Shown: positions 1-64,000 of the stretch, in pieces | How positions within the stretch are numbered: position 1 is the first letter of the stretch | Layout of the letters: each line of letters begins with the position of its first letter | IMG/VR virus record: IMGVR_UViG_3300034198_013760 | Location: 1-64,000 of that record | Direction: 5' to 3' (one strand) | DNA from: a virus | DNA: 64,000 nt | Translations under genes and position numbers: made by a program | The notes under the pieces: generated by a model | Told to the model about the DNA's origin: nothing | The model's input: only the letters and a program-made list of their open reading frames with translations | The model's database searches: none

Positions 1-1804
1 CAAAGTATGTTTGAATATTGAAATTTTGTCCTGTAAATGTACTTGCTGCTTTATTAACTAGTTGTGGACTTTGGTGGTCTCTTACTAATTCAAACCATCC
101 CGCCCCTTTTTGGAAGAATTCTCCGTTAACATTTTTAAGAGGTTTAGGATATCCATCAGAATCTACGGGATAATCAACTAATGTCGCATCGGCATCTGTT
201 GAAACTCTTAATGTAGTAAATCCTGTATAGTGAACACCCATTATAGAGAACGTAGTTCCGCTATCATAAACAGGTAGTATTTGTATTCTAGTTCCTCCCG
301 ATATACTTGCGTACTGACTTTCAAAATCACCCATGGTAATTTTTTGTCCAGCAACATAAATGTTCTCATTAAATTCAACTAACGCTTCAGGAGCTCCGAC
401 TAATCTCAATAAAAATTCAATAGATTTTCTAGTTCCTTTAGATTTAAAAAGATACGCCGCATTTAAAATTAAATTTCTGTAATACTGATAATTCATTTCA
501 GTTGGCGTATTTGCTCGAGAATATCCCGGATATTGGACTTGATTTGTGTTACCAAACACCGATTCCAAGAAATTATCATTTGTTATTGGAGATACATTTA
601 TCTTCCAACCAACTGTTTCAGCAAGATTCTTTAATAATTGCGATGGGATATCATCCTTAACTGTATAATTTACTGAATTCATAAACGCCAATGTGTCTAT
701 GAATTTTTTAACTTCATCAAAACTTCTACCATAGATTGATAATACTTTTTGAACCCTTTGGTCTGAAGTGTCAAAATCTTTAAATGATTGTGTCGTTAAA
801 AATCTAACAACTAAATCAGTTCTAAACGCGTCAAAATATTCTGCAATATCATTTAAAGATGTTAAATAATAATTAAATGCATCTGTAATTATATCTAAAT
901 TCCATACACCATTTAACGGCCAAGTTACAGTCGCATTATCAACATATAATAATCCGTCTTCAGTTTGTTTTGGTACTTGGAATGTTGCGGTGTATGCCGG
1001 AGAAATTAATCTGTTCAATAGAAATTTTTCAACTTCATCAAAAGGTTCTAAAAGAGCCTTATCTGAATAAAAACTACTAGGTCTTACCACCAAGTAACTT
1101 GTTGATGCGGATAATCCTGAAAAAGGATTTCCATCTACAGAGATTGTTAATAACCCCGAATAAAGGCTTTGTGTTGGCACTAAAAAAACTAAAGGATATT
1201 CATCAGAACCAATGAACAATGAATATTTTAAGTATTCTTTTGTTAGGTTTCTTAATGGAGAAACTTCATACTCTAATAAAGATATATTTCTTGTTGAGTT
1301 TACACTGAAATCAATATTAAAAGGATTTCTGATTGTTTGTATGTCAATGTCGAAAGTTGTTATATTTTCTAAAGAATCATAAACCGCATTTATTGCTGTA
1401 GTTCCTGTTGACGCATTTGGTCTTATTTGTGATACCTCAATCGCAGCAGGAAAGAAATTTATAATTTTTTGTATTGATGTTGAAATTCTTTTAGATAATG
1501 ACCCATATAAAGAAAATCGAGATATTTCTGATAAGTCGAAATTTGGATAAACTCTGAAATCTTTCGCAATAATTGCACGACTTTCTAAAACACTATCGAT
1601 ATTCAAAGTGTCTAATGATATTGGGTCTGAAAACGCCCCAATATTAAACTCTCTGTTTACCTTTTCAACTATTGATGTTGTAAACTCAAAATTTGCTTGC
1701 GTGAGCCCTCCTCCATCAACTAATTGAATACCAACTAAATTGTCAGAAAATGTTCCATCTCCTGCCGATGGTCTTGGGGGATATCTATAAAATTTTCTAG
1801 CCAT
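1..1804 (-). CDS. Baseplate wedge-like tail protein (gpI/gp7-like), 3' end cut by window
   Basis: The reading frame starts at the ATG at 1804, which overlaps the stop of the upstream gene by one base (TAATG), and stays open for about 600 codons to the window edge, so the C-terminus is missing. The N-terminus begins MARKFYRYPPRP. About residues 400-490 hold a segment ending in KSKGTRKSIEFLLRLVGAP, which resembles the KGT...L..LG pattern of P2 gpI-type baseplate proteins. The position downstream of gp25 and gp6 in the same operon agrees with a wedge or wedge-associated protein. The family call is inference from this short pattern and from gene order; the coding call itself is firm. Confidence 0.6.
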   Translation of the reverse strand, partial: MARKFYRYPPRPSAGDGTFSDNLVGIQLVDGGGLTQANFEFTTSIVEKVNREFNIGAFSDPISLDTLNIDSVLESRAIIAKDFRVYPNFDLSEISRFSLYGSLSKRISTSIQKIINFFPAAIEVSQIRPNASTGTTAINAVYDSLENITTFDIDIQTIRNPFNIDFSVNSTRNISLLEYEVSPLRNLTKEYLKYSLFIGSDEYPLVFLVPTQSLYSGLLTISVDGNPFSGLSASTSYLVVRPSSFYSDKALLEPFDEVEKFLLNRLISPAYTATFQVPKQTEDGLLYVDNATVTWPLNGVWNLDIITDAFNYYLTSLNDIAEYFDAFRTDLVVRFLTTQSFKDFDTSDQRVQKVLSIYGRSFDEVKKFIDTLAFMNSVNYTVKDDIPSQLLKNLAETVGWKINVSPITNDNFLESVFGNTNQVQYPGYSRANTPTEMNYQYYRNLILNAAYLFKSKGTRKSIEFLLRLVGAPEALVEFNENIYVAGQKITMGDFESQYASISGGTRIQILPVYDSGTTFSIMGVHYTGFTTLRVSTDADATLVDYPVDSDGYPKPLKNVNGEFFQKGAGWFELVRDHQSPQLVNKAASTFTGQNFNIQTYF

Positions 1805-2712
1805 TATGCAGTAATAGTGGTGAAGTTTTTACTAAAATCAATATTATTTCCTCTATCTTCTCTAACCTCATAAAGAAGTTTGTTATACTCATCTCTAATT
1901 TCATAAAGATTGTATTGTTTATATATATTGTTTGCAGAATCGTAGATGGTGTAAATTCCATCATCGATAGATTTAGTTTGATTTCCATAAAGAGCAATTG
2001 CCAATGTCGCAACATCGTATTCAACTATTTCAATATCCATGGTAATAGGATTAAAGAAAGTATTTGAAATTATTATACTTTGAGCGGGTTGTCCTATGAA
2101 TGGAGTCGCATTGGGTTTATTTGTTGGGGCAGAAGAAGGAGTTAATGTGCAAAACATTAAATTTGTAATCCCATCAACATATCTATATCGTATTGCTTTT
2201 TGGGATGTGTTAGTTAAGTTTTGAGTTACAGGTTCACAAAAAAAGTTAGATGTTATTACTCTAAAAAAGTTAGGTATCTTAGTTCCATCGTCATTCAAAT
2301 ACTCAACTCTGAACCCAACTAATCCTTGGGCAATAAATTTATTTTTAAAATTATTCGGAACGTTATCTAAATTTATGACAATACCTTTAACATTTGGTAA
2401 TGCGGATAATACACCGCAATCATTTATAACTGTTCTTATTTGTGCGGGTCTAATATATAAAGTATAAATTCCCAATTTATTAAATTCACCTGCGGGTAAT
2501 TTTAAATTATATAATCCACCAAGTATTTCCACACCATCATTACCACCTGTATTCGCATTATTGAAGTATGGTCTTAAAAGTGTTTTTGAATCCAAAGTTT
2601 TAAGAACAAAATTATCCGTAACATCTCTAGATGGTGTATAATTTAATATTATTTCAACATCTTCGGGTGAAACGTCCGCTGGTCTTATTGTTCCGTATGT
2701 TCCTGTTGCCAT
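1804..2712 (-). CDS. Unknown virion/tail-appendage protein, 302 aa
   Basis: Product not recognised. It begins MATGTYGTIRPADVSPEDVE and is rich in Asn, Thr, Ile and aromatic residues, with no signal peptide or membrane segment, which suggests a beta-rich structural protein. It sits in the run of tail genes downstream of gp6, separated from the upstream gene by 47 bases that carry a TATTTAT element, so it may head a sub-transcript. The next gene starts on its stop codon, suggesting translational coupling with the wedge-like protein. A role in the baseplate or short appendages is inferred only from context. Confidence 0.6.
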   Translation of the reverse strand: MATGTYGTIRPADVSPEDVEIILNYTPSRDVTDNFVLKTLDSKTLLRPYFNNANTGGNDGVEILGGLYNLKLPAGEFNKLGIYTLYIRPAQIRTVINDCGVLSALPNVKGIVINLDNVPNNFKNKFIAQGLVGFRVEYLNDDGTKIPNFFRVITSNFFCEPVTQNLTNTSQKAIRYRYVDGITNLMFCTLTPSSAPTNKPNATPFIGQPAQSIIISNTFFNPITMDIEIVEYDVATLAIALYGNQTKSIDDGIYTIYDSANNIYKQYNLYEIRDEYNKLLYEVREDRGNNIDFSKNFTTITA

Positions 2713-2732
2713 TTTTTATTTGTTAGTTACTT

Positions 2733-2739
2733 ATAAATA
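2733..2739 (-). promoter_or_regulatory. TATTTAT promoter-like element before the 302-aa gene
   Basis: Coding-strand context AATATTTATAAG, ending 20 bases before the ATG at 2712, in the gap after the PKD-protein gene. Confidence 0.4.
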
Positions 2740-2759
2740 TTTTATTAACGTTTTTTGAG

Positions 2760-3872
2760 TTATAGTTCTTCACCTTTCTTGAAATTAAAAAATCCATATC
2801 CATATAATTCTAAATCTCCAATATTATTTACCTCAGATAATCTCTGAACTCTTTCCAATGCACTGTTCTTACCTCTTTCAATATATACATCAGATTGTAC
2901 TTCTGACTGAAATATTATGTTTAATAATGACTCGTCTTTTACTATCGGTTCTTGTAATAACCAATCTGCAGTAAGTCCTGATGAACCTAAAGCGTATATT
3001 GTTGTTCCGCCTGAAAAATCAAAATAATCAACATCTTGTATTGTATAAGCAGTGAAAGATGGATTTATTGATGTTATCACACCAAAAAATTGATTGTTTT
3101 TATCAAAAATTGGTTGGTTTACTTGGTACTTAACTGTACCATATCTTCTTAATTCGGTAATTCGAGAATTTGTGTTACCTGTTATAGGAAATGGAACACT
3201 TACAAAATTACTCGAAACTTGTGCTGATATTTGATTTATTGCGTCTCCATCAAAAATATAGTCATATGAAATTAAAGTTCCTGACCAAGAACCAGTGTTT
3301 GGTGAAAAATATGCAGTACCATTTGGATTTGGTATTGTTAGTCCGGTAAATGGAACTTCAACAATTTTTTTAACAATATTAACTCCCCATGGATTTGTTT
3401 GACTTAGGGTTATTGTATATTCACCATCATTGATATAATCATGTGTTATATAATTTGGTGAAAATGTAGTTATAGTTTGTATTGGCGAATTGTCTCCCCA
3501 GTCAACAGTATATGATGATAATTCTAAATAATTTTTATACTCATGGTCAGATGTGTTATAGAAAAAATATCTTTTTGGGGTTGAAGTTGTTGCCGAAAAT
3601 ATAAAATTTTTAACCGTATCCGCTTGTAATAACGCTCCGTCAAATACAGAATAATATCCAACATCAACCGCCGATTCTGTCAATAAAATTGGTATTGTCA
3701 ACCCGGTTAACAAAGAGTCACCATTTGTACCTCCTGATAAGATACTTGTCATGGCCGAATAAACAAATGTGCATCCACTTGAGTACGTAGCACCACTAGG
3801 ATAACAAACTTTAAAAATGTCTCCGTCTAAAACCTCTGGCGATATTTTTATATAATATTTATCTTCGTACAT
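2760..3872 (-). CDS. Tail-appendage protein with PKD-like domain, 370 aa
   Basis: Around residues 125-175 there is a PKD-type immunoglobulin-like signature: a VDWGDNSP turn followed by an HDYINDGEYTITL strand, the usual WGD...Y...G.Y.ITL spacing. PKD domains typically serve as spacers or adhesion modules in surface proteins. The remainder is Ser/Thr/Gly-rich and beta-like with no membrane segments. The gene is one base away from its upstream neighbour (start of this gene at 3872, next stop at 3874), so it is clearly operonic with the tail genes. I infer a surface-exposed tail component, perhaps binding glycans; the exact role is unknown. Confidence 0.6.
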   Translation of the reverse strand: MYEDKYYIKISPEVLDGDIFKVCYPSGATYSSGCTFVYSAMTSILSGGTNGDSLLTGLTIPILLTESAVDVGYYSVFDGALLQADTVKNFIFSATTSTPKRYFFYNTSDHEYKNYLELSSYTVDWGDNSPIQTITTFSPNYITHDYINDGEYTITLSQTNPWGVNIVKKIVEVPFTGLTIPNPNGTAYFSPNTGSWSGTLISYDYIFDGDAINQISAQVSSNFVSVPFPITGNTNSRITELRRYGTVKYQVNQPIFDKNNQFFGVITSINPSFTAYTIQDVDYFDFSGGTTIYALGSSGLTADWLLQEPIVKDESLLNIIFQSEVQSDVYIERGKNSALERVQRLSEVNNIGDLELYGYGFFNFKKGEEL

Positions 3873-3873
3873 A

Positions 3874-4686
3874 TTATGGATTTATATATTCATACCATTT
3901 TATGGGTTTAGTTTCATCACCGACTAAAATTGAACCTCCTCCTGATATATCATATATTTTATAGGTATAATCATTATAGTTTAAAACCACTTTATAATAA
4001 AAGTATTTAGATTGCGGAAATGAAAATTTATCACCGAGAATTGCTGATTGTGGTGTATTCATCATTTTAACAAAGTATCCATTTTTAGCGTCAAAAAATT
4101 TAGCAGTCATATAGAAAGTATTAATATTTAAAAACTTTCTATTTTTTAACCAATAAATAAAATATCCTTCTAAATCCCCTAAATAATCTAATTTAAATGT
4201 TGGTATCTTTATATTTTTAACTTGGAAATCTACAGTTGAAGCGGTAGTTTGTCCTTGTTGTGTTGGTAAAATTAGTGTAACATAATTTTTTTGGGTCTTT
4301 AAATTAGTACTATCATATAAGTCTAACTTAAAAAAAGATTTTTTAAATGAATTCGCAAACAAATAAACTTCTTTTGTTGTAAACCCTTGTGTTACATATG
4401 AGTTATCCCAAACTGCAGTATTAATTGTCGCCCCATCAGGTAAAAAATAAAACTCATAATTTAAATCAGTTTTTACTATATTTTTTTTAGTGTCTAAAAT
4501 ACCTGAATATTTAAATCTTGCCGTCTCAAAATCTTTTTCCTCATTAAGTATTTTTTTAACCGCGTCCTTTTCATAGTAGGCCAAAGAATCTTCTCTACCA
4601 TCAAAGTCCCATGTCATTTGTATTGGTATTACAATTTCTTTGTCAGTATTAGTAGGTCTGACTAATGTTATCTTATTCACATCCAT
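3874..4686 (-). CDS. Unknown tail protein, 270 aa
   Basis: I place the start at the ATG at 4686 (MDVNKITLVRPTNTD) rather than the in-frame ATG at 4782. The longer version would overlap the upstream gene by 110 bases, and its extra 32 residues (rich in Y, C and H) look like translated out-of-frame sequence, whereas the short version overlaps by only 14. The protein is rich in Lys, Tyr, Phe and Asp with alternating hydrophobic residues, suggesting beta sandwiches. No family recognised. Its operon position among baseplate and appendage genes suggests a virion structural role. Confidence 0.6.
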   Translation of the reverse strand: MDVNKITLVRPTNTDKEIVIPIQMTWDFDGREDSLAYYEKDAVKKILNEEKDFETARFKYSGILDTKKNIVKTDLNYEFYFLPDGATINTAVWDNSYVTQGFTTKEVYLFANSFKKSFFKLDLYDSTNLKTQKNYVTLILPTQQGQTTASTVDFQVKNIKIPTFKLDYLGDLEGYFIYWLKNRKFLNINTFYMTAKFFDAKNGYFVKMMNTPQSAILGDKFSFPQSKYFYYKVVLNYNDYTYKIYDISGGGSILVGDETKPIKWYEYINP

Positions 4687-6469
4687 CGATAATTGGGTCT
4701 GATATACTATATATATTTTGAGGCACGTTTCCTTCAGGAAATACTCTAAATATAATTTTGGTTGATGGATAATGACATCCATTTAAGAATGGATAATCAA
4801 CACCTAATCCATTAGATTCGACAAAACCGTAAGTGTATAGGTCTCTCCATCTTAATGTTCTATAATATTTTGAATAGAAAGCGTAATCCGGAACTTGGTC
4901 TGCGTATTTTATATCCGCTTCCTCAATGTAATCAGAATAAACTTTTAATGTTATTGGGTGATGTACTTTATAATAGTACCCATCCTGATTTAATAATTTT
5001 GAAGGACCTTGTTCGGCAATTGCTGATTCAACAAATAATTTGTCGTTAAAAACAAATTTATGGTATATATCAGAAATAACTCTTTCTTTTTGTTGGAATT
5101 GATTGAACTCACAAAAAGGTCCGTTTATCGTATCACCACTTTTTAAATCTTTATTATAATAAAACGTATAATTATTACCACCTAAAAGTTTTACGTATTT
5201 TCTAGTTTCTATTTTTGTTCTATTATCGGCATTTAGATTTGACCAATAAGGTGATACTGTTGTTGATATATTAAATCCAAACCCTTCTTTCAATGCAGGA
5301 GTATTAATTATTGTTCCGTCTATTGGTTTATTAAACCACCCAAAATATCCTTTATTAACAAAAGTAAAATAAATTTCAGTTATAGGTCTTTTTAAATTAT
5401 CTCTAAATCTTTTAAGGTCTATATCCTTTGAAAAACTAAGAAGATATGATTGATTTCCTTCTCTTTGGGTTATTCTTGCTTGTTTGTCAGGTGTTAATGA
5501 ACTAAACTCATATTGTCTTTCAGCGTCAAATGGATTTAACTCAAATGCCGCATTTGTTAGTATTGCCTCATCCACATTTGTTAATATTCTATGTCTTCTA
5601 ACATAATATATTGACTTGGTTTCCGCAGAATTTGTAATATCAACAATTCTTTTAAACGTACCTTTAGATGAATTATTAAAATTACCATAGTAAAAACCAT
5701 AATTGAATATATTAAAAATATATTTATCTGAATTAAAACCTGATTGTCCTAAAGAATATACTTGAAATACTTTTTGTCCATTATACCCATTCCAACCCGG
5801 AATGTTTAGCTCCACATACTCACCAACAGATAATCCATGTTCAACAGGACAAACAAACGAAATTAAATCTTGCCCATTTTCAACATAAGGATTCTGAATA
5901 TAAAAAGGTATTCCGTCACCCGATTTCCAATTAACAATTGAACCATCGGGATAATAATATTTTAATTTTTTTAGAGTATCATTTCTATACGCATAAGAAA
6001 GGTATTGTGTCCAATTATATGTTGACGCACTTTTGTTAACAAACCATATATGTGGGTCTGTCGTCCCTGAATTAGTTGTATATCCTGATATATTATTATC
6101 TGTACGTATTAAGTCAAACTCATTGTATTGTGGAAATCCAGAATAACTAGTATTACCAAATGAACTTAATAGATTAACATAATATAAATTATTAGTAAAA
6201 GGTTTATATTCATTTGTTACCCCCAAAAAAGTTGTTCCGCTATAGACATTATAAAAAATAAAATCTATTTCAGCGGTTGGTCTGAATGTTGTTGATTCTT
6301 GTCTTTCATCATCAAATACTTGAGATAAACTCAAGACACTACTCCTGTCAAACTCATCTAGTTCTTTTTGAGTATTATCTAAAGGGACAACTAAAGATAA
6401 ATCGGTATTAATTGCCGTCTTATATCTTTTAGAACCTAAAACTATAGTTGTATCTTTTCTATTGGTCAT
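4673..6469 (-). CDS. Unknown structural protein, 598 aa
   Basis: This is a long, aromatic- and Asn-rich protein with no obvious catalytic motif, membrane segment or signal peptide. It begins MTNRKDTTIVLGSKRYKTAI. Its start overlaps the end of the 1661-aa upstream gene by 11 bases and its end overlaps the next gene by 14, so the block is translated as a coupled series. Composition (many Tyr, Asn, Phe and Gly in alternating patterns) is typical of beta-structured phage tail proteins. I do not recognise the family; assignment to the baseplate periphery is contextual. Confidence 0.6.
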   Translation of the reverse strand: MTNRKDTTIVLGSKRYKTAINTDLSLVVPLDNTQKELDEFDRSSVLSLSQVFDDERQESTTFRPTAEIDFIFYNVYSGTTFLGVTNEYKPFTNNLYYVNLLSSFGNTSYSGFPQYNEFDLIRTDNNISGYTTNSGTTDPHIWFVNKSASTYNWTQYLSYAYRNDTLKKLKYYYPDGSIVNWKSGDGIPFYIQNPYVENGQDLISFVCPVEHGLSVGEYVELNIPGWNGYNGQKVFQVYSLGQSGFNSDKYIFNIFNYGFYYGNFNNSSKGTFKRIVDITNSAETKSIYYVRRHRILTNVDEAILTNAAFELNPFDAERQYEFSSLTPDKQARITQREGNQSYLLSFSKDIDLKRFRDNLKRPITEIYFTFVNKGYFGWFNKPIDGTIINTPALKEGFGFNISTTVSPYWSNLNADNRTKIETRKYVKLLGGNNYTFYYNKDLKSGDTINGPFCEFNQFQQKERVISDIYHKFVFNDKLFVESAIAEQGPSKLLNQDGYYYKVHHPITLKVYSDYIEEADIKYADQVPDYAFYSKYYRTLRWRDLYTYGFVESNGLGVDYPFLNGCHYPSTKIIFRVFPEGNVPQNIYSISDPIIDGCE

Positions 6470-9400
6470 TATAATTAATTTCTCCTAAGAATTCATTTCT
6501 AAATTTATTTAATGATGTAACACCTTTTTTAAGTCCAAAATAAAAATAAAACGGAGCTCCACCGAGTGTTTGTGGAGGATTAAATGTTATTCCCGAATCT
6601 TGGAAAAGAGATGTTGTTGGGTTGTTACTATTATCTGCATATATATAACCTTTTGCATTATATTGGTTAACACCTATATTATATTTTGGATATGGGTCAG
6701 AAAGTCTGTCCATCGCCTGATATTTAAATTGTCTTATTTCAGTTCCAACGGTATTTGTTCCCCATTCATTAAGTTGACTACCAAATACAGTTGTTGATGA
6801 TTGTAAATTCCAACTATAGTGTGGAGTTAATTGAGTGTGAATAGGTACGTAATCGTAAGCGTAAACTGTTGGAAATAATACATTCCATCTAATTGTTCTA
6901 ACAGGAGATAGATAGTCTCTTATTTGCATTCCTTCGGTTGTTGCTGAAAAGAATACACCCATCATAATACTATTAGTCGCGGTAACGTTTGCTGCTAAAA
7001 CCGAATTTGCCGGAGGAGTAGTACTATAAGCTCCAGCACTTGTATCAAATGGTACTATACCTAATTGTGTATTTACTGCTGCCGTTTGAGCAAAATCTGC
7101 ATCTACCTTTAACCCATTTCTTGAAAATAATTTTCTTATTTGGTTTCCAACAAATGAGTTTAAAAAGCTTGAGTCTATAATTCTTAAAATACCAAATAAA
7201 TTAACAATATCTGAATTGTCATGGTGGGTTGTCTCCGTAAAGTTTTTCATATTATATCCTTCGTAATTACCATTAAGTGTGATATATTTTAAAAACTCAT
7301 CTCTAGGACCCATATTAAATACCGTTGTGGGATATTTTAAATTTTTACTATTTGACCCCTTATCTGTTCTTCCTGGACTATTCGCGCCAATAAAAGATGT
7401 TCCATCCCAAGGAGAACTTCTATAGTAAAAATTGTTAGTTGTTGGGTGTAATACAATCACATATGGACAATATTTACGCTGGCTAACTTGATTTAGACTA
7501 TTATAATATGTGTTTATCTTAAACGGAAACGCAAATAAAGTACCGTTTACCCAATTATTATTGAATACCTCACTTAAAACTCCTTGACATAGCCCGTAGA
7601 AAAATTTAAATCTGACAAACCATCTAGGGTATGATGCGATATCTTTTGCAATGTCTTCCGTAAGTATTTTAAACGGATTACTATTGTCACAATTTTTACA
7701 AAAAACATAGCATCCGGAACTATCTATAATATCATCATCTTTACATGATTGGTCTACAGTTAAACCTAATCCTGAATTTCTATAACAATTTAAATCGACT
7801 AATGCCGAACAATCATTAAATGTTGCCAAAGCGCTGTCTTCAAAAGAGGTTGCCCCACTTTCAGAAGACCCATCTTGATTTGACCCACCTGTACTTACTC
7901 CCGGTAATACCTGTACCGCACCTGTATTTGAGTATGGATAAATGACTATCGATTGATTTTGTTGTAGTAAATATGTGTTATTATTTTGACTTGATGATGC
8001 GGGGTATGTGTCAGAAGACGGTAATCTATCACTTCTCATTACATTTAATAACCCATTTGACATTATCATTGGAGGAGTTGTGTAATATGTGTATATCGGA
8101 CTATAATATACCACTGGCACACCAGAAGTACTTTTAAACATATAAGATGCACCAACAATTGATTCATTACTATCATATTTTTGAGGGACATTAAATGTAG
8201 AACTCCAATAGTGGTTACCGTTAGGTGACCCATCTTGACTGACAATGTCTTTATATGGTACCGCAACTGAATGACATGCATTTATTACTGAAACATTATT
8301 ACACCTAGCGTTAACTTGTGTATAATTCAACAAATACGTTGGATTTGGAGGAGAAACATTATAACCTGCAGGAGGAAATGGTGAGGGTGCCGCAGGAGGA
8401 TAAACCCCATATGTATTTCTATAACAAATACTTGAATAATATTTATGATTATTTGTTGGGTATTGACTATACGATGGTGATGGTTGAAAAAAAACTGATG
8501 GGAAAAATAAATTGAATCCATTATTTGCCGTACCATTATTAATTTGAGTAGGTGACGGTTGGTGGTCATACATTATTTCAACTTGGTCGTATATTTCCCC
8601 AGATTGTAAAAGAGTTTGGTCTGAGTTTTTAATTGGTACGTTTAATCTATATTGACCTGTGACTTTGTGTTGTGCCGAACCAAAAGAAGTTAATCCAAAA
8701 ATTTTACTTAAATCAAACTCAATTGCCGTCTTTGGTGAATATGGGTCAACCCCTCTTTGGACTATAACTACTACTTGTTCATTATCCACATAATCAATAG
8801 GTGTTATTGATTTAGATGAACATGGAATCCATTGGAGGTTTAATGAATCCCAATCATAAGAATATATCGTTGTATTACTTTCTAATATGTCTGAAAAACT
8901 ATTATTTAATGCCGTTGAGTTAATAGCCCTGAATTGGGTAATTGTCATAGCGGTTATAACTTGGAAATATTCAATATCTGACGGATAAGAATATACGATA
9001 GTACTGCCCGCATTTGACGCAATTTGAGGTGTGTTGTAAGTTACCGGTATATTAGAATTTATGCCCGCTCTTTGTGTTAAACTTGCATAAGTAATTTGTA
9101 CTGAACTTGGGTAATTAGTTGTTCCTGTTAAAGAATTAGTACCAAAACTGTTTGTAGTCGCCCCAGTAACATTAGGGTCTAAAGAACTTCCTGGCCTAAC
9201 AAAACTAAAAAGTGTTCCTGCCGTCCAAACCGCAGGTCCGTTTTCATTTGCTAAAAACGTCAAGGTGTTGTCAAGGTGAAATAAATTAGGATTAGAATTA
9301 TTTACCGCGGGCTCGACTACAACTCTAACTTGATTTCTACCTGTAAAATACGAGCCTTTAGCATTAAATAAGTTTATTCTCTCACCAAGTGGTAAATCAT

Positions 9401-11444
9401 TACAAACATATTTTTTTGATAATGGATATACAACATCAGGTGTGGTATATGTTGTCGCGTCAGTTGCTTGTGTTCCTGAAATTAATTCAATTATTTTTGA
9501 AGCATGAGTAGGACTGAAACATGGGAAAGGAAAGACACTTGAAAAATTAGTTACTAAGTCAGTATACGTATTAGGATTATTTAAAGGTAAAATTGTTGCG
9601 GGTGTTGGTTGTGGGTCAGGGTCAGGAGTTACAGGTGTTTGGGCATTAGCTTGAGCCCCCGTATCACAATCACACGCCTCACAATCAGGATAAGTTAACA
9701 CAGGTAATTTTAATGGATGTAGTAATGAATGAGACATATTACAATCAAGCCCAATTGACCTACAAATCCACCCAAATGGGCGAACTCTTATGATTCTTAT
9801 TCCACATAATTCACATAAAATTTTTACAACAATTTTATATATTAAATTAATTAAAAATGCCACAAAATCATACATTATTATTATTGGTAATAATACTACA
9901 CCAATAATTGATAATACGATATTCAGTATTATCCAAAGTAATGGGGTATGAAATACCCCATCATTAACAGGGAATGGGTTTACGTTATCGTCGCAACTTA
10001 AATCACCAATTTGTTTAATCCCAATAAACCTCTCTTTATTATTTTGAAATTTAAAATTATCAATTAAACCTGATACGGTATAAACTTTGTTATAATCAAA
10101 TAAATAAAATCTATCCTCACAATTAATGTAAGATAATAATTCATTATTTAATAAATTTAATGACCCAAAAGTATATGCAGACCAATCTAAGTCAAACGCA
10201 TATGATTGTATCATGTTTGATAGTGCTCCACCTCCAATAATCAATGGGTCTGCAGATGAATTTGTCCAACCTTTTTCTTTAAGATTTGGTACTAAGTAAT
10301 AGGCCCTTTTGTAATCTTCAGAGATACTTTTACTTTGTTGCCATTTAATCTTGAATCGATATTTGGCCTGTGTTGGAACTCCGACAGTTGGGTCATCAGA
10401 AATAACTATGTTTCCAAATTCATCTGTTGTGACATAATTATAATTCATCGGTAAGTCAAACATCCAATTACCATCACCATCAATTAATTTTCCCGCATTT
10501 GGTAACTTTGCCTGTTCTAAAATAGGTAAACCATTTGCATCATTAAAAATTGTTTGTGTAATTGCCAATATTTCACCAGGACCTGTAACTAATTGACACA
10601 AATCCCCCAAATTTTTCTTTGCCTTACAATTTGTTTTTAATGCAACATTATTTGAACCACTTAAAAGAGAACCTAAAAATATGGAAGTTGGTTGTATCTT
10701 TACATTTTTCTCTGCAGTTAAATCAAAATCAGTTCTTGTTATTCCTATTTGGCAAACATCTTCTTCTCCCCAAAATGGAGATACTTCTATACTTTTATTT
10801 ATAATAATAATTTGAGGTAACTCTAATAAATTAGTAGACGCTTTAAATTTTACACCATCAACTTGTTCGGTTGTCGCAATTCCCATTCTTATTAAATCAT
10901 GTGGTGTCATTGAGAACTGACCTATGTCTGACAAATCAACATTCATAACTAAGGTGTGTGTTCCAACAGGGACACCATAAATTAAAAAGTCTCCACTTTC
11001 ATTTGTTTGTACGGTATATTTGTAATATTTGTCGTATATTTCAATGGCCGTTTGGTCAACTAAATTGTCTTTTCTAGATGGGAAAGTTCCTGTAGCAACG
11101 TGTCCAGGATACGAAGGTAAGTAGGGTAATAAATTATAGATATACCCATCCTCATTGGTGTCGCTTAAAGTTTTATACGGATATATTGTAGATATTGTGG
11201 GATTTTGTAAATCTTGGTCACTGACAGGAATAAAAATAGATAATTTTGCTTTTGGTATTCCATATCCATTGTTGGCAAAAACTCTACCGGCAATTACACC
11301 GTAGTCAGAACACATTCTAGTGTAAACATCTGACTGTCTTATTTTAAGTGATAATATCTCTAATTGTTCAAAATCTTGGTCTACCTGTAAAACTAAATTT
11401 TGGTCTTTTCCTGGTGTAGCCTTTATCCTATAAGATTTTCCCAT
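6459..11444 (-). CDS. Giant tail/baseplate protein with carboxypeptidase-regulatory-like and membrane-like segments, 1661 aa
   Basis: Immediately downstream of gp6 and probably part of the wedge or central baseplate. Residues about 45-165 contain two beta-sandwich segments (GVIAGRVFANNGYGIPKAKL and ESGDFLIYGVPVGTHTLVMN) that look like carboxypeptidase-regulatory or SpaA-type domains. Residues about 495-540 are strongly hydrophobic (WIILNIVLSIIGVVLLPIII followed by a second apolar stretch), then a Cys-rich patch follows (CELCG, DCEACDC). Another Cys cluster lies near residue 1240. The rest is Asn/Ser/Tyr-rich. T4 gp7, which follows gp6 in T4, is about 1030 aa, so this protein is much larger and homology is unproven. 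The membrane-like helices inside a tail protein are unusual. Confidence 0.6.
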   Translation of the reverse strand: MGKSYRIKATPGKDQNLVLQVDQDFEQLEILSLKIRQSDVYTRMCSDYGVIAGRVFANNGYGIPKAKLSIFIPVSDQDLQNPTISTIYPYKTLSDTNEDGYIYNLLPYLPSYPGHVATGTFPSRKDNLVDQTAIEIYDKYYKYTVQTNESGDFLIYGVPVGTHTLVMNVDLSDIGQFSMTPHDLIRMGIATTEQVDGVKFKASTNLLELPQIIIINKSIEVSPFWGEEDVCQIGITRTDFDLTAEKNVKIQPTSIFLGSLLSGSNNVALKTNCKAKKNLGDLCQLVTGPGEILAITQTIFNDANGLPILEQAKLPNAGKLIDGDGNWMFDLPMNYNYVTTDEFGNIVISDDPTVGVPTQAKYRFKIKWQQSKSISEDYKRAYYLVPNLKEKGWTNSSADPLIIGGGALSNMIQSYAFDLDWSAYTFGSLNLLNNELLSYINCEDRFYLFDYNKVYTVSGLIDNFKFQNNKERFIGIKQIGDLSCDDNVNPFPVNDGVFHTPLLWIILNIVLSIIGVVLLPIIIMYDFVAFLINLIYKIVVKILCELCGIRIIRVRPFGWICRSIGLDCNMSHSLLHPLKLPVLTYPDCEACDCDTGAQANAQTPVTPDPDPQPTPATILPLNNPNTYTDLVTNFSSVFPFPCFSPTHASKIIELISGTQATDATTYTTPDVVYPLSKKYVCNDLPLGERINLFNAKGSYFTGRNQVRVVVEPAVNNSNPNLFHLDNTLTFLANENGPAVWTAGTLFSFVRPGSSLDPNVTGATTNSFGTNSLTGTTNYPSSVQITYASLTQRAGINSNIPVTYNTPQIASNAGSTIVYSYPSDIEYFQVITAMTITQFRAINSTALNNSFSDILESNTTIYSYDWDSLNLQWIPCSSKSITPIDYVDNEQVVVIVQRGVDPYSPKTAIEFDLSKIFGLTSFGSAQHKVTGQYRLNVPIKNSDQTLLQSGEIYDQVEIMYDHQPSPTQINNGTANNGFNLFFPSVFFQPSPSYSQYPTNNHKYYSSICYRNTYGVYPPAAPSPFPPAGYNVSPPNPTYLLNYTQVNARCNNVSVINACHSVAVPYKDIVSQDGSPNGNHYWSSTFNVPQKYDSNESIVGASYMFKSTSGVPVVYYSPIYTYYTTPPMIMSNGLLNVMRSDRLPSSDTYPASSSQNNNTYLLQQNQSIVIYPYSNTGAVQVLPGVSTGGSNQDGSSESGATSFEDSALATFNDCSALVDLNCYRNSGLGLTVDQSCKDDDIIDSSGCYVFCKNCDNSNPFKILTEDIAKDIASYPRWFVRFKFFYGLCQGVLSEVFNNNWVNGTLFAFPFKINTYYNSLNQVSQRKYCPYVIVLHPTTNNFYYRSSPWDGTSFIGANSPGRTDKGSNSKNLKYPTTVFNMGPRDEFLKYITLNGNYEGYNMKNFTETTHHDNSDIVNLFGILRIIDSSFLNSFVGNQIRKLFSRNGLKVDADFAQTAAVNTQLGIVPFDTSAGAYSTTPPANSVLAANVTATNSIMMGVFFSATTEGMQIRDYLSPVRTIRWNVLFPTVYAYDYVPIHTQLTPHYSWNLQSSTTVFGSQLNEWGTNTVGTEIRQFKYQAMDRLSDPYPKYNIGVNQYNAKGYIYADNSNNPTTSLFQDSGITFNPPQTLGGAPFYFYFGLKKGVTSLNKFRNEFLGEINYNDQ

Positions 11445-11461
11445 TAATAATTCTTTATTTC

Positions 11462-11468
11462 ATAAATA
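11462..11468 (-). promoter_or_regulatory. TATTTAT promoter-like element before the 1661-aa gene
   Basis: Coding-strand context ACTATTTATGAA, ending 17 bases before the ATG at 11444, in the 120-base gap after gp6. Confidence 0.4.
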
Positions 11469-11564
11469 GTTGATGGACAATTTTTAAAAGTCCTAACTAT
11501 GTTTTTATTTAATAAAAACAAGTTACATTAAAAATAGAAACTTTATAAAATAAATAAATCGTTA

Positions 11565-13406
11565 TTAACTTATAGAAACGGTTTGGAAGTTTTTCACCTT
11601 AACCGTTATATCCTTGTTAGGGTATCTTATCTGATACACTTGATTTGGTAATGCAAAAATAGTTCCATCAGTAGGTTGTATTTGTTTTGTTGACGAGTCT
11701 GAATATGCCATTGATGTTTCAGATGATGAGTATTGGCCTCCAACTTTGTTAAAAACTTTTAAATCAGTTAAAGATATTACTCCATTTTCGGATTGGATAA
11801 ATCTATTAACTTCTGATAAGTTTACATTCTCACCTAACTGTCTTGTTGCAGGATTAAAATAATCAGAAATTAGGTTTATTATTTTACCAATAACAACTCC
11901 CTGATTCTGACTAGCGTCTAGCACAACTGAAACCTCAATTGCCAAATCAATTACTTGTGCGGTTTCGACAGAGATATAGTCATTCAACATTCTATAATTA
12001 GATAGATACTCTGCAATATTATTAAGTAAAGTATTTGACACAATCGCAGTTAACGCACCTGATGTATCGTATGATAATATTTTTATCTTAACTTTATTGT
12101 CTTCTTCAACAATCGCAACTTTTGCCGGTGCACCAAATTGTCCTGGCATTTTCCTTATTAACGCCTCGTAGTCATTAACCGTTACCGCTCTGTTTTGTGC
12201 TGAAAAGTTAAATGAAACAAAGTTTCTGATTTCTTCTAATGTAGGTAGTCCTGCCCCACCTATTGCTGCGGTAACATTATTACATCTAAGTGAATTAACA
12301 ACCGCGGTATTTGTGGTTTCTGAAGGTCCATTAACAAAGAATGATACTGTTCCAATTTGATTTATTACGTTGACACCTAAATTTGTTCCTAAACCTCCTC
12401 CGATACGATATTGTACGAATAATGTAGTGTTTGCTTTTAATGTGCTTCCCAATGAAAAATTATTTAAATAGTTTTGCATTGATTGAGTATTAAATCCTGA
12501 TTTAGCGAAATTTCTAAGTTGTTCATCCGCAGAATTATTTCCACCCCCAAAGGTCATTTTTAAAAATCCTTCAGGTGTATATTCAGTAATAAATCTACTA
12601 TTTGTTGTAATATATTTCCCAACTTTAACACCGGGTTTGTCACTTGGTTTTGTTGGGTCTTCAATAAAGACTCTATCCTGAGCCAACGCATCAACTTCAT
12701 ACCATTTTCCTGTTGGAGATAAAAATTCTTGAGCCGATGGTACATTTGCATAATTAGTTCCGTCTCTTTGGATTACGGCAGTAACTCCAAGTACATTTTT
12801 TTCAGGTAAAAATAATTCAAAAAATGGTCTAACATCATTTGGAGTTATCACTTGTTTGAATACCTTTGTAATACCATTAACTACTAATTCTCTTTTAGTT
12901 ATGGTATAGTTCACTAAATTGTTATTTCCATCAAAGTTTGGAACTTTTAATCTGTTTGGATATCCTTGTGAGTCATATGGAGATGAAAAATCAATATCAT
13001 AAACGTTTTCAAATATTTGTCCTGCACCTGTAACCTGACTTCCTCTTCTTAATAGACCTTCATATCTTTCGTCATCTTTGTCACCATTTGCCGGAACTGT
13101 AATTGAAAAATCAACTAACGCTACTGATGGTCTTTGTCCGGGTAACTTTAATCCATATGTTCTTGCAATATTAAATATTGAAGATTTTTGTTGGGCATAT
13201 TGTAATACAGTTTCTTGTACACTTCTATCAATATGATAGTGTAAATTATCCGCAACCGCAGCATTTAAATCCATCAATGCCGAATAAATTGATGCATCAT
13301 TAAAATTATCAATTAAGGTCGGATAATAAGTCTTTGTATAATTTATTAATTCCGTTCTAATTGCTTGGAAATCTCTTACAGTATACGATATTCTTTGTTC
13401 TGCCAT
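11565..13406 (-). CDS. 6: Baseplate wedge protein gp6-like (baseplate J family)
   Basis: The protein matches the T4 gp6 / baseplate-J type in length (613 aa; T4 gp6 is about 660) and layout. The N-terminus (YTVRDFQAIRTELINYTKTY...DNFNDASIYSALMDLNAAVADNLHYHIDR) is the typical opening of these wedge proteins. The centre contains the J-like segment with NRAVTVNDYEALIRKMPGQFG, a strongly conserved feature in phage baseplate wedges. gp6 dimers form the ring that joins wedge arms around the hub. It follows gp25 by five bases, the same neighbourhood as in T4-like phages. High confidence in the family. Confidence 0.88.
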   Translation of the reverse strand: MAEQRISYTVRDFQAIRTELINYTKTYYPTLIDNFNDASIYSALMDLNAAVADNLHYHIDRSVQETVLQYAQQKSSIFNIARTYGLKLPGQRPSVALVDFSITVPANGDKDDERYEGLLRRGSQVTGAGQIFENVYDIDFSSPYDSQGYPNRLKVPNFDGNNNLVNYTITKRELVVNGITKVFKQVITPNDVRPFFELFLPEKNVLGVTAVIQRDGTNYANVPSAQEFLSPTGKWYEVDALAQDRVFIEDPTKPSDKPGVKVGKYITTNSRFITEYTPEGFLKMTFGGGNNSADEQLRNFAKSGFNTQSMQNYLNNFSLGSTLKANTTLFVQYRIGGGLGTNLGVNVINQIGTVSFFVNGPSETTNTAVVNSLRCNNVTAAIGGAGLPTLEEIRNFVSFNFSAQNRAVTVNDYEALIRKMPGQFGAPAKVAIVEEDNKVKIKILSYDTSGALTAIVSNTLLNNIAEYLSNYRMLNDYISVETAQVIDLAIEVSVVLDASQNQGVVIGKIINLISDYFNPATRQLGENVNLSEVNRFIQSENGVISLTDLKVFNKVGGQYSSSETSMAYSDSSTKQIQPTDGTIFALPNQVYQIRYPNKDITVKVKNFQTVSIS

Positions 13407-13411
13407 ATTAA

Positions 13412-13873
13412 TTAAATATTTAAAATAACGAAATCTTTAGACCCAAATACATCATCTGTTATTACATAATCTATTCTAACTTTAGCGGTATATTCAACAG
13501 TATTTGTACCAGGTAAATAATATTCATTATTTGTAACAACACCATTGCTATTAACAGTTACATTAGTTTCTTCACTAGATAACGCTTTAACGGAAATATT
13601 GGTGATTTTAAGTTGTGGTATATATTTTTCACACGCTTCTCTAATTTCAGATTCAATACTATTAAAGGTTGGTGTATCTAAAGGCTCAAAAATATATTCA
13701 TATAATCTTGTTCCAAAATCAGGTAAGAAATATCTACTACCTTTTCTAGTTAACAAAAGATGAATTAAATCCGCCCTTATTTCGTCATTAGCGGTTTGAG
13801 TTAATTTTAAGTAGTCCCCTTCTGTTGAAGTATTAAATGGGAATGAGACTCCGTATGTTTTACCATTTGCCAT
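13412..13873 (-). CDS. 25: Baseplate wedge protein gp25-like (GPW/gp25 family)
   Basis: The 153-aa product has the gp25 lysozyme-like family pattern: residues about 25-85 read ANDEIRADLIHLLLTRKGSR, then PDFGTRLYEYIFEP and IESEIREACEKYIPQLKI. This small protein holds wedge and sheath initiation together in contractile tails; despite its name the family is structural. It begins the baseplate operon, and its ATG lies only four bases after a TATTTAT element, so its transcript could be nearly leaderless. A strong hairpin terminator separates it from the preceding ribonucleotide reductase operon. Confidence 0.9.
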   Translation of the reverse strand: MANGKTYGVSFPFNTSTEGDYLKLTQTANDEIRADLIHLLLTRKGSRYFLPDFGTRLYEYIFEPLDTPTFNSIESEIREACEKYIPQLKITNISVKALSSEETNVTVNSNGVVTNNEYYLPGTNTVEYTAKVRIDYVITDDVFGSKDFVILNI

Positions 13874-13877
13874 AACT

Positions 13878-13884
13878 ATAAATA
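13878..13884 (-). promoter_or_regulatory. TATTTAT promoter-like element before gp25
   Basis: Coding-strand context TATATTTATAGT, ending four bases before the gp25 ATG. It lies directly downstream of the terminator that closes the replication block, so gp25 needs its own promoter. A TTTG lies 22 bases upstream of TATATTTA. Confidence 0.45.
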
Positions 13885-13905
13885 TAGTCTTTCACTTTTT
13901 TTTAT

Positions 13906-13934
13906 AAACAAAAATCGGGACATATGTCCCGATT
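13906..13934 (-). terminator. Rho-independent terminator closing the replication/RNR block
   Basis: A perfect 22-base palindrome at 13913-13934 (arms AATCGGGACAT / ATGTCCCGATT) lies ten bases after the stop of the DUF5522 gene and is followed on the minus strand by a T-rich stretch (TTTTTG). It sits between the RNR operon and the gp25 promoter element. Confidence 0.75.
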
Positions 13935-13943
13935 AATGTATTA

Positions 13944-16018
<2,075 letters not shown>

Positions 16019-16045
16019 AATTTTTTATTTTATTAAGTTTTAAAT

Positions 16046-17440
16046 TTATTGTGTTTTATTTTGTTTTTGTTGCTCTCTAATCTTTCTTTGTTCGAGAAGC
16101 TCTTTAACCCTATCCCTCTTTTGTTCTTCTTTTTGTTCTTCAAACCCTAAGAAAGTTACAGAACTTTCTGTGTCTATTTGAATCATTTCGTTGTCGAATT
16201 TACAATTTTCGAAGACAACACCATCAGAACCTATTCTTGATTTGGTTATTGCAATTGTTGCTAATTTCATTTCTTTTTGTTGTAAAGTTTTTGCCACTGA
16301 AATGATAACGTGACCAACTTGTGCTTTTTTAATAGAACCACCCATCTGGTCGGTGGTAACCACTTCTGATGAAATTGAAGAACGATTTCCTTGAGTTGCT
16401 GTCCATCCTACAATATTTAATTCATGGCACATGGCCTCGAACGCCCTCATAACTGAACCTTCACTCTTCCATTCATCACCAAGATTTTTTTCAGGTACTA
16501 TACAGTCGATGTAATCCAATAGTATCATATCAATATGATTACCTTCTGCAATCATCTTTCTAACTTGATTCTTTATCTGTAACATCGTCATTGTGTCGGA
16601 TGGTAATTTTTTAAGGATTAACTTATTTTTCATAGTTTCCTTAATGTCTGTTACCTTTGAAATTACCTCATCCTTTTTATTTGCCAAATCATCAGGGGCA
16701 ATTCCTGTCCAAAGAGTAAAATGTTTTCTTTGAATAATCTTTGGGTTGTCTTCAAAGAAAATTTGTAAAACATTATATCCTAAATTAAACGCATGGTTTG
16801 CGATTTTAGTTAACAATGTTGACTTACCTACCCCAGTAGGTGCTAAAACAACTCCTATTTCTCCTTTAGCCAAACCGCCTTTCATTAACTTATCAATACC
16901 CGGTATTCCCATAGGTACAGGATGTCTAAAATCATCATTAAGTACATCATCTAAATTATGAAATACATCTTCAGTCCCTCTATCAATCTCACCAACTTGT
17001 AACGCATCTCTAACCATTTCTTCAAGTGCGTCATAGTTTTCAAATTCTCCTCCATCAATAATTTTTTGAGCCTTAGTTATCGCTTTTTGTAACTCTTGTT
17101 GTTTACAAAACTTCAAAGCTTTTTCTTGTACAAATGTACATCCTTCAAGTGGGGCATCTTTAACCTTAGTTAAGGTATCTAAAACAATTTTTGCCGCTAA
17201 CTCTTGAGTAATTTCTGACTTTGTTATCTGTTGTAAGGTGTCAAAAGATGGACTTGATTCATACTTTTTATAATACTCCTTAATCATCTGTATGATTAGT
17301 TTGAAGTACTTATTTTCAAAGTAATTTGTTTCAATAACATCTATGATTGAACGAGCGAATTCTTTGTCTACAGTTATTTGGTTTAGAAGTTGTAATTGAA
17401 ATGTTTCACCTAAATAATTAAAATTTTTGTCCGAATTCAT
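16046..17440 (-). CDS. 41: Replicative DNA helicase, DnaB/gp41-like
   Basis: A 464-aa RecA-fold hexameric helicase that unwinds the fork ahead of the gp43-like polymerase. The N-terminal helical domain occupies about residues 1-170. The motor domain starts at GIPGIDKLMKGGLAKGEIGV with Walker A APTGVGKSTLL (about residue 205) and Walker B MILLDYID, and the later segment ATQGNRSS...QMGGSIKKAQVGHVI fits DnaB motif H4. T4 gp41 is of similar size. The C-terminus is a charged Lys/Glu/Gln tail. A TATTTAT element lies 24 bases before the start, so it can be transcribed separately from the upstream genes. Confidence 0.88.
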   Translation of the reverse strand: MNSDKNFNYLGETFQLQLLNQITVDKEFARSIIDVIETNYFENKYFKLIIQMIKEYYKKYESSPSFDTLQQITKSEITQELAAKIVLDTLTKVKDAPLEGCTFVQEKALKFCKQQELQKAITKAQKIIDGGEFENYDALEEMVRDALQVGEIDRGTEDVFHNLDDVLNDDFRHPVPMGIPGIDKLMKGGLAKGEIGVVLAPTGVGKSTLLTKIANHAFNLGYNVLQIFFEDNPKIIQRKHFTLWTGIAPDDLANKKDEVISKVTDIKETMKNKLILKKLPSDTMTMLQIKNQVRKMIAEGNHIDMILLDYIDCIVPEKNLGDEWKSEGSVMRAFEAMCHELNIVGWTATQGNRSSISSEVVTTDQMGGSIKKAQVGHVIISVAKTLQQKEMKLATIAITKSRIGSDGVVFENCKFDNEMIQIDTESSVTFLGFEEQKEEQKRDRVKELLEQRKIREQQKQNKTQ

Positions 17441-17471
17441 GCTCTATTTTTCTTTATGTAATTGATAAATA
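17441..17471. other. Gene starts without Shine-Dalgarno, A-rich leaders (example)
   Basis: The leader before the helicase ATG is ATAAAGAAAAATAGAGC, A-rich with no GGAGG. The same holds at 16019-16040, 14154-14158, 20877-20900, 37676-37700 and 42060-42075. This is the translation-start style of Bacteroidota and supports that host phylum; the span given is just the clearest example. Confidence 0.5.
17465..17471 (-). promoter_or_regulatory. TATTTAT promoter-like element before the helicase gene
   Basis: Coding-strand context AATATTTATCAA, ending 24 bases before the ATG at 17440; it overlaps the end of the upstream 150-aa gene's downstream flank at 17472. Confidence 0.35.
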
Positions 17472-17924
17472 TTATACCGCTAACGTAAGTCCGCAATATT
17501 CATAAGTTAAATTTTCAGCCGAAAAAATGTCAGTTAAAGACTTAAGAATACTTTTTAGTTGCGGACGTAGGTCTACGGTGTATCTAACTTTAGGTGGGTA
17601 CAATTTAGCGTTAAAGATTCTATGACAAATTGTCTCTTCTCCAATTTTAATAAACAAATTAAAGTACTCATTTCCTTCTGTCATTGAAGTGTTTAACACC
17701 GAATCATCTTCCATGATTTGTTGCATGTTGTCAAGCATGTAATTCACTGTTCTCATTTTCAACTCACCTTCAAGTTCACCTTTAAGTTCTTTTACATACT
17801 CATATAACTCTAGCGAAGATTTCGCAATAGGGTTATAATTTTTCACGTTGTAGAATCGTTGTACAATAATTCTATCGTTCAACGTAAGTAGAAACTCCAT
17901 CTTTGTAATGTCCTGTTCTTTCAT
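17472..17924 (-). CDS. Unknown replication-block protein, 150 aa
   Basis: Product not recognised. It begins MKEQDITKMEFLLTLNDRII and has mixed alpha/beta character, with an acidic central helix region (YVKELKGELEGELKMRTVNY) and a C-terminal part ending EYCGLTLAV. It lies between the RNase H and helicase genes, three bases from the former, and shares their strand, so a role as a replication accessory factor is plausible by position. I see no helicase-loader signature that would identify it as gp59-like. No membrane segment. Confidence 0.6.
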   Translation of the reverse strand: MKEQDITKMEFLLTLNDRIIVQRFYNVKNYNPIAKSSLELYEYVKELKGELEGELKMRTVNYMLDNMQQIMEDDSVLNTSMTEGNEYFNLFIKIGEETICHRIFNAKLYPPKVRYTVDLRPQLKSILKSLTDIFSAENLTYEYCGLTLAV

Positions 17925-17927
17925 AAT

Positions 17928-18941
17928 TTAATTTTTTTTGTTCTCGTTATAATTTTTTTTTTCTTTTCTTGTTAATTTCATGAATGGTTTTATAAAATTG
18001 ACCCAAGCGTCATCTGTTTTAGGTAGGAATTTAAAGAACCCGTCTTCCATCATAAGTTTCATTAGATTCTTATATCCTCTACCATCAGGGTCTAATGATT
18101 CTCTATAATATTGTTCAACTAATGTCTTACCTTCTTCATTAATCAATGGGTTTGATAAATCGACAATTTTTTCATTAATTTCAAAAAATTCATTCCCATA
18201 GATTCCTGTTTTTGTTTTTCCTGTTAGTAAATTTTTAAGAGCCGTATTGTTTTTGTCTGTCTTTAACAACTCCTCAGCCTTTTCTAAAATATCGGAAATT
18301 CCGATTTTCTTTTCAAGTATTTCAGGAAATAATTTTACTAAAGTTTTTTCTCCCAAATTATAGATTCCATTTATATTATCTGACTTATCTCCTGAAATTA
18401 TCTTATAAGTTTTGATGTTTTCGTGAGGGAAATCATAGTAATAAATTTTTATTTTGTCACCTTTTTTATAAGTTTTTTTAGTGTTAGGAGAATAGATTGA
18501 TACGTGTTCAGAAATTAGTTGTACTAAATCTCTATCAGAAGAAAAAATTATTTTTTTCTCATCTTCAGAAATATGGCAATAATAAGCAATTAAATCATCC
18601 GCCTCATTGTTATTGACATCAATTTGCCTAACAAACATTTCTTCTAGATATTGTTTTACTCTATTTTTCTGTCGATAAAAAGAATCTTCCTTAAATTCAT
18701 TAGACTCGGAACGTCTTTGTTCTTTATATTGAGGGTAGATTAATCTTCTTGCGGAATTACTTCCTTCTCCGTCCCAAAAGACAACGACTTTATCAATATT
18801 TGATTCCTCAACAAATTTTTTAATTGTGTTAATAAAATGCCAAATACCACCAACATGCTCTCCTTTATGGTAAAATTCTTTTACACCATAAAATCCTATT
18901 TTTAGTAGGTTGTTACCATCAACTAATAAAGTTTTCGTCAC
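17928..18941 (-). CDS. rnh: 5'-3' exonuclease / RNase H (FEN family), T4 Rnh-like
   Basis: A 337-aa flap-type nuclease that removes RNA primers from Okazaki fragments. The PIN-like catalytic half shows TLLVDGNNLLKIGFYG near the start, VVVFWDGEGSNSARRLIYPQYK (about residues 55-75), EADDLIAYY and FSSDRDLVQL, which supply the conserved acidic metal ligands. The helix-3-turn-helix segment follows as ISGDKSDNINGIYNLGEKT. Length is close to T4 Rnh (305 aa). It stands between UvsX and the 150-aa gene in a continuous replication operon. Confidence 0.9.
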   Translation of the reverse strand: MTKTLLVDGNNLLKIGFYGVKEFYHKGEHVGGIWHFINTIKKFVEESNIDKVVVFWDGEGSNSARRLIYPQYKEQRRSESNEFKEDSFYRQKNRVKQYLEEMFVRQIDVNNNEADDLIAYYCHISEDEKKIIFSSDRDLVQLISEHVSIYSPNTKKTYKKGDKIKIYYYDFPHENIKTYKIISGDKSDNINGIYNLGEKTLVKLFPEILEKKIGISDILEKAEELLKTDKNNTALKNLLTGKTKTGIYGNEFFEINEKIVDLSNPLINEEGKTLVEQYYRESLDPDGRGYKNLMKLMMEDGFFKFLPKTDDAWVNFIKPFMKLTRKEKKNYNENKKN

Positions 18942-18952
18942 AATTAAAAATA

Positions 18953-19954
18953 TTATTCTTTTTCTTCTTTTAAATCAAAATCAATAGAATTAACACCAAG
19001 AAGTTCTTTCCAATACTCCGCGTATTCTTTTTTATAATTCTCTATTGAAGTCTTTTCTTCTGCCGCTTCTTTTCCCGCTAAAAATCCATGAGGTGTTACA
19101 ATTATTTTACCATCCTCATAACCTAAACCATTAATATGATTCTTCAATACAGAAATTTTAGTACGGGTCGCGAACTTCACAGTTCGTTTGTCTTTTGTTG
19201 CCGTAATTTTATTTGTACCGGCCCCTTTTTGATTTCCAAATAAAAATACTAAAGAAGAATTTAACCAAATCGCTTCTCCGCCTTTTGCTTTAATTTTTGG
19301 TTGTCCAAAAGGATTATCGGGTAATTCAACCCACGGTTGATTGACAATAACTAATGTGTTTTCATATTTAGAATCAGCCTTTCTACTTCCTGATATTCTT
19401 TGGTTGATTCCCATACCGATTTTATCGGCTAATGTAGAAGCGTTATGTTGTTTACCTCCCTTTCCTTCGTATGTCATTTTACATGGTACTGAACCAACAG
19501 AATCCCATAAAAAAAGCAAACTGTAATCCAATTCCCCTTTTTCTTGTGCATCTAATAGTGAATTAATATAATCAGTAATCTGTTCAATATAGTCAAAGTT
19601 ATTATTGAAGATAAAAAACCCATCCCAATCCATCTCACCTGTTGATTCATCAACAACTTCTTCACACTCAAATCCCATAAGTTTTGCATGTTCAAAACTC
19701 CATTTTTGTTCTGTAATAATAAAGACAGGAAGTATTCCTTTCTTTTGTGCATCGACTGCCGCTTTAACTAACGCAGTTGTTTTACCTGTATCAGAATGAC
19801 CTAAAAACATATTTAGGTGTCCGATTGCCGGTCCTGGTAATCCTACCGCGTCCAAAAATTCCGTACCTAAATCAAAATATCTTTGTGGTTTATATTTTGC
19901 CGAAGTAGAGAACTTATCTTTTATAGTTTTAAAATCGTTTTTTTTGATTGCCAT
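18953..19954 (-). CDS. uvsX: RecA/UvsX-like recombinase
   Basis: A 333-aa strand-exchange ATPase for recombination-dependent replication and repair. Residues about 35-65 read AVGLPGPAIGHLNMFLGHSD followed by TGKTTALVKAA, with Walker A GHSDTGKT; the beta-strand LLFLWDSVGSVP is the Walker B region and LVIVNQPWVE a downstream RecA-core strand. T4 UvsX is about 390 aa. The gene lies 79 bases after ssb, with a terminator between them, suggesting it is made at a lower level than SSB from the same promoter. Confidence 0.88.
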   Translation of the reverse strand: MAIKKNDFKTIKDKFSTSAKYKPQRYFDLGTEFLDAVGLPGPAIGHLNMFLGHSDTGKTTALVKAAVDAQKKGILPVFIITEQKWSFEHAKLMGFECEEVVDESTGEMDWDGFFIFNNNFDYIEQITDYINSLLDAQEKGELDYSLLFLWDSVGSVPCKMTYEGKGGKQHNASTLADKIGMGINQRISGSRKADSKYENTLVIVNQPWVELPDNPFGQPKIKAKGGEAIWLNSSLVFLFGNQKGAGTNKITATKDKRTVKFATRTKISVLKNHINGLGYEDGKIIVTPHGFLAGKEAAEEKTSIENYKKEYAEYWKELLGVNSIDFDLKEEKE

Positions 19955-19979
19955 TGTATATTTTTTTTAATTTTTTGGG

Positions 19980-20024
19980 TAAAAAAAGAGCATGGACAAA
20001 ATGTCTTTGCAATTGTCCATGCTC
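19980..20024 (-). terminator. Terminator between ssb and uvsX
   Basis: A perfect 12-base-pair hairpin (arms 19988-19999 and 20013-20024, GAGCATGGACAA) with a 13-base loop is followed on the minus strand by seven T residues. It starts nine bases after the ssb stop, so it would end most ssb transcripts and limit read-through into uvsX. Confidence 0.85.
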
Positions 20025-20033
20025 ATAATCAAT

Positions 20034-20876
20034 TTAAAAAGGTAATTCTTCGTCAGGTTCCATACCTGCTTGTGGGTCAGAGTAAGACTTAGAACCTCCC
20101 ATACTCACTTCACCTGTGGATGAGTCTCCATAAACATACTTACCTGCATCTGAGTCCCAACGTGGTGTTTCTCCTCTTGCAATCGCCTCTAAATAATCTT
20201 CAGGTTTTTTAGAATACACATCTTTCCAAGTTAATTCATCACTAACCCATGTGTTCATAATTGTTTTATCTTCATGAACTGCAGATGGGTCATCATACAT
20301 AACCGTTTGAATTACAGTATACTCTTTTCCTTTAGGTGTTTTTGCTTTTGACAATTCAATTATCAAATCTCGTCCTTTTTCAGGGTCTGTAATATCACCT
20401 TTTGCTCTCCAAATAGGAATTATCTTATCTAATACCCCTTCGTTCTTATAGTTGTGTTTGAATCTCCAAAACTTAACTCCATCTTCAGGTTTATCTCTAT
20501 CAATAACTTTTACAATATAAAATTTTCTCGCCTTATATTGCTTTGCAAGTTCTTTATCAGAGTCTTTTCCTGTGGAAATTAATTCTTCATAAACTTCATT
20601 TAGGGGTGACCTTTCATTGTCATTTTTTGCGGGGTCATAGATTTTATTCCATTGACCTCCAACTTGTACTTCATGAAACCACGCTTCTACAAATGGAGAT
20701 GAACCATCTTTTGTAGGTAGAATACGGATTCGTTTTTGTGCGGAACTTTGTCCCTGTGGTAAAATTGCGGCGAAATACTTTTTCATTCGCTCGTCCATAG
20801 ACATTTTGTTGCCTGAGTTACCTGACTGTTGTGATTTTTCGTACTGTGCTAAGACTGAATCTAGTGTTGACATCAT
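20034..20876 (-). CDS. 32: Single-stranded DNA-binding protein, gp32-like
   Basis: This 280-aa protein coats single-stranded DNA during replication and recombination. Identification rests on three points: its place at the head of the uvsX-rnh-helicase operon; a central basic/aromatic OB-like region (RIRILPTKDGSSPFVEAWFH, YIVKVIDRDKPEDGVKFWRF); and a flexible acidic tail ending DEELPF, like the partner-binding tails of SSBs. The protein contains no cysteine at all, so the zinc site of T4 gp32 is absent. MM at the start leaves a one-codon start uncertainty. It has its own promoter-like sequence upstream and terminator downstream, consistent with high expression. Confidence 0.82.
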   Translation of the reverse strand: MMSTLDSVLAQYEKSQQSGNSGNKMSMDERMKKYFAAILPQGQSSAQKRIRILPTKDGSSPFVEAWFHEVQVGGQWNKIYDPAKNDNERSPLNEVYEELISTGKDSDKELAKQYKARKFYIVKVIDRDKPEDGVKFWRFKHNYKNEGVLDKIIPIWRAKGDITDPEKGRDLIIELSKAKTPKGKEYTVIQTVMYDDPSAVHEDKTIMNTWVSDELTWKDVYSKKPEDYLEAIARGETPRWDSDAGKYVYGDSSTGEVSMGGSKSYSDPQAGMEPDEELPF

Positions 20877-20908
20877 TGTTTTATATATTTAGATAATTTA
20901 TAGATACC

Positions 20909-20940
20909 TAAATATAAACTTAATAACGTTCTTTGTCAAA
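20909..20940 (-). promoter_or_regulatory. Bacteroidota-type promoter before ssb
   Basis: On the minus strand TTTG (20940-20937) is followed after exactly 20 bases by TATATTTA (20916-20909), matching the Bacteroidota primary-sigma pattern TTTG-N19-21-TAnnTTTG except for the last base. The ssb ATG lies 32 bases downstream of it. This would give early, host-polymerase-driven transcription of the replication genes. Confidence 0.5.
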
Positions 20941-21612
20941 TTAAATTCCGAAATTCTTTTGTTCTTGACTAGGGTTAAACGTTCCTCTTATTTCAGATGG
21001 CGAAAAATTTTCAACATCATCAGTTGTTAAAATATACTCGTTTTTTCCCGATTTTTCCATATCAGCTTCTTTATCAATGAAGAAATCACTTAACTTTTGA
21101 TTGTAAGGACCCGAATCTAAACTTCTTAACTCCAATTTTTCTTGTGGTGTTTTAGGTCTATACCTCTCAATTTTTTCTTCTAAAGAATTTAACTTGGTTA
21201 CCAAAGAATCCATTTCTCCTAATTTAGATTCCAAGTTTTCTAACTGACTAAATAATTGCTCAAAATAATCTTCTTGCTTTTTTCCAATTTCTTTTTGTGA
21301 TGTAACTAAATCGGTAATATCTAATTCTTCTGTACCTTCTTCTCCCGATTCTTCACTTTTACCTTTATTATCAATTTTTTCTACGTCAGGGTCAGTTTCT
21401 ACATCAACAGTAGAAGGTTCTCCACCCGCAGCTTCAGGAGCCGGAGGTGCTGCAGGTACCGCTCCGGGGGCAGGAGGTGCTGTAGGAACATCTCCACCTG
21501 GAGGTGGCGGTAACGCAGGTAATTCCTGTTCAGTTACATACTTGTTAATATAATTATATCTTGATAATTCTTCTAATATTTTTTTGTCTATATTTCCCAT
21601 ATTATTAACCAT
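20941..21612 (-). CDS. Proline-rich, coiled-coil acidic protein, 223 aa
   Basis: Function unknown. Residues about 30-65 form a Pro/Ala/Gly-rich linker (LPPPPGGD, APPAPGAVPAAPPAPEAAGG), residues 65-100 are strongly acidic, and residues about 105-150 are a heptad-like coiled coil (QLFSQLENLESKLGEM, LVTKLNSLEEKIERYR). The layout suggests an oligomeric tether or scaffold. The start could also be the ATG at 21600 (MGNIDKK), which avoids the 8-base overlap with the upstream gene. It is the last gene of the tail operon before the ssb promoter; a virion or assembly role is a guess. Confidence 0.6.
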   Translation of the reverse strand: MVNNMGNIDKKILEELSRYNYINKYVTEQELPALPPPPGGDVPTAPPAPGAVPAAPPAPEAAGGEPSTVDVETDPDVEKIDNKGKSEESGEEGTEELDITDLVTSQKEIGKKQEDYFEQLFSQLENLESKLGEMDSLVTKLNSLEEKIERYRPKTPQEKLELRSLDSGPYNQKLSDFFIDKEADMEKSGKNEYILTTDDVENFSPSEIRGTFNPSQEQKNFGI

Positions 21613-21832
21613 TTAATAATTGTTTAACACCATTACGTGTTTCAACTTGGAATTTTTTATTTTTGGAAACCATGTCGTCAACCCTTTCAATAAGTCCATC
21701 TTTCATTCTTATTGTATAACAATCTCCGGTGTCCAAATCACAAACTTCTTTAAATCCATTTCCGGCATCTTTTTCAGTATACCTTGTATTCTTTCCTAAG
21801 TAAGAGTCCAATATTAATTTTACGTTGCTCAT
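21605..21832 (-). CDS. Unknown small protein, 75 aa
   Basis: Not recognised. It begins MSNVKLILDSYLGKNTRYTE and contains two cysteines within VCDLDTGDCYTIRMKDG, followed by a basic C-terminus. The pattern CDLDTGDCYTIR resembles a short beta-hairpin module. It follows the 2247-aa hub-like gene by 52 bases that contain a TATTTAT element, and overlaps the next gene by eight bases, suggesting that the two small genes form their own transcription unit. Confidence 0.6.
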   Translation of the reverse strand: MSNVKLILDSYLGKNTRYTEKDAGNGFKEVCDLDTGDCYTIRMKDGLIERVDDMVSKNKKFQVETRNGVKQLLNG

Positions 21833-21846
21833 AGTATTATTTTACT

Positions 21847-21853
21847 ATAAATA
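21847..21853 (-). promoter_or_regulatory. TATTTAT promoter-like element before the 75-aa gene
   Basis: Coding-strand context TATATTTATAGT, ending 14 bases before the ATG at 21832, in the gap after the 2247-aa gene. Confidence 0.4.
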
Positions 21854-21884
21854 TAATAATGTTTTAAAATATCTTATATTGTTT

Positions 21885-24800
21885 TTATTTTTGTTCAAAT
21901 ACCTTATTTAAAGTTATTAAAGTTGAATTAAGTACCCCTTTAGGATAATACTGAACTGTCATCATAATTCTTCCAGGATTTCCACTATTGACTACACAAT
22001 CATTAGAATAATTTGTATCTACACCCGCACCACAATTATATGGTAATGGAAGTCCTCCTAAATCATTTTCATCAAAAAATTGAACTAACCCAACATTATT
22101 ATCATCGAAAGTGGCATCATTAATTCTTAATACGTAATATTTTCCCGCTTTATTTTTTATATTATAATAACTAGAATTGTTTCCTTGTATTGAAGTAAAT
22201 TCACCTAAATAGTCTAACGTAACCGTAGGTGGAGGTGGACTTATCAATCCAAGTGTTGTTGCTAAATTTATTGCGTCTTTAACCGATAATAATAAATTAT
22301 TATAATATGTTTGATTTTTAAGAATAAATTGGTCATACTCTTCTTGTGTCATAGTTGTTGTCCTATTCCATTTTGTAACCCAAGCCTTAGTTAATGATTC
22401 AGAAGTTATTTGAAAATCAGGAGAAACATCTTTCCATTTTGCTTGTAGTAATTCAAATAAATTATTTGCATCTAAGAATGTTGCATATGGATAAGAATAT
22501 CCATCAGCCCCAGTATTACACAAATATTCATTTTTGAAAAACTTAGGTAATTCCCCTGGCCACTTTATTGTTAATTGTACATTTGCAAAGTTATTGTTCC
22601 AAGCAGTAAATTGTTGGTTTTTATAAGATGCAAGATAAGTTGTAACAAATGATAACATTTTTGTAACATCTAAATTTCCTGTAGTATCTCTTATCACCTG
22701 GTTCATTCCATCTATGACCTCTTTAGTACTTAAAGATGTTTGAGTTTGTGTTGCGGCAATATATGTTGAATAATCCGGATTTAAATTTGGTTGACAATTT
22801 TGTGAATTATCAACTGTATTTGTATTCACAACAGGGACATTACTTGTTGTTGTTGTGGTTGTTTGTCCCGCGGTAGCCGGACTACTATTGGTAGTTGCAT
22901 TATCTGATGGATTTGTATTTATTTTTTGATTTATTTTTGCTTTTAAATCAACAAATAATTGTTTTGTTAAAGTTTGAATATAACTTTCCATTTTTGGAAG
23001 AGAGAAAATTTGTTGTCTAATCCCCGTAAATTGGGTTTCAAATTTACCCGGAGATATTGTATGTTTAACATCTAAAATATAATAAGGTCCATTAAACATT
23101 GGTACATGTCTTAAGTTAAAGTACATTGTTGGTTGAATCATCGCGTTTCCTAACGAAGAAACTCTACATTGATATGACCTATTGTTATAAAAGTTCCATA
23201 AAGATACGTTTTGTGTGGCAACTTCTTTTCCATTAGCTTGTCGTATCATTCTATCATTTTGTGCCAAAGATTCTGCGGTAGGTTTTGCGTTGTCTTGGGA
23301 AACATCAAATCCAAAGAAAACATTTTGATTTCTAATACCAATATCTAAATTAAACCCTACCACTTTATTTGATAATCCCCAATCTTTTTTACCTGATAAA
23401 TTTTCTGTCAACGGATTATCACTACTTCTTCTTAAATCAAACGTATCTGACGCAAATCGATAAGTATCGTTCTTGTCCATTTGTTGGTATTTACTTGGTT
23501 CTGCCGCATAAACACAAACTAATTTAGGTGAACACGCTCTAGTATCTACATTAAGATAAGTTCCAAACAAAGTATTACCAAATTCTAAAGTTCCCTCGGA
23601 TTTAGGAACATCTTCTTGTCTAGAAATTTCTTGGACATTATAATAGTTGATATAACCAGGATGCATCATACAAATAAAATGATGTATGTCTAAGATTGAT
23701 TCAATATATCCATAAACAGATGCCCCAAAATTAACATTAGATAATAATTCTCTAACTTTAAATGGGTCTATTAAAACTTCATCTGATATATTTCTATTCG
23801 CCCTATCCAAAATTAAAACGTCTTCTAAAAATGTAGTTTGGGTATAATCATACCCAGCAATCCAAGTATCATTAAGTCCTTTAAATCTTTCCCACAAATC
23901 AACTTTAGATAATTCTCCTTGTAAAATAGTGTCATCTTTCTTTTCAGGAACTTCTACAATATCAGGTAATCCAACCCTTAATTTATTAAATACCATATTG
24001 AATAACCCATTACTGAATGTTTGATTTTGAATCATAAAATCAGATAATAGTGTAACAAACTTAGTTTTATTTAATGTTGGGTCAATTTTCTTTTGTGTTG
24101 CATAAATTTTAATTATCGGGGCCAATTGGATTACATTTTCTGGTATGAATTCAATATTCATATCAATGAAGAAATCAGTTATGGTACTTCCTGTACTAGT
24201 ATACGTAATACCTGACTCGGTAGAATAACCAACATATAATTCTAAATTTCTCCAAGACTGCGGATTATATGAAATATATGTCGCTAAACTAACATTAGTT
24301 ACCGCTGAAGTTGGTAATGAATTTTGTACATATGGATTAAATGTTAATTTGTTTTCAACAAAAACATTTGGATTAAAACTATCAAATATTAATCTGTCGT
24401 AGTTTCCTGGATTTCCATATTTGAAAACAATATCATACTCTAAAAAGTTTTTTATAATATTATTTATTTTTTCAAATTGTTTGTTTTTTATAGTACTTGT
24501 TTGTTCATTAGAATTTGTAACATTAGGTGTGGTTATTTCAACAGACATCATTTCTTTAAGTAACATTTGGAAATTTAAGAAACTCTGATTTGGGTCTGTT
24601 GATAATTTATCAATCATAACCGTAGTAGTAATTGTTTGTCCAACTTGCTGTGTCTGATATTGATACATTGATTTGGAAAACTTTAAAAATTCGTTTTCCA
24701 TTTTATCCATAATGTCTTTCGTAAATACAGATAAAATTTCTTCATTGTAAGAATAATCAATTATGTTTGATAATAAAAATGATTGTTGTTCATTTGAATC

Positions 24801-27800
24801 GTCAATAATTTGTTTTAAATATTGTTTAAACGTTGGCTTATTGATTTGAAAACTATCGAAATAACCATAGTTTGGTAATGCCCAAAATCCTCTTACCGAC
24901 CCATTAAAAACCGCAGGGTTTGATTTAATAGGTTGGATTAGTTTTTCTTGATTACTTAAACACTCTCCTTTTATTTGGTTAATAGTTGAACCAAATGATG
25001 GTACAATATATTCTATTTTTGCTCTTTTATCTAATAAAGTACAATTCCATGTTTTAACAGATAAACTATCTGTTGAGTCTGATGGGTCATACCCCTCAAC
25101 CCCATTAAGATATGAATTTGATATTGGAGTAAGAGTAAATCCGCTAACAGTATTATCTAACTGTGACTGAATTGCCGAATCAGTATATGAACTAAATAAA
25201 GAATAACCTCTAAAAAATACATTAAATTTATTTATCAACTGGGGATAAAATCCTAAGTTCATTTGACTTACTGTTCCTGTTGATACTGACGAAACGCTTT
25301 GTAATACAATGTCCGTAGGTGTAGAATTATTTGGTAAAGTTAAACTGTAAACTTTGCTTTGGTTATTGGTTATTGGGTCATAGTTATTAATCGCATCAAA
25401 GTCAGTCCAAACTTCATCTAATATATCTACATTACTTTCAATATATTTTTTATATCGATGCCAAATAGAACCGTATTTTAATATCCAAGCATAAGGTATT
25501 CTATGAATCGCCCCAAATTTTTTAATAGTTGTAAAAATATAATCTAAATCACTAGTAACCCCATTCTCATATGTTTTATATTTTTCTTTAAGGGTTGCAA
25601 TAGGCAAACTATTTAACAAAAGATACGAAGCCGCAACAAATGGGTAGGTATCACCACTTAAAAATTTATCAACTCCTTTTGTAACGGAATTAATAAAAAA
25701 TGGAGTGTTTAACATAGATGTTGTCTGAATGTCACTCACATTTCCATCATAGTTAAAATATCTAACAGTGCCTTCGGTTACTTGTTGATTTTTTACAAAA
25801 AAATTATTTCCTCTTTCTTGATAAAATGTTCTTAAGGTCGCATTTGTTGGTGTCGGTATTGTTGGAGTATTAAAACTAAAATTAGTTATTGGTCTATTTT
25901 GGCTCTTAGATGTTTTTTTATTGAAATTTGAAACCATTTTTTTATCTTCGTGAATTACATAAGTTTTTGTTGTATTATATAAATCTCTGAAGTTTGTTCC
26001 CTCTCCATTCGCCATATTATTTTTGTACCAACCATCAATAGCATATGGGAAAGTATCTAAGAAATTAATTTCATTTGTTGCATTACTTTTTAAGTAATCT
26101 TCTATTTTTTTAAAGTTTTTTGGTTGTGGTTGTACTATCGCAACTCCAGGACTTACAACTTCTTCGTTATAAATCATAAAATCGTTTTGAGATTCGTTTT
26201 GAAGATATTTTGTAACAAACTCATCTCTTATATATTTTTGCCAACTTTCACCTGTTCCATTATTTGAGATGTGAGCCAAAAAGTTAGGAAAACTAGATGC
26301 AGTAAAATTATACTGTTTTAATTTTTGTATTAAAAATGGAGCGCTGTCCTCTAAAGAATTTTTAATGTTTATAAACTCAGAGTCCGCTAAAGGTTCTTGT
26401 ATTTCATTTTCGGCATTTGGTCTCATGAATCTTTGATACATTGAGGAAACCATAACTCTCTCCCAAATTTCATAAAAGAATCTAACTTCTTCTCTATTTG
26501 CAAATATAGTATTTGATGTTGGGAAGTCTAAAGCGTTATATGAAATTTTATTTATTATCTGAGCCGAATTCGTTCCTAATACATTTAAATTTGGTGGATT
26601 TTTTCTTAACGCCAATCCTTTTAAAAATTCTTCAACAAACTCAACTTCAGGCCAAACTTCATAAAGATACGCCTTTGTTTTTTGTATTACCTTTGGGCTT
26701 CCTGGATAAGTCAATTCAAATTTTTCACCTTTATCATTATTTGTTTCAACAAAATATTGCGGCCAAGGATAAACAGGAATTAAATTTCCCGTGTCTTTTT
26801 GGACAGATTGTTTTGCGTCAGGATTTTTTGCGGCACTGTCATTATTTAAAATAGCATCTACCCTATTTTTATTTTCTCTTTGTCCCCAAGCCTTATCATG
26901 TACGTCACATAAAATTCTCAAAAACGCTTCTGAACTGGCTAATATTACCGCCAAAACATTTCTAATAGTAGGTTTAAAACCAAGTCCACTATCTTTACTC
27001 GATAATCTTTCCGATAATAATTGAGATAATTTTTCTTGTATCTCGTTTAGTTTAACCGCCAACGAGTTTTTCATTATCTCTATCTGATTTACAAAACTAC
27101 CTTCACTTTCAAAATAAAAAAAATTATATACTATTTTTTCATAATTTTCTTCTAAAGTTACGGAGTTTAAAATTGTTTGGGTATCACTCTTAAGTTTTAC
27201 AATATCAGCCTCACTTGGTTCTTTACCTGTCCTTAGTCTGTATGTTTCTTCCCAATTAATGTTCTCGGGTTGGAATGGTTGCGCAACAAAATCATTATAA
27301 TCAATTCCATTTGGAATTTCTGAAGGTATATTTTTGTCTTTTCCAACAGAATAATTACCGCCTTTTCCAAAGGTAGGATTTTGGGATAAAACTGTATTGT
27401 ATTTTTCAATAAGTCCTTTTAATTCAGTTGTCGCAATGTCTCTTTTTCCCCCCTCAAATGTTGTCTTATTAAATGTATAAACTTTATGATTGGTTTGTTT
27501 ATCCACAAAGAAATTTTCAGTATCCATATAGGTATAAAACCAAGATTCTCCTCTAGCATAAAAAACTTTCTTTTCGTATTCTTCTAAAGTTGTACTATAA
27601 TTTTCAGCATCCGTTATTGGAGCCATATCTGCCTTAGTAAAAGTATTTGCAATATATGTTTCTAATTTTGATAATCTATCAATTAATTCTTGTATTGTTA
27701 TTTCAGGAAAATCTTCAGGAATTAATCCTTTGCTTTTATATTCAGAATACACTTCTTTTACTTTTTCGTATCCTCTTGAAGTAACACTTGTCTCAACATT

Positions 27801-28628
27801 TTTAGTTGTATTTCCTACTTGATTTTGTGCAGATTGTTGTCCCTCACTATTATTTGGGCTTTTAGTGTATTTTGTAATATACATGTATGGAACAGACATT
27901 GCTTGTTCCATCGTTATATTGGTTAATACATTATATTTGTAAGCAATGAATGTACAATCAATTATAAAGTTCCCACTTTGTCCATCAAATCTAGCATTAA
28001 ATGTTTGTAAACTTAATTGATATTTGATTGCTTTTCCAAGATATCCTTTAACTGTTAAATAAAACAAAGGATATGGATAATTAAAGAATACTGAGTATGG
28101 TGAATTTTCCGCCTGTTCAAAAAGAGCCCTTCCTTTAATATCATGCATCCTTATTTTTACAGTAGGAACTAAATTTAAAGGAGTGTCAATTTCAATATTA
28201 TCTATCAATAAAAGATTATTATCTATATTATTTGCAACACTTTGACTAAAATAAACTTCTTTAGTTTTATCAGGTTTTGTAATTTCTTGTTTGTTTTCAA
28301 CTATTTGATTTGCGCCTTTACCTTCAATAGAATTTAATCCTGTTAATTCGTCTAAATAACCATTTGTTAAAAATGTTTTATTTGCCGGTTTTATAAAATT
28401 AATAGATGCGACCGATAGTGTTTTATTTTCATAATACCCATTATTTCCAACCGACAATCTAGTTCTTGGAAAGAGATTGCACTCCAAATTAGCGTAGTAA
28501 ACAAGATTTTCATGTTTCAACAATCTTTCTTTTACAACACCTTGGCTATCAACAACTTTGTTTGGGTCTACCAACACCACATTTTGATAATCAAATTCTA
28601 CTAATATATTTTCATCTCTACCTACCAT
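21885..28628 (-). CDS. Giant baseplate hub-like protein, 2247 aa
   Basis: A very large structural protein. Near residue 1850 it has NGPYYILDVKHTISPGKFET followed by QFTGIRQ, the pattern (strand, H.I..G.F.T.L) that closes the beta-barrel region of gp27/gpD-type baseplate hubs. The N-terminal 260 residues (segments such as LLLIDNIEIDTPLNLVPTVK and FFNYPYPLFYLTVKGYLGKA) also look like a hub or tube-like barrel. The middle 1500 residues are Asn/Tyr/Phe-rich with no motif I recognise, and the C-terminal 350 residues follow a Thr-rich linker (TTTTTTSNVPVV). T4 gp27 is only 391 aa, so this is a heavily expanded hub or a fusion. It overlaps the LysM/gp53-like gene by 11 bases. Confidence 0.65.
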   Translation of the reverse strand: MVGRDENILVEFDYQNVVLVDPNKVVDSQGVVKERLLKHENLVYYANLECNLFPRTRLSVGNNGYYENKTLSVASINFIKPANKTFLTNGYLDELTGLNSIEGKGANQIVENKQEITKPDKTKEVYFSQSVANNIDNNLLLIDNIEIDTPLNLVPTVKIRMHDIKGRALFEQAENSPYSVFFNYPYPLFYLTVKGYLGKAIKYQLSLQTFNARFDGQSGNFIIDCTFIAYKYNVLTNITMEQAMSVPYMYITKYTKSPNNSEGQQSAQNQVGNTTKNVETSVTSRGYEKVKEVYSEYKSKGLIPEDFPEITIQELIDRLSKLETYIANTFTKADMAPITDAENYSTTLEEYEKKVFYARGESWFYTYMDTENFFVDKQTNHKVYTFNKTTFEGGKRDIATTELKGLIEKYNTVLSQNPTFGKGGNYSVGKDKNIPSEIPNGIDYNDFVAQPFQPENINWEETYRLRTGKEPSEADIVKLKSDTQTILNSVTLEENYEKIVYNFFYFESEGSFVNQIEIMKNSLAVKLNEIQEKLSQLLSERLSSKDSGLGFKPTIRNVLAVILASSEAFLRILCDVHDKAWGQRENKNRVDAILNNDSAAKNPDAKQSVQKDTGNLIPVYPWPQYFVETNNDKGEKFELTYPGSPKVIQKTKAYLYEVWPEVEFVEEFLKGLALRKNPPNLNVLGTNSAQIINKISYNALDFPTSNTIFANREEVRFFYEIWERVMVSSMYQRFMRPNAENEIQEPLADSEFINIKNSLEDSAPFLIQKLKQYNFTASSFPNFLAHISNNGTGESWQKYIRDEFVTKYLQNESQNDFMIYNEEVVSPGVAIVQPQPKNFKKIEDYLKSNATNEINFLDTFPYAIDGWYKNNMANGEGTNFRDLYNTTKTYVIHEDKKMVSNFNKKTSKSQNRPITNFSFNTPTIPTPTNATLRTFYQERGNNFFVKNQQVTEGTVRYFNYDGNVSDIQTTSMLNTPFFINSVTKGVDKFLSGDTYPFVAASYLLLNSLPIATLKEKYKTYENGVTSDLDYIFTTIKKFGAIHRIPYAWILKYGSIWHRYKKYIESNVDILDEVWTDFDAINNYDPITNNQSKVYSLTLPNNSTPTDIVLQSVSSVSTGTVSQMNLGFYPQLINKFNVFFRGYSLFSSYTDSAIQSQLDNTVSGFTLTPISNSYLNGVEGYDPSDSTDSLSVKTWNCTLLDKRAKIEYIVPSFGSTINQIKGECLSNQEKLIQPIKSNPAVFNGSVRGFWALPNYGYFDSFQINKPTFKQYLKQIIDDSNEQQSFLLSNIIDYSYNEEILSVFTKDIMDKMENEFLKFSKSMYQYQTQQVGQTITTTVMIDKLSTDPNQSFLNFQMLLKEMMSVEITTPNVTNSNEQTSTIKNKQFEKINNIIKNFLEYDIVFKYGNPGNYDRLIFDSFNPNVFVENKLTFNPYVQNSLPTSAVTNVSLATYISYNPQSWRNLELYVGYSTESGITYTSTGSTITDFFIDMNIEFIPENVIQLAPIIKIYATQKKIDPTLNKTKFVTLLSDFMIQNQTFSNGLFNMVFNKLRVGLPDIVEVPEKKDDTILQGELSKVDLWERFKGLNDTWIAGYDYTQTTFLEDVLILDRANRNISDEVLIDPFKVRELLSNVNFGASVYGYIESILDIHHFICMMHPGYINYYNVQEISRQEDVPKSEGTLEFGNTLFGTYLNVDTRACSPKLVCVYAAEPSKYQQMDKNDTYRFASDTFDLRRSSDNPLTENLSGKKDWGLSNKVVGFNLDIGIRNQNVFFGFDVSQDNAKPTAESLAQNDRMIRQANGKEVATQNVSLWNFYNNRSYQCRVSSLGNAMIQPTMYFNLRHVPMFNGPYYILDVKHTISPGKFETQFTGIRQQIFSLPKMESYIQTLTKQLFVDLKAKINQKINTNPSDNATTNSSPATAGQTTTTTTSNVPVVNTNTVDNSQNCQPNLNPDYSTYIAATQTQTSLSTKEVIDGMNQVIRDTTGNLDVTKMLSFVTTYLASYKNQQFTAWNNNFANVQLTIKWPGELPKFFKNEYLCNTGADGYSYPYATFLDANNLFELLQAKWKDVSPDFQITSESLTKAWVTKWNRTTTMTQEEYDQFILKNQTYYNNLLLSVKDAINLATTLGLISPPPPTVTLDYLGEFTSIQGNNSSYYNIKNKAGKYYVLRINDATFDDNNVGLVQFFDENDLGGLPLPYNCGAGVDTNYSNDCVVNSGNPGRIMMTVQYYPKGVLNSTLITLNKVFEQK

Positions 28629-28941
28629 AATAAAAGAAGTAATTGTTTAAGGCTGCTTCATAGTCCTGAACAGAAGCTACTAAAGGAAATGGAATTGTCA
28701 ATAGTGTATTGTCAGGTATATTCCATTCTAATCCACCATAAGATGGATTTGCGGCTAAAATTAACCATCCAAACAAAGGCGTACCATAAAATTCTTGACT
28801 AATTTTATCTAATCTTGAGACACCGGTCTTATAGAAGAACCTTTTATCTGAAGATTTTGATTCTATTTTGACAAAAGGAACAACTGTTTGTTCTCCATTT
28901 ATTAAAAAATTAAAATACCTATTAAAATATAAATCTCCCAT
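28618..28941 (-). CDS. LysM/gp53-like baseplate protein, 107 aa
   Basis: The segment TGVSRLDKISQEFYGTPLFG and its continuation WLILAANPS...NIPDNTLLTIP match the LysM-like fold used by T4 gp53 and by small tail protein X-type components (RLD.ls..fYG...lw..I..aNp.....l..G..L.IP). In T4, gp53 is a wedge protein near the tube-baseplate junction. The gene is sandwiched between, and overlaps or touches, the two giant hub-region genes, which agrees with a central baseplate position. The LysM fold may contact peptidoglycan or simply be structural. Confidence 0.7.
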   Translation of the reverse strand: MGDLYFNRYFNFLINGEQTVVPFVKIESKSSDKRFFYKTGVSRLDKISQEFYGTPLFGWLILAANPSYGGLEWNIPDNTLLTIPFPLVASVQDYEAALNNYFFYYGR

Positions 28942-31900
28942 TAATTAAGTTTGTTTTTTCCATTAAAAGTTTTTCTATTTGGAATAGAATTACCATCTTT
29001 ATATAAATCTTTAAATAAATTAACAACAGTATTACTTGGATTTTGTTGGGTGGTAAATGTGAATTTTCTAACTTTTCCTTTGTTGTATGGAGTCCAAGTT
29101 TTAAATTGATTGTTTTCCATAAACGTTTTAATTATTTTTTGTTCTTCGTCATATTCTTCTTTTACCGCAACTTTAAAGTTATTGAACCAATCTTTAGTAT
29201 AGTCTAATAAATTTAAACCTGAACTTGTTTTGTCTGCAATATCTTTAGGTATTAATTTATTTATGAAATTATTATATAAATCATCATTTAATAAAATTTT
29301 ACACATAATAGCGTAAAATCGTATATTAGCTTGTCCACAACAACTCGGACCTGTTAACCCTGACTTATCACTATATTGTGTTAAATTACTAGGGTCATAC
29401 TTCATGTCAATAATTTGAGCGTTTGCTAAAGTATTATAATAGGTTAATATGTTACTTGTTGCCGCACTATAATCATCAGTTAATTCTACTAAAGTATCTG
29501 TCGCGGTTGAACCTGCCTGTACTTCATTTGTAGGTAATATATCATACACAACAACTTTTTGGTCTGTCTTTATAAATCCATCATGACTATCTGTCACGAT
29601 ATCAATTTTTCTCATTTTTATTACCAAATCAGTTTGGATAGAAGTTATTTCGTTATCAACACTAGTCAATGCCGTTAATATACCATTCTCCGCTTCTTGT
29701 ACCGCATTTCTTAAATTAGCCTTAACTTTACCAATCACTGAGTTATCAAATCTAGAATCATATAAATTTTGGATGTATTGAAACCCTGACCCTCCAATTG
29801 AGGATGGAGAATTTATATCATTTATAATTTTATTAACTAATTTTTTTATTTCTCTTTGCGAATCACTAGGTCTTCCTACTATTTTTATTGCATTCGGAGT
29901 AGTGTTTAAATAAATATTTCCATCAACAAAGTTTCTATTTTGCATATATGCTGACCAAATTTGGAAATTGTAGTCCTTTGTAATTTGTTCGGCTTTATTT
30001 GGAATAATATCAAAATATGCTTGTCCTGAAGATAAAAACTCATCCATTATTTTTTGATATGTAATATTACCAGTAGAACCTGTATCAGAATCCACTTTAG
30101 ATTCAATACTTCCAATTGTGGTTCCTCCATCGTTTTCAGTTTGGTTAACCACATTATTAACACCAACAACAGGTGTATTATCAACTATTCCCTTAAGAAT
30201 TTCATCATCAAATTTCTTAAATGAATCGTCTGTCCAATCAGCTCTTTCATCATATATTTCTGTATTTGCATAATAGTTAAATGATAGTGCGTTTTGTAAT
30301 TTATCAATAGGTTCTTTCAATCCTGAACCTCCGACAAAATTAAAATTTAAGGTAATGTTTGCAATCATTGGTTGAACTCCGATACCTTCGGGGTTCATAT
30401 CAAATGTTACAGGGTCATACGCTATTTGTAATTGTGTGGGTATAATTTTTGTATTATAAAAATCCCCAATTCGTAAAACAAGAACAGGAGGTGCTCCAAA
30501 ACTAGTATTAACCGCTCCCGTATATTTTGGTTTTCCATCCGTACCTATAATAGGGATAGTATCTCCAGGTCTTGTACATTGTTGTAAAAACGTTAGTCTT
30601 GAATTTAACCCTTCAGGTGTTATCGCATGAAATGCCGGTGAAAAATACTTAATCTTTTGTTTTATCGTATCATAAAACATAGGATTCTCTTCTTCAATCA
30701 TTTCAAAATAATTACATTCTGTTAATAGGCTTCTTAATATTTTTTTACTAATACCATCTTTTATTTTTTGAGTTGTCGATATGGTAGGTGTTAATGGCAC
30801 TGCGGATTCATAACCAGGAGCGGCTCCGTTACCATTTTGATTTGAGGTGTTATTATTTGGAGTTACCTGAGCAGATGGGTCTATACTCGCGTTTATTGAT
30901 GATATACCACTTTTTCTACACGCCATAGCATTGACGCTGTATATTTTTTTATCGTCAGTTAAATTAGGCGTTGGGTCGGGACAAGAAAAAGGACCTAAAG
31001 TTCCCCCACCTTTTAATTTTGGAGTCACTGTTGTAAATTCCCCTGTTGCTATTCCATCTTTAATTGATAATTGTCCGCTTTTTAAATACGGGTTTAATTT
31101 ACCTGATTGCCAATTTGCAATAAAGTTTTGTACTGAACTTATTCTTCTTTTTGATAAATTAAGATTGTAATTAGCGTCCCCAATACCTGAAGAACTTCCA
31201 TCTAAAACAATTTCTATTTTACCTGTTGTATTTAATTGGTCTGTTGTTTTGTTGGATTCAAAGAAAGAACTAATAGAGTCTAATAACTCCGTGACTTGAT
31301 TAAAATTATCTATTACCACATTATTAAAAAATGTAGTCACTTGGTCTTTTTCTTCGTTTGTTGAATTTTTGCTTTCATATAACGAAATGTTCGATAATGA
31401 TGTATATGAATTATACGTATCAACATAATTAACATTTGATGTTGTTTGAGTCGTATTTGGATTTGGTATGTCATTATCAAAATAAAATCCGATACCAATC
31501 CATTTTTGGAAATCTGGTTTTGAATTTCCGTCTGTGGACGATTTTACTTGTGGGGTTTGTTGTACAACAGTATTAGTTACCGCCTTAGCGTCTTCTGCGG
31601 TAACATTTGGATTAGAAATTATCTGTTGTAGTGCCGACAATTCACTAACAGGTATTGTATTATATTTTTTGGCTAATTCATATATATCATATTTTTTACA
31701 TCCAGCAAAAAATGAATCTATAACACCATTAATCAATTCATTACTTTTACCTTTTAATTCTTTTTCAACAATAATATTCAATATAGATGGGTGGTCTACA
31801 ATTATACTCCAACTTAAACTACCACTTCTAGATGTACTTTTATAAGTATAAATTGGTTCGGGTCTTCCTAAGAATTCTTGAGCGGGAAACGAAACAGTTG

Positions 31901-33893
31901 TACTTTCAGTAAATTTAATATTATAAGGAGGAAACCACATTATTCTACCTCCATTAGGTCCTCTCTCACATTCAGGTAAATCCAAATAAGTCAATCCGGG
32001 TCTGTTTGATGTTCTCCATGCTAAATTTTCAATAGAGAACATATATTTTTGTACTCTACCGTCTTTGATGTTAGTTGAACTTGTTGTAGATGTAGATTTT
32101 AATGGGGCAATATTTAAATTATATGTGTTATTTAATACCGAATAAGCAAATCTTCTGATATTTCCATCTTTTTTCTGTAAATCAGAATACGCCATATAAG
32201 GTACGTCTTTACTAAACACTCTACAATATTCTTTTCCAACTACAACTCCATTACCTTCATCTACGTATGTTAGTACTTTAGAACCTTTAGTTATTTCTTT
32301 ATACCCATCATTAAAAACCTTACTTAATTGGTTAATTGCGTTACCCACATGACTTAATCTTTTTCCTCCACCAGGGGTTGAATCAACTATTCTTTGTGTT
32401 TGGTCTAATATAGAACTTTGTTTAAACTCATATCCTTGAGTTAATTCTTCTTCTATTTTTGTTTTAACTAATTGGTTATATTTTGGGTCAGCGGAGCCTT
32501 GGTCTCCTCCTGCTGTCGCATAATACCCAGGGTTATTATATTTTGGTGATGTCCATACTAATCCTCCTGAAGTACCCCCATTATCACCTGTCCCATTTCC
32601 ATTTAATCCAAATTTAAATTTTAAATTTTCCCCTTCAAAATCTTTTGCTAATTTATCAGGACCATATACTGGCGATGGAGATTCTTGTCCAAAAGGATTT
32701 AAAGGTATTTCACCGGCAGGTGAATTTATTCTTGAAGCATTAAGTTGTTTACTTCCAACATAATATGCGGCCTTTGTCGGACTGTCTTGATTTGCAAAAA
32801 GACCTTTAACTTTATCAAAAACTTCGGCAACAAGACTTTTATCATAATCAGGAGCATATCGATTATAACCTAAATTATAATATAATGCAGATTTTTGTCC
32901 CCCACCCGTATTATTTAAAAATAACTGAGATGGTGATTTTTGTGATAAAAATCTACCAAAAACTTTACCTAAGAATCCTCCTCTTGGGTCTTTTCCACCA
33001 TTAAACGCTTTTGATATTTGTCCAAAAGAACTTAAATTTGCTTCATCGGTATTAAAGTAATCCCCTGGTATTACTGAACCAGGGTAATAAAATCCTCCTA
33101 ATCTAGCAGCAAAATCAGCCGCCTCCAAAAGAATATTACTTGGTCTTGTAATAACCCAATCCCTTTCAATCAAAGGTCTTCTTCCTTGTAATAATGAAAT
33201 TGCTTCTAATGGGTCTCCTATTGCGTTGGCTAAATTAACTCTACCTATAGTATTCCTAATTAATTCTTGTGCAATTCTTTCTCTAAACTCTTGTTTTAGT
33301 GTTTTAGCACCTAATTGAGCAATGAATGAATCTTGAGATAACGAACCGTCACTTCCGACAGGGTCGTCTTGCATTAATATTTGGTATGGTGAATATGAAC
33401 TAGGAACAAAATTAACAGGACCCGGATTTGCATAAAACGAATATAACGGAGCTAACTGTAAATTTCCAACCGATTCTATTTGTATTTCATTATAGGAATA
33501 TCTATTTAATGCCGGTAAGTTTTTTTCTGCCGTAACCTGAGAAAATGGTGGCCAACTTGCCCCATCATAACTCTGTTGTGGTAATGACGCATCCATTACC
33601 GTATACTCACCTAAATTAGATTGTATATTTGCTAATCCACCCGCATTAATATTTTTATTATATCCCCCATCAGGCCCATATGCGTTTAAAGGATATAATC
33701 GGTCAGCAAATGGGTCATCGGAAATTAAATTATCAGGTGAATTATATACTCCTTCATCTCTAAGAACAACTTCATATGTTATATTTCCTGGTGGCGGAGT
33801 ATAAACACCCGGCACCGTATATGGTGACAGGTTTCTTGCTATAAGCTTTTTCCTGAAATGTTCTGTAGAAGGAAATGTTAAACTACTTGGCAT
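28941..33893 (-). CDS. Giant tail protein with embedded OmpA-like domain, 1650 aa
   Basis: A long structural protein between the tape measure and gp53-like genes. At about residues 890-1000 it carries an OmpA C-terminal-like peptidoglycan-binding pattern: IEIVLDGSSSGIGDANYNLN then LSKRRISSVQNFI and, after a loop, AMACRKSGISS. About residues 1130-1220 read LVLRIGDFYNTKIIPTQLQI and later FNPEGIG-type text, suggesting a tube- or hub-like beta domain. Position suggests a central baseplate spike or hub component, and the OmpA-like module would let the tip engage the cell wall. The N-terminus starts MPSSLTFPSTEHFRKKLIAR. No membrane segment seen. The domain call is from pattern only. Confidence 0.62.
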   Translation of the reverse strand: MPSSLTFPSTEHFRKKLIARNLSPYTVPGVYTPPPGNITYEVVLRDEGVYNSPDNLISDDPFADRLYPLNAYGPDGGYNKNINAGGLANIQSNLGEYTVMDASLPQQSYDGASWPPFSQVTAEKNLPALNRYSYNEIQIESVGNLQLAPLYSFYANPGPVNFVPSSYSPYQILMQDDPVGSDGSLSQDSFIAQLGAKTLKQEFRERIAQELIRNTIGRVNLANAIGDPLEAISLLQGRRPLIERDWVITRPSNILLEAADFAARLGGFYYPGSVIPGDYFNTDEANLSSFGQISKAFNGGKDPRGGFLGKVFGRFLSQKSPSQLFLNNTGGGQKSALYYNLGYNRYAPDYDKSLVAEVFDKVKGLFANQDSPTKAAYYVGSKQLNASRINSPAGEIPLNPFGQESPSPVYGPDKLAKDFEGENLKFKFGLNGNGTGDNGGTSGGLVWTSPKYNNPGYYATAGGDQGSADPKYNQLVKTKIEEELTQGYEFKQSSILDQTQRIVDSTPGGGKRLSHVGNAINQLSKVFNDGYKEITKGSKVLTYVDEGNGVVVGKEYCRVFSKDVPYMAYSDLQKKDGNIRRFAYSVLNNTYNLNIAPLKSTSTTSSTNIKDGRVQKYMFSIENLAWRTSNRPGLTYLDLPECERGPNGGRIMWFPPYNIKFTESTTVSFPAQEFLGRPEPIYTYKSTSRSGSLSWSIIVDHPSILNIIVEKELKGKSNELINGVIDSFFAGCKKYDIYELAKKYNTIPVSELSALQQIISNPNVTAEDAKAVTNTVVQQTPQVKSSTDGNSKPDFQKWIGIGFYFDNDIPNPNTTQTTSNVNYVDTYNSYTSLSNISLYESKNSTNEEKDQVTTFFNNVVIDNFNQVTELLDSISSFFESNKTTDQLNTTGKIEIVLDGSSSGIGDANYNLNLSKRRISSVQNFIANWQSGKLNPYLKSGQLSIKDGIATGEFTTVTPKLKGGGTLGPFSCPDPTPNLTDDKKIYSVNAMACRKSGISSINASIDPSAQVTPNNNTSNQNGNGAAPGYESAVPLTPTISTTQKIKDGISKKILRSLLTECNYFEMIEEENPMFYDTIKQKIKYFSPAFHAITPEGLNSRLTFLQQCTRPGDTIPIIGTDGKPKYTGAVNTSFGAPPVLVLRIGDFYNTKIIPTQLQIAYDPVTFDMNPEGIGVQPMIANITLNFNFVGGSGLKEPIDKLQNALSFNYYANTEIYDERADWTDDSFKKFDDEILKGIVDNTPVVGVNNVVNQTENDGGTTIGSIESKVDSDTGSTGNITYQKIMDEFLSSGQAYFDIIPNKAEQITKDYNFQIWSAYMQNRNFVDGNIYLNTTPNAIKIVGRPSDSQREIKKLVNKIINDINSPSSIGGSGFQYIQNLYDSRFDNSVIGKVKANLRNAVQEAENGILTALTSVDNEITSIQTDLVIKMRKIDIVTDSHDGFIKTDQKVVVYDILPTNEVQAGSTATDTLVELTDDYSAATSNILTYYNTLANAQIIDMKYDPSNLTQYSDKSGLTGPSCCGQANIRFYAIMCKILLNDDLYNNFINKLIPKDIADKTSSGLNLLDYTKDWFNNFKVAVKEEYDEEQKIIKTFMENNQFKTWTPYNKGKVRKFTFTTQQNPSNTVVNLFKDLYKDGNSIPNRKTFNGKNKLN

Positions 33894-33905
33894 ATCTTAT
33901 TTCTA

Positions 33906-33912
33906 ATAAATA
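33906..33912 (-). promoter_or_regulatory. TATTTAT promoter-like element before the 1650-aa gene
   Basis: Coding-strand context TCTATTTATTAG, ending 12 bases before the ATG at 33893, in the 35-base gap after the tape measure gene. Confidence 0.38.
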
Positions 33913-33928
33913 GATATTTTTTTATTTT

Positions 33929-36154
33929 TTATCTAAAGATTATTGGATTTTTAGGTGTTAACGGAGAACCAACAATGTTTTGCATTTGACTTGTTTGTGT
34001 TTCAACTATGTTTGTTATTTTACTTCCAATATCAGAACTACTTAACGCCCTCATCAAACTTTCTTTAAATTCTGTAGGTGTTACATTAATGTCAATCGAC
34101 CCTTGGACATTTACAACATTTGATTGTGGTGTAGTAGTTGTTTGAGTGTTAGCCTGATTTTGTACAAAATTAGGTATATTTTGAATATTAGTATTTTGAG
34201 GTTGTGGTGATGGTATAACAGTAGGAGTATTATTAACCATATTTGGTACAGATGCGGTCACTATATTTGGATTCGCAGGAGTGACAAAATTTGGTACTGT
34301 AGCATTAACTATATTTGGTACTGTTGCGTTAACAAAATTTGGTACTGTTGCATTAACCACATTTGGCGTTGATACCTGAACTACATTTGGTACGTTATTA
34401 ACATTTGGTGTGTTATTAACATTTGGTGTATTATTACCTTGGCCTGATACTAATTTATCTATTTTTAATCCAAAACTACCAATTGCGCTATTAAGTTTTT
34501 CAATTACTTTATTAACTTCATCAATATCAAAAGGAGAGCCTATTGCTTCAGCTCTTTGTCCTACTCTTTCAGGAATATTTTGTACATTAGTAATTAAAGT
34601 ATCTTTTATTGTGGTTGCGATTTCGGTTAATTTTGTCAAAGCTTTTACATCTTCCCCTTTCATTAAGTATCCAACCATTTCTGACATTTGTGAACTAACT
34701 TTTGTAAAAGTATCATTCAAGGTCTTTGGGGTTAAAAATCCTTCTTTATCCCCTTGGTCTAGTTTTCTATCGACACCCATTGTTGCCGCCAAAGCTTCGA
34801 CCGCAACACTCATGGTCTTTGCCGCCTTTTCTATCGCACTTGGTCCTCCCCCTTCACCAGGTGCCATAGCCGCTCTTGCCGCAGCTCTTGGTACTACACC
34901 TTGTAAAGCCTTCATATCGTCTTGGATATTTTTAAGATATCCATTTGCCTGTCTTTGTAAATCAACTGCGCTGGCAGCGGGTTTATTCGCCTCCTTTAAT
35001 TGATTCATATTTTCTTTACGGAGTTCAGAAACTTCTTTTGTCACAGTAACCATTTGACCTGTTTGTCGGTCTAATTCATCATAAGTAACAACGTATTTAC
35101 CTTCAAACTTAGTACCTTTTTCTCCCAACTGAGCCATTCCAGCAATCATCTTTCTGTCTTCATCATTCGCAAAATCAGAAGGGAATGAAATTTCTTTCAT
35201 TTTTCTATCAAAATCCGCCGCAGATGTTCCCCATTTAGTTAAAGTTTCAAGAGGAATGTTTAACTCCTTGGCCAATTCTCTTATTCGACCCTGTTCACCT
35301 GGCAATATTCTCATACTTTGAGTTTTTTCATCAAAGTATGTCATCGTTTTTAATGCCTCTCCAACAGATTCTTGCAATTTTTCTGGGTCGTTACGAGCCA
35401 TATCCATCAATTTATATGGGTCTAATAACGAATTAACTTGTACTCCTAACCTTTGGAAAGATGCCGACATCTCCATTGCCTTTGCCGGGTCAAATAAAGT
35501 ATCCGCCAATCCAAGAGTAGTCTTCATGTCAATTCTAAGTAAAGCCGCGTTGGCTGCCATCTTAGCCATTCCTTGTACTCCACCTTCAAAATTGTAGTTG
35601 TTTAGTTTGGACATACTTTCCCCTATTTGGGAATAAACCGCACTTGTAGTAACACCTAAAGCTCTTGCTTGATTAATAATATCGGTCATTTCATGTCCGA
35701 TATTGTATATACCATATCCAGCATCAGTGAAATTTTTAGTCATAGTTGCAGTTGCAGTTCCAATATCTGTAACTCCATCACTAACTAAACTAGCCGAAGC
35801 ATATAAATCTTTATAAGATTCCGAATTTAAAATTGTTTGTGTTTTTAAAGATGAGATAATACCCATCTGAATTTTACCAACATCTTGTATTGTACCACCC
35901 AAAGCAACCACTGAAGGTGTTGCCTCAGTTATGGTTGTTCTAATTGCGTTTGCAAATCCTTGGGTTCCTCCAAATGCCCTTGCGACAGCATTTACTTGAG
36001 TCTCCAAGTCTTTTAATGCACTCTCAAAATTTTTAACTGTCAACGCATTGGTTTCTCCAATCGCTTTAAATTCTGCATTTAAATCACTTAAGCTAGGAGC
36101 TGGGGACCTAGGTACATTAGACTCTCCACTAGATGGATTTGGGTTTTGTAACAT
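33929..36154 (-). CDS. Tail tape measure-like protein, 741 aa
   Basis: Mostly alpha-helical, Ala/Met/Lys-rich protein located right after the tail chaperone gene, the usual place of the tape measure. Residues 20-90 and 150-420 are helical; segments such as AARAAMAPGEGGGPSAIEKA and AVEALAATMG are typical small-residue helices. The C-terminal region (about residues 570-650) consists of degenerate 8-residue repeats around VPNFVNAT, then a Gln/Asn-rich stretch. In T4 the equivalent gp29 is 590 aa; if the usual 1.5 angstrom per residue rule holds, the tail would be somewhat over 100 nm, which is an inference. A TATTTAT element lies 20 bases upstream. Confidence 0.75.
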   Translation of the reverse strand: MLQNPNPSSGESNVPRSPAPSLSDLNAEFKAIGETNALTVKNFESALKDLETQVNAVARAFGGTQGFANAIRTTITEATPSVVALGGTIQDVGKIQMGIISSLKTQTILNSESYKDLYASASLVSDGVTDIGTATATMTKNFTDAGYGIYNIGHEMTDIINQARALGVTTSAVYSQIGESMSKLNNYNFEGGVQGMAKMAANAALLRIDMKTTLGLADTLFDPAKAMEMSASFQRLGVQVNSLLDPYKLMDMARNDPEKLQESVGEALKTMTYFDEKTQSMRILPGEQGRIRELAKELNIPLETLTKWGTSAADFDRKMKEISFPSDFANDEDRKMIAGMAQLGEKGTKFEGKYVVTYDELDRQTGQMVTVTKEVSELRKENMNQLKEANKPAASAVDLQRQANGYLKNIQDDMKALQGVVPRAAARAAMAPGEGGGPSAIEKAAKTMSVAVEALAATMGVDRKLDQGDKEGFLTPKTLNDTFTKVSSQMSEMVGYLMKGEDVKALTKLTEIATTIKDTLITNVQNIPERVGQRAEAIGSPFDIDEVNKVIEKLNSAIGSFGLKIDKLVSGQGNNTPNVNNTPNVNNVPNVVQVSTPNVVNATVPNFVNATVPNIVNATVPNFVTPANPNIVTASVPNMVNNTPTVIPSPQPQNTNIQNIPNFVQNQANTQTTTTPQSNVVNVQGSIDINVTPTEFKESLMRALSSSDIGSKITNIVETQTSQMQNIVGSPLTPKNPIIFR
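34230..34440. repeat. Degenerate 24-base tandem repeats in the tape measure C-terminus
   Basis: The unit aaatttggtactgttgc plus a variable spacer recurs about six to nine times, coding the peptide VPN(F/I/V)VNAT. Copies diverge at codon third positions towards the ends, so the array is old rather than a recent slip. Changes in copy number would alter tape measure length. Confidence 0.75.
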
Positions 36155-36174
36155 TTTTTTTAAAACATTTAATT

Positions 36175-36181
36175 ATAAATA
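36175..36181 (-). promoter_or_regulatory. TATTTAT promoter-like element before the tape measure gene
   Basis: Coding-strand context ACTATTTATAAT, ending 20 bases before the ATG at 36154. It begins just after the stop codon of the frameshift extension. Confidence 0.42.
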
Positions 36182-36187
36182 GTTATT

Positions 36188-36355
36188 CTAACCATTTTTT
36201 GGAGATAGTTCTTTAACTAATTGGTCTATAATATACTTTCTAAGATAAACCGGCATAATAAAAAAGTCCGTATAAGACACGTTTAGGTGTCTTGTACAGA
36301 CATAATATTCCATAGATTGTGTTTCTCGATAATCAGAAGAAAGGCCGAAAAAACT
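36188..36355 (-). CDS. Frameshifted C-terminal extension of the tail assembly chaperone (GT-like)
   Basis: A frame offset by +1 (or -2) from the 252-aa chaperone gene is open from 36355, overlapping its last codons, to a TAG at 36188. It encodes FGLSSDYRETQSMEYYVC, then TRHLNVSYTDFFIMPVYLRK and YIIDQLVKELSPKNG. The Glu/Tyr-rich helix followed by MP..LR..I...L is what lambda GT-type chaperone extensions look like, and it lies directly before the tape measure gene. The junction would be the TTTTTT run at 36348-36353 inside GAG TTT TTT CGG. The fusion would be about 300 aa. It could instead be translated from the ATG at 36313 (41 aa), or the frame break could be a sequence error. Confidence 0.65.
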   Translation of the reverse strand, partial: SFFGLSSDYRETQSMEYYVCTRHLNVSYTDFFIMPVYLRKYIIDQLVKELSPKNG

Positions 36356-37091
36356 CTACCCCAAAGACTATATCAACATATGTCTCTTTTCCTGATGGGG
36401 TGATTACTTTTTTTCTCAAATTGAGTCTTGGTTCATTTTCTTCAATAAATGTTCTAATATATTTTGCATCAGAGATTGGTAGTGCATCAATGTTCTGAGC
36501 GATAAATCCTCTATCTGCATTACCCTCAATTTCAACAACCATTTTGTTCAACTTCCATGTTTGTTTTGGAGCAATTCTACCTTGTGGATATCCTTCAGCC
36601 ATTTTATCCAATTCATTTAATTCACCAAATGATAAAGGTTTGATTTTAACTGTTAATCCTGATTTTGGAAGTTTTGCCGTAAAAGTACCGTCTTCACTTG
36701 GTTTTTCTTTTGTTTCTTTAAAGAATAGTTCATCTAAAACTATAGTTGTTTGTATTTGTTTTGACGGATTGTCTGGGTCTACAATATTAACAGTATATTC
36801 AGGACCAAAAGCGGTATTTCTCAAAAATATTAGAATTGATTCAATATCCCCCTGTAATAATTCGTCAGGTTTAATATCGGGTTCATAAATTTTATTTCTT
36901 AGTAATGTCATTACTAATCCGTCTTTACCAATATTTTCTCCCGCCATTAATATATTTTCATCAGCGGCAGTAAGATATCCAACTTTAATAGATTTCTTTT
37001 TTGATTTATAAAAAACCCCACCTGTTGGTAGTTTTACCACATCATGTGGTAATGTGAAATTTTGTTGACCGTATTGTTGTGATGTATCCAT
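36333..37091 (-). CDS. 26: gp26-like baseplate/tail assembly chaperone, 252 aa
   Basis: The N-terminus FTLPHDVVKLPTGGVFYKSK then KSIKVGYLTAADENILMAGE matches the T4 gp26-type baseplate family, and LSFGELNELDKMAEGYPQG with FIAQNIDALPISDAKYIRTF extends the agreement. The family behaves like a tail assembly chaperone (G protein) that wraps the tape measure. The zero-frame product ends ...GVEFFRPFF. The poly-T run six codons before the stop, together with an overlapping open frame downstream, suggests that a minority product continues into the GT-like extension. Its start follows the tail-tube terminator by seven bases, so it probably depends on read-through or an unseen promoter. Confidence 0.78.
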   Translation of the reverse strand: MDTSQQYGQQNFTLPHDVVKLPTGGVFYKSKKKSIKVGYLTAADENILMAGENIGKDGLVMTLLRNKIYEPDIKPDELLQGDIESILIFLRNTAFGPEYTVNIVDPDNPSKQIQTTIVLDELFFKETKEKPSEDGTFTAKLPKSGLTVKIKPLSFGELNELDKMAEGYPQGRIAPKQTWKLNKMVVEIEGNADRGFIAQNIDALPISDAKYIRTFIEENEPRLNLRKKVITPSGKETYVDIVFGVEFFRPFF

Positions 37092-37097
37092 TTTTTT

Positions 37098-37139
37098 AAA
37101 AAAAATTAACCGTAGAGAGTTTATAGTGTCCCTACGGTT
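37098..37139 (-). terminator. Terminator after the tail tube gene
   Basis: An 8-base-pair stem (37108-37115 AACCGTAG with 37132-37139 CTACGGTT) encloses a 16-base loop and is followed on the minus strand by TAA and eight T residues. It lies 48 bases after the tube stop and would give an abundant monocistronic tube transcript with partial read-through. Confidence 0.75.
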
Positions 37140-37186
37140 AAATATAAAATAAACTTAATATTTTTAAATGATATTTTTGAAATAAA

Positions 37187-37675
37187 TTAGTATACTAATA
37201 TACATCTATCCATTCTTAAAGATGCACTAATCATAACTAACCCTTCTTGTGAATATCCTAAATCCCCAAAACTTACGTCAGTTAAGAAAGTACCTTGTAA
37301 TATCCATTTTTCAACAACAACTCCAGTTGGGTCTAACATTTCCAAATCAACGTCTTTCTTATATCCCGCAGCGTAACCCATACGTCCTGTTACTGATTCA
37401 GCGTGTAAACGAACCCATTCCATAAGAGCTTGTGCTGCTGAAGGTCCAATTGGGTCACGGAACTTAACGTTAATTGGGTCCCAATTAAATCTACCTGCAA
37501 CATATGTTGAAGTATTTAAAAATTGTATTTCGGTAGCCCCGATTTTAATATGTGGTCTAGATGTTGATTCTACAAACCATTCGTTTATACCCAAAGTTGA
37601 AGGAAATCTAAGAATAAATCGATTCTGTCGTTTCGGTTCATAGGGTAAGGGCATTTTCATCAATAAATCAGCCAT
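37187..37675 (-). CDS. 19: Tail tube protein gp19-like
   Basis: The 162-aa product equals T4 gp19 (163 aa) in length and shows the tube family pattern: PYEPKRQNRFILRFPSTLGI at the start, VAGRFNWDPINVKFRDPIGP in the middle, then QALMEWVRLHAESVTGRMGY and KDVDLEMLDPTGVVVEKWIL. It polymerises into the inner tube through which DNA passes. It has a long 40-base leader after a TATTTAT element and a terminator downstream, fitting strong late expression. Confidence 0.92.
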   Translation of the reverse strand: MADLLMKMPLPYEPKRQNRFILRFPSTLGINEWFVESTSRPHIKIGATEIQFLNTSTYVAGRFNWDPINVKFRDPIGPSAAQALMEWVRLHAESVTGRMGYAAGYKKDVDLEMLDPTGVVVEKWILQGTFLTDVSFGDLGYSQEGLVMISASLRMDRCILVY

Positions 37676-37715
37676 GGTATCTTATTTTTTTAATTTCTTT
37701 TTTTGTTTATTACTT

Positions 37716-37722
37716 ATAAATA
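37716..37722 (-). promoter_or_regulatory. TATTTAT promoter-like element before the tail tube gene
   Basis: Coding-strand context ACTATTTATAAG, ending 40 bases before the ATG at 37675, in the 136-base gap after the HAD gene. Confidence 0.45.
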
Positions 37723-37781
37723 GTATCAAGTTCAAAATTTTTCTATTTACTTTATTTTTTATTTAGATAAATTAGTACTAG

Positions 37782-37801
37782 AACTAGTTTTATAACTAGT
37801 T
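37782..37801. repeat. Small inverted repeat after the HAD gene
   Basis: AACTAGTT occurs twice, four bases apart (37782-37789 and 37794-37801), forming an 8-base-pair hairpin 11 bases beyond the HAD stop. There is no T run, so I do not call it a terminator. Confidence 0.5.
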
Positions 37802-37811
37802 ATTAAATATT

Positions 37812-38675
37812 TTATTTTATTCTTATTTTTTTACCTCCATGAGTAGAATAAATATTAACTGGAATTTCGTTATTATCTTCTTCTCCTCCAATATGTTTTT
37901 TCATAACTTCTACATTTTTGGGGTCATCATCTGAAAATCCAATAGTTGGTTTAGGTAATTTAAAATCTAATGGTGATTTTCCCGTCATTTTAACGATGAA
38001 TTCCGCACCTTTTTTTCCGATTTCTTGTGCCAATTCTAAAATATAACTTCTATATTCTTTCATACTTTTAACCTTAGCATCTTCAGGATTTTTTGCCCCC
38101 TCTTCATTCATATATGAAACAGGATAAAATTTACACAAATCTAAGTATCCCTTTATTAAAGTTATTTTGTTGGTTCTTTCATTGTCCATTTCACCAACAA
38201 ATTTTCTATATTTAATTAAATTTTTAACTAACTCATCACTAGAAAGTCCATTCCACCCTGAAATAATGTAATTATAAACTGCTTCTTTCATAACATTAGG
38301 GTTATGACCTCTTGCGGTTATTATTGCAAAAACAGAACCACCATTAATACATTCCATAAAATCTTCCCAAGCAGGACCTGGTTTTGCCATCATACAATCT
38401 ATAATAAATTGTTTGTCTCCTTTTACTGAGAAGTTTTTAAATGGGTCTTCTCCAAATCCTACAACAGTATTACCATTATATTCAAAATTTTTTTTACCAA
38501 TCATACTTCTGTAGTTGGCAAAATCGTCCGTTGACATTAATATTTCTCCACCATTATCATCCTTTAAGATGATTTTAGTTGGCATTTGAACAATATTGTC
38601 ATCCCAATCAAACGCATAGTACTTCATATCTGGAGTACCATACTCTGTCATTCCTTCTATTATTTGTTTTTTCAT
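37812..38675 (-). CDS. HAD-superfamily phosphatase-like protein, 287 aa
   Basis: HAD motifs are visible in order: motif I AFDWDDNIVQ (D23 nucleophile, D25), motif II IITARGHN (Thr as second motif), a Lys-containing stretch between, and motif IV GFSDDDPKNVEVMKKH. HAD enzymes hydrolyse phosphate esters through an aspartyl-phosphate. The substrate is unknown; a large cap-like insert (residues about 45-110) carries phage-specific sequence (ILMSTDDFANYRSMIGK). It sits between sheath and tube genes, where T4 has nothing. A modified-nucleotide or polynucleotide 3'-phosphatase role, or a structural role, are both possible. Confidence 0.7.
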   Translation of the reverse strand: MKKQIIEGMTEYGTPDMKYYAFDWDDNIVQMPTKIILKDDNGGEILMSTDDFANYRSMIGKKNFEYNGNTVVGFGEDPFKNFSVKGDKQFIIDCMMAKPGPAWEDFMECINGGSVFAIITARGHNPNVMKEAVYNYIISGWNGLSSDELVKNLIKYRKFVGEMDNERTNKITLIKGYLDLCKFYPVSYMNEEGAKNPEDAKVKSMKEYRSYILELAQEIGKKGAEFIVKMTGKSPLDFKLPKPTIGFSDDDPKNVEVMKKHIGGEEDNNEIPVNIYSTHGGKKIRIK

Positions 38676-38689
38676 ATATTATAAAGGCT

Positions 38690-38713
38690 AAAGGGGGTGA
38701 AACTCCCACCCCC
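38690..38713 (-). terminator. Hairpin after the sheath gene, probable weak terminator
   Basis: A perfect 7-base-pair GC stem (38693-38699 GGGGGTG with 38707-38713 CACCCCC) starts seven bases after the sheath stop. Only three T residues follow on the minus strand, so termination is likely partial, or the hairpin protects the sheath mRNA 3' end. Confidence 0.55.
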
Positions 38714-38720
38714 TATGTTA

Positions 38721-41700
38721 TTAAATGTTGTCAAATGACGCACCTGTTGGTGTGATTAAGAATTCTATATCAATAAACTCTAACGATTTTGTAGGTTTGA
38801 TATAAATTTTACCAACAAGTTGGTTTCTATCCAAATCTTCAGGTGATGAAGAAACTGTTACACGGAAATCGTATAAACCTCTGTCTCTTCTGATAGCATC
38901 TAAGATTGGGTTAACTGCGTCTAAGAAATCTTGTCTTACCTTAGAATCGTTTTGTTCGAACAACAATCTAACTGCGACTGCCGAAATCAACTTACGAGCT
39001 TGTAATAACAATCTTCTAACATTAATTCTGTCAAGTGCAGATTCTCTAATTTGTAGAGTTTTATTACCCCAAATTACTGTACCAACATCTGAGAATGTTG
39101 CGATTGGGTTAATTCTACCAACATATAGAGTATCTCTATCTTCTTGTGTCAGCTTACGTCTTGCTTTAATTGAGTTAACAAGACCTCTTGTGTAACCCGC
39201 TGATGCGAACCAAGGGAACGCGATATTGTCAGTTAACGCCAAGTTTCTTGTTACCTCTGCAGTTGCCGGTATGTAAAGTTGTGTATTATTAACCGTATCT
39301 CTTGTTAATACCCAAGGATAATAAGTACAAGTATAGTTAGAGTCAATTCCTGTTTGTTCAAGATTATCAACTGCTTCAGTAGGATAAATTAAATCTGTTG
39401 AATTAGTTGTTGAAGGAACAAACATATTGAAGTCAGGTGTAGTTGTGATATACAACGAGTCTGCTCTATCATACTCAATCATATTGATTGCTTGTTCAAC
39501 AAGATTTCCTTGGTTAACATAATCAATACCTGGGGTAACGAATACGTTGATATTAACCGCTTCAGGATTTTGGAATGTTTTCTGACCAAGTAAATATGCG
39601 TAGTAATCAGTATTTCCCCAATCTTGGGTGTTATCACCTACAGTAATTCTTCTGAACATTCCCGCTCCAGTTGCGTTAGGATATCTATCTGAATAACAAG
39701 CTCCCGCTAAGTATCCTGAAGAACCAACTTGGTATCTATCTGAATATGTACGATATTCTCTGTATACATCCCATCCATCAAATCCACCTTGTACTAACAA
39801 TGTGAACTTACGTGCGTATAATCTGTAATAAGGGTTAGTCTCTAATGAAGGGTCACTTCTAAATTCCGCATCACCAACAGCAAACGATGTTTTTCCTGAA
39901 GTAACATAACCTCCAGTGATTGTAACAACAGTTGCTCCTGAGTCCATATGGAATCCTTTAGTAATGTATGGCCAATCTTGTAATACTAAATCACAAGTAT
40001 TGTTTAGATTTTGTTTACCAACATATTGGAAGAAATCTAAATCATATCCAACACTACTTGAAATACCTAAGTATGTTCTTCTTACGTTATCTCCTGCACT
40101 AATTGCCGGATTGTCAGTTCCATTAATATATCCAAATGGAGGGTTAAAAATAACCTCACCTGGATAGTCATACTTAGTTTTATAGATTGGGAATGGTGAC
40201 TTAACTCCATCATACATTCTAAAGTTATATCCTTCAAATCCACAAGGTAACGCGTCTATCGGAGCGTCCTCATTCATTTCAACCATAACATATTTAGAAT
40301 TCAATGCGTATTCTCCGTCTTGAGAACCTATTTTCTTCGCAATGAAGTTATTTTGACCTGGGTCCATAGAACAATTTGTAAATTTCTCAAGAACGACAGG
40401 TGCTGCATCTGTATCATAAAAATCACGAATCAATACATCAAATGTCTGATTACCGAATGACATATTAGCCATTGAAATTTTTATTTGGTCGTTAGCGCTA
40501 TTTCCATCCGCGATTGAGATGAACTTAAATAATCTGTAAACTTTAGTACCTCTAAGTTCAGACACTAACCAAGGAGACGCCGGTGCTTGATATTGTTCAA
40601 GATAACATGCAATATTTGAAGGGTCATTACTTCTTGCCGCAGGTAATTGAATTAAATTAGGTCTTAATCCCTTGATAAATCCTTTCTTATAAGCCCAATC
40701 TAACATACTTTGGAATACTTCTTCAACATAAATTGGAACTTCCGTTCTTGGTTTTGCGAAATTAGTACCACCGAATACTTTTGGTAGATATGTCGCATCA
40801 GATAAACTTAACGATGTTTTAAACACACAAGTGTTACAAACACTTCCATTGTTTACATTTATTGCAAACTTAGCATATGGGTTTTTAGTTACCGCAGAAT
40901 AAGTTCCTGTAAAATCAAGAGTTACACCGCTAAGGTCAGGAATTTCATAAGTAGGACCATCATGTGTTGAATCATATGTTGATAAACCTCTAGACCTTAA
41001 AGTTGCCACAACAAGATTATTATAATTTGAATAGGTAGTACCTGTATAATAATATAATACACCTACAACAGAACCACTATAACACTGAGGTGTTGTAGTT
41101 GTGGTAGTTGATGTAGGAATAGTTGTAGTTGTAGTTGAACATGGGTCAGGTGTAGGAGTTGGTGTTGGTGTAGGACCTGGTGTTGGTGTAGGTGTTATTG
41201 GTGTTATATTTGTAAGACCTGAAACTGTAGTAAAGAATGAAAAACCTGAATAACTTTCACCACTGTAGTTATTAAATAATGCATAATACCAAGCATCATT
41301 ATAAGGTGAAGTATAATCTGTTAAATCAGACGATACTGATGGTACGTTAAACACATTTGTAGATGCTGTTAATCCTGTCATCATATCATAATCAACAGTA
41401 GGTATTGTACCAAAATAATTAATTGAGTATGGTTCTAACGCATTATCAGCGAATATGTCTAATAATTGTAGATTAATGTCATCTCTTAAAGTTGATATTC
41501 CACCATTAAATTGTGTATAAGGTACATCTATTAATGCCGCAATCTCAGGAGGTAATGAAGTTGTGAACTCTATAGTACCCGCTTGATTAGTACAACCTGT
41601 AAAATCGAATGTGAATGCACTTGTGATTGCAGTACAACTAATATCACATGTGTTGTCAATATAATTAGGTATACTTGTACAAACTTGGTCAAAGTTAACA

Positions 41701-42059
41701 GTAGTTGGGTCTACATTCGCCTCGGTAATGATAGACCAAGAAGGACCCGCGTCATAACCTGACAATCCCAATATTCTTGTCATGAACATTTGGTTAGATT
41801 GTTGTAAGTATGATTTTGCAATATACGCGGCTTCGTACTTTGGAATTTGAGTGTTTATGAATTTTTCTGGATTAGTTCCCCCGAAATAAGTTTCGAATTC
41901 GCTATAGTTAGAGATAAAGATAGGTTCAAATGCCGGACCTTTTAAAGCCTCTCCGACAATACCTAAAGTAGTAACCCCAACACTTTGCGTAACAAAACTT
42001 AAATCTCGTTCTGAAGTGTACACACCTGGTGACACGAATACTTTGCTATTTGTTGCCAT
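38721..42059 (-). CDS. 18: Tail sheath protein gp18-like, enlarged
   Basis: The N-terminus (KVFVSPGVYTSERDLSFVTQ, GIVGEALKGPAFEP, YFGGTNPEKF) and C-terminus (AGYTRGLVNSIKARRKLTQE, VGRINPIATFSDVGTVIWGN, RLLLQARKLISAVAVRLLFE, then a terminal EFIDIEFLITPTG strand) are classic contractile sheath signatures. At 1112 aa it is far longer than T4 gp18 (659). The extra length lies mainly at residues about 105-450. There a Pro-Thr linker at about residues 283-325 ([20 protein letters not shown]) precedes a Thr run and further inserted sequence. The inserts would be displayed on the outside of the tail. A TATTTAT element lies 34 bases upstream. Confidence 0.92.
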   Translation of the reverse strand: MATNSKVFVSPGVYTSERDLSFVTQSVGVTTLGIVGEALKGPAFEPIFISNYSEFETYFGGTNPEKFINTQIPKYEAAYIAKSYLQQSNQMFMTRILGLSGYDAGPSWSIITEANVDPTTVNFDQVCTSIPNYIDNTCDISCTAITSAFTFDFTGCTNQAGTIEFTTSLPPEIAALIDVPYTQFNGGISTLRDDINLQLLDIFADNALEPYSINYFGTIPTVDYDMMTGLTASTNVFNVPSVSSDLTDYTSPYNDAWYYALFNNYSGESYSGFSFFTTVSGLTNITPITPTPTPGPTPTPTPTPDPCSTTTTTIPTSTTTTTTPQCYSGSVVGVLYYYTGTTYSNYNNLVVATLRSRGLSTYDSTHDGPTYEIPDLSGVTLDFTGTYSAVTKNPYAKFAINVNNGSVCNTCVFKTSLSLSDATYLPKVFGGTNFAKPRTEVPIYVEEVFQSMLDWAYKKGFIKGLRPNLIQLPAARSNDPSNIACYLEQYQAPASPWLVSELRGTKVYRLFKFISIADGNSANDQIKISMANMSFGNQTFDVLIRDFYDTDAAPVVLEKFTNCSMDPGQNNFIAKKIGSQDGEYALNSKYVMVEMNEDAPIDALPCGFEGYNFRMYDGVKSPFPIYKTKYDYPGEVIFNPPFGYINGTDNPAISAGDNVRRTYLGISSSVGYDLDFFQYVGKQNLNNTCDLVLQDWPYITKGFHMDSGATVVTITGGYVTSGKTSFAVGDAEFRSDPSLETNPYYRLYARKFTLLVQGGFDGWDVYREYRTYSDRYQVGSSGYLAGACYSDRYPNATGAGMFRRITVGDNTQDWGNTDYYAYLLGQKTFQNPEAVNINVFVTPGIDYVNQGNLVEQAINMIEYDRADSLYITTTPDFNMFVPSTTNSTDLIYPTEAVDNLEQTGIDSNYTCTYYPWVLTRDTVNNTQLYIPATAEVTRNLALTDNIAFPWFASAGYTRGLVNSIKARRKLTQEDRDTLYVGRINPIATFSDVGTVIWGNKTLQIRESALDRINVRRLLLQARKLISAVAVRLLFEQNDSKVRQDFLDAVNPILDAIRRDRGLYDFRVTVSSSPEDLDRNQLVGKIYIKPTKSLEFIDIEFLITPTGASFDNI
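41080..41210. repeat. Low-complexity Pro-Thr coding repeat within the sheath gene
   Basis: On the plus strand this reads as iterations of ggtgttggtgtagg and gttgtagttgt, coding (PT)n and a Thr-rich run. The same kind of sequence recurs in the 566-aa fibre-like gene at 61336-63036, so the two loci could recombine. Confidence 0.75.
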
Positions 42060-42093
42060 TATTTTTTAATTTCTTTGCAGATTTATTTTATTC

Positions 42094-42100
42094 ATAAATA
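42094..42100 (-). promoter_or_regulatory. TATTTAT promoter-like element before the sheath gene
   Basis: Coding-strand context AATATTTATGAA, ending 34 bases before the sheath ATG at 42059, in the 129-base divergent region shared with the RHH gene. Confidence 0.45.
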
Positions 42101-42149
42101 TTTGTTTTTATCCAAAAAATCTTTACTTTTAAAAAGATATTTCTATTGT

Positions 42150-42178
42150 GGCAGATTTAATTCTGCCTTTTTTCTGCC
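42150..42178. promoter_or_regulatory. Candidate operator: inverted GGCAGA/TCTGCC sites with a third half-site
   Basis: GGCAGA (42150-42155) and TCTGCC (42162-42167) form an inverted pair; a second TCTGCC (42173-42178) follows with an 11-base period, one helical turn, and abuts the TATTTAT element. GCAGATTTA from this block also appears at 42077-42085 in the sheath leader. The arrangement fits a ribbon-helix-helix repressor site. As RNA it could also fold as a small hairpin followed by T residues. Confidence 0.45.
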
Positions 42179-42185
42179 TATTTAT
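42179..42185 (+). promoter_or_regulatory. TATTTAT promoter-like element before the RHH gene
   Basis: Plus-strand context CCTATTTATAGT, only three bases before the ATG at 42189; one of two plus-strand cases, pointing the same way as its gene. Confidence 0.42.
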
Positions 42186-42188
42186 AGT

Positions 42189-42350
42189 ATGGCCCAGGTT
42201 AAAAAAATAAAAAATATAAAAATTTCGATAGAATCACATGAAATTTTAAAAAAATATTGTGATAAGAGGGGTATTAAAATTTATAAATTTTTAGAAAATT
42301 TAATAATCGAAACCTGTAAAGAGAAAAAAGATATTTACGGAGAACATTAA
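42189..42350 (+). CDS. Small ribbon-helix-helix-like DNA-binding protein, 53 aa
   Basis: I start at the ATG at 42189 (MAQVKKIKNIKISIESHEIL), because the upstream in-frame extension from 42075 runs through promoter and operator-like DNA and codes an implausible Phe/Leu/Tyr-rich peptide. The product has the RHH layout: a basic beta-strand (KKIKNIKISIE), helix A (SHEILKKYCDKRG) and helix B (YKFLENLIIETCKEK). RHH dimers bind repeated DNA half-sites, often as autoregulators. It is a single plus-strand gene diverging from the sheath operon, with a candidate operator beside its promoter. Its stop overlaps the stop of the convergent gp15-like gene by two bases. Confidence 0.65.
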   Translation: MAQVKKIKNIKISIESHEILKKYCDKRGIKIYKFLENLIIETCKEKKDIYGEH

Positions 42351-43381
42351 AGAAAGACCGATTGAAATTTAATAAATGAGTCTTCAGTTGGATTTTCTTT
42401 AATTATATTAAATCCTAATGTATCGGTTTCATTTATTTGTAACTTAGGAAGATTACTTCCAAAATACATTCCATTTATATAAACATCATAACTAATTACG
42501 TTATGATTTGCAACCCAATCTAAATCTAAATTACCGTAAGGTCGTTCATTGACACTTACACTACTTCCTGAAAAATCTACTAAAAATTCATTTGACGTAG
42601 GATTTCTTTTTCTTTTTTTCATTTTGTAATCAACCGAATTTGTTTCAAATATTTCAAATACTCTCTCAACCGCAGGTTTTACTTTAAATTCATCTTCATC
42701 GAGTAGAAATCCCATCATAGTAAAATCATAGGTTTGTATATAATATCTTCTTTTTTCTACATCCATTACAGATTCTTCAGAAATATTATCCCAAATTATT
42801 GGAATATAATGTCCTTTTATTTCTGTGTATGATTGTCTAGATGAAAATTTTTGTAATACTATTTTATTTAAAGAGTTTAATTCTCTCATTCTATTACAAA
42901 TAATTTTTAATGAAAATTTAATATCAACAGGTACTGGCTGTGGTATAGTATAAACATTAACACTAACTCTATCACCATCAAAACTAGGAACTGATGCGTA
43001 ATAAAATTGTCGTCTATTTGGTATAGTATATTGTAAAGAAGGTAATGACCCGTATTTTATATCGGGACTTCTAATAACAGTAATAAATGGAGGTGAAACA
43101 TTTTTATCTAAGTCTTGGAAATTCCAAGTTTGGGTAAATTGTGACCAACTTTGTGTGGTTATTAAAATATCAACTGTAGGTATTTTTTTTCCATCAACAA
43201 CTACTTCTAATTCGTTTTTAACAAAATCTAAAAACCCTTTATCTAAATCTGCATGTAAAATAGATTTAGGTAGAAAAGTTCCATGTTCATTTATCTTATC
43301 TAAAAGCTCGGCTCTTCTTGGATACAATGTACGATATGGAGTTAAAGATATGTCTTTTTTTATTTTTTTCGGAAACCCCAT
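42347..43381 (-). CDS. gp15-like tail completion/sheath terminator protein, 344 aa
   Basis: The central part (NRRQFYYASVPSFDGDRVSV, VDIKFSLKIICNRMRELNSL, KRRYYIQTYDFTMMGFLL) resembles the T4 gp15 layout of a strand, a helix-rich segment and an RRR..W.L.F...G hairpin; gp15 caps the sheath and tube and joins the tail to the neck. The N-terminal 100 residues are specific to this phage (SLTPYRTLYPRRAELLDKIN). T4 gp15 is 272 aa. The gene lies beside other neck-region genes, supporting the call, but the resemblance is weak. Confidence 0.5.
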   Translation of the reverse strand: MGFPKKIKKDISLTPYRTLYPRRAELLDKINEHGTFLPKSILHADLDKGFLDFVKNELEVVVDGKKIPTVDILITTQSWSQFTQTWNFQDLDKNVSPPFITVIRSPDIKYGSLPSLQYTIPNRRQFYYASVPSFDGDRVSVNVYTIPQPVPVDIKFSLKIICNRMRELNSLNKIVLQKFSSRQSYTEIKGHYIPIIWDNISEESVMDVEKRRYYIQTYDFTMMGFLLDEDEFKVKPAVERVFEIFETNSVDYKMKKRKRNPTSNEFLVDFSGSSVSVNERPYGNLDLDWVANHNVISYDVYINGMYFGSNLPKLQINETDTLGFNIIKENPTEDSFIKFQSVFL

Positions 43382-43385
43382 TTTA

Positions 43386-44762
43386 TTAATATTTTATAAT
43401 TTCATTTATTACGAATAATTTATTTTTTAAATTAATCATATCAACTTCTTTTGCTTTATATATGGGTTGTTTTGTATTTTTATAAACAAAACTATCATAT
43501 TTGTATGGATTATAAGTAACAACATTACTATTAGACTCTTTTGGCATGTTTTCACAAGGATATAAACAATAATCTACTAATGTCCCAATTACAAAGGCGT
43601 GAACATTTTTATTTTTTTCTATTCTAACCTTTTCTCTACCACCTTCTCTAACTCTGAATTCAACATCTTTTAATTTAACATAATCCGCATACATTATTAC
43701 TTTTGATTTGTAGGTTATTGAAAAAGTATGTTTATGTAAATTATAGTACACCATAACTTTTTTACCCTTTAAATCATCTTTTGAATTATCATTACCACAT
43801 TTATGACAAATATATGGGTCATCTCCTCCATCACTTAAATCCCAAGACCAACCACATTTATCACAAGTAACAGTATTATTTTGAACTGATTCAGATATAT
43901 TTTTTTTATTAATAATTTCTTTTATTTCTTCAACAGTTGAATATAACATGGTTAAAAACATTTTCCAACCCTTTTGACTGTATGTTTGGATTAAATCAAT
44001 AATCCTTAAAAAATATGGCTCATAATCTGGTGTGTCTTTATATAATTCAGATACTTTTGGATACTCTGTCATAATTGATGAAAGTATTTTTTCAAACTTA
44101 CTATCAAATCCTCTTTGTCCATTCATTTCATCTATTATGTCATATGACAAAGGATTCAATGGTTCTAATTCATTGAAAAATCCTAATATATTTTTTAATG
44201 AACCTAATAATAATTCTCTATCTTTTTCATCTCTGACATACTTAATTCTTTCTTTATATTCTTGGACTAATGCCTCAAAAAACTCACCCGTTATTCCTCT
44301 AAGTTCAATTCCGTGAGAATAATATAATTCAGGAAAATTATTTGGGTCTGCGTATTTTGATAAATATTTTTTAGAAATTTTTGTTGTTATTGTCGGGTCA
44401 ACCGCATGTAAAAATTCATGATATAAAGAATTATATAAATTCTTTTTACTCATAGAATATTTTGGATTAACAACTAAAAAAAGATTTTCAATACTTGGAG
44501 TATCTGTAGTGTCATAAGCAATTGCCGCAAAAGTTTCAAATGTCGGGTCTATATATACAGGTAAATAATATTCAGTACCATCTAAAGTTGTTATTGGTAT
44601 ATTTTTAAAAAAATATTGAGAACGTTTTTTTGAAGTTTTAATTTCTGTTTCTAAATCAGATAAAAGAGATATTAGGGTTGATAAGTTTTTATCATCCAAT
44701 TTAAATCTCTTACTCGATTCATTTAATTTAAAATATTGGTTTTCAGTTATTATTATTTTCAT
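43386..44762 (-). CDS. Putative zinc metallopeptidase with zinc ribbon, 458 aa
   Basis: H115-E-F-L-H119 within NSLYHEFLHAVDP is an HExxH zinc-peptidase motif, with D122 or a later Glu (EFFEALVQEY) as possible third ligand. Residues about 299-325 form a four-cysteine zinc ribbon: CDKCGWSWDLSDGGDDPYIC plus HKCG. The C-terminal part (YYNLHKHTFSITYKSKVIMY, RIEKNKNVHAFVIGTL) resembles a small phage/bacterial domain of unknown function. The N-terminus MKIIITENQY is a leader seen in phage proteins. It lies between two neck-region genes and overlaps the upstream stop. It could be a virion-associated protease or a maturation factor; no substrate is evident. Confidence 0.62.
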   Translation of the reverse strand: MKIIITENQYFKLNESSKRFKLDDKNLSTLISLLSDLETEIKTSKKRSQYFFKNIPITTLDGTEYYLPVYIDPTFETFAAIAYDTTDTPSIENLFLVVNPKYSMSKKNLYNSLYHEFLHAVDPTITTKISKKYLSKYADPNNFPELYYSHGIELRGITGEFFEALVQEYKERIKYVRDEKDRELLLGSLKNILGFFNELEPLNPLSYDIIDEMNGQRGFDSKFEKILSSIMTEYPKVSELYKDTPDYEPYFLRIIDLIQTYSQKGWKMFLTMLYSTVEEIKEIINKKNISESVQNNTVTCDKCGWSWDLSDGGDDPYICHKCGNDNSKDDLKGKKVMVYYNLHKHTFSITYKSKVIMYADYVKLKDVEFRVREGGREKVRIEKNKNVHAFVIGTLVDYCLYPCENMPKESNSNVVTYNPYKYDSFVYKNTKQPIYKAKEVDMINLKNKLFVINEIIKY

Positions 44763-45277
44763 TATATACCTTTAAATTCATTATTACTAACAGGTGAAGC
44801 GATTATTGTTCTATAAAATGGTTTATATCCCGCATATGTATGTTTATTATCCGATACAACTCTTCCATCATTATTAACAACATAATATCTTACTCTAGTT
44901 TCTGTTTCATAATATCCTATATAATCACCATAAGATATGTCAATATCTAATTCATCCAAATGAGACTGATATACTGATATTCTAACATTACCAGGTTCTA
45001 TTTGTTCTATTTTTGAGTTACCTAAATTTTTATTTTCAGGAGCCATTACTTGTATGAAGGCTTTAAACTCAACGGGAGGTAAGAATTTTATACCATCTGA
45101 TACCGCTTCACCATAGACATCATCAGTCTTTGTTTTATATCTATCAATTCTATATAAAACAAAAGTGAAATTCATATCACCGTGTAACCACTCTTTTCCC
45201 ATTTCAATGTCCAAGTCAAAATCTTCTTGTCCAAAGAACTTTCCTATTCTTGATATTGGTACTTTATTTGTCGACAT
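44762..45277 (-). CDS. Neck-region protein of unknown family, 171 aa
   Basis: Begins MSTNKVPISRIGKFFGQEDF and continues with FTFVLYRIDRYKTKTDDVYG, then DELDIDISYGDYIGYYETET and RVRYYVVNNDGRV, a beta-rich pattern seen in small tail or neck completion proteins. It is the first gene of the minus-strand neck trio and may correspond to gp14 or another connector, but I cannot confirm a family. The ATG lies four bases after a TATTTAT element, in a 50-base divergent promoter region opposite the SNF2 gene. Confidence 0.6.
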   Translation of the reverse strand: MSTNKVPISRIGKFFGQEDFDLDIEMGKEWLHGDMNFTFVLYRIDRYKTKTDDVYGEAVSDGIKFLPPVEFKAFIQVMAPENKNLGNSKIEQIEPGNVRISVYQSHLDELDIDISYGDYIGYYETETRVRYYVVNNDGRVVSDNKHTYAGYKPFYRTIIASPVSNNEFKGI

Positions 45278-45281
45278 ATTG

Positions 45282-45288
45282 ATAAATA
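45282..45288 (-). promoter_or_regulatory. TATTTAT promoter-like element before the 171-aa neck gene
   Basis: Coding-strand context GATATTTATCAA, four bases before the ATG at 45277. On the plus strand a related GATATTTAATAA (45314-45325) precedes the SNF2 start, giving a back-to-back arrangement. Confidence 0.42.
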
Positions 45289-45327
45289 TCTAAATATTTG
45301 TTATCATTTATATGATATTTAATAAAA

Positions 45328-47100
45328 TTGGATTTAAACGAAAATGATAATAAAATATTGTTGGAACAAAGGGCTTTAGAAGTCCTTGATAAGTATGATG
45401 GTGCCAACAATTATCTTCTAAGATTAAAATATCAAAAAGAAAAAAATAGTAAGTTTTATCCAACAAGAGCCCAATCGGAATACATTTTAAATTTTCATAA
45501 TACCATTCCTAAAATTGCAAAAAAATGGGTTGATTTGGACCCTTATTTTGCAAAAAAACTTGCGGACGAAAAACTTTATACACAAGTACCTGAACAAGTT
45601 TGGATTGAAAAACTTTTAGTTGAAAAAGACAAGGCGTACCATATTTGGGGTAAAGTTTTTAGTGGAGAATCGTTACACGAATTTTGGTTACCAAAAGTAT
45701 CAATTATAAAAACACATAAGACAGAAAAAGTTGAAATAGACTATTCAAAATATGATAATAGGCCTCCATTAAATCATCAAAAAGAAGCGATTGAAAAATT
45801 AGTTGGAACCAAAAGATTTATTTTGGCCGATGATATGGGGTTAGGTAAAACGACTTCAACAATTATTGCAGCATTAGAAACAAACGCCAAAAAAATATTA
45901 ATAATTTGTCCCGCGTCATTAAAAATTAATTGGATGAGGGAAATACAAAATTATACCAATAGGTCCGTTTATATTTGTGAAGGTAAAAATTTTTCAGAAG
46001 ACCACGATTTTGTAATTGTTAATTATGATATTATCAAAAACTTTTATGATATTAAAAACAGAGAAGAAAGTTTAATATATAAAGTTAATTTTGATTTAAT
46101 CATTATTGATGAAGCCCATTATTTACAGAATGCCCAAGCCCAGAGGACAAAACTAGTTAATAGTTTTGCAAAAAGAACTGATAGACTTTGGTTGTTAACA
46201 GGAACTCCAATGACATCAAGACCGATTAATTATTATAATTTATTAAATCTAATTGAATCTCCTGTGGCCCAAAATTGGATGGCTTACGCAATAAGATATT
46301 GTGAAGGATATCAATTTAGAGTTGGTGGAAATAGAAAGGTTTGGAACGTAAATGGTGCGTCTAATTTAGATGAATTAAGAGATAGAACTTCTAAACAAAT
46401 CTTAAGAAGATTAAAAGAAGATGTTTTAGACTTACCTGATAAAATTATTACCCCCGTATATCTTAGACTGAAATCAAGATTGTATGAAGAACTGATGGGA
46501 GAATACTATGATTGGTATCGAACAAAAAAAGAAGAATCGTCGTCTTTAACCCTACAATTTTCCAAGTTGACAAAAGTAAGACAAATAATTGCCACAGAAA
46601 AAATATTTAGTACAATTGAATTGGCGGAAAATATTGTAGAACAAGGTAAAAAAGTTATTATTTTTACAAATTTTACTGATTCATTAGAAAGGATTGTTGA
46701 GCATTTTGGTAAACAATGTGTGTTTGTTGACGGAAGTTCTTCTAAAATTGCAAGACAAAACTCAGTAGATAGGTTTCAGGATGATGAAAAAATTAAAGTT
46801 TTTGTTGGGAATATAAAAGCGGCAGGAGTTGGATTAACATTAACTGCTGCTCAGGCGGTAATCATGAATGACTTGTCTTTTGTTCCTTCAGACCATAGTC
46901 AAGCGGAAGACAGAGCGTATAGATATGGTCAAAATTCAAATGTTTCAGTATATTACCCTATTTTTGAAAATACTATTGAAGGGGCAATATATGACATTCT
47001 TTCAAAGAAAAAACTTATAATAGGAACCGTTATGGGAGATTCTATGGATAAGTCAGATTTTGCTGAAGAAATACTAAATTATATAAATAAAGGTGTATAA
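45328..47100 (+). CDS. SNF2-family helicase/translocase (UvsW-type role)
   Basis: A 590-aa superfamily 2 motor. Motif I is ADDMGLGKTTS (residues 167-177), motif II DEAH (261-264), motif III LLTGTPM, and the C-terminal lobe has FVGNIKAAGVGLTLTAAQAV with motif VI SQAEDRAYRYGQ. The family resembles the SMARCAL1-type annealing helicases, and in this phage it may act like T4 UvsW in fork remodelling. The frame is closed by an upstream TGA and has no ATG before residue 200 that would keep the motor intact, so TTG at 45328 is the most likely start. It begins the plus-strand cluster, followed by the SOD-nuclease gene. Confidence 0.85.
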   Translation: MDLNENDNKILLEQRALEVLDKYDGANNYLLRLKYQKEKNSKFYPTRAQSEYILNFHNTIPKIAKKWVDLDPYFAKKLADEKLYTQVPEQVWIEKLLVEKDKAYHIWGKVFSGESLHEFWLPKVSIIKTHKTEKVEIDYSKYDNRPPLNHQKEAIEKLVGTKRFILADDMGLGKTTSTIIAALETNAKKILIICPASLKINWMREIQNYTNRSVYICEGKNFSEDHDFVIVNYDIIKNFYDIKNREESLIYKVNFDLIIIDEAHYLQNAQAQRTKLVNSFAKRTDRLWLLTGTPMTSRPINYYNLLNLIESPVAQNWMAYAIRYCEGYQFRVGGNRKVWNVNGASNLDELRDRTSKQILRRLKEDVLDLPDKIITPVYLRLKSRLYEELMGEYYDWYRTKKEESSSLTLQFSKLTKVRQIIATEKIFSTIELAENIVEQGKKVIIFTNFTDSLERIVEHFGKQCVFVDGSSSKIARQNSVDRFQDDEKIKVFVGNIKAAGVGLTLTAAQAVIMNDLSFVPSDHSQAEDRAYRYGQNSNVSVYYPIFENTIEGAIYDILSKKKLIIGTVMGDSMDKSDFAEEILNYINKGV

Positions 47101-47115
47101 TTTAACTATTTGGAT

Positions 47116-47122
47116 TATTTAT
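47116..47122 (+). promoter_or_regulatory. TATTTAT promoter-like element before the SOD fusion gene
   Basis: Plus-strand context ATTATTTATATA, ending 19 bases before the ATG at 47142, in the gap after the SNF2 stop. Confidence 0.4.
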
Positions 47123-47141
47123 ATACTATAAAGCCTATAGT

Positions 47142-48821
47142 ATGAAAAATCTAGTAAACAAAATTGAAAGAATAGAAAAAGAAATTATTAAATCAGAATC
47201 TAAGACTACCCAAAAATTTTTTCTTTCTGAAATGAAACGAATTGGTATTGAAAAATTACCTTATTCGTTTGCATCCCTAAAAAGATTTATTGACCCTGAA
47301 ACAATGGACTACCATTATAATAAACATTATAAGGGTTATGTTGAGAAACTAAACACCGCCCTAAATAAGAGAAAATTTGGTGATTTAGATTTGGAACAAA
47401 TTGTTAAATCGATAAGTAGATTTAATAAAACAATAAGAAATAATGCCGGTGGAGCTTACAATCACGCTCTTTTTTGGAAGATGTTATCTCCAAAACCACA
47501 AAAACCTAAAGGTCAACTCTTAAGAAAAATTGAAAGTGTATTTGGAGGAGTTCCCGCATTTAAGAAAAAATTTGAAGAAGAGTGTAAAGAAAGATTTGGG
47601 TCGGGATGGTGTTGGTTAGTAATAACTAAAAACAATTCATTAAAAATTGTTTCGACTCCAAATCAAGATAATCCATTAATGAATGATGTTAAAGATGGGG
47701 GATACCCAATTTTAGGATTGGATTTATGGGAACACGCTTATTATTTGAAGTATCGAAACAAAAGAGATGAATATATTAAGAATTTTTGGGATGCGGTTAA
47801 CTGGGAGTTTGTTGAGAAACTTTATTTAATGAAAGTGGAAACAAAGTTAACGGAAGAAGTTGTTTTAGAACAATTAATGAGAGATAATAATGACTTTCTT
47901 TTAATTGAACAACAAAATGAATCCCAAAGTTGTTCTTCTGAAGAAACAAAATTATTTAAAAGATTATTGTTCCCCCCAACAAATTTATTAGAAAAATCAA
48001 AAGAGTATGGGGAATTTATAAAAGAATATACTGCAGGATGGATGGATGTTTTGAGAAAATCGTATCCTGAAAATTGGAAAGAAAGAAATCAATTATTTCA
48101 AGGACATGAGGCCGGATTATATACTAAAGAAAATGTTAGGTCACTTTTAATGAACTTAACATCGTCTTATGTTGCGTTTTGTATTATTCACAAAGATATT
48201 AATCAATATCTAAAAAGTACAAACCAAAAAATAATCGAGTATGGAGATGACCCTAAAAAAAATCTATTGGAATTAAGAAGATTCTTTTCGGTTTTAGATG
48301 GTTTAAGAGCAACAATTTTTAAAAGAGGCGAACAATCAATAACTTTAAATAAAATAGGAAGAGTATTAAAAAAATCAGATTGTTTAGGTAAGAGAAACGA
48401 ACAAGCGTCAGAACAAATTATAAATCAAATTTTGGGTGCAAATACTTGTGAAATAAAATCAGGAGGTGGAATTAGTAATGATATGTATTCAGGAATTGAT
48501 GCCATTCTTAATATTGAAGGAAAACGTTTAAAGGCTCAAATAAAACCTTTCACAAACGCATATAAAAAAGAATTTGACACTGAAGAATATTATATAGTTG
48601 AAGGGGCATCTAGTACAAAGGCCTACAAAACTGTGGATTTATTAATTTTTGTTAATGTAAAAACTAAAAACGTGAAAATTTTTAATTCAAAAAACGTTAG
48701 AATAAATCAAGGAAATTATATTATACCATCAAATTATTTAGCTTATGATTTATTTGCGAAAGAACCAATTGAATTAATTGATTGTAACAAATATTTATCA
48801 GAAAATATGATATGGGAATAA
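47142..48821 (+). CDS. Mn-type superoxide dismutase fused to a PD-(D/E)xK-like nuclease domain, 559 aa
   Basis: Residues about 36-230 are a complete Fe/Mn superoxide dismutase: the four metal ligands align as H58 (YHYNKHYKGYV), H108 (NNAGGAYNHALFW), D194 and H198 (LGLDLWEHAYYLKY). G104 together with Q175 in STPNQDNPLM is the manganese-type pattern rather than the iron type (Gln before the second His). A 35-residue N-terminal helix precedes it. Residues 240-400 are a helical linker domain I do not recognise. Residues about 418-510 look like a PD-(D/E)xK-type nuclease core: E437 in CEIKSGGG, D453 in SGIDAILNIEGKRLKAQIKP with Q466-x-K468. The frame is unbroken and overlaps the gp13-like gene by ten bases. 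The SOD call is firm; the nuclease call is inference. Confidence 0.85.
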   Translation: MKNLVNKIERIEKEIIKSESKTTQKFFLSEMKRIGIEKLPYSFASLKRFIDPETMDYHYNKHYKGYVEKLNTALNKRKFGDLDLEQIVKSISRFNKTIRNNAGGAYNHALFWKMLSPKPQKPKGQLLRKIESVFGGVPAFKKKFEEECKERFGSGWCWLVITKNNSLKIVSTPNQDNPLMNDVKDGGYPILGLDLWEHAYYLKYRNKRDEYIKNFWDAVNWEFVEKLYLMKVETKLTEEVVLEQLMRDNNDFLLIEQQNESQSCSSEETKLFKRLLFPPTNLLEKSKEYGEFIKEYTAGWMDVLRKSYPENWKERNQLFQGHEAGLYTKENVRSLLMNLTSSYVAFCIIHKDINQYLKSTNQKIIEYGDDPKKNLLELRRFFSVLDGLRATIFKRGEQSITLNKIGRVLKKSDCLGKRNEQASEQIINQILGANTCEIKSGGGISNDMYSGIDAILNIEGKRLKAQIKPFTNAYKKEFDTEEYYIVEGASSTKAYKTVDLLIFVNVKTKNVKIFNSKNVRINQGNYIIPSNYLAYDLFAKEPIELIDCNKYLSENMIWE

Positions 48822-49924
48822 TCGCAGAACCTGAAAGAACAAAACTTTACACCAGAATAAGACACCTGTTAGGTGCTCCAATAAGAGGTGTTGAATTAGA
48901 GGACGAAATGATGGACTCTTTACTTGAATTTGCTATTGGGGATTACTCCCAATACATTCAAGATTGGTTAATCGAATCTCAATGGTCTGCATTACAAAAT
49001 CTAAATTTAGATGAACAATCATTAACAAAGGCGTTTATTACAAGAAGTTTAGATTACGAAACAAGATATAGTTATGCGTATTCTAAAATAGTTGGACTAC
49101 AGGCAGGAGGACCTTGGGTTTTAAAGAAAGATTACATTCAATTACAAAAAGGACAACAATTATATGAAGTTCCGGCTAATAGAGAAATAAATGAATTACT
49201 ATGGTTTACTCCTGCAGAATTAACAAATATTTTATTTGACCCTTGGTCTTTTGGAGTTATGGGAGGACCCGGATTAGGAGGTCCTGGAGGATATTCACAA
49301 ATCGGTTATAGTGGTTCATACTTTTTAATGCCAGCATTTGATATGTTACTCAGAATGCAAGAAATTAATATCCAAAGAAGAATAATTGCTTCAGATTTAA
49401 CATATAGAATAACTGCATTACCTGATGGTAAAAAATTAGTTCATTTAATGAATACACCTGGAGGTAAATTTGATTTTGGGAATTCTAACTTTTATCAGGG
49501 AAAAGTTTGGTATTGGTATTATGATACTGAAGGTGCAGACAGAGACCAATGTTTAAAAGACAATCCTGATATTATCAAATTACCATCTGACGTTCCTTTA
49601 GATTCTATTGATTGGGTTGATTTAAATAATCCATCCCAACAATGGGTTAGAAGATGGTTTATTGCGTTATGTAAAGAAACTTTAGCAAGAGTTAGGGGGA
49701 AATATAGTGGAAATTTAAAAACACCTGATTCAGAGTTAACAATGGATTATCAATCTTTACTCACTGAAGCCAAAGATGAAAAAGATAAGTTATACACTGA
49801 ATTATCTGCTAGACTTGAGAGAATGAGACCTGAAAAAATGATGGAAAAAGAGGCGTTAACCGCTGAAAACCTTAATAAGGCAATGAAGTATAGAGCATTT
49901 CCTCGTCAAATATATGTAATTTAA
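48812..49924 (+). CDS. 13: Neck protein gp13-like, 370 aa
   Basis: The C-terminal half reads WVRRWFIALCKETLARVRGK then YSGNLKTPDSELTMDY and LLTEAKDEKDKLYTELSARL. This is the pattern of T4-type neck proteins gp13 and relatives, in which a transmembrane-free helical segment with R.K/G.....P..E...D...L..EA...K..L follows a beta domain. A Gly-rich loop (GGPGLGGPGG) lies near residue 150. T4 gp13 is 309 aa. gp13 helps seal the packaged head and attach the tail. It is translationally coupled to the SOD fusion gene by a ten-base overlap. Confidence 0.68.
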   Translation: MGIIAEPERTKLYTRIRHLLGAPIRGVELEDEMMDSLLEFAIGDYSQYIQDWLIESQWSALQNLNLDEQSLTKAFITRSLDYETRYSYAYSKIVGLQAGGPWVLKKDYIQLQKGQQLYEVPANREINELLWFTPAELTNILFDPWSFGVMGGPGLGGPGGYSQIGYSGSYFLMPAFDMLLRMQEINIQRRIIASDLTYRITALPDGKKLVHLMNTPGGKFDFGNSNFYQGKVWYWYYDTEGADRDQCLKDNPDIIKLPSDVPLDSIDWVDLNNPSQQWVRRWFIALCKETLARVRGKYSGNLKTPDSELTMDYQSLLTEAKDEKDKLYTELSARLERMRPEKMMEKEALTAENLNKAMKYRAFPRQIYVI

Positions 49925-49929
49925 TTTTT

Positions 49930-50265
49930 ATGCCGATAGTACGAAGTATACCTTCAGAGAAAATAGTAAATGGAAATTTAATAAAAACTTCCCAAAATGT
50001 TATAATATCTGAATCAAGTTATAAAACAAAAGGTGAAGACTTTATTGTTGTTAAAAACATAGATAATTCTAAAATAGTTTTAGATAGTGTTACTACTGAC
50101 CATGTAACAATTAAAGCTTTAACAAAAGTATTAATCATTCCTGATTCAGGTAAAATAGATGAAGAATTTGATGAAGTCTTTATTGATAAAGGTACTTGTA
50201 TTGAATTATCATACTGTGGAGGATGTTGGTACATCATGAGTTCTGATGGACTCAAGCTCAATTAA
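49930..50265 (+). CDS. Unknown small beta-rich protein, 111 aa
   Basis: Not recognised. Alternating hydrophobic residues (NGNLIKTSQNVIISESSYKT, IVLDSVTTDHVTIKAL, KVLIIPDSGKIDEEF) suggest stacked beta strands, possibly a small structural or decoration-type fold, and the C-terminus CIELSYCGGCWYIMSSDGLK holds three cysteines. It follows the gp13-like gene by five bases, so a head or neck role is plausible. Its last 57 bases overlap the 3' end of the convergent DNA polymerase gene. Confidence 0.6.
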   Translation: MPIVRSIPSEKIVNGNLIKTSQNVIISESSYKTKGEDFIVVKNIDNSKIVLDSVTTDHVTIKALTKVLIIPDSGKIDEEFDEVFIDKGTCIELSYCGGCWYIMSSDGLKLN

Positions 50266-52971
50266 ATGGCTCTCCCAACCATTTTCAGCCAAGTCATACA
50301 TATAATCAGGTTTTAATCCTCTTCTTTGCCAGTACTCCATTTCTTCTTTTGAAATCATTAAAACATCTTCCCATAATTTGTCTTGGTCTGATTCTTCAAA
50401 AGGATGTCCGTTAATTAATTCACATTGTTCTTTAGTATATAATCCTCTTTTTTCAGGGTCAGTAACTAATAATGAATTTCTAACATCATCTTTAAAAACA
50501 ACCAATAGAGGTTCAATTCTTTTATTAAATGTTGAGATTGCTCTTGCGATATTATACTCACCTGTCATTTCGGGATTAGACTCAATTTCACTATTATCTA
50601 AAATGTAACAATTTAAAACTATTGAATCCCCTTTCTTTTGTACATCACCGTGGGATGCTTTTGCCCCATTATTAACATAATATATAACATCACCTAAATT
50701 TATGTTCATACCATGTTTAATCGCCAATTCCATATGAGCCATTCTACTCATTTGATTTCCTGCTTTAGTAGTTTGTTTACATCTTGATTTATAATCATCA
50801 ATAGTTAATTTAACTTTTGCTCTCTGAGCGATTTTCATAAGAGGTATTTTTTTATCAAAAATAAGTTGCAAGTACTCATAATACCACTCAACAAACTCCT
50901 GACCTTTACCTTCAAGTAACATTTTTACGCCCTTATCCAAGAAATCTTCAATATATAGAGGTAATTTTTTAGATTTAATCGTATTACCAGTTAACTTGAT
51001 TTTACCTTTAGAATCCATAACGGCATAATTCTTTCTCGCCAAATTAATACAAGATGGCCAAGTTCCGTCAGTATCCAACGCCATCTCTCCTCTCATAAAA
51101 ATATCATTAAACTCAGCAACATCGGCATCGTCACCTCTATATTCTTTATCTTTCTTAACCTTCCAATTTAACCCCTTTCCAATATACACCCTATTCTCAA
51201 CACCATCTGGTTTTGAAAAGTTTACACCGTCAGTGTCCATTACTAATGGAACATAACCTTTTTTCATGAAAAACTTAATCATCATTCTAAGGTATTGTCT
51301 ACCTGTACAAGTGATTTGTTCTCCCATATACATGTCTCCCCAAGCGAATACTTGTGGTGCCGATAACGCACCAAACATTGAGTTAATGAAGATTTTAATT
51401 GGAAGTTGTTTTCTATCGTATGATACCGATTTTTTAGGGTCGGTTTTTTCATACTGACTTGCTAAGTTTTTATATAAGATACGAGTATCTCTAAAATATT
51501 TTAACATGGCTTTCATACCTCCTGTAACGTCACAATCGGGAAATACATCATGAACCAACTGTATGGACGGATAAAGAGAACTAAAGTCTAATTTTAAAAC
51601 GTTTCTAGAATACCCAACCTTAAGTAGTCGAGACAATCCACCAACAAAGTCAGTCTTACTTTGTTTTTCAGGTATCGCCAATTTAAATTTATATGACCAT
51701 GCTAACATCAACATTTTCCATAATGTTGCGGTTCCCATAGTAGACACTCTCTCATATGTTGTTGGTACTAAAGACGCCAATAGAAATGAACCTTGGTTGA
51801 ACTCCTCATCAACTAATAGAGTTTCTTCCAAGTCATCGTCCAAATATCTCTCAACAATATTATCTCCTGTTACCTTAATATAAGTTCCGGGAAACTTTTC
51901 ATCTAAATTATCGAACTTTGGGTCTGACGCTTTTTTATATTTACCATTTTTTATATTAAGCCAAAACTCATCTTTATCTCGGTACATTTTACCAATATCC
52001 TCATGAGAAATATAAACACGGTCATCCGCCTCAGCTTCAATGTATTGGGTAATATACTTCAATCCTGCGGATTTAATACTTGAATTGATGGCCTGAGCTC
52101 TACGAACAGAATGGATAATGTCAATCACATTATAACCCCAAATAGAGACCTGATTGTATTTTTCAACCTCATTAGCCAACTTTAATAAACTTTCATGTTG
52201 GGATATCGCTTTATTAGGATTAAGAGTTCTACAAACTTTTTTAATATCGATATTTAACGCTTTGCATCTTTCAAAAATCCAAAACCAATCGAAGTTTGCT
52301 GAATTATATCCACCAATAATACTTGGTTTTAATTCATCAATTAAATTAAAAAATTCAATTATTCCCGCCCTTTCTTGTTCTTCATTAGAACACTCAATAA
52401 CCTTCTTGAATCCCTTATTGGTTTTAATTCCAATCATAAAGATTCTACCATCTTTTGGTTCTAATGATGTTGTCTCTAAGTCGAATACAAATCTTGTAAT
52501 ATCATTATATTCTTCATATCCTTTAAACAATCTTTTTTCTCTCGAAATTAAAAATTGTTCAACAGGAGGAAGAATCAATATTAAATCTTTAACCCTTTCA
52601 GACCATGGGTCTATTCCACCATCTCTAAAAAATTGAATTAACGAACGATATCCTTTTAACGATTTAACTAAAAACTTTAATCCGTTTTCAAGTCTTTGGT
52701 CTCCTTTGGTTTCTAATTTTTCAATTACAATCCCATATTTAGACATTCCTTCTTTTTGTGCCGCCTTAGAATCTGAATAGAAATTCAGTCCACGGAGGTC
52801 TCCAACCCACGCAAATGCAATAAAATTATCTTTTTGGATTACCTTCCCCTTACCAGGTATTTCTTTTATTTTAAAAATTGAATCTGATAAATAATCAAAT
52901 TCTACAGATGTTATAAATTCTTCGGGGTCATTTCCTTCTAAAAAGGATTTAATTTCTTCTTGACTAATCAT
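50209..52971 (-). CDS. 43: Family B DNA polymerase with proofreading exonuclease, gp43-like
   Basis: At 920 aa it is close to T4 gp43 (898). The exonuclease domain shows Exo I FVFDLETTSLEP (D164, E166) and Exo II GGYNSANFDWFWIF. The polymerase domain shows motif A KLDFSSLYPSIQ (about residue 460), motif B KIFINSMFGALSAPQ (about 530) and motif C MDTDGVNFS (about 578). All catalytic acids seem intact. It is transcribed on its own, with a roughly 60-base leader containing nested inverted repeats, reminiscent of the site where T4 gp43 represses its own translation. Its 3' end overlaps the convergent 111-aa gene. Confidence 0.94.
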   Translation of the reverse strand: MISQEEIKSFLEGNDPEEFITSVEFDYLSDSIFKIKEIPGKGKVIQKDNFIAFAWVGDLRGLNFYSDSKAAQKEGMSKYGIVIEKLETKGDQRLENGLKFLVKSLKGYRSLIQFFRDGGIDPWSERVKDLILILPPVEQFLISREKRLFKGYEEYNDITRFVFDLETTSLEPKDGRIFMIGIKTNKGFKKVIECSNEEQERAGIIEFFNLIDELKPSIIGGYNSANFDWFWIFERCKALNIDIKKVCRTLNPNKAISQHESLLKLANEVEKYNQVSIWGYNVIDIIHSVRRAQAINSSIKSAGLKYITQYIEAEADDRVYISHEDIGKMYRDKDEFWLNIKNGKYKKASDPKFDNLDEKFPGTYIKVTGDNIVERYLDDDLEETLLVDEEFNQGSFLLASLVPTTYERVSTMGTATLWKMLMLAWSYKFKLAIPEKQSKTDFVGGLSRLLKVGYSRNVLKLDFSSLYPSIQLVHDVFPDCDVTGGMKAMLKYFRDTRILYKNLASQYEKTDPKKSVSYDRKQLPIKIFINSMFGALSAPQVFAWGDMYMGEQITCTGRQYLRMMIKFFMKKGYVPLVMDTDGVNFSKPDGVENRVYIGKGLNWKVKKDKEYRGDDADVAEFNDIFMRGEMALDTDGTWPSCINLARKNYAVMDSKGKIKLTGNTIKSKKLPLYIEDFLDKGVKMLLEGKGQEFVEWYYEYLQLIFDKKIPLMKIAQRAKVKLTIDDYKSRCKQTTKAGNQMSRMAHMELAIKHGMNINLGDVIYYVNNGAKASHGDVQKKGDSIVLNCYILDNSEIESNPEMTGEYNIARAISTFNKRIEPLLVVFKDDVRNSLLVTDPEKRGLYTKEQCELINGHPFEESDQDKLWEDVLMISKEEMEYWQRRGLKPDYMYDLAENGWESHLIELESIRTHDVPTSSTV

Positions 52972-52981
52972 TTTTATAAAA

Positions 52982-53034
52982 TTATTGTGACATATTAGCT
53001 GCCACTTAAAGTGACATTTGCCTTATCACAATAA
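52982..53034 (-). promoter_or_regulatory. Inverted repeats in the DNA polymerase leader, possible translational operator
   Basis: A 9-base outer stem (52982-52990 TTATTGTGA with 53026-53034 TCACAATAA) encloses a second inverted repeat CACTT-A-AAGTG (about 53003-53013). It lies 11 bases before the polymerase ATG. By analogy with the T4 gene 43 operator hairpin it may allow autogenous control; the sequence itself does not resemble the T4 hairpin. Confidence 0.4.
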
Positions 53035-53037
53035 ATA
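53031..53037 (-). promoter_or_regulatory. TATTTAT promoter-like element before the DNA polymerase gene
   Basis: Coding-strand context TATATTTATTGT, 59 bases before the ATG at 52971. An ATTG lies 20 bases upstream of TATATTTA, so it also approximates the host-type TTTG-N20-TAnnTTTG pattern. Confidence 0.45.
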
Positions 53038-53062
53038 TAGAAATTTTAGTCTTTTAAGTCAA

Positions 53063-53443
53063 TTAACAACAAGGAGTATCTGAGATAAAGCTATCTTGTA
53101 TGTTAATAAATAATGGTTCTCTTATTGGTACAATTAAATCACCCTGTTCATTTTTTAACATGAATTGGGCTTCATATCTACCAACTCTATTTGTGTCTCT
53201 TTTTGAAAAATTGAAATAAATGTAATATTCAGTAGGGGTGTTTGGGTCAACAAACGTCTTAGCGACAAATCCTCCTGGCTTAGATACAATTTTAGGGATT
53301 CCCGTTTCAACATCAATCATAGAAAAAATAATTGTAGATGACTCAATAAAATCCATGAAATTATGATAATCACTTCTACCGTCTTTAACTACCTGCATCT
53401 TTAAAACAGGTAAAGTCGCATTTTTTTTAATAAAAAATTCCAT
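53063..53443 (-). CDS. Unknown small virion-like protein, 126 aa
   Basis: Not recognised. It begins MEFFIKKNATLPVLKMQVVK and has beta-sandwich-like alternation (EYYIYFNFSKRDTNRVGRYE, AQFMLKNEQGDLIVPI) and a C-terminal CC. The pattern of a short N-terminal strand with a basic segment, then an Ig-like body, is common in phage structural proteins of this size. It lies between the glycosyltransferase cluster and the polymerase gene, with its own TATTTAT element 15 bases upstream. Confidence 0.6.
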   Translation of the reverse strand: MEFFIKKNATLPVLKMQVVKDGRSDYHNFMDFIESSTIIFSMIDVETGIPKIVSKPGGFVAKTFVDPNTPTEYYIYFNFSKRDTNRVGRYEAQFMLKNEQGDLIVPIREPLFINIQDSFISDTPCC

Positions 53444-53458
53444 TTATTATTTTTAATA

Positions 53459-53465
53459 ATAAATA
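53459..53465 (-). promoter_or_regulatory. TATTTAT promoter-like element before the 126-aa gene
   Basis: Coding-strand context ACTATTTATTAT, ending 15 bases before the ATG at 53443, directly after the end of the glycosyltransferase cluster. Confidence 0.42.
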
Positions 53466-53487
53466 GTCGTCTTTATTAAATTGTGTC

Positions 53488-54291
53488 TTATTTGAAGATA
53501 TCAAAATACTCTCTCCAACTACATTTGATTAAATTAAACAACTCTGGTTGTTTAACATAACATATGTCAAATATTTTTTCATCACTACCGATATACCTAT
53601 TACTTATTGATTCGTCTATTGTCTCAACAACCAAATTAAGTAATCCGTCAATTAAATGTGATGGTAATAAGAAAGCGGTTCCTTGTATATTTCTGATTTG
53701 TGATAAAGAATGAAACTGTCTATCATTAACACCAAAATGTTTATTATGACTAAAAAACGTAATTTTATTTAAATCTAATTGTGATATCTTTTCCATATTA
53801 GGCCATTTAGCCAAAGCGTAATTTTTAACATCTTCTCGTAATCCGCCAGCGTCCGCCCAAATAACCATATCGTTATTAAAATATTTTTTTTCTATAGTAT
53901 CTTTTAAAAAGAAAACTTTATTAAACATTATAATATTATAGAGTGGTTGACACATTTCAGGGACATCATGAAAACTTACTTTACTTTTAAAATCAGCAGC
54001 TCCCATTAATTCACATAATGAATCATTATACTTTTTATACATATCTAATTCATTCAAAGGAACATCAACTATTATTGTCTTTGAGAAATCAGGGTCAAAC
54101 TCTTTTCGATGGTTTTTAATGTCATTTATAAATTTTGTTTCGGTATAAACCACAATGTTTGCGTCTAAAGATAATGTATTTCTCATCCACCAAAGATATG
54201 TGTGATATGACATTCTAAAATTAGACCAATTCTCTCTTCCTATATCATAGAGAGCCATTACAATTACAGGATTATTTACAGCCATTCCCAA
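53488..54291 (-). CDS. HtrL/YibB-like putative glycosyltransferase, 267 aa
   Basis: The N-terminus NNPVIVMALYDIGRENWSNF and the conserved WADAGGLREDV and FFSHNKHFGVNDRQF segments resemble the HtrL/YibB family, which belongs among the glycosyltransferase-like proteins of surface-sugar loci. The WADAG stretch may supply the metal- or nucleotide-sugar-binding acid. It overlaps the upstream glycosyltransferase gene by 16 bases; starting at the second Met (54285) would reduce this only slightly. It is the last gene of the sugar-transfer cluster. Substrate unknown. Confidence 0.68.
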   Translation of the reverse strand: MGMAVNNPVIVMALYDIGRENWSNFRMSYHTYLWWMRNTLSLDANIVVYTETKFINDIKNHRKEFDPDFSKTIIVDVPLNELDMYKKYNDSLCELMGAADFKSKVSFHDVPEMCQPLYNIIMFNKVFFLKDTIEKKYFNNDMVIWADAGGLREDVKNYALAKWPNMEKISQLDLNKITFFSHNKHFGVNDRQFHSLSQIRNIQGTAFLLPSHLIDGLLNLVVETIDESISNRYIGSDEKIFDICYVKQPELFNLIKCSWREYFDIFK

Positions 54292-55034
54292 GTTATTAAT
54301 TGATTTTTATGTTTAATGTTTGCAATTTTTTGATTGAAATAATTTGAAGTATTATCAGGATTAAATATTGTATTCATTTTTAAATTACGACTTGCCAAAT
54401 AACTTGGAACAAACCCTTCTCCATATCCTGAAAATCCATTTTTAGTAATGTTTACTAACTCTTGCATTGCTTTATTAGAATACCTAACAATTGCAAAAAA
54501 AGAACCAAAATAATCTTTTATTTCAGGGGATAATTCGTCACCATGACCAGGAAATCTTTGGAACCAAAGACCTTTTGAGTGCATCCTATGGTCAGCTTTA
54601 GGTATTTCAGGATATCCTTCCACATTTGAATTTTTAAATAAAAAATAACTAAGAAAATCAGAATCGTCATTTTGAAATCCATTTAAAAATTCGTCCCAAT
54701 TATCACAAGAAACGTCATCATCAAAAAACCAATAATATTCATAATTTGGGTTAGCAATATAAAAGTTAATCATTCTAAGATACGCATAAAACCAAATAAT
54801 ATTTCTATTACCTGCGTGATTCCAATAGTGACCCCGACTAACATCTTTTTTAAAATTAAAGTTATTTCTTATATCGTTTTCAGTATATAAGAAAGCATTA
54901 TAATTTATTGGTTTATTTTTAGAGTTATCTACAATGTAAAAAACATCTTCTTTATTTTTAAAATAAGTCCACCAACCTATATAAGAAGTATAGGTTTCAG
55001 GAGTAAAACAAATTCCGTAACAATTTTTATACAT
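54276..55034 (-). CDS. Putative GT-A glycosyltransferase, 252 aa
   Basis: The segment YEYYWFFDDDVSCDNWDEFL holds a DDD metal-binding motif near residue 105, which is the DxD signature of GT-A glycosyltransferases, followed by HSKGLWFQRFPGHGDELS and FSGYGEGFVPSYLASRNLKM with a possible catalytic Glu. The N-terminal part lacks a classical Rossmann nucleotide loop. It overlaps the upstream gene by eight bases. It may transfer a sugar to the virion, to DNA, or to host glycans; nothing in the window decides. Confidence 0.65.
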   Translation of the reverse strand: MYKNCYGICFTPETYTSYIGWWTYFKNKEDVFYIVDNSKNKPINYNAFLYTENDIRNNFNFKKDVSRGHYWNHAGNRNIIWFYAYLRMINFYIANPNYEYYWFFDDDVSCDNWDEFLNGFQNDDSDFLSYFLFKNSNVEGYPEIPKADHRMHSKGLWFQRFPGHGDELSPEIKDYFGSFFAIVRYSNKAMQELVNITKNGFSGYGEGFVPSYLASRNLKMNTIFNPDNTSNYFNQKIANIKHKNQLITWEWL

Positions 55035-55836
55035 AATCTTTAATTAAAACATCATTCCACGATGGGACTCTATTAAATTGATGTACAATATCATATTTAA
55101 TACCTTGTTTAGTATATACAACATTACCTTCCATATATGGAATACCATACTTTAATTTACCTCTAAACCCCCATCCGTCAAAAAATGGTGTAGGACCTGC
55201 AACTGCGCAATGCATCGCCCAAGCTTCGTCTAAATTAAAAATCTTTATGTTAGGTATTTCATTATTTGCAATCATAACTATAAGTGCCGCTTGGTCTTTT
55301 ATATTATGATTATCACTACCTTTTTCACATAACTCAAAAATTCTTTTATACAGAGGTATAAGAGAAGTCCTTTTACCTCCGATGACTCCTGAACAAATAA
55401 CTTCATTTGGTCTACATTTTTGAATTTCAGATGGAAATATTTTTGAAATATTATCAGTATTCCACGGCTCATCCCCAACTAAAACACCTTCTCCACTTAC
55501 AAAAATATCATAATTTAAGTCCCACTTTTCAAATGGGTCTCCCTGGAAAACAACATCAAATACATCCGTAATTAAAAATAAATCTATTTCTGATTCGTTT
55601 AAAAACTCAAAAGTCCTTTCAATTCTTTTATGGTTTATAAACCAAGTGTTGTTTATCACAACAGGAACAGTTGTAATACCAATTGATTCACACATAGAGA
55701 TTTCATCTTGTGTGGCATTTGCACACAATAAAATAACCTCTCCTTCAGAATATTTTTTAAAACTTTTAGACCAAACCAAAATTTTAGAAAAATTATCTTT
55801 TATGTTGTTAGATAGTCCTAATAATGCTTTTTTCAT
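55027..55836 (-). CDS. Putative glycosyltransferase, PLOD-like type, 269 aa
   Basis: Carries LFLITDVFDVVFQGDPFEKW (a DVFD motif in the DxD position, about residue 95), VICSGVIGGKRTSLIPLYKR (acceptor-site glycine loop), NIKDQAALIVMIANNEIPNI, and a C-terminal KYDIVHQFNRVP that ends the GT-A fold with a His metal ligand. The order resembles the glycosyltransferase domain of procollagen galactosyl/glucosyltransferases and similar phage proteins. It is two bases from the next gene and eight bases overlapping the other. Sugar and acceptor unknown. Confidence 0.68.
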   Translation of the reverse strand: MKKALLGLSNNIKDNFSKILVWSKSFKKYSEGEVILLCANATQDEISMCESIGITTVPVVINNTWFINHKRIERTFEFLNESEIDLFLITDVFDVVFQGDPFEKWDLNYDIFVSGEGVLVGDEPWNTDNISKIFPSEIQKCRPNEVICSGVIGGKRTSLIPLYKRIFELCEKGSDNHNIKDQAALIVMIANNEIPNIKIFNLDEAWAMHCAVAGPTPFFDGWGFRGKLKYGIPYMEGNVVYTKQGIKYDIVHQFNRVPSWNDVLIKDYV

Positions 55837-55838
55837 TT

Positions 55839-56411
55839 TTAACAGTTATGTCTTGAGATTTCCAACTCTTCGTTGAAATTTAATATTGTTGGCCATAAGT
55901 ATTCGACCAAATAATTTGTGTTATTTATTATTTCATTTTTTGGTAAAGTCTCTCTTATTTTTTCATAAAAACCTATTCCATTTTTTAAAATTAAGTTTTT
56001 GGAAACTATACACTGAGCGGAATTTATAAATTTTATAGGTAATTTATATGTTATTTGATTTTCTTCCGCATAATTAATAGTTTGTTTTAAAATATGCTCA
56101 ACGTCTCTAACATAAGTAATACCTAACGGATAAAAATCTTTCTCAAAATTAAATTCATTAACTCTTTTTATAAAGTTAGGACAATGATAAAAAGGGTCAT
56201 CTTGTGAAAAACAAATATAATCAGGTAAATTATAATAATTTTCTATAATATATGTAAGATAAACAATAGTATCAAATCCAACATTTGGTAAGTTATTCTC
56301 AAATTTATGAGCATTTTTTGGATTTTTATTATAAACAACATAGGGGTGTTTTAGTTCTGAAACCCAATCTAAATTTTCCTTAAAATGACATATAACAACT
56401 TTTAATTCCAT
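55839..56411 (-). CDS. DUF3431-like putative glycosyltransferase, 190 aa
   Basis: The whole protein follows the DUF3431 pattern: VVICHFKENLDWVSELKHPY, VVYNKN, LPNVGFDTIVYLTYIIENYY, NLPDYICFSQDDPFYHCPNF. The CFSQDDP stretch is the characteristic F.Q..P motif. DUF3431 proteins are thought to be glycosyltransferase-like and occur in fungi, bacteria and phages. It sits between two other sugar-transfer genes with gaps of two bases or fewer. Function not established. Confidence 0.75.
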   Translation of the reverse strand: MELKVVICHFKENLDWVSELKHPYVVYNKNPKNAHKFENNLPNVGFDTIVYLTYIIENYYNLPDYICFSQDDPFYHCPNFIKRVNEFNFEKDFYPLGITYVRDVEHILKQTINYAEENQITYKLPIKFINSAQCIVSKNLILKNGIGFYEKIRETLPKNEIINNTNYLVEYLWPTILNFNEELEISRHNC

Positions 56412-56412
56412 A

Positions 56413-57669
56413 TTATAATCTTCCTTCTATTTTATCACACCATCCTTTTGATTCCGAATGTGGCCAAACTATCCAATATGCGGGTTTTTCTGCGGTTTGG
56501 AATTCTCTCCAAATTTTACAATATCCGTCTCTATCGTTTTTCATTCTTGCAATTTCTGATTTGTCCACATCTTTTCTAAATAATGTTTCACCATTTTCTT
56601 TGTGGAAAGCCACTGCCCAAAAATCATAATCTTGTAATGGAACTTGATTAAATGAAACATCAATACAGTGTTTAAATATTTTTGCAAAACTATTCATCCA
56701 TTCTTCTTCGGAATTATAGTCATACGGATTTGGAGGATACTTTTTATCTAATGTATATTGCTGTACCGCTCTTTGGCTAAATAATAGCCCCGCATATTTT
56801 TCGTAATCTCTTAGTGTTCTTTCACTACCAAAACCAAATTGTCCAAATTCTTCGGGATTGTATACTTCACCATCCATACTGAACAATTTTCTATTTTTTA
56901 AATGAGAGTTTTTGTTTTTTTCTCCCCATGTCTTGTCGTCATCCCACTGTTTAGTTCTTCCTTTTCTTGTATATTCATGATACACTACAATTTTATGTGG
57001 ATGGAATAAATCATACCCATGAGTATACGCTCTTGCAGCAATCGAAATCTCTTCTCCATGAAAATAAAATTCAGGGTCGTGTTGAACTTCTTTAGCAAAT
57101 TGGCCTAAAGTAAAACAAAAATGAGCCGAATAAAATCTTGATGTTATTGGTTCAGTTAATTCTTGCCATCCAGGAATTGTTTCGGGTAAAAAGAACACCG
57201 CTCCTTCAGGAATGAATCTATCAAACGCCATTCTCCAAGGAACAGAAACTCTCCCTTTTGGGTCATTATCAGGGTCAAAAGAAGACACATAACTTGTTAA
57301 CAATGGTTTTTTATATCCTTTATTTTGTAGATGTTTAATCATCTCAATTAAAGTCTCGTCCCAATCTTTTTCAAACCTCATATGAGAATCAATTTGCATT
57401 GTATACTCTTCCCCATCATATAATTGTTGAGTCAAGTTTCTTGCCCAACAAACACCCAAAGAATCTTGGTGTGGTATATTTAAAATTCTAAATCTTTTAT
57501 CATTTTCATATTCAGATAAATCATCAAATTTATCATCAGGATTAAATTGTCTCGCAATTGAAAAGACCAAATTATTTGGATTTTTTGATTGTTCTAACGC
57601 ATCTTTTATTGTTGGAATTAATTGTGGGTCTCTATACGACGCTATTTGAATAAAAATTTTCATAGACAT
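56413..57669 (-). CDS. GlcNAc-transferase-like protein (Skp1 GlcNAc-transferase type, GT60)
   Basis: The 418-aa product starts MSMKIFIQIASYRDPQLIPT, and with LGVCWARNLTQQLYDGEEYT then MQIDSHMRFEKDWDE (DSH as the DxD-type motif) and FYFHGEEISIAARAYTHGYD it matches the family of the eukaryotic Skp1 hydroxyproline GlcNAc-transferase and its bacterial and phage relatives. It uses UDP-GlcNAc in characterised members; the acceptor here is unknown. It is the first gene of the sugar-transfer cluster. An 8-base-pair hairpin covers its start codon. Confidence 0.82.
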   Translation of the reverse strand: MSMKIFIQIASYRDPQLIPTIKDALEQSKNPNNLVFSIARQFNPDDKFDDLSEYENDKRFRILNIPHQDSLGVCWARNLTQQLYDGEEYTMQIDSHMRFEKDWDETLIEMIKHLQNKGYKKPLLTSYVSSFDPDNDPKGRVSVPWRMAFDRFIPEGAVFFLPETIPGWQELTEPITSRFYSAHFCFTLGQFAKEVQHDPEFYFHGEEISIAARAYTHGYDLFHPHKIVVYHEYTRKGRTKQWDDDKTWGEKNKNSHLKNRKLFSMDGEVYNPEEFGQFGFGSERTLRDYEKYAGLLFSQRAVQQYTLDKKYPPNPYDYNSEEEWMNSFAKIFKHCIDVSFNQVPLQDYDFWAVAFHKENGETLFRKDVDKSEIARMKNDRDGYCKIWREFQTAEKPAYWIVWPHSESKGWCDKIEGRL

Positions 57670-57683
57670 TATTTTATGTCTAT
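57662..57683 (-). promoter_or_regulatory. Hairpin sequestering the start of the GT60-like gene
   Basis: ATAGACAT (57676-57683 on the minus strand) pairs with ATGTCTAT (57662-57669) across a six-base loop; the second arm begins with the start codon ATG at 57669. The structure could restrain translation of the first sugar-transfer gene. Confidence 0.45.
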
Positions 57684-57709
57684 AAAATAATAAAAAAAAA
57701 TCTAATATA

Positions 57710-57739
57710 AATAAAAATCCCTCTTTTTGAGAGGGATTT
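57710..57739 (-). terminator. Terminator between the ubiquitin-like gene and the glycosyltransferase cluster
   Basis: A 9-base-pair stem (57715-57723 AAATCCCTC with 57731-57739 GAGGGATTT, 7-base loop) starts seven bases after the 57746 stop and is followed on the minus strand by TTATTT. On the plus strand it is also followed by seven T residues, so it can work in both directions. Confidence 0.82.
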
Positions 57740-57745
57740 GTTTTT

Positions 57746-57991
57746 TTATTTTAAAGTTAAAACGTATTCTATTTTACTATCTACATTAACTAAATCATCA
57801 TCTTTCATTTCTTTGTTTTTAATATAAACAATTTCACTTAACACTTCATTTGGATATTGTATTTTGTTTTTTATTTCTGATTTAATATCTGAAACTTTAG
57901 TAGTATCTGTTATATTAAAGTTAGTTGAGTATTGACTTAACACTGTTTTCGTAGTGCTTTTTTGTACTTTAATTTCTATTTCTTTCATCAT
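57746..57991 (-). CDS. Small protein with ubiquitin-like (beta-grasp) pattern, 81 aa
   Basis: The chain begins with a strand (EIEIKVQKSTTKTVL) and continues DTTKVSDIKSEIKNKIQYPN, then SEIVYIKNKEMKDDDLV and IEYVLTLK. The order strand-strand-helix (VSDIKSEIKNKI)-strand-KEMKDDD turn-strand mirrors ubiquitin (ENVKAKIQDKEG, LIFAGKQLEDGRT, LHLVLRLR). No C-terminal Gly-Gly follows, so conjugation is not implied. The first Met or the second could be the start. It is a short gene between fibre-like genes and the terminator before the glycosyltransferases. The fold call is visual only; similarity is weak. Confidence 0.55.
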   Translation of the reverse strand: MMKEIEIKVQKSTTKTVLSQYSTNFNITDTTKVSDIKSEIKNKIQYPNEVLSEIVYIKNKEMKDDDLVNVDSKIEYVLTLK

Positions 57992-58015
57992 ATTTTTAGT
58001 TTTTTATTTTTAATT

Positions 58016-60097
58016 TTAATCCCACCAAACATAATCATTAAATGTATAGTAAGAATCATAATCGGTCAATTCTACTGACTCTATGGTAGTGTCAGATATT
58101 AAGTTTATGTAGTATTTGTTATTTTCATTTATTATACCAACAAAATTGTCTCCACATGACTGGTTACTATCATAGCTTGAAAACTCTGTCGTTGCGCTAT
58201 TGATTAAGTTAATATCTAAATCATATAGATAATAATTTGTTAATCCACTAATATCGTCAACAAACGTAAATAAAAATTTACTATCTCCAAGTCTAAAATC
58301 AAAGTCTGTATTGCCCGGCATTGTTTGTAAGCTAGTTATACCTGAAGAAGATAAAATTCTATATTCTTTAGATGTATAATCAGCAATTAACATTAATCCT
58401 GGAACTTTAAAATTAGGTCTAAAAATATAAGTTGGATAATAAGTCCAATTATAATTAGTTCCACTAAAAATACCTGTTTGGAAAGAACTTGAGGTATTAT
58501 TAATAACATAAGAATCTCCACTGTAATTTCTAAACAAATAGACATCTCCAGCGTATGATTCTTGTCTTGAATATGACGAGGTAAGACCTATTCCATTAAC
58601 AACTTCACCTAATGTACCATCTTCTAAAATATGAATTAAGCTCATTGATGTATAAGTCGAGGTTTCATCAAAAAATGACCCAACAAATTTATTACCACAT
58701 GTCGCCATTGTTGATATATATGGAGAATTAGACATTAATAAATTAGTACTATTATAAGTAATTCCTGAACTTGTTATACTCAATATTGACAATTCCCCAT
58801 CTCCATTATCACACGCGAAAAATAAACTATCATTTAATGCCATGTAGGTATTTATTGTTTTATCTGCAACGCCACTATTTTGAAATTCGTATGTTTGTAT
58901 CGTTGTATCCCCACTTAACATGTATATAATATCACAATAATCTACAACTGGACCGACTGAGTTACTTGTCGGCTGATTATATAAAACAATTGAAAAAGCG
59001 TCAGAACCACCCGGATTAGGATATAAATTAGCATTAGTATCCACGGAGATGTCAGGATAATTTAACCTATTATGTGTCATTGTGTTTAAAACGTCAGTAT
59101 TACCATTGTATTGTATTATTGCGTAATCAACACTTGAATCTGAAGAATTCCAAAGTACTGTTAAAAATTTATTATTACCATATCTGTAATTATTGTAATT
59201 GGTCAAGTTTCCAAAAGTAGTTAAATCAACTGATTGTAAAAGATTTCCAGTTGACGCATCGTATACTTCTAATAAATCATATACATTTAAAGAATAATTA
59301 TATTTTAAAAATTGTATAAAAGTTCCATCAAAATATGTGTTTACCCCAACACTTTCATTTGCATAATCATAAGTTTGACCAATTTGTGTTAATACAGTCC
59401 CACTTGTTGTATAATAATTAACAGTATTCGCGGTATAATTGTCAATTCCAATGATAACGTTATCCGTAGATGTCACTCCGTCCCATCCATCAACAATATA
59501 TACATATTGATATGTGGTATCCGCGGTTAATGTATAAACTTCAGCACCATTAAAATATTTTAAAATACCGTTAAAATAATCGGCGAAATAAGTCCATTTT
59601 CCTGCAAGTAGTCCATAATCATAATCACAGTCACAATTAGTTTGGAAACTTTCTAAAATATTACCAGCGGCGTCTGTAAATATAAACCACTGTAAATCAC
59701 ATGTATTTTCATTATTAAAATGAAGACCATAACCTTTATTTGTTATTGGGAATATATCACTAATGTACCAACCGGTTCTATCAACATTTAAATCATAAAC
59801 AACTGCAGTTAAATCATTAAAGTTTAATACCGCTTCTCCATTATTATTATTTGTGGTTAATTTAGAAATAAACACAAAACTTGTTAAGTTGGTTGCCGGA
59901 GGATTTATTGTTAATTCATACGTATAATCATATAATGGTACATATATTTGATATACTCCATAAGGGTATGATGTTATGTTATTAAATGGAATCGTTTGAG
60001 TTCCTAGGTCAATTGTTCCTCCTGTTGTTGGTAAGAAGGTTACATTAGCTGTTTGACCACTTAAATTGTTACTTAATATTCTTGCGCCTATTGCCAT
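58016..60097 (-). CDS. Fibre-like protein with shared N-terminal module, 693 aa
   Basis: Residues 1-65 (NLSGQTANVTFLPTTGGTID, IPFNNITSYPYGVYQIYVPL, TINPP) are a module shared with two other proteins in this cluster (60163-60642 and 61336-63036), probably a virion attachment domain. The remaining 630 residues are Tyr/Asp/Asn/Thr-rich with repeated strand motifs such as QYVYIVDGWDG, NLYPNPGGSDAFSIVLYNQP and NFVGIINENNKYYINLI, compatible with a beta-propeller that could bind a receptor. No membrane or signal segment. Inference: a receptor-binding or adhesion fibre. Confidence 0.65.
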   Translation of the reverse strand: MAIGARILSNNLSGQTANVTFLPTTGGTIDLGTQTIPFNNITSYPYGVYQIYVPLYDYTYELTINPPATNLTSFVFISKLTTNNNNGEAVLNFNDLTAVVYDLNVDRTGWYISDIFPITNKGYGLHFNNENTCDLQWFIFTDAAGNILESFQTNCDCDYDYGLLAGKWTYFADYFNGILKYFNGAEVYTLTADTTYQYVYIVDGWDGVTSTDNVIIGIDNYTANTVNYYTTSGTVLTQIGQTYDYANESVGVNTYFDGTFIQFLKYNYSLNVYDLLEVYDASTGNLLQSVDLTTFGNLTNYNNYRYGNNKFLTVLWNSSDSSVDYAIIQYNGNTDVLNTMTHNRLNYPDISVDTNANLYPNPGGSDAFSIVLYNQPTSNSVGPVVDYCDIIYMLSGDTTIQTYEFQNSGVADKTINTYMALNDSLFFACDNGDGELSILSITSSGITYNSTNLLMSNSPYISTMATCGNKFVGSFFDETSTYTSMSLIHILEDGTLGEVVNGIGLTSSYSRQESYAGDVYLFRNYSGDSYVINNTSSSFQTGIFSGTNYNWTYYPTYIFRPNFKVPGLMLIADYTSKEYRILSSSGITSLQTMPGNTDFDFRLGDSKFLFTFVDDISGLTNYYLYDLDINLINSATTEFSSYDSNQSCGDNFVGIINENNKYYINLISDTTIESVELTDYDSYYTFNDYVWWD

Positions 60098-60112
60098 TTT
60101 GTTTTTTTATTT

Positions 60113-60119
60113 ATAAATA
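60113..60119 (-). promoter_or_regulatory. TATTTAT promoter-like element before the 693-aa gene
   Basis: Coding-strand context GATATTTATAAA, ending 15 bases before the ATG at 60097; it lies in the 65-base gap after the 159-aa gene. Confidence 0.42.
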
Positions 60120-60162
60120 TCATTAACTTTTTTATTTTTTAAAATCTTATTTAATTTTATTT

Positions 60163-60642
60163 TTAATATAAAATAGACGCGTATATATCGTTATTTAATA
60201 TTATTGTAAAAGTTAAATCATCGATTATGGGATTTGGAACTAATACATTATAATAAAAATCATTATTAGGAATTATATTAAACGTTAAATCGTTAATTAT
60301 TGGATTTGGTATTAATATGTTGTAATAAAAATCATTGTTAGGGATTATATTAAACGTTAAATCATTAATTGGGTTTGGTAATAATAATTGATAATAAAAA
60401 TCGTTATCAGGAATTAATATATAAGTTAAGTCATTTGATGGAGGTGTAGGGGTAAAACGAATCTGGCAACTAGTGCCATATTCAGGAAAAAATAAAACAT
60501 ATAACCCGTATATATAATCAGATGTATATGTGTAAGGTAAAGTTACTAACCCAACATTTACAGTGCCTCCAGTCTGTGGATAAAATGTTATGTTAGCATT
60601 TTTTCCACTATAATTATTTGTGTTTATTATAACTGAAGACAT
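60163..60642 (-). CDS. Short fibre-like protein with shared N-terminal module and internal repeats, 159 aa
   Basis: The first 65 residues repeat the attachment-like module (NYSGKNANITFYPQTGGTVN, LPYTYTSDYIYGLYVLFFPE). The remainder is four near-identical repeats of about 23 residues (NDLTFNIIPNNDFYYNILIP and relatives, spacing NPI). The repeats would stack as beta strands into a short rod with a small head or none. The gene is short relative to its siblings, which could mean a deletion derivative or a minor fibre. Coding is supported by the intact frame and the module. Confidence 0.65.
   Translation of the reverse strand: MSSVIINTNNYSGKNANITFYPQTGGTVNVGLVTLPYTYTSDYIYGLYVLFFPEYGTSCQIRFTPTPPSNDLTYILIPDNDFYYQLLLPNPINDLTFNIIPNNDFYYNILIPNPIINDLTFNIIPNNDFYYNVLVPNPIIDDLTFTIILNNDIYASILY
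60190..60430. repeat. Tandem repeat of about 70 bases within the 159-aa gene
   Basis: Three to four copies of a 69-72-base unit including aaaatcattattaggaatt and gttaaatcgttaattattgg run end to end; the outer copy is more diverged. Each codes one NDLTF...NDFYYN unit. Confidence 0.75.
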
Positions 60643-60670
60643 ATTGACATGTTAGTATGATGTATTTTAT

Positions 60671-61306
60671 TTAAACTTGGGTAACAGTTACAATAACAGA
60701 TGGTATTGATGGTCGTATAGGATTTAATGAACTACCCTCAGCTACTAACTCAAGATGAATATCATCAACACTCCATTTTATTTCTATAAATTCTCCCGCT
60801 AATAAATTCTCAACAAAGTTCCACGCAGCTACCTGTTTTCCATTATTTGAGTTTAATGCGATTCTTGTATTTGAATAGTTATTCGCAACAAACGCATTTT
60901 TTTCAAACCAAATATCTATATTTTGAGTTTGTCCTCCTTGAGTTAACTCTATTTGTGCGGAAAATTGTATATTATATGTTCCTCCAGATGCAACAGTAAA
61001 TTTACATCCATCTACAACAGTTACCCCGCTAGATAAAACAGTAGTGTCTGCACTCATTGAGTATGCATCGATTGTTGACGTTGCGATTTGACCTGATAAT
61101 GAAATAAACGAGCCATACGCTTTAGTTGGTGTCTCTCCCGATATTCCACTAAGTCCTGATTGTCCACTAAATTGTTGTGTTAATGATGAAAAATAAATTG
61201 AGTATGTTTTTCCTGTGACTTCTTGGTCATAGTTAACTATCGCCATTAAAGAGTCGCTAGACCCTGAAACGGATAATGGTAATTGGGATATTGGTAAATT
61301 TGGCAT
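60671..61306 (-). CDS. Fibre tip-like protein with collagen-like stub and C1q/TNF-like jelly roll, 211 aa
   Basis: After an N-terminal attachment region (MPNLPISQLPLSVSGSSDSL, MAIVNYDQEVTGKTYSIYFS) there is a short collagen-like stretch (SGQSGLSGISGE). A C1q-like jelly-roll domain follows (YGSFISLSGQIATSTIDAYS, YNIQFSAQIELTQGGQTQNI, DIWFEKNAFVANNYSNTRIA, LLAGEFIEIKWSVDDIHLEL). Such domains are trimeric and often sit at the tip of phage fibres, binding surface ligands. A TATTTAT element lies 15 bases upstream. High confidence in fold type, moderate in role. Confidence 0.75.
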   Translation of the reverse strand: MPNLPISQLPLSVSGSSDSLMAIVNYDQEVTGKTYSIYFSSLTQQFSGQSGLSGISGETPTKAYGSFISLSGQIATSTIDAYSMSADTTVLSSGVTVVDGCKFTVASGGTYNIQFSAQIELTQGGQTQNIDIWFEKNAFVANNYSNTRIALNSNNGKQVAAWNFVENLLAGEFIEIKWSVDDIHLELVAEGSSLNPIRPSIPSVIVTVTQV

Positions 61307-61321
61307 TTTATATTTTTTTTA

Positions 61322-61328
61322 ATAAATA
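61322..61328 (-). promoter_or_regulatory. TATTTAT promoter-like element before the 211-aa gene
   Basis: Coding-strand context AATATTTATTAA, ending 15 bases before the ATG at 61306, in the gap after the PT-rich gene. Confidence 0.42.
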
Positions 61329-61335
61329 TTTTATT

Positions 61336-63036
61336 TTAAGTAATTATAATTTTATTTCCATCCTCTTGTAAAATGTAATAAAGATTTTCCTGTAATAAGA
61401 AATTAGTATCTTCTGTTGGAGTTGGTGTTGGAGTTTCAGTAGGTGTTGGAGTTTCAGTTGGAGTGATACAATCTCCGTCATTTGTACAAATTGTGACTCC
61501 ACCTGTTATACTACTTGAACATCCAGGGAAAAGTCCTACAATATGTATTGAGTTTTGTAATGCGCATACTACAAGTGGAGGCTCTCCTTTTCCTGTATTA
61601 GGAATAGGTGCCGATTGAGGATTTCCTTGACAATCTAGCCACTCCGCTGACGAACATAGACTGGTTCCTGTTATAGTATAGCATAAACAAGCCAATGTTG
61701 GAGTTGGTGTTTGGGTCGGTGTTGAGGTTGGAGTTTCTGTAGGTGTTGGAGTCGGACCTGTCGCGGTTGGTTCAGGTGTTGGAGTTGATGTTGGGGCAAC
61801 TGTTGGAGTTGGTGTATCAGGACAAACTCCCCCGATACAAGGACCTTTTGAAAGAGCCGTACCGTCTCCTGAAGCAAGAACAGGTGTGTCAATCGCACAT
61901 GCGTACTGTGTAGTACCAATAACAACACTTATTGTTTGAGGTATTGAATTACAATCAGTATAAGTCCAAACAGTAGTTGATATTTTACCTCCTTCAAACG
62001 TCCAACATAAACAAGGAATTTCTGTAGGAGTCGGAGTCGGAGTTTCAGTAGGGGTAGGGGTAGGAACAATGTCAAGACAAACATCAGTAACTCCTCCACC
62101 TACATTTAATAATGGGAAGAATAGATGAATTGGATTTGTTACAGAATTTAACGAAGTATATACTAAAACTCCATTATAATAATAATTAACATTTGTTCCA
62201 TCATATTCTACTTTAAATACATCACTGATTGCCACAGTTGTAGCACCGATAATATGAACCTGATTACCATTTTCGTAAATTTCTAAGAAATTAGGCTGTA
62301 TATAAAACCCAAAAGATATACTTGTATAAGTGTTAGTAGGGTTATACGCAAATCCACCCATGAAATACGACCCTAAATTAAAAATACTAAACGTAACTGA
62401 AATTGGAGTTGTATATGTTTCTAATGAATATGCAGATGAAACCCACCCACCATTATTCGCAGTTGCGGAATACCCAACTATTGTGGAATCAATACCTGTA
62501 AAAGTAAATGGAACACACAATATTGGAACAGGTGTTGAAGTCGGAGTTGAGGTAGGAGTTGAAGTCGGAGTTGAGGTAGGAGTTTCTGTTTGAGTTGGAG
62601 TTGGTGTTTGGGTTGGAGAAGTTGTGGGAGTTGGAGAAGTTGTAGGAGTTGGTGTTTGTGTTGGAGTTGGAGCGCAAGGGAGAGTAGAGCTTGGAGTAGG
62701 AGTTGGAGGAATATAAGGTACTTTCGTAGGTATTGGAGGACAATAGAATGTAGGTGTAGGGGTAGGTATAGGAGTTTCAGTAGGAGTAGGAGTAGGTGTT
62801 GGTGAAGTTGTCGGAGTAGGAGTTTCAGTAGGCGTAGGTGGTGGTGTAACAATTAATTCACATGTAAAATTATAAACAGGAAAATATAAAGAATATGTGC
62901 CGGCATAATAATCAGCAATATAATCATATGGTAGCATAACACTTCCTATTGTTATAGTACCACCTGTTGTCGGATAATAAGTTATAATGGCAACTTGCCC
63001 ATCATAATTTCCACTACTTAATCTTATTATGTTCAT
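61336..63036 (-). CDS. Fibre-like adhesin with shared N-terminal module, PT-rich linkers, lectin-like domain and Cys modules, 566 aa
   Basis: Residues 1-65 are the shared module ([40 protein letters not shown]). A long (TP)n linker follows, then at about residues 170-325 a lectin-like jelly roll ([40 protein letters not shown]). Two cysteine-containing modules come next ([20 protein letters not shown] near residue 340 and a [20 protein letters not shown] module near 450), separated by further PT linkers, and the chain ends [20 protein letters not shown]. The architecture is of an extended surface adhesin. PT linkers are also present in the sheath. Likely host-recognition protein; ligand unknown. 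Confidence 0.7.
61420..62860. repeat. PT-linker low-complexity blocks within the 566-aa gene
   Basis: Several blocks (about 61415-61470, 61690-61820, 62015-62070, 62525-62660, 62740-62850) are runs of gttggagt/gtaggag units coding Thr-Pro-rich linkers. They are interspersed with unique domains rather than contiguous. Slippage or recombination at these blocks could reshuffle domains. Confidence 0.7.
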
Positions 63037-63038
63037 CT

Positions 63039-64000
63039 TTAAAAATTATTTTCTACGGCTAAACAAACCTCACCATTTTCTCTAATAAGTCTAGACATAT
63101 TGTCAAACGAAATAAACGCATGACCCTGTAATCCCCAGCTTAACCCCCAACTATTTTTTATTCTAAATAATTTAGTTTTTAAATCCACTCCATTTATTAC
63201 GTATGCATGTCCACCAGCATATCTACCCGATACTGTTATAATACCCTTGCTATTTGGATAAAACATTCCGTAATACCAATTTGTACCTACAACAACGGGT
63301 CCTACATTTAAAACTGTGTTCGCCAATGTATTAACATCATATGCCCAATAATATGACGCGATTTTATTTATATTTTTTAAATATTTTGCACCCGCTCTTA
63401 CTGATGTTCCAGCATAATTTTCTCCAGGCCATTCATCAATTTTTTGAGCTTCTTTATATATTATTACAGGAGAAACAACTGGATGAATACCGTTATGAGT
63501 TATAGGTCCATCCTCAATCCAATGAGCCCAAGCATATCCAACACACATTGGTGTACTTCCTTGATTTCCGTTCCAAATATTATCTTGCCAATATCTTGAA
63601 GTAACTATTGGTGTGGATACGTTAAACTTATTTGTTATTAAATAATTTTTATCTCTCGTATCAACGGAAAACTGTCTACCTAAAAGGTTAGATAGTGAAG
63701 ATGGAGTTTCGGCAATTAATATTGTTAATATATAAAATTCGCCATATTCAAATAAACCTTGTCCGTTATTAAAGTCAAAGTCAGACGAGTTTAAAGTACA
63801 ATATTGATATGGGATAATTTGAGAACTATCAATTGGATTGTTTAATCTATAATATCCCGTACTACCAGTATTAGTGATACCACTTAAAGTAAACACTGAA
63901 GTTGAATCTGCAAATTGTAGTATTGTCGATAATTGATTTCCATCCAAATCAATATCACTGAAAGTAAATCCTGAAATTCCGTTAGGTGTAAATGAACTAC
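63039..64000 (-). CDS. Papain-like cysteine peptidase, 5' end outside the window
   Basis: The frame is open to the right edge (upstream residues read [20 protein letters not shown]), so the true start lies beyond 64000. Counting from the TTG at 63947, the C1A peptidase triad appears in order: Q129 and C135 in [18 protein letters not shown]247 in [12 protein letters not shown], and N265 in [10 protein letters not shown], the classical papain spacing. About 110 residues before the catalytic domain could be a pro-region or attachment domain. It lies at the head of the fibre-gene group, two bases from the adhesin gene. It might process fibres or attack surface proteins; no signal peptide can be judged without the 5' end. 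Confidence 0.85.

Follow-up and report, generated by a model that had tools for sequence, protein, structure and literature searches.

The internal proteins that T4-like phages are known to bring into the host are single proteins, each with a short targeting peptide, and phage superoxide dismutases (SODs) are usually classed among the auxiliary metabolic genes that are expressed inside the cell. The T4 internal head proteins IPI, IPII, IPIII and Alt possess capsid-targeting propeptides and are processed after L/I-x-E, the reported motif of the prohead protease gp21 (PMC9026906). Among the Dar antirestriction proteins of phage P1, DarB has an N-terminal capsid-targeting signal (PMC9024508), and the ejection proteins of the giant phages phiKZ and SPN3US are processed at S/A-x-E or A-x-E (PMC9026906, PMC5694885). 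Here, we describe a gene in the window, the whole 64,000-nucleotide stretch of viral DNA that was analyzed, the product of which, in a T4-like phage, is probably a capsid-cargo polyprotein from which processing by a prohead protease would release an SOD and a nuclease as separate proteins.

An SOD joined to a nuclease-like module

The gene occupies positions 47142-48821 (+) as a single stop-free open reading frame of 559 amino acids, and both the SOD and the C-terminal nuclease-like segment that had been noted in an earlier sequence-only reading were found within it. Among the loci fetched up to that stage of the analysis, 142 ORFs were found to carry the two domains within a single frame. The possibility that the gene is really two adjacent frames was ruled out, since split copies are rare (L035/L036/L172 and L121) and each resembles one frameshift. 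The SOD-nuclease fusion is genuine and conserved, and is not an artefact.

The SOD (residues 31-238; 47232-47855, +) extends to the linker site L236-T237-E238 and was matched by Pfam over residues 37-226, with Sod_Fe_N (2.4e-21, residues 37-116) and Sod_Fe_C (5.8e-39, residues 122-226) both far over the cut-off. Its closest PDB sequences were SODs, mostly of the Mn type (6gsc, 5e-60; 5a9g, 1.8e-59). The metal ligands H58, H108, D194 and H198 and the Mn-type residues G104 and Q175, all of which had been named beforehand, were invariant in 35 of 35 non-redundant relatives (<92% identity); the ligands, second-shell and Mn-type residues were also invariant across 131 distinct SOD domains, confirming a full Mn-type SOD with an intact active site. 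Fusion of the SOD to several kinds of partner might suggest that its fold serves as a catalytically dead scaffold for binding or oligomerisation. This reading is scarcely credible, however, given the invariance of the four ligands and second-shell residues and the position of the SOD as the most conserved part of the protein (73% mean pairwise identity).

The nuclease-like module (residues 257-559; 47910-48818, +) comprises a helical N-terminal half followed by a PD-(D/E)xK-like core. An AlphaFold2 model of residues 264-559, with 35 family members as input, reached a pLDDT of 88.9 and a pTM of 0.83. When this module was compared with PDB using Foldseek, the top four matches were PD-(D/E)xK enzymes, namely three chains of I-Ssp6803I and then Hjc (best match E 1.6e-3, probability 1.00, with low TM-scores of 0.16-0.22 by query length), and the viral matches included an annotated PD(D/E)XK protein. 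The suspected PD-(D/E)xK-like alpha/beta core is thereby borne out in the predicted structure. By sequence, no Pfam family matched the module over the cut-off and no PDB entry matched the core; a baseplate domain (PF20954, E 0.011) was rejected, as it fell under the Pfam cut-off and appeared in just one of 35 members. Five residues spanning 48399-48545 (+) were invariant in 35/35 relatives: E420 (48399-48401), D447, D453 (48498-48500), and Q466 and K468 of the Q466-x-K468 motif (48537-48545). D453 and Q466-x-K468 had been proposed as core residues together with E437; the latter is kept in only 9/35 relatives and was ruled out as a catalytic residue, E420 being invariant instead. Together, the model and the invariant residues support a PD-(D/E)xK-like nuclease fold, for which cleavage activity may be presumed.

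Two further details of the earlier reading required revision. A helical N-terminal half beginning near C264 belongs to the nuclease module itself, so that the domain boundary lies at approximately 257-264 and not near residue 400. Likewise, the stretch of about 160 unrecognised residues that had been placed after the SOD consists of a low-confidence linker (236-261) and this helical half, with no separate domain.

A single scan of IMG/VR identified at least 241 stretches that encode a relative, of which 80 were kept. The earlier reading knew of no SOD with a nuclease-like domain, and our search of the literature, from which subscription papers were largely absent, likewise found no description of such a fusion; the IMG/VR relatives and the UniProt entry A0A6J5L953 show that it is not unique. 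With a match to the nuclease module at TM 0.78, the latter, a 501-aa protein in BFVD/UniProt that is named only 'superoxide dismutase [uncultured Caudovirales phage]', very probably shares the SOD-nuclease architecture. Searches made in a phage collection returned only stand-alone SODs and one nuclease module standing alone, in the uncultured megaphage LR756501 (735 kb; L082:7743-8612, +), where it lies downstream of an ORF read as PhoH-like; as a query, this module found no IMG/VR relative. When the genome contigs of 84,980 species were scanned using a nuclease-module profile of 14 related members, no relative was confirmed; a cellular origin or prophage location was rejected within the scope of those contigs, and the module appears to be phage-borne.

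Genomic setting and L/I-x-E motifs at the domain joints

The gene lies between an SNF2-family helicase (45328-47100, +) and a neck, or head-tail adaptor, gene (PHROG 211; 48812-49924, +). This order, already noted for the window, is common to the relatives, with SNF2 upstream in 144/145 loci and the neck gene downstream in 135/145, establishing a fixed locus of a large clade of uncultured T4-like phages; the position beside the neck gene is late-gene-like. Replication and tail genes of the T4-like kind are present in the window. Neither a prohead protease nor a capsid gene was found among the window proteins searched (64 kb of a 70-kb fragment record), and among 19 relatives' contigs, which are fragments, a T4-type prohead protease is encoded on seven and the Gp23 capsid protein on nine, the absence of these genes from the other contigs being uninformative because the contigs are fragments. 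The N-terminus of the relatives' Gp23 reads SFLINE/A where T4 gp23 has SFLTE/A, and the initial segment of an acidic scaffold-like gene beside the protease also ends in L-x-E. Judged by the capsid protein, Flavobacterium phage immuto and Microcystis phage Mel-JY01 are among the nearest isolates.

Several other proteins drew our attention. Genes near the capsid gene in L092, L097 and L093 encode small proteins starting MKNNKIHINE/S, MNSKKKHISE/A and MNKKINE/S, which look like further prohead-processed internal proteins. The window encodes a 458-aa protein (43386-44762, -) that has zinc-ribbon-like cysteines, a C-terminal PF25735 domain and an N-terminus, MKIIITENQYFKLNES, with an L-x-E motif resembling the predicted leaders. 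Three proteins of approximately 500 aa (L025:1121-2623, L052:832-2328 and L022:1159-2637, all on the - strand) combine an ITE-type N-terminus, zinc-ribbon-like cysteines and the Phage_L5_gp82 domain (PF25735) with a C-terminal relative of the nuclease module. Adjoining a virion structural gene at 63039-63947 (-), the window also encodes a papain-like cysteine protease domain (PF00112, 8.2e-07).

In the SOD-nuclease protein itself, L/I-x-E motifs fall at the domain joints. A predicted propeptide or capsid-targeting segment (residues 1-30; 47142-47231, +) ends in L28-S29-E30, and a variable spacer (residues 239-256; 47856-47909, +) lies between the two linker sites, the second of which is L254-I255-E256. 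Nearly all of the 35 relatives have [LIV]-x-E 11 residues upstream of the LPY of the SOD, and the linker that runs from V224 to C264 contains two more [LI]-x-E sites. Near-invariance was seen at E30, at E238 and in the column adjoining E256, although the mean pairwise identity is only 29% in the propeptide and 33% in the linker, versus 73% in the SOD; the full-length model has its lowest confidence at 22-32 and 236-261. When every architecture was considered, L/I/M/V-x-E stood directly before the SOD in 78/78 non-redundant proteins, and the strict form [LI]xE[AGS] was present in 36/41 linkers, compared with 4.6 in shuffled linkers. Most of the proteins that end after the SOD are devoid of linker sites; the nuclease-alone proteins retain a short leader with a matching site. 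Under a control rule for conserved L/I/V/M-x-E with variable flanks, five neighbouring protein families yielded no sites and the SOD-nuclease family yielded one (E238), while E30 and E256 did not satisfy it, conservation or gaps in their flanks being the probable cause. L/I-x-E is a short and common motif, and the P1' residues of the window's protein (M31, E239 and Q257) differ from the commonest ones for T4. Cleavage after E30 and E238 is what these sequence patterns suggest.

In the mechanism that we infer for packaging, cleavage, ejection, the two enzyme activities and the nuclease target, the N-terminal propeptide of approximately 30 residues would carry the precursor into the prohead core, where a T4-type prohead protease of the gp21 family would cut after L/I-x-E before the SOD and at the two sites flanking the spacer, so that a Mn-SOD of native size and the PD-(D/E)xK-like nuclease would come free as two proteins within the head. 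Purely as conjecture, both would exit with the DNA at infection, whereupon the SOD might clear superoxide around the incoming genome or in a stressed host, and the nuclease might attack host or competitor DNA.

Alternatively, the protein could remain a permanent bifunctional enzyme in the infected cell, whose SOD quenches superoxide while its nuclease breaks down host DNA or acts on replication intermediates; on this view, the L-x-E motifs would be mere linker helices. Most relatives do hold both domains in one frame, and the gene adjoins SNF2 and is near the DNA polymerase gene. We nevertheless consider this unlikely, as the site before the SOD is kept whatever precedes it and the linker sites exceed the shuffled expectation.

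Exchange of modules at neck-anchored loci

A scan anchored on the neck gene, blind to both SOD and nuclease, covered 80 loci. SOD-nuclease was found in 26 of these and SOD alone in 14; a zincin-like module (HExxH ... EDEA) was combined with the SOD alone in 13 loci, with the SOD and an 'SCK' module in a further nine, and with the SOD and a 'QVKP' module in another six. The nuclease alone accounted for four loci and SOD plus QVKP for three, the remaining five being single cases. The QVKP module is homologous to the nuclease module of the window (hhalign 97.3%, 2e-11), and the SCK module is not; from their motifs, we read the zincin-like module as a putative peptidase and SCK as a putative nuclease. 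In three proteins of 909-935 aa (L199:1249-3975, +; L210; L224), an extra unrecognised C-terminal module follows SOD and the QVKP nuclease, joined via a segment with L/I-x-E motifs.

SOD and nuclease thus occur apart at the same locus and their covalent link is therefore dispensable, which further argues against a permanent bifunctional enzyme. On a neck tree, which was built by a quick method and has some weakly supported branches, the SOD-nuclease fusion appeared in both deep branches, and the architecture labels required approximately 22 changes, with 14 for nuclease type and four for SOD presence. These changes also bear on the idea that the product is packaged as an internal protein that stays uncleaved or has a structural task. 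In sunlit, oxic water, its SOD would shield virion DNA from oxidants, and the nuclease-like fold would do no more than bind DNA ends or aid packaging. SOD has been reported in the virions of giant eukaryotic viruses (PMC9405923), and the gene does sit beside a neck gene. Yet the nuclease residues are invariant, and some 14 swaps of nuclease type while the neck itself stayed conserved are a better fit to a changing target than to a fixed structural task, making such a protein quite improbable.

Collectively, the L/I-x-E sites at the joints and the swapping of modules shift the likely meaning of the gene from a permanent bifunctional enzyme to a cleaved capsid-cargo precursor. Whether this extends to the whole clade, such that these large T4-like phages possess an evolvable one-gene cassette of swappable zincin-like, SOD and at least two unrelated nuclease-like modules, cut by the protease in the head and co-injected with the genome, we regard as evenly balanced. 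If true, a polyprotein with modules exchanged between prohead-protease sites would constitute a natural protein-delivery cassette, placing antioxidant and DNA-cutting activities in the host ahead of all phage gene expression and indicating what phages require at the very onset of infection. Phage SODs would then gain a virion-borne role, and searches of uncultured phages with the junction rule could reveal further packaged enzymes.

Comparison with known systems

The nuclease module shares its invariant E / D / Q-x-K pattern with I-Ssp6803I (2ost) and Hjc, which made up its top four Foldseek matches, but differs from them in its extra helical N-terminal half, low TM-scores and lack of a sequence match. 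Other large phages also carry an SOD: PA5oct and Vibrio phage 2.275.O encode stand-alone Fe/Mn-SODs, which have no nuclease module and are only ~28-30% identical to the SOD of the window. The capsid protein of the jumbo phage PA5oct is T4-like, and the SOD of this phage (QCG76142.1), in which the four ligands are kept as judged by eye, begins MNDSIKKYISIAE/A, a short leader with IAE/A that looks like a T4-like targeting peptide. This SOD is marked ESI-MS/MS, as are the PA5oct portal, capsid, scaffold and baseplate proteins; the same mark is given to FtsH and a subunit of a recombination endonuclease, so that a virion location is not proven and the case for a packaged SOD from PA5oct is suggestive only.

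The ejection proteins of phiKZ and SPN3US are, as proposed here for the SOD-nuclease, internal proteins that are processed by a prohead protease and delivered to the host, but they employ another motif and protease branch, and their cargo includes a virion RNA polymerase. The Dar proteins of P1 are, again as proposed for the SOD-nuclease, large functional proteins carried in the head with an N-terminal targeting signal, but are separate proteins for which no SOD or PD-(D/E)xK module has been reported. The closest likeness is to the T4 internal proteins: the SOD-nuclease has a predicted N-terminal propeptide ending in L/I-x-E, and its clade has a T4-type protease and capsid protein, with putative host-directed activities residing in variable cargo. 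Unlike those proteins, the SOD-nuclease precursor, whose packaging we predict from sequence, combines at least two enzyme modules that are separated by such sites, and its proposed cargo comprises an SOD and a PD-(D/E)xK-like nuclease.
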